From positions 1 through 5,664 of the forward strand of contig JAGLLQ010000607.1 in the NCBI GenBank assembly GCA_023140455.1: a stretch of DNA of 5,664 nucleotides. The letters run 5' to 3'. The translations under genes and the position numbers were made by a program. The notes under the pieces are model-generated. The model did no database searches, was not told the origin of the DNA, and saw only the letters and a program-made list of their open reading frames with translations. Shown here one piece after another: positions 1-5,664 of the stretch (its first letter is position 1; every line of letters starts with the position of its first letter). The DNA is from Desulfobacteraceae bacterium. Its GTDB lineage: Bacteria > Desulfobacterota > Desulfobacteria > Desulfobacterales > Desulfobacteraceae.

Positions 1-1
1 T

Positions 2-448
2 CATTCTGATGGAATGATTATTGATGGGAATGGATATTTGTTTGTGGGGCATTCTGGAGCCGGAAAATCAACAATTGCAACTATGCTTCAGGATAAAGGC
101 GAGATTCTTTGTGATGACCGTATGATTTTAAGGAAAGGGGATGATGGTTTTAAAATTCATGGGAACTGGAGCCATGGAACTTTACCAATTGTCTCTGCAT
201 CATCTGCTCATTTAAAAGCCATTTTCTTTTTAAATCAATCTGAAAAAAATATAATACAACCTGTGGACAAAACAATGGGAAAAGTTAAAACTCTTATTTC
301 TTGTATGGTAAAACCTTTGAACTCTGATAAATGGTGGAACTCAAACCTAAACCTTATAGAAGACATTGCAAAATCAATTCCTTGTTATAATTTATTTTTT
401 AATAAAAATGGAAAGATTTATGAAGAAATTATTGCCTTAAAGTTATAA
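2..448 (+). CDS. HPr-kinase-like protein, C-terminal part (5' end outside window)
   Basis: This is the C-terminal half of a P-loop kinase related to HPr serine kinase (HprK). The reading frame is open to the window edge, so the gene starts upstream; an ATG at 14 is internal, because the four codons before it (H-S-D-G) align with the conserved His region in the full-length paralogue at 3080-3919. Visible are a Walker A motif GHSGAGKST at residues 16-24 of the visible part and an LCDDR segment at 36-40, which matches the LVADDR acidic pair of HprK. A hydrophobic AIFFLNQS strand follows, as in the paralogue. The classical HprK substrate HPr is not encoded nearby. The gene lies 40 bases before a RiPP-like precursor gene on the same strand, so the peptide itself is a plausible substrate (inference from the paeninodin lasso system). 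The fold call is firm; the substrate is unknown. Confidence 0.85.
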   Translation, partial: HSDGMIIDGNGYLFVGHSGAGKSTIATMLQDKGEILCDDRMILRKGDDGFKIHGNWSHGTLPIVSASSAHLKAIFFLNQSEKNIIQPVDKTMGKVKTLISCMVKPLNSDKWWNSNLNLIEDIAKSIPCYNLFFNKNGKIYEEIIALKL

Positions 449-476
449 CATGTGATATTTTATATAAATATTCAGC

Positions 477-483
477 AAAGGAG
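477..483 (+). promoter_or_regulatory. Strong ribosome binding site of precursor peptide 1
   Basis: AAAGGAG lies five bases before the ATG at 489, a near-ideal Shine-Dalgarno sequence and spacing. It fixes the start of the 60-residue precursor. The following pqqD-like and radical SAM genes have no comparable site, so the peptide is probably made in excess over its enzymes. Confidence 0.75.
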
Positions 484-488
484 AAAAA

Positions 489-671
489 ATGAAAAAAGAA
501 TGGAAAAAACCTGTTATGACTATTGTTACTAAAAGCACTATAGAAGAGAATGTTTTAGTCATGTGTAAAGGCTGGGATTTTGTGGGACAACCTATGGCTG
601 GCCCTAGCGGGGAGGAACAGTGGTGTGGCTTTAGGTTAGGGGTACCATGCAATGCTGGGAACCCATCATAA
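489..671 (+). CDS. Putative RiPP precursor peptide 1 (60 aa, three Cys)
   Basis: This small gene probably encodes the substrate of the adjacent modification enzymes. The N-terminal leader-like part (about residues 1-25) begins MKKEWKKPV, a W-x-x-P-V pattern shared with precursor 2 at 3925-4110 and reminiscent of leader motifs bound by PqqD-type recognition domains, including the YxxP motif of lasso leaders. The C-terminal part is rich in Gly and Pro, with Cys at 26, 46 and 54 and Trp at 29 and 45, and ends in Ser60. There is no signal peptide or membrane segment. It has the strongest ribosome binding site of the left cassette and is followed within 23 bases by the pqqD-like gene. The three cysteines beside a SPASM-type radical SAM enzyme suggest thioether crosslinks, but Trp-based C-C crosslinks cannot be excluded. 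I cannot assign it to a named precursor family. The terminal Ser is a possible kinase target. Confidence 0.75.
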   Translation: MKKEWKKPVMTIVTKSTIEENVLVMCKGWDFVGQPMAGPSGEEQWCGFRLGVPCNAGNPS

Positions 672-694
672 TAATATTTAAGAATAAATTAACA

Positions 695-988
695 ATGAAA
701 ATTGACATTAGTAAAAAATACTTTAAAAACGAAGACGTTATTATCCGAGAAATAGAAGGTGAATACTTAATGATCCCTATTGCATCAGGTATAGGTGACA
801 TGGAAGATGAGATGTACACCTTAAACGAAACCGGAATTGCTATATGGGAGAAGTTATCTCCTGAAAAAACAATTGAGGCTATAGTGGACGAGCTTGGTCA
901 GGAATATGACGCTGATAAAAAAAAAATAACCACTGATGTTCTTGGATTGATTGAGGAATTGTTTAAGAGAAAAATTATATTTTGTTAA
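695..988 (+). CDS. PqqD-like peptide chaperone (RiPP recognition element) 1
   Basis: This 97-residue protein is of the PqqD family, whose members bind RiPP leader peptides and deliver them to a partner radical SAM enzyme. The family signature is visible as a YTLNETGIAIW segment at residues 41-51, preceded by an IREIEGEYLMIPI strand region and followed by a helical C-terminal half ending LIEELFKRKIIFC. I chose the ATG at 695; an in-frame upstream ATG at 647 would add 16 residues of unrelated sequence and lie inside the precursor gene. The chosen start gives an N-terminus that aligns with the paralogue at 5228-5512. No good Shine-Dalgarno sequence precedes it, so translation may depend on readthrough from the precursor gene 23 bases upstream. 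The radical SAM gene starts six bases downstream, which points to a functional pair. Confidence 0.85.
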   Translation: MKIDISKKYFKNEDVIIREIEGEYLMIPIASGIGDMEDEMYTLNETGIAIWEKLSPEKTIEAIVDELGQEYDADKKKITTDVLGLIEELFKRKIIFC

Positions 989-994
989 TAACAA

Positions 995-2125
995 ATGGCA
1001 AAGTCTAATAATATAACCTGCATTAACTTGCCTGATTCTGATTTAGTACAAAAACTCCGAGAGACTAAAACTCCTATATCCATTAGTTTTGAAATAACAG
1101 CGCGGTGTAATAACAATTGCAGGCATTGCTATATCAACCTTCCCGAAAATGATATCAATGCAAAATCCTTAGAGCTTGGGTTCCAAGAATTTAAAAACAT
1201 TGCAAACCAAGCTGTTAATAATGGTGTTTTATGGTGTTTAATTACAGGTGGTGAGCCTCTTTTACGAGAAGATTTTGCTGAAATCTATTTAATGCTTAGA
1301 AGAAAAGGTCTGCTTGTTTCTGTTTTTACTAATGCCTGCCTGATAAACAAAACTCATATAGAACTTTTTAAAAAATATAAACCAAGAGAGCTTGAAGTTA
1401 CAGTATATGGTGTTACTGAAGGAACCTATGAAAAAGTATCCGGAATAAAGGGAAGTTATAAGCAGTTTAGAGCTGGCCTTGATCTCTTGCTAACCAATGA
1501 TATTCCTGTTTCTTTAAAAGCCATGGCTATTCATTCTAATGTCCATGAAATTGAAGAGATTGCGGAATTCTGCTCAAAATATTCAAAGAAAAAATTCAAA
1601 TTTGATCCGTTTCTTCATAAAAGATATGACAGAAATGAAGAACGTAATAAAAAAATATTATCAGAACGCCTTAATAAAGACGAAATAATTGGCATTGAAC
1701 ATAATAACTTTGCAAGAAAAAATGCACTTGTTGAAGCTTGTGATCATCTTATTTTTGATCAGGATATCGACTCCATGGGTAGATTATTTACGTGCGGTAT
1801 ATTAAAAAATGGTTTTGAAATAAGTTATGATAGGAAACTAAGGCTTTGTTCTTCTCTGCTCCATCCTGATTATGTGCGTGATCTTAGAAAAATGTCCTTA
1901 ATGGATGCATACAATGAAATTGCTAAAAATATAATCAATGCCAGATCTGACAATAAAGAATTTTTAAATAAATGCAATAAATGCAAAATAATTAATCTTT
2001 GTTATTTTTGTCCTGCGAACTCATATCTTGAGACGGGCAAACTTGATACTCCTGTTGATTATTTCTGTGAGAATGCCCATGCAAGGCAAGAAGCAATTAT
2101 AGAATGGAAACAATTACAGGAATAA
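995..2125 (+). CDS. Radical SAM/SPASM peptide-modifying enzyme 1
   Basis: This 376-residue cytoplasmic iron-sulfur enzyme probably modifies precursor 1. The radical SAM CxxxCxxC motif is C38-NNN-C42-RH-C45, which binds the [4Fe-4S] cluster that cleaves S-adenosylmethionine; GGEP at 85-88 is the SAM-binding glycine-rich motif. The C-terminal SPASM domain, expected to hold auxiliary clusters, shows C267, C285, then C327-x2-C330-x5-C336-x2-C339, and C358. Length and architecture match peptide-maturing SPASM enzymes such as thioether-forming sactisynthases. It starts six bases after the pqqD-like gene and ends overlapping the opposite-strand S26-like gene by 12 bases. It is clearly homologous to the enzyme at 4141-5238 but well diverged, as expected if each serves its own peptide. 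The exact reaction (Cys thioether, C-C bond or other) cannot be read from sequence. Confidence 0.92.
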   Translation: MAKSNNITCINLPDSDLVQKLRETKTPISISFEITARCNNNCRHCYINLPENDINAKSLELGFQEFKNIANQAVNNGVLWCLITGGEPLLREDFAEIYLMLRRKGLLVSVFTNACLINKTHIELFKKYKPRELEVTVYGVTEGTYEKVSGIKGSYKQFRAGLDLLLTNDIPVSLKAMAIHSNVHEIEEIAEFCSKYSKKKFKFDPFLHKRYDRNEERNKKILSERLNKDEIIGIEHNNFARKNALVEACDHLIFDQDIDSMGRLFTCGILKNGFEISYDRKLRLCSSLLHPDYVRDLRKMSLMDAYNEIAKNIINARSDNKEFLNKCNKCKIINLCYFCPANSYLETGKLDTPVDYFCENAHARQEAIIEWKQLQE

Positions 2126-2602
2126 ATTTTTTATTTTAGCTTTTGCTGATCTTAGTATTGGAAGAATTAAATTATTTAAGAAGCTGCTTTTTGAAAGAAG
2201 AGCAATGATTTTTCCAAAAAGCCCTCCTCCGTACAAAACTCTCTTCCCATTTCTTTCTACTTTGCTTACCACACCAATGATTTGATCTTGCTCAAAAACG
2301 CCATCCCTTGATTTGTTATTATCCCCTTTAATTATAAACTTTCCCTGCTGTTTGCCTATAACTCTATGAACCAGAGTTGATTCTCTTTCTTGAAAAAAAG
2401 CTGCAACAATATCACCTGGTTCAGGTTTATTTAGGAATAAGGGAGAAACAGTTACAATGTCCATATTTTTTATAAAAGGAGACATACTGTGCCCTTTTGC
2501 CTGGAATCGAAAATCCACATTTTTTTCCAGAACAGCACGCATAAGATTGGTAAAATTTTTACCAGACAGCTTTAAATTATTGCTTGGATCATCATTCATC
2601 AT
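2114..2602 (-). CDS. Signal-peptidase-like S24/S26 family protein B
   Basis: This 162-residue protein resembles type I signal peptidases of the Ser/His (S26B, SipW/ER-type) branch. The nucleophile motif is GHSMSP with Ser39, the putative general base is His79 in LVHRVIG (in place of the Lys of classical bacterial LepB), and GDNN at 93-96 matches the late conserved GDN box. There is no N-terminal membrane anchor; the C-terminal 40 residues are moderately hydrophobic and basic and could attach to the membrane. It is the last gene of the right operon, 37 bases after the related gene at 2640-3083. Two adjacent ATG codons (2602 and 2599) are both possible starts; an in-frame stop lies just upstream. 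In this setting it may cleave RiPP leaders (inference); a more general processing role is possible. Confidence 0.82.
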   Translation of the reverse strand: MMNDDPSNNLKLSGKNFTNLMRAVLEKNVDFRFQAKGHSMSPFIKNMDIVTVSPLFLNKPEPGDIVAAFFQERESTLVHRVIGKQQGKFIIKGDNNKSRDGVFEQDQIIGVVSKVERNGKRVLYGGGLFGKIIALLSKSSFLNNLILPILRSAKAKIKNLFL

Positions 2603-2639
2603 AGCTGATTAGCATGTGCATAGTTTAAAGTCTACAACA

Positions 2640-3083
2640 CTATTTAAATACCCTACTCAATTTTGTAATTAATCTTTTTAAATAGTATATACCATATAAC
2701 CTTAAAAAATATGAAAGGTAGTTGAGTGTTCCTCTTTTTATAACCTGCCATTCATTGTCAGTCTTAATAGAGAGAATACGCCCGAGGACATAGCTTGCCG
2801 GAACTGCATTGTCAGGTATTGGATTGTTATCACCCCATGTTTGTATAAACAGTTTACCATTATGTTTAAAAATTCTTGCGACACGGTGGATTAAAGTTAA
2901 ATCAGAATCTGTTTTTATGAATACAATATCACCTAATTTTATTTGTTTTTCTCTAACAGGATATATGTTTATAAGTGCTCCTTCATTGATTACAGGAACC
3001 ATACTGTTGCCATAGGCATTTCTTGTTATGCAAGTTCCATTGTCAAGCAAATCTTTTTGCAGTTGTAAGGTCGATATATTCAT
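2640..3083 (-). CDS. Signal-peptidase-like S24/S26 family protein A
   Basis: This 147-residue paralogue of the neighbouring S26-like protein has the same Ser/His layout: GNSMVP with Ser27, His66 in LIHRVAR, and GDNN at 84-87. All putative catalytic positions are kept, so it looks active rather than decayed. It lacks an N-terminal transmembrane anchor; the C-terminus has an aromatic, basic segment (about residues 120-147, with LSYFLRLYGIYYL) that might be an amphipathic or membrane-associated helix. Its ATG overlaps the TGA of the upstream kinase-like gene as ATGA, implying translational coupling. Tandem retention of two copies fits either cleavage of two different precursors or a heterodimer; both are inference. 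S24 (LexA-like) membership is less likely, because the spacing to HR and GDN follows signal peptidases. Confidence 0.82.
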   Translation of the reverse strand: MNISTLQLQKDLLDNGTCITRNAYGNSMVPVINEGALINIYPVREKQIKLGDIVFIKTDSDLTLIHRVARIFKHNGKLFIQTWGDNNPIPDNAVPASYVLGRILSIKTDNEWQVIKRGTLNYLSYFLRLYGIYYLKRLITKLSRVFK

Positions 3084-3919
3084 AGGATATCTTTTATAAA
3101 AGAAATAACATTTGAGTCAGGTAAAAATTCTAAGTCGTAAACAGGAATATTTTTAACTATTTTATCAAATAACTGAATTGAATTCGGAATTGTTTCAGGT
3201 ATCCAGTTAAATGTTCTGGAACCATTTAGAATACTTCTGCTCGCCTCTTTTGCTGTTAGTTGACGGGCTTCATTCTTTTTTGAATGCCGAAGAAAAAAAA
3301 TTGCTGCGAGTGGACCTGAGAAAGGAACTACCGGTCCTATTACACCAGGCCAGGGTGTTGAGTGTGCATTTACAATCCCTTCTTTATAGCTGATATAAGG
3401 GTTTTCATCAGTCAGACAGGTACCGCCTTCCTGGCATACAAGGTTGCTAAGAGTGGTTTTCCCTGCTCCCGAATCTCCCATAAATAAAATATACATGCCA
3501 TCTAAAAAGACTAAAGCACCATGCATAAAACAATATTCCAAAATACTTGCCCGCCCCCACAAAATTATCAATAAAGCAGGGTCTCCATTAAAATTAATCT
3601 TACCTTCTCTTTGCAGACTGATATCTTTTTCCCAGGGAGACCACAATTTTATTTTAGTAAAATTTTTATTTGTCAGAAACTGACCTGATTGAATTTCAAA
3701 TAATAGATTTGAATCATATTGGTGCATTGTTAATGCTGCATTGGCAGGGGTGTCAACTATTTTATCAGGTACTATTTCAATAGTTGTTAGTTTACTTTTA
3801 TTAATATTATTTTCTGAAACTTGAAATAATTTTAATGTATCACTTACGGGAAGGTTACAATTTTCAGGAAATCGTAATTCAAAGAATAAATCTAAAATTT
3901 TAAAATAGTATTTTATCAA
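3080..3919 (-). CDS. HPr-kinase-like protein, full length
   Basis: This 279-residue protein has a C-terminal P-loop kinase domain like HprK. His133 in FMHGALV matches the conserved His just before the HprK P-loop, Walker A GDSGAGKTT is at 148-156, and LTDEN at 169-173 lies where HprK has its DDR acidic pair, so the second Asp is Glu here. An AIFFLRHS strand and a C-terminal helical tail follow, as in the partial paralogue at 2-448. The N-terminal 120 residues are not recognisable as the HprK regulatory domain. I used the TTG start at 3919, five bases after the stop of precursor 2, because the N-terminus beginning IKYYFKILDLFFEL fits this family's short strand opening and no better start exists before Met65. 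It may phosphorylate the modified peptide, as reported for the HprK homologue of the paeninodin lasso peptide; no such activity is shown here. Confidence 0.85.
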   Translation of the reverse strand: MIKYYFKILDLFFELRFPENCNLPVSDTLKLFQVSENNINKSKLTTIEIVPDKIVDTPANAALTMHQYDSNLLFEIQSGQFLTNKNFTKIKLWSPWEKDISLQREGKINFNGDPALLIILWGRASILEYCFMHGALVFLDGMYILFMGDSGAGKTTLSNLVCQEGGTCLTDENPYISYKEGIVNAHSTPWPGVIGPVVPFSGPLAAIFFLRHSKKNEARQLTAKEASRSILNGSRTFNWIPETIPNSIQLFDKIVKNIPVYDLEFLPDSNVISFIKDIL

Positions 3920-3924
3920 AGCTT

Positions 3925-4110
3925 CTAATATATTGAGCTTGTTGTTCCGCCCCTGTTCCAGCAGTTATTCGCAATTGGGGCCTGTAATCCACAGCCACCC
4001 TTATTATTATCAGGCGTACTGGAGCTTCCAAAACAGGCTGTGCCCATCTCTTTATCAAATTTAAGGACTATCTCCTCAATTACCGGAGTTTCCCACTTTT
4101 GTTTTTTCAT
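3925..4110 (-). CDS. Putative RiPP precursor peptide 2 (61 aa, three Cys)
   Basis: This is the probable substrate of the right cassette. It begins MKKQKWETPVIEE, sharing MKK and W-x-x-P-V with precursor 1. Cysteines are at 26, 40 and 50; the first is at the same residue number as in precursor 1 although the surrounding sequence differs. The C-terminal part is rich in Gly, Ser, Asn and Thr, contains a Ser triplet at 29-31 and a GGCG segment at 38-41, has Trp51 directly after Cys50, and ends TTSSIY. I chose the ATG at 4110, placed seven bases after AGGAG; a GTG at 4116 sits too close to that site. It lies 30 bases after the radical SAM gene and just before the kinase-like gene. Thioether crosslinking of the Cys residues is the leading guess. 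No known precursor family can be named from sequence alone. Confidence 0.75.
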   Translation of the reverse strand: MKKQKWETPVIEEIVLKFDKEMGTACFGSSSTPDNNKGGCGLQAPIANNCWNRGGTTSSIY

Positions 4111-4115
4111 TTCCA

Positions 4116-4125
4116 CTCTCCTCTC
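4116..4125 (-). promoter_or_regulatory. Strong ribosome binding site of precursor peptide 2
   Basis: The minus strand reads GAGAGGAGAG here, with the AGGAG core seven bases before the ATG at 4110. It selects that ATG over the GTG at 4116. Like precursor 1, the peptide gene has a better site than the enzyme genes around it. Confidence 0.75.
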
Positions 4126-4140
4126 ATATCTTGTTACCTT

Positions 4141-5238
4141 TTATGCTGGAATCGCAACCTTGTCACTGATACCGTATTTTTTAATTCTTGCTTTTGTAAG
4201 CTCGCATTTAAATGGAACCGGCCCACCTGTTGAACAGCCTTCGAGCAAAGCGAAAGCCGCACAATGGCTGCATATTTCTATTGCCTCACAAGCCTGGCAT
4301 GGTCCAGGCTGAAAAGGCAAATTATTTAACATTTCAGGGATTGCTATTTCCCAGCCTTCTTTAACACTGCCTTTTGTCAAATCATATTTTAAAATTTCCA
4401 ATGGTAGACATGGATGCATATAGCCATACGCATCTATGTGGGCTGTCCCATTTCCAACATTACAGCCAAATGCATAATTTTCCTTATTTATTTTAGATGG
4501 GGACCATCTATTAATAAGGTTTTGCATTTCGCTTTTTCTGACCGGATCAGTATTTTCCAATTCCACAATTTCCTCTGGAGATAATCGTATCTGCTGGGGG
4601 TTATTGCTAATTCCTGAAAATGCTCCAATAAGTTGCACATCCCAGCGAAATAGCTCACAATACTTTTTAGAAATCTCTTTTACAGCCTCAAAATCATGTA
4701 TATTAAGATGACTGAAAACTCCTTTAACCTCCAAAGGGATGCCGCAATCAGAAATCAAATCCAGTGCATCCATTACCTTTTTGAACATGCCTTTACATCC
4801 GGTCACTTTCTGATAAGTCTCTTCGGAAGCACCATACAGTGTGATGGATACCTCCAACGGTGTCCATTCAGAAAAAAAATCAACCATATTATTATTAATA
4901 AGGGAACCATTGGTAAATAAAGTTAATAAAAAACCCTTTTTCTTCAATTCTATCCACTTCTTTTTAAAATATGCTGAGAGTAATGGTTCTCCACCTGTTA
5001 TAGTTAGAAACAATACTCCTTCATCTGCAATTTGACCTGCAATTTTTTCCCATTCTTTATACTCTAATTCTTTTTCCGTTTTTCCGACAAATGACGGATT
5101 TGCGCAGAAACAATGTTTGCAGGCAAAATTACACTTGCGGGTCATCTCCATTGAAACGCCGCTGAGCTGCCTGATTTTCGTCTTTCTTATACGTTTAGCG
5201 AAATCTTTTATTGAACAAATCTGCAAATTACTCTCCAT
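4141..5238 (-). CDS. Radical SAM/SPASM peptide-modifying enzyme 2
   Basis: This is a 365-residue radical SAM enzyme with a SPASM domain, paralogous to the one at 995-2125. In numbering from the chosen ATG, the SAM-cluster cysteines are C36-NFA-C40-KH-C43 and the glycine-rich motif GGEP is at 82-85. SPASM cysteines are C259, C277, C314-x2-C317-x5-C323-x2-C326 and C345, with an extra Cys at 335 not found in enzyme 1. I chose the ATG at 5238, which overlaps the last 11 bases of the pqqD-like gene; a TTG at 5250 in frame would add four residues but is a weaker codon. The overlap implies translational coupling and a stoichiometric pair with the PqqD-like protein. The likely substrate is precursor 2, encoded 30 bases downstream. 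The bond it makes is unknown; Cys thioether formation is the simplest hypothesis. Confidence 0.92.
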   Translation of the reverse strand: MESNLQICSIKDFAKRIRKTKIRQLSGVSMEMTRKCNFACKHCFCANPSFVGKTEKELEYKEWEKIAGQIADEGVLFLTITGGEPLLSAYFKKKWIELKKKGFLLTLFTNGSLINNNMVDFFSEWTPLEVSITLYGASEETYQKVTGCKGMFKKVMDALDLISDCGIPLEVKGVFSHLNIHDFEAVKEISKKYCELFRWDVQLIGAFSGISNNPQQIRLSPEEIVELENTDPVRKSEMQNLINRWSPSKINKENYAFGCNVGNGTAHIDAYGYMHPCLPLEILKYDLTKGSVKEGWEIAIPEMLNNLPFQPGPCQACEAIEICSHCAAFALLEGCSTGGPVPFKCELTKARIKKYGISDKVAIPA

Positions 5239-5512
5239 ATATATCAACAAAATTAATTTTCTGAAGATCTCTTACCAGTTTTTTAACCTCTGCTTTTATT
5301 ATATTATGTGGACCTGAAAAATTGTTTTCAAGCTCTTCTACCAGTTGATCAAATGTTTTAGGGGTCGCAAGAAGTGTCCAAACAGATGCAGCAGTATTAT
5401 TTAATGTATATATTTTTTGGATCTCAACACCAGTCTGATTCAAGGGAATTAAAACTTTTTCGTCCCCGATTGATCGCATAATTATATTTTGGTTTTGCCT
5501 GTATTGGTTCAT
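5228..5512 (-). CDS. PqqD-like peptide chaperone (RiPP recognition element) 2
   Basis: This 94-residue PqqD-family protein is presumed to bind the leader of precursor 2 and pass it to the radical SAM enzyme whose gene overlaps its 3' end. The family pattern is seen as YTLNNTAASVW at residues 35-45, after an IIMRSIGDEKVLIPL strand region and before a helical half containing FDQLVEELENNF. The ATG at 5512 is preferred over a GTG at 5542: it follows a Shine-Dalgarno-like AGGGTGG at a five-base spacing, and it gives an N-terminus matching the paralogue at 695-988. It is the first gene of the six-gene minus-strand operon visible here, so the operon promoter should lie just upstream. Confidence 0.86.
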   Translation of the reverse strand: MNQYRQNQNIIMRSIGDEKVLIPLNQTGVEIQKIYTLNNTAASVWTLLATPKTFDQLVEELENNFSGPHNIIKAEVKKLVRDLQKINFVDIYGE

Positions 5513-5664
5513 ATGAACCACCCTAAATTTACAAAAAATCACATTGCTGTAAGTTTCAAGTATCGATAATATTACTGAAATTAAGCAATTTTCTACATAT
5601 AAATATCTCTTATATTACATAAATTAGCACAAAAAGTCCATTTTTTATTTTAATTTCTTTTATT
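5513..5664 (-). promoter_or_regulatory. AT-rich upstream region of the minus-strand operon
   Basis: These 152 bases contain no gene and must hold the promoter of the right operon if transcription starts nearby. The region is very AT-rich, so box matches are cheap. A weak sigma70-type pair can be drawn on the minus strand: TTGCTT at 5588-5583 and GATACT at 5564-5559 with an 18-base spacer. TATTAT at 5571-5566 is a better -10 hexamer but has no convincing -35. I saw no clear operator palindrome or riboswitch-like structure. The existence of a promoter here is likely; the specific boxes are not reliable. Confidence 0.3.
5518..5524 (-). promoter_or_regulatory. Ribosome binding site of PqqD-like gene 2
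   Basis: The minus strand reads AGGGTGG, five bases before the ATG at 5512. It is an imperfect but purine-rich match to the Shine-Dalgarno consensus and decides the start against the GTG at 5542, which has no such site. Confidence 0.5.

Follow-up and report, generated by a model that had tools for sequence, protein, structure and literature searches.

Two convergent radical SAM RiPP cassettes on one Desulfobacteraceae contig that may belong to a class with a kinase for the last residue of the peptide

We analysed a window of 5,664 nt, apparently an entire contig (5664), from an uncultured bacterium that is probably a sulfate reducer. ORF calls and profile searches reveal ten genes arranged as two convergent, diverged cassettes, A and B, each of which contains a precursor, a PqqD-like protein, a radical SAM enzyme (rSAM), an HprK-like kinase (HK) and an S26 protease. 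HK_A, precursor A, PqqD_A and rSAM_A lie on the plus strand and the remaining six genes on the minus strand. Because the window is apparently the whole contig, HK_A is seen in part only.

2..448, plus strand: HK_A, HprK/ScmC-like kinase, C-terminal half, truncated at its 5′ end by the contig boundary; retains His, P-loop GHSGAGKS and DD
489..671, plus strand: precursor A, 60 aa; WxxP leader, EENVL, CK; a core that carries Cys at −7 and ends in Ser; family profile E 2e-14
695..988, plus strand: PqqD_A, discrete PqqD-like leader-binding (RRE) protein; PF05402 6e-16
995..2125, plus strand: rSAM_A, radical SAM enzyme with CX3CX2C and conserved C-terminal cysteines; PF04055 4e-20
2114..2602, minus strand: S26_1, S24/S26-type protease (GxSMxP, HR), convergent with rSAM_A, cassette A; PF00717 1.4e-8
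2640..3083, minus strand: S26_2, another S24/S26-type protease, closing cassette B; PF00717 2.4e-6, gene order matching B-like loci
3080..3919, minus strand: HK_B, HprK/PEPCK-fold kinase, P-loop GDSGAGKT, start uncertain (TTG 3919); motif and predicted structure
3925..4116, minus strand: precursor B, 63 aa from GTG 4116 (ATG 4110 likelier); Cys-rich core behind a WxxP leader, C-terminus SSIY; 24.6 bits to the Y-type leader profile
4141..5250, minus strand: rSAM_B, radical SAM enzyme whose C-terminus resembles SPASM, starting at TTG 5250 or ATG 5238; PF04055 5e-21
5228..5512, minus strand: PqqD_B, discrete PqqD-like leader-binding (RRE) protein that heads cassette B; PF05402 1.5e-11

A preliminary description had read the locus as two convergent, diverged RiPP cassettes with dedicated enzymes, and the ORF calls and Pfam searches support this, both halves looking like such cassettes and every gene it named being present in the orientation it gave. 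In both cassettes the PqqD, Radical_SAM and Peptidase_S24 matches exceed the curated Pfam cut-offs, PF05402 being above its gathering score for PqqD_A and PqqD_B, and Hpr_kinase_C is sub-threshold for the HprK-like pair (7e-4 and 3e-3). The CX3CX2C motif and the C-terminal cysteines are invariant in the 30-row alignments of rSAM_A and of rSAM_B; the Pfam SPASM model (PF13186) is sub-threshold in rSAM_B and gives no match in rSAM_A, the C-terminal cysteines nonetheless being conserved. Searching the window against Rfam and for tRNAs found nothing, and its promoter- and terminator-like matches are at chance level. A prokaryotic viperin was rejected: the PADLOC pVip profiles hit rSAM_A and rSAM_B, yet these hits span part of the rSAM domain only, and both enzymes sit among RiPP genes. 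Plasmid cargo was discarded with all 243 matching plasmid records below 60% identity, and phage cargo was set aside after a viral-contig scan using the rSAM_B alignment, which gave 32 loci, the top one 25% identical.

The paired proteins of the two cassettes are 32% (rSAM), 31% (PqqD), 29% (HprK) and 28% (S26) identical, and a pairwise comparison of the two precursors detects no significant similarity. Because the paired proteins share just 28–32% identity, a recent duplication is ruled out, in agreement with the preliminary description. Trees of S26, HK and PqqD, that of HK read in part, have long branches and weak supports and serve as hints only.

A sister Desulfobacteraceae contig (genome G894) carries the A block, with 78–81% DNA identity over positions 1–538 and 689–2576 and differences beyond. 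Specifically, rSAM_A and PqqD_A are 79% and 80% identical to their sister counterparts, and HK_A is 78% identical to a 300-aa sister frame; A is fully syntenic there. In the sister a further rSAM (12756–13952) lies directly upstream of the kinase (14010–14912), and such a gene is predicted upstream of HK_A as well. S26_1 is 69% identical to a sister counterpart in the same convergent place, and 43% identical to A-type S26. Since the sister's A block includes this S26, S26_1 (2114–2602) belongs to cassette A despite lying on the strand of B; this synteny rules out that both S26 genes are part of B and corrects the earlier assignment to one S26 gene per cassette. Compared with the sister, the A enzyme genes are 67–80% identical with dN/dS of 0.06–0.19, and the leader of precursor A is 81% identical (dN/dS 0.08) and its core 44% (dN/dS 0.60), values that are rough, with silent sites near saturation.

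Among 79 A-type loci, PqqD is present in 73, S26 in 68, the HprK-like protein in 54 and a recognisable precursor in 60, the 19 loci without a precursor match being kept in the total; the counts rest on frames read from stop to stop and on profiles made from the loci themselves, and since many loci are short, absences are weak evidence. With S26 and HprK-like proteins this frequent, the earlier view that their combination is unusual does not hold. The rSAM and the kinase occupy a single frame in 37 of the 79 loci, a nucleotidyltransferase family occurs in 29 (PF14907 in the two members tested) and an ABC transporter family in 31. The motif His, GxxxxGK[ST], DD is found in 49 of 63 HK hits, HK_A included; the other 14 fail this simple test, some being fragments. 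One A-type kinase (L029) has no Pfam match at 1e-3, and the Ser/His pattern is not matched by 15 of 78 S26 hits.

The family profile assigns 92 members to the precursor A family, from 60 of the 79 loci and the window. The leader is conserved and the core changes fast. The C-terminal residue is Ser in 79 members and Thr in seven, so that 86 of 92 end in Ser/Thr, compared with a background of 15% in 8,484 ORFs of 45–110 aa, and Cys is found at −7 in 74. The near-universal terminal Ser/Thr of A-type precursors is described here for the first time.

Cassette A (1–2602) represents what we term the W-type: kinase, precursor, RRE and rSAM, then a convergent S26. In the mechanism that we propose, the PqqD-like protein would bind the WxxP leader of precursor A; the RREs of lasso systems read a YxxP motif. 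rSAM_A would cross-link the Cys-rich core, and the HprK-like kinase would phosphorylate the hydroxyl of the C-terminal Ser. The S26 protease, a putative leader peptidase, a role we consider rather more probable than not, would remove the leader, and an ABC transporter, whose gene is taken from relatives and is absent from the window, would export the product.

Terminal-Ser phosphorylation is suggested by a kinase motif that is intact, by a terminal Ser that is near-universal and by precedents from lasso peptides; we give it an even chance. A review reports that the C-terminal Ser of lasso precursors is phosphorylated by homologues of HPr kinase, and that a nucleotidyltransferase adds a hexose to the phosphorylated peptide (PMC8498205). 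The residues named for the lasso kinase BsfK are those of the His/P-loop/DD motif (PMC10368454).

The HprK-like proteins could instead be regulators or act on another molecule, with the terminal Ser serving export, protease recognition or the rSAM reaction. This reading, which we hold to be unlikely though worth weighing, gains from the sub-threshold Pfam HprK score, from ScmC being the best NCBIfam match of HK_A, from the acidic pair of HK_B, which is D-E instead of D-D, and from the terminal Ser carried by seven of nine precursors from loci of at least 10 kb without a detected HK. Because the terminal Ser persists in these loci, co-occurrence leaves the link between Ser and kinase unproven, and a per-locus test of terminal Ser against HK presence gave no clear link. 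Against a role other than peptide kinase, the AlphaFold model of HK_B (pLDDT 82.7) matches HprK/P and PEPCK structures, the catalytic motif of HK_A is intact, kinase and rSAM share one frame in the 37 loci above, and the lasso precedents combine the same kind of kinase with a terminal Ser.

Cassette B (2640–5512) has the gene order PqqD-rSAM-precursor-kinase-S26 and is a divergent relative of a five-gene cassette of this order, which we term the Y-type. In 33 B-like loci of ~4 kb each, with five duplicate loci left out, PqqD is present in 30, the precursor in 29, HprK in 25 and S26 in 16; the full order is found in 10, and 10 more lack S26 alone. The B-like rSAMs from genomes are 28–39% identical to rSAM_B. 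Against a leader profile built without it, precursor B scores 24.6 bits, which none of 17,161 background ORFs and none of 2,000 shuffles reached; the 30 Y-type precursors still count one probably spurious member (L184, a row ending in V). Against the A-type precursor profile it scores 9.6 bits (E 0.98), the background level. Precursor B has neither the CK nor the terminal Ser, its last residue being Tyr, and a protein search returned one relative (P0241), 95% identical. Cassette B would follow the same steps as A up to the kinase step; terminal phosphorylation is doubtful here, because precursor B lacks a terminal Ser and HK_B has D-E for D-D.

These same departures, the missing CK and terminal Ser and the D-E pair, together with the long branches of PqqD_B and HK_B in the trees, would also fit a cassette in decay, with rSAM_B or HK_B inactive and precursor B a drifting remnant. 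We consider decay improbable, as the genes of B all have open frames and stand close together, rSAM_B retains the invariant cysteines, precursor B has its 95% identical relative, and relatives of rSAM_B exist at 81% and 86% identity (the 86% one partial).

A-type rSAMs occur in 15 of 340 Desulfobacterales genomes and B-like rSAMs in at most 30 of 340 (36 genomes minus six whose sole place is an A-type rSAM; 20 read in context). Both types occur together in one of 340, with ~1.3 expected by chance, the counts coming from two draws of 340 that possibly do not hold identical genomes. Misses are possible because about five candidates were scored per genome, both here and in the scans of 395 and 291 genomes for rSAM_B. 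Close rSAM_B orthologues, sought with strict cut-offs and few candidates per genome, were found in 0 of 395, 0 of 142 and 0 of 291 genomes; B-like relatives emerged once the cut-off was loosened. In the family of genome G022, close rSAM_A relatives were found in G022 itself alone (one of 24). A B-type profile search of the sister genome (5.7 Mb, possibly incomplete) returned just the two rSAMs of its A cassette. A second cassette of another kind adjoins the A-type one in five of the 79 loci (L016, L020, L048, L067 and L073, from a reading of the table), so the adjacency of A and B may not be mere accident.

That A and B each supply one half of a two-peptide product, a proposal of the preliminary description, is very improbable: their tail-to-tail placement on one contig, the five second cassettes and two partial Desulfobacteraceae proteins that perhaps come from one MAG (P0016, 87% identical to rSAM_A, and P0141, 86% to rSAM_B) speak for it, but the sister genome has A and shows no B, the two types meet about as often as chance predicts, and the one contig size (2068; P0007 and P0218) that the 17 next closest rSAM_A relatives share with the 120 rSAM_B relatives listed leaves no room for two genes of this kind. 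Of the refuting observations named in the preliminary description, the independent occurrence of the halves is seen, whereas the small ORFs are conserved.

There is no fixed partnership between the two types, and the window very probably holds two independent RiPP cassettes. The best explanation overall, which we regard as probable, is that the two tail-to-tail cassettes are of one superclass, with A working as proposed. Such a superclass would join an rSAM cross-linking module to a lasso-type kinase/nucleotidyltransferase pair, with some rSAM-kinase fusions, and its products would have a CX5S tail whose C-terminal Ser is phosphorylated or perhaps phosphoglycosylated; we advance this picture tentatively, at somewhat below even likelihood.

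The closest known systems are the SynChlorMet cassettes, whose cut-offs are not reached, and the phosphorylated lasso peptides. SynChlorMet (Scm, NCBIfam TIGR04248–TIGR04251) has the same kinds of genes: HK_A has its best NCBIfam match in ScmC, and the ScmD, ScmE and ScmF models also match the PqqD and rSAM proteins, with scores far under the curated cut-offs (ScmC 41.4 of 125, ScmD 25.3 of 100, the rSAM models 81 of 400 and 71 of 400). Both PqqD proteins find their best NCBIfam match in a lasso PqqD model, likewise below its cut-off (45.6 and 33.5 of 80). Phosphorylated and phosphoglycosylated lasso peptides (paeninodin, pseudomycoidin; kinase K, nucleotidyltransferase N, split RRE B1) have in common with the window a discrete PqqD-like RRE, a [YW]xxP leader, an HprK-like kinase and a C-terminal Ser, and with its relatives a nucleotidyltransferase and an ABC transporter. 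In contrast to lasso systems, the window has rSAM and S26 enzymes instead and a Cys-rich core; no Pfam match to a lasso cyclase or B2 leader peptidase was found among the ten proteins of this short contig. The maturation of sactipeptides and ranthipeptides, marked by Cys thioethers to an alpha or a beta/gamma carbon, respectively, likewise places an rSAM/SPASM enzyme beside a precursor with a Cys-rich core, and the PapB and SkfB models match rSAM_B and AlbA matches rSAM_A, with scores far below the cut-offs; we know of no kinase and S26 partner in these families. GeoRSP and PQQ systems also pair a separate PqqD-like chaperone with an rSAM/SPASM enzyme, without their cut-offs being reached, and have a different precursor and partners.

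Both cassettes probably sit in a large, little-studied class that may pair an unusual cross-linking enzyme with a kinase acting on the last residue of the peptide. Our literature search found no description of the rSAM_A class, and solved structures match it at the superfamily level only, the best being SkfB. If the proposal is true, terminal phosphorylation would be a RiPP tailoring module common beyond lasso peptides; the conserved C-terminal Ser makes a simple prediction about the chemistry of the HprK-like protein, and fusions of rSAM and kinase are candidates for a one-protein test. rSAM_A has very many relatives: with distant rSAMs counted, 3,598 proteins match at E ≤ 0.001, the best 120 of which are all at least 51% identical. 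By record titles, members of the class occur in Desulfobacterota, Omnitrophota, Aminicenantes, Chlorobiaceae, Actinomycetota and methanogenic archaea.

Gene calling and Pfam place ten genes in the window, whose 5,664 bases appear to be the entire contig:

2–448, plus strand: HprK-like kinase HK_A (C-terminal half only)
next, plus strand: precursor A (60 aa)
next, plus strand: PqqD-like protein PqqD_A
next, plus strand: radical SAM enzyme rSAM_A
first of the minus-strand genes: PqqD-like protein PqqD_B
next, minus strand: radical SAM enzyme rSAM_B
next, minus strand: precursor (63 aa as listed)
3080–3919, minus strand: HprK-like kinase HK_B
2640–3083, minus strand: S24/S26-type protease S26_2
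2114–2602, minus strand: S24/S26-type protease S26_1

The two facing cassettes and named genes of the preliminary description are borne out, with one boundary corrected. On sequence comparison, cassette A is the block 1–2602, S26_1 included, as indicated by sister contig G894:C634 (23,219 bases), which carries an rSAM, a kinase, a precursor, a PqqD, the rSAM_A counterpart and then an S26 convergent to it, and by the DNA alignment to this contig, which spans window positions 1–538 and 689–2576 and ends there. Left unaligned are positions 539–688, which hold the latter half of the leader, then the core and the gap that follows it. Protein identities to the sister are 78% (HK_A), 80% (PqqD), 79% (rSAM_A) and 69% (S26_1). 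The sister locus also has an integrase-core (transposase-like) gene upstream of the cassette (L157:5472–6659) and an additional minus-strand precursor (L157:11088–11357). A B-type profile search of the sister genome (5.7 Mb, possibly incomplete) matched only the two rSAMs of its A cassette.

rSAM_A and rSAM_B alike contain the CX3CX2C cluster as well as C-terminal cysteines that are conserved, and paired A and B proteins share 28–32% identity. Of the listed rSAM_A relatives that have a named organism, the nearest belong to Desulfobacteraceae MAGs (P0006, P0016). From 162 candidates in a scan of genome contigs, the best 79 form the A-type set; their rSAM_A relatives (47–56% identity) span many bacterial phyla and archaea. 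These loci contain PqqD (73), S26 (68), an HprK-like kinase (54) and a family precursor (60), and 68 have at least two rSAM frames. Precursor A, a predicted RiPP precursor, falls in a 92-member family (E 2e-14) with a WxxP leader, an EExVL stretch, CK and a Cys-rich core. Against the sister, its leader is 81% identical with dN/dS 0.08 and its core 44% with dN/dS 0.60 (27 codons each, silent sites near saturation, hence rough), compared with 0.06–0.19 for the enzyme genes. Several precursors can share a locus, with four in L007 (2310–9913), where PqqD-S26 pairs are duplicated, and five in L061 (14886–16737).

A joint A+B system, one reading of the preliminary description, is not supported. In the co-occurrence counts (INDEPENDENCE; about five candidates scored per genome), A-type rSAMs occur in 15 of 340 Desulfobacterales genomes and B-like rSAMs in at most 30, a count that leaves out six genomes whose sole match is A-type; one genome (G042) has both, versus 1.3 expected. 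A second cassette adjoins the A-type one in 5/79 loci (L016, L020, L048, L067, L073). Such cassettes thus sometimes share islands, and no fixed partner was seen. The nearest parallel to the window layout is the convergent second cassette at L048:12223–16857 (PqqD twice, rSAM twice, kinase, S26), with a YxKP Cys-rich frame between kinase and S26. The B-like rSAMs of L197 and L198 have an S26 but show neither a PqqD nor a kinase or precursor in their vicinity, and may belong to a different system.

The point of interest is the class itself. The literature searched, mostly from outside the subscription journals, yielded no account of a RiPP system that pairs an rSAM with an HprK-like kinase. SynChlorMet is the nearest named system, and the window proteins score below its NCBIfam cut-offs. 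Phosphorylated lasso peptides follow the same kinase-RRE-leader logic as the window cassettes, and the lasso PqqD model is the best match of PqqD_A and PqqD_B, under its cut-off. The lasso literature reports an HPr kinase in clusters of anaerobes (2014 mining paper, PMC4289311), a kinase, BsfK, that targets Ser3 of its core and depends on a His, a Gly, a Lys, a Ser and two Asp residues in a motif of the kind found in HK_A (PMC10368454), earlier kinases that phosphorylate the C-terminal Ser (PMC10368454; review PMC8498205), and hexose addition to the phosphorylated peptide by a nucleotidyltransferase (PMC8498205).

With these precedents, we propose the HprK-like kinase as a candidate for terminal phosphorylation of A-type precursors. 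Specifically, 79/92 family members end in Ser and 7/92 in Thr, against a background of 15% Ser/Thr ends in 8,484 ORFs of 45–110 aa, and the full kinase motif (His, GxxxxGK[ST], DD) is present in 49/63 kinase hits, including HK_A. In addition, rSAM and kinase share one open frame in 37/79 A-type loci, and nucleotidyltransferase (PF14907 in two members tested) and ABC transporter families occur in 29 and 31. Against the proposal, terminal Ser is kept in 7/9 precursors of long loci without a detected kinase.

Precursor A ends in C-N-A-G-N-P-S, and Cys occupies position −7 in 74/92 members. The rSAM-kinase frames are mostly ~630–730 aa (e.g. L005:5065–7059, L016:11128–13134, L061:5308–7356). Precursors without a terminal Ser include L055:8312–8848, with no kinase seen in that locus's 16.7 kb, and L056:2522–2761, in a locus whose two kinases have CEDR instead of CDDR and whose second precursor ends in Ser.
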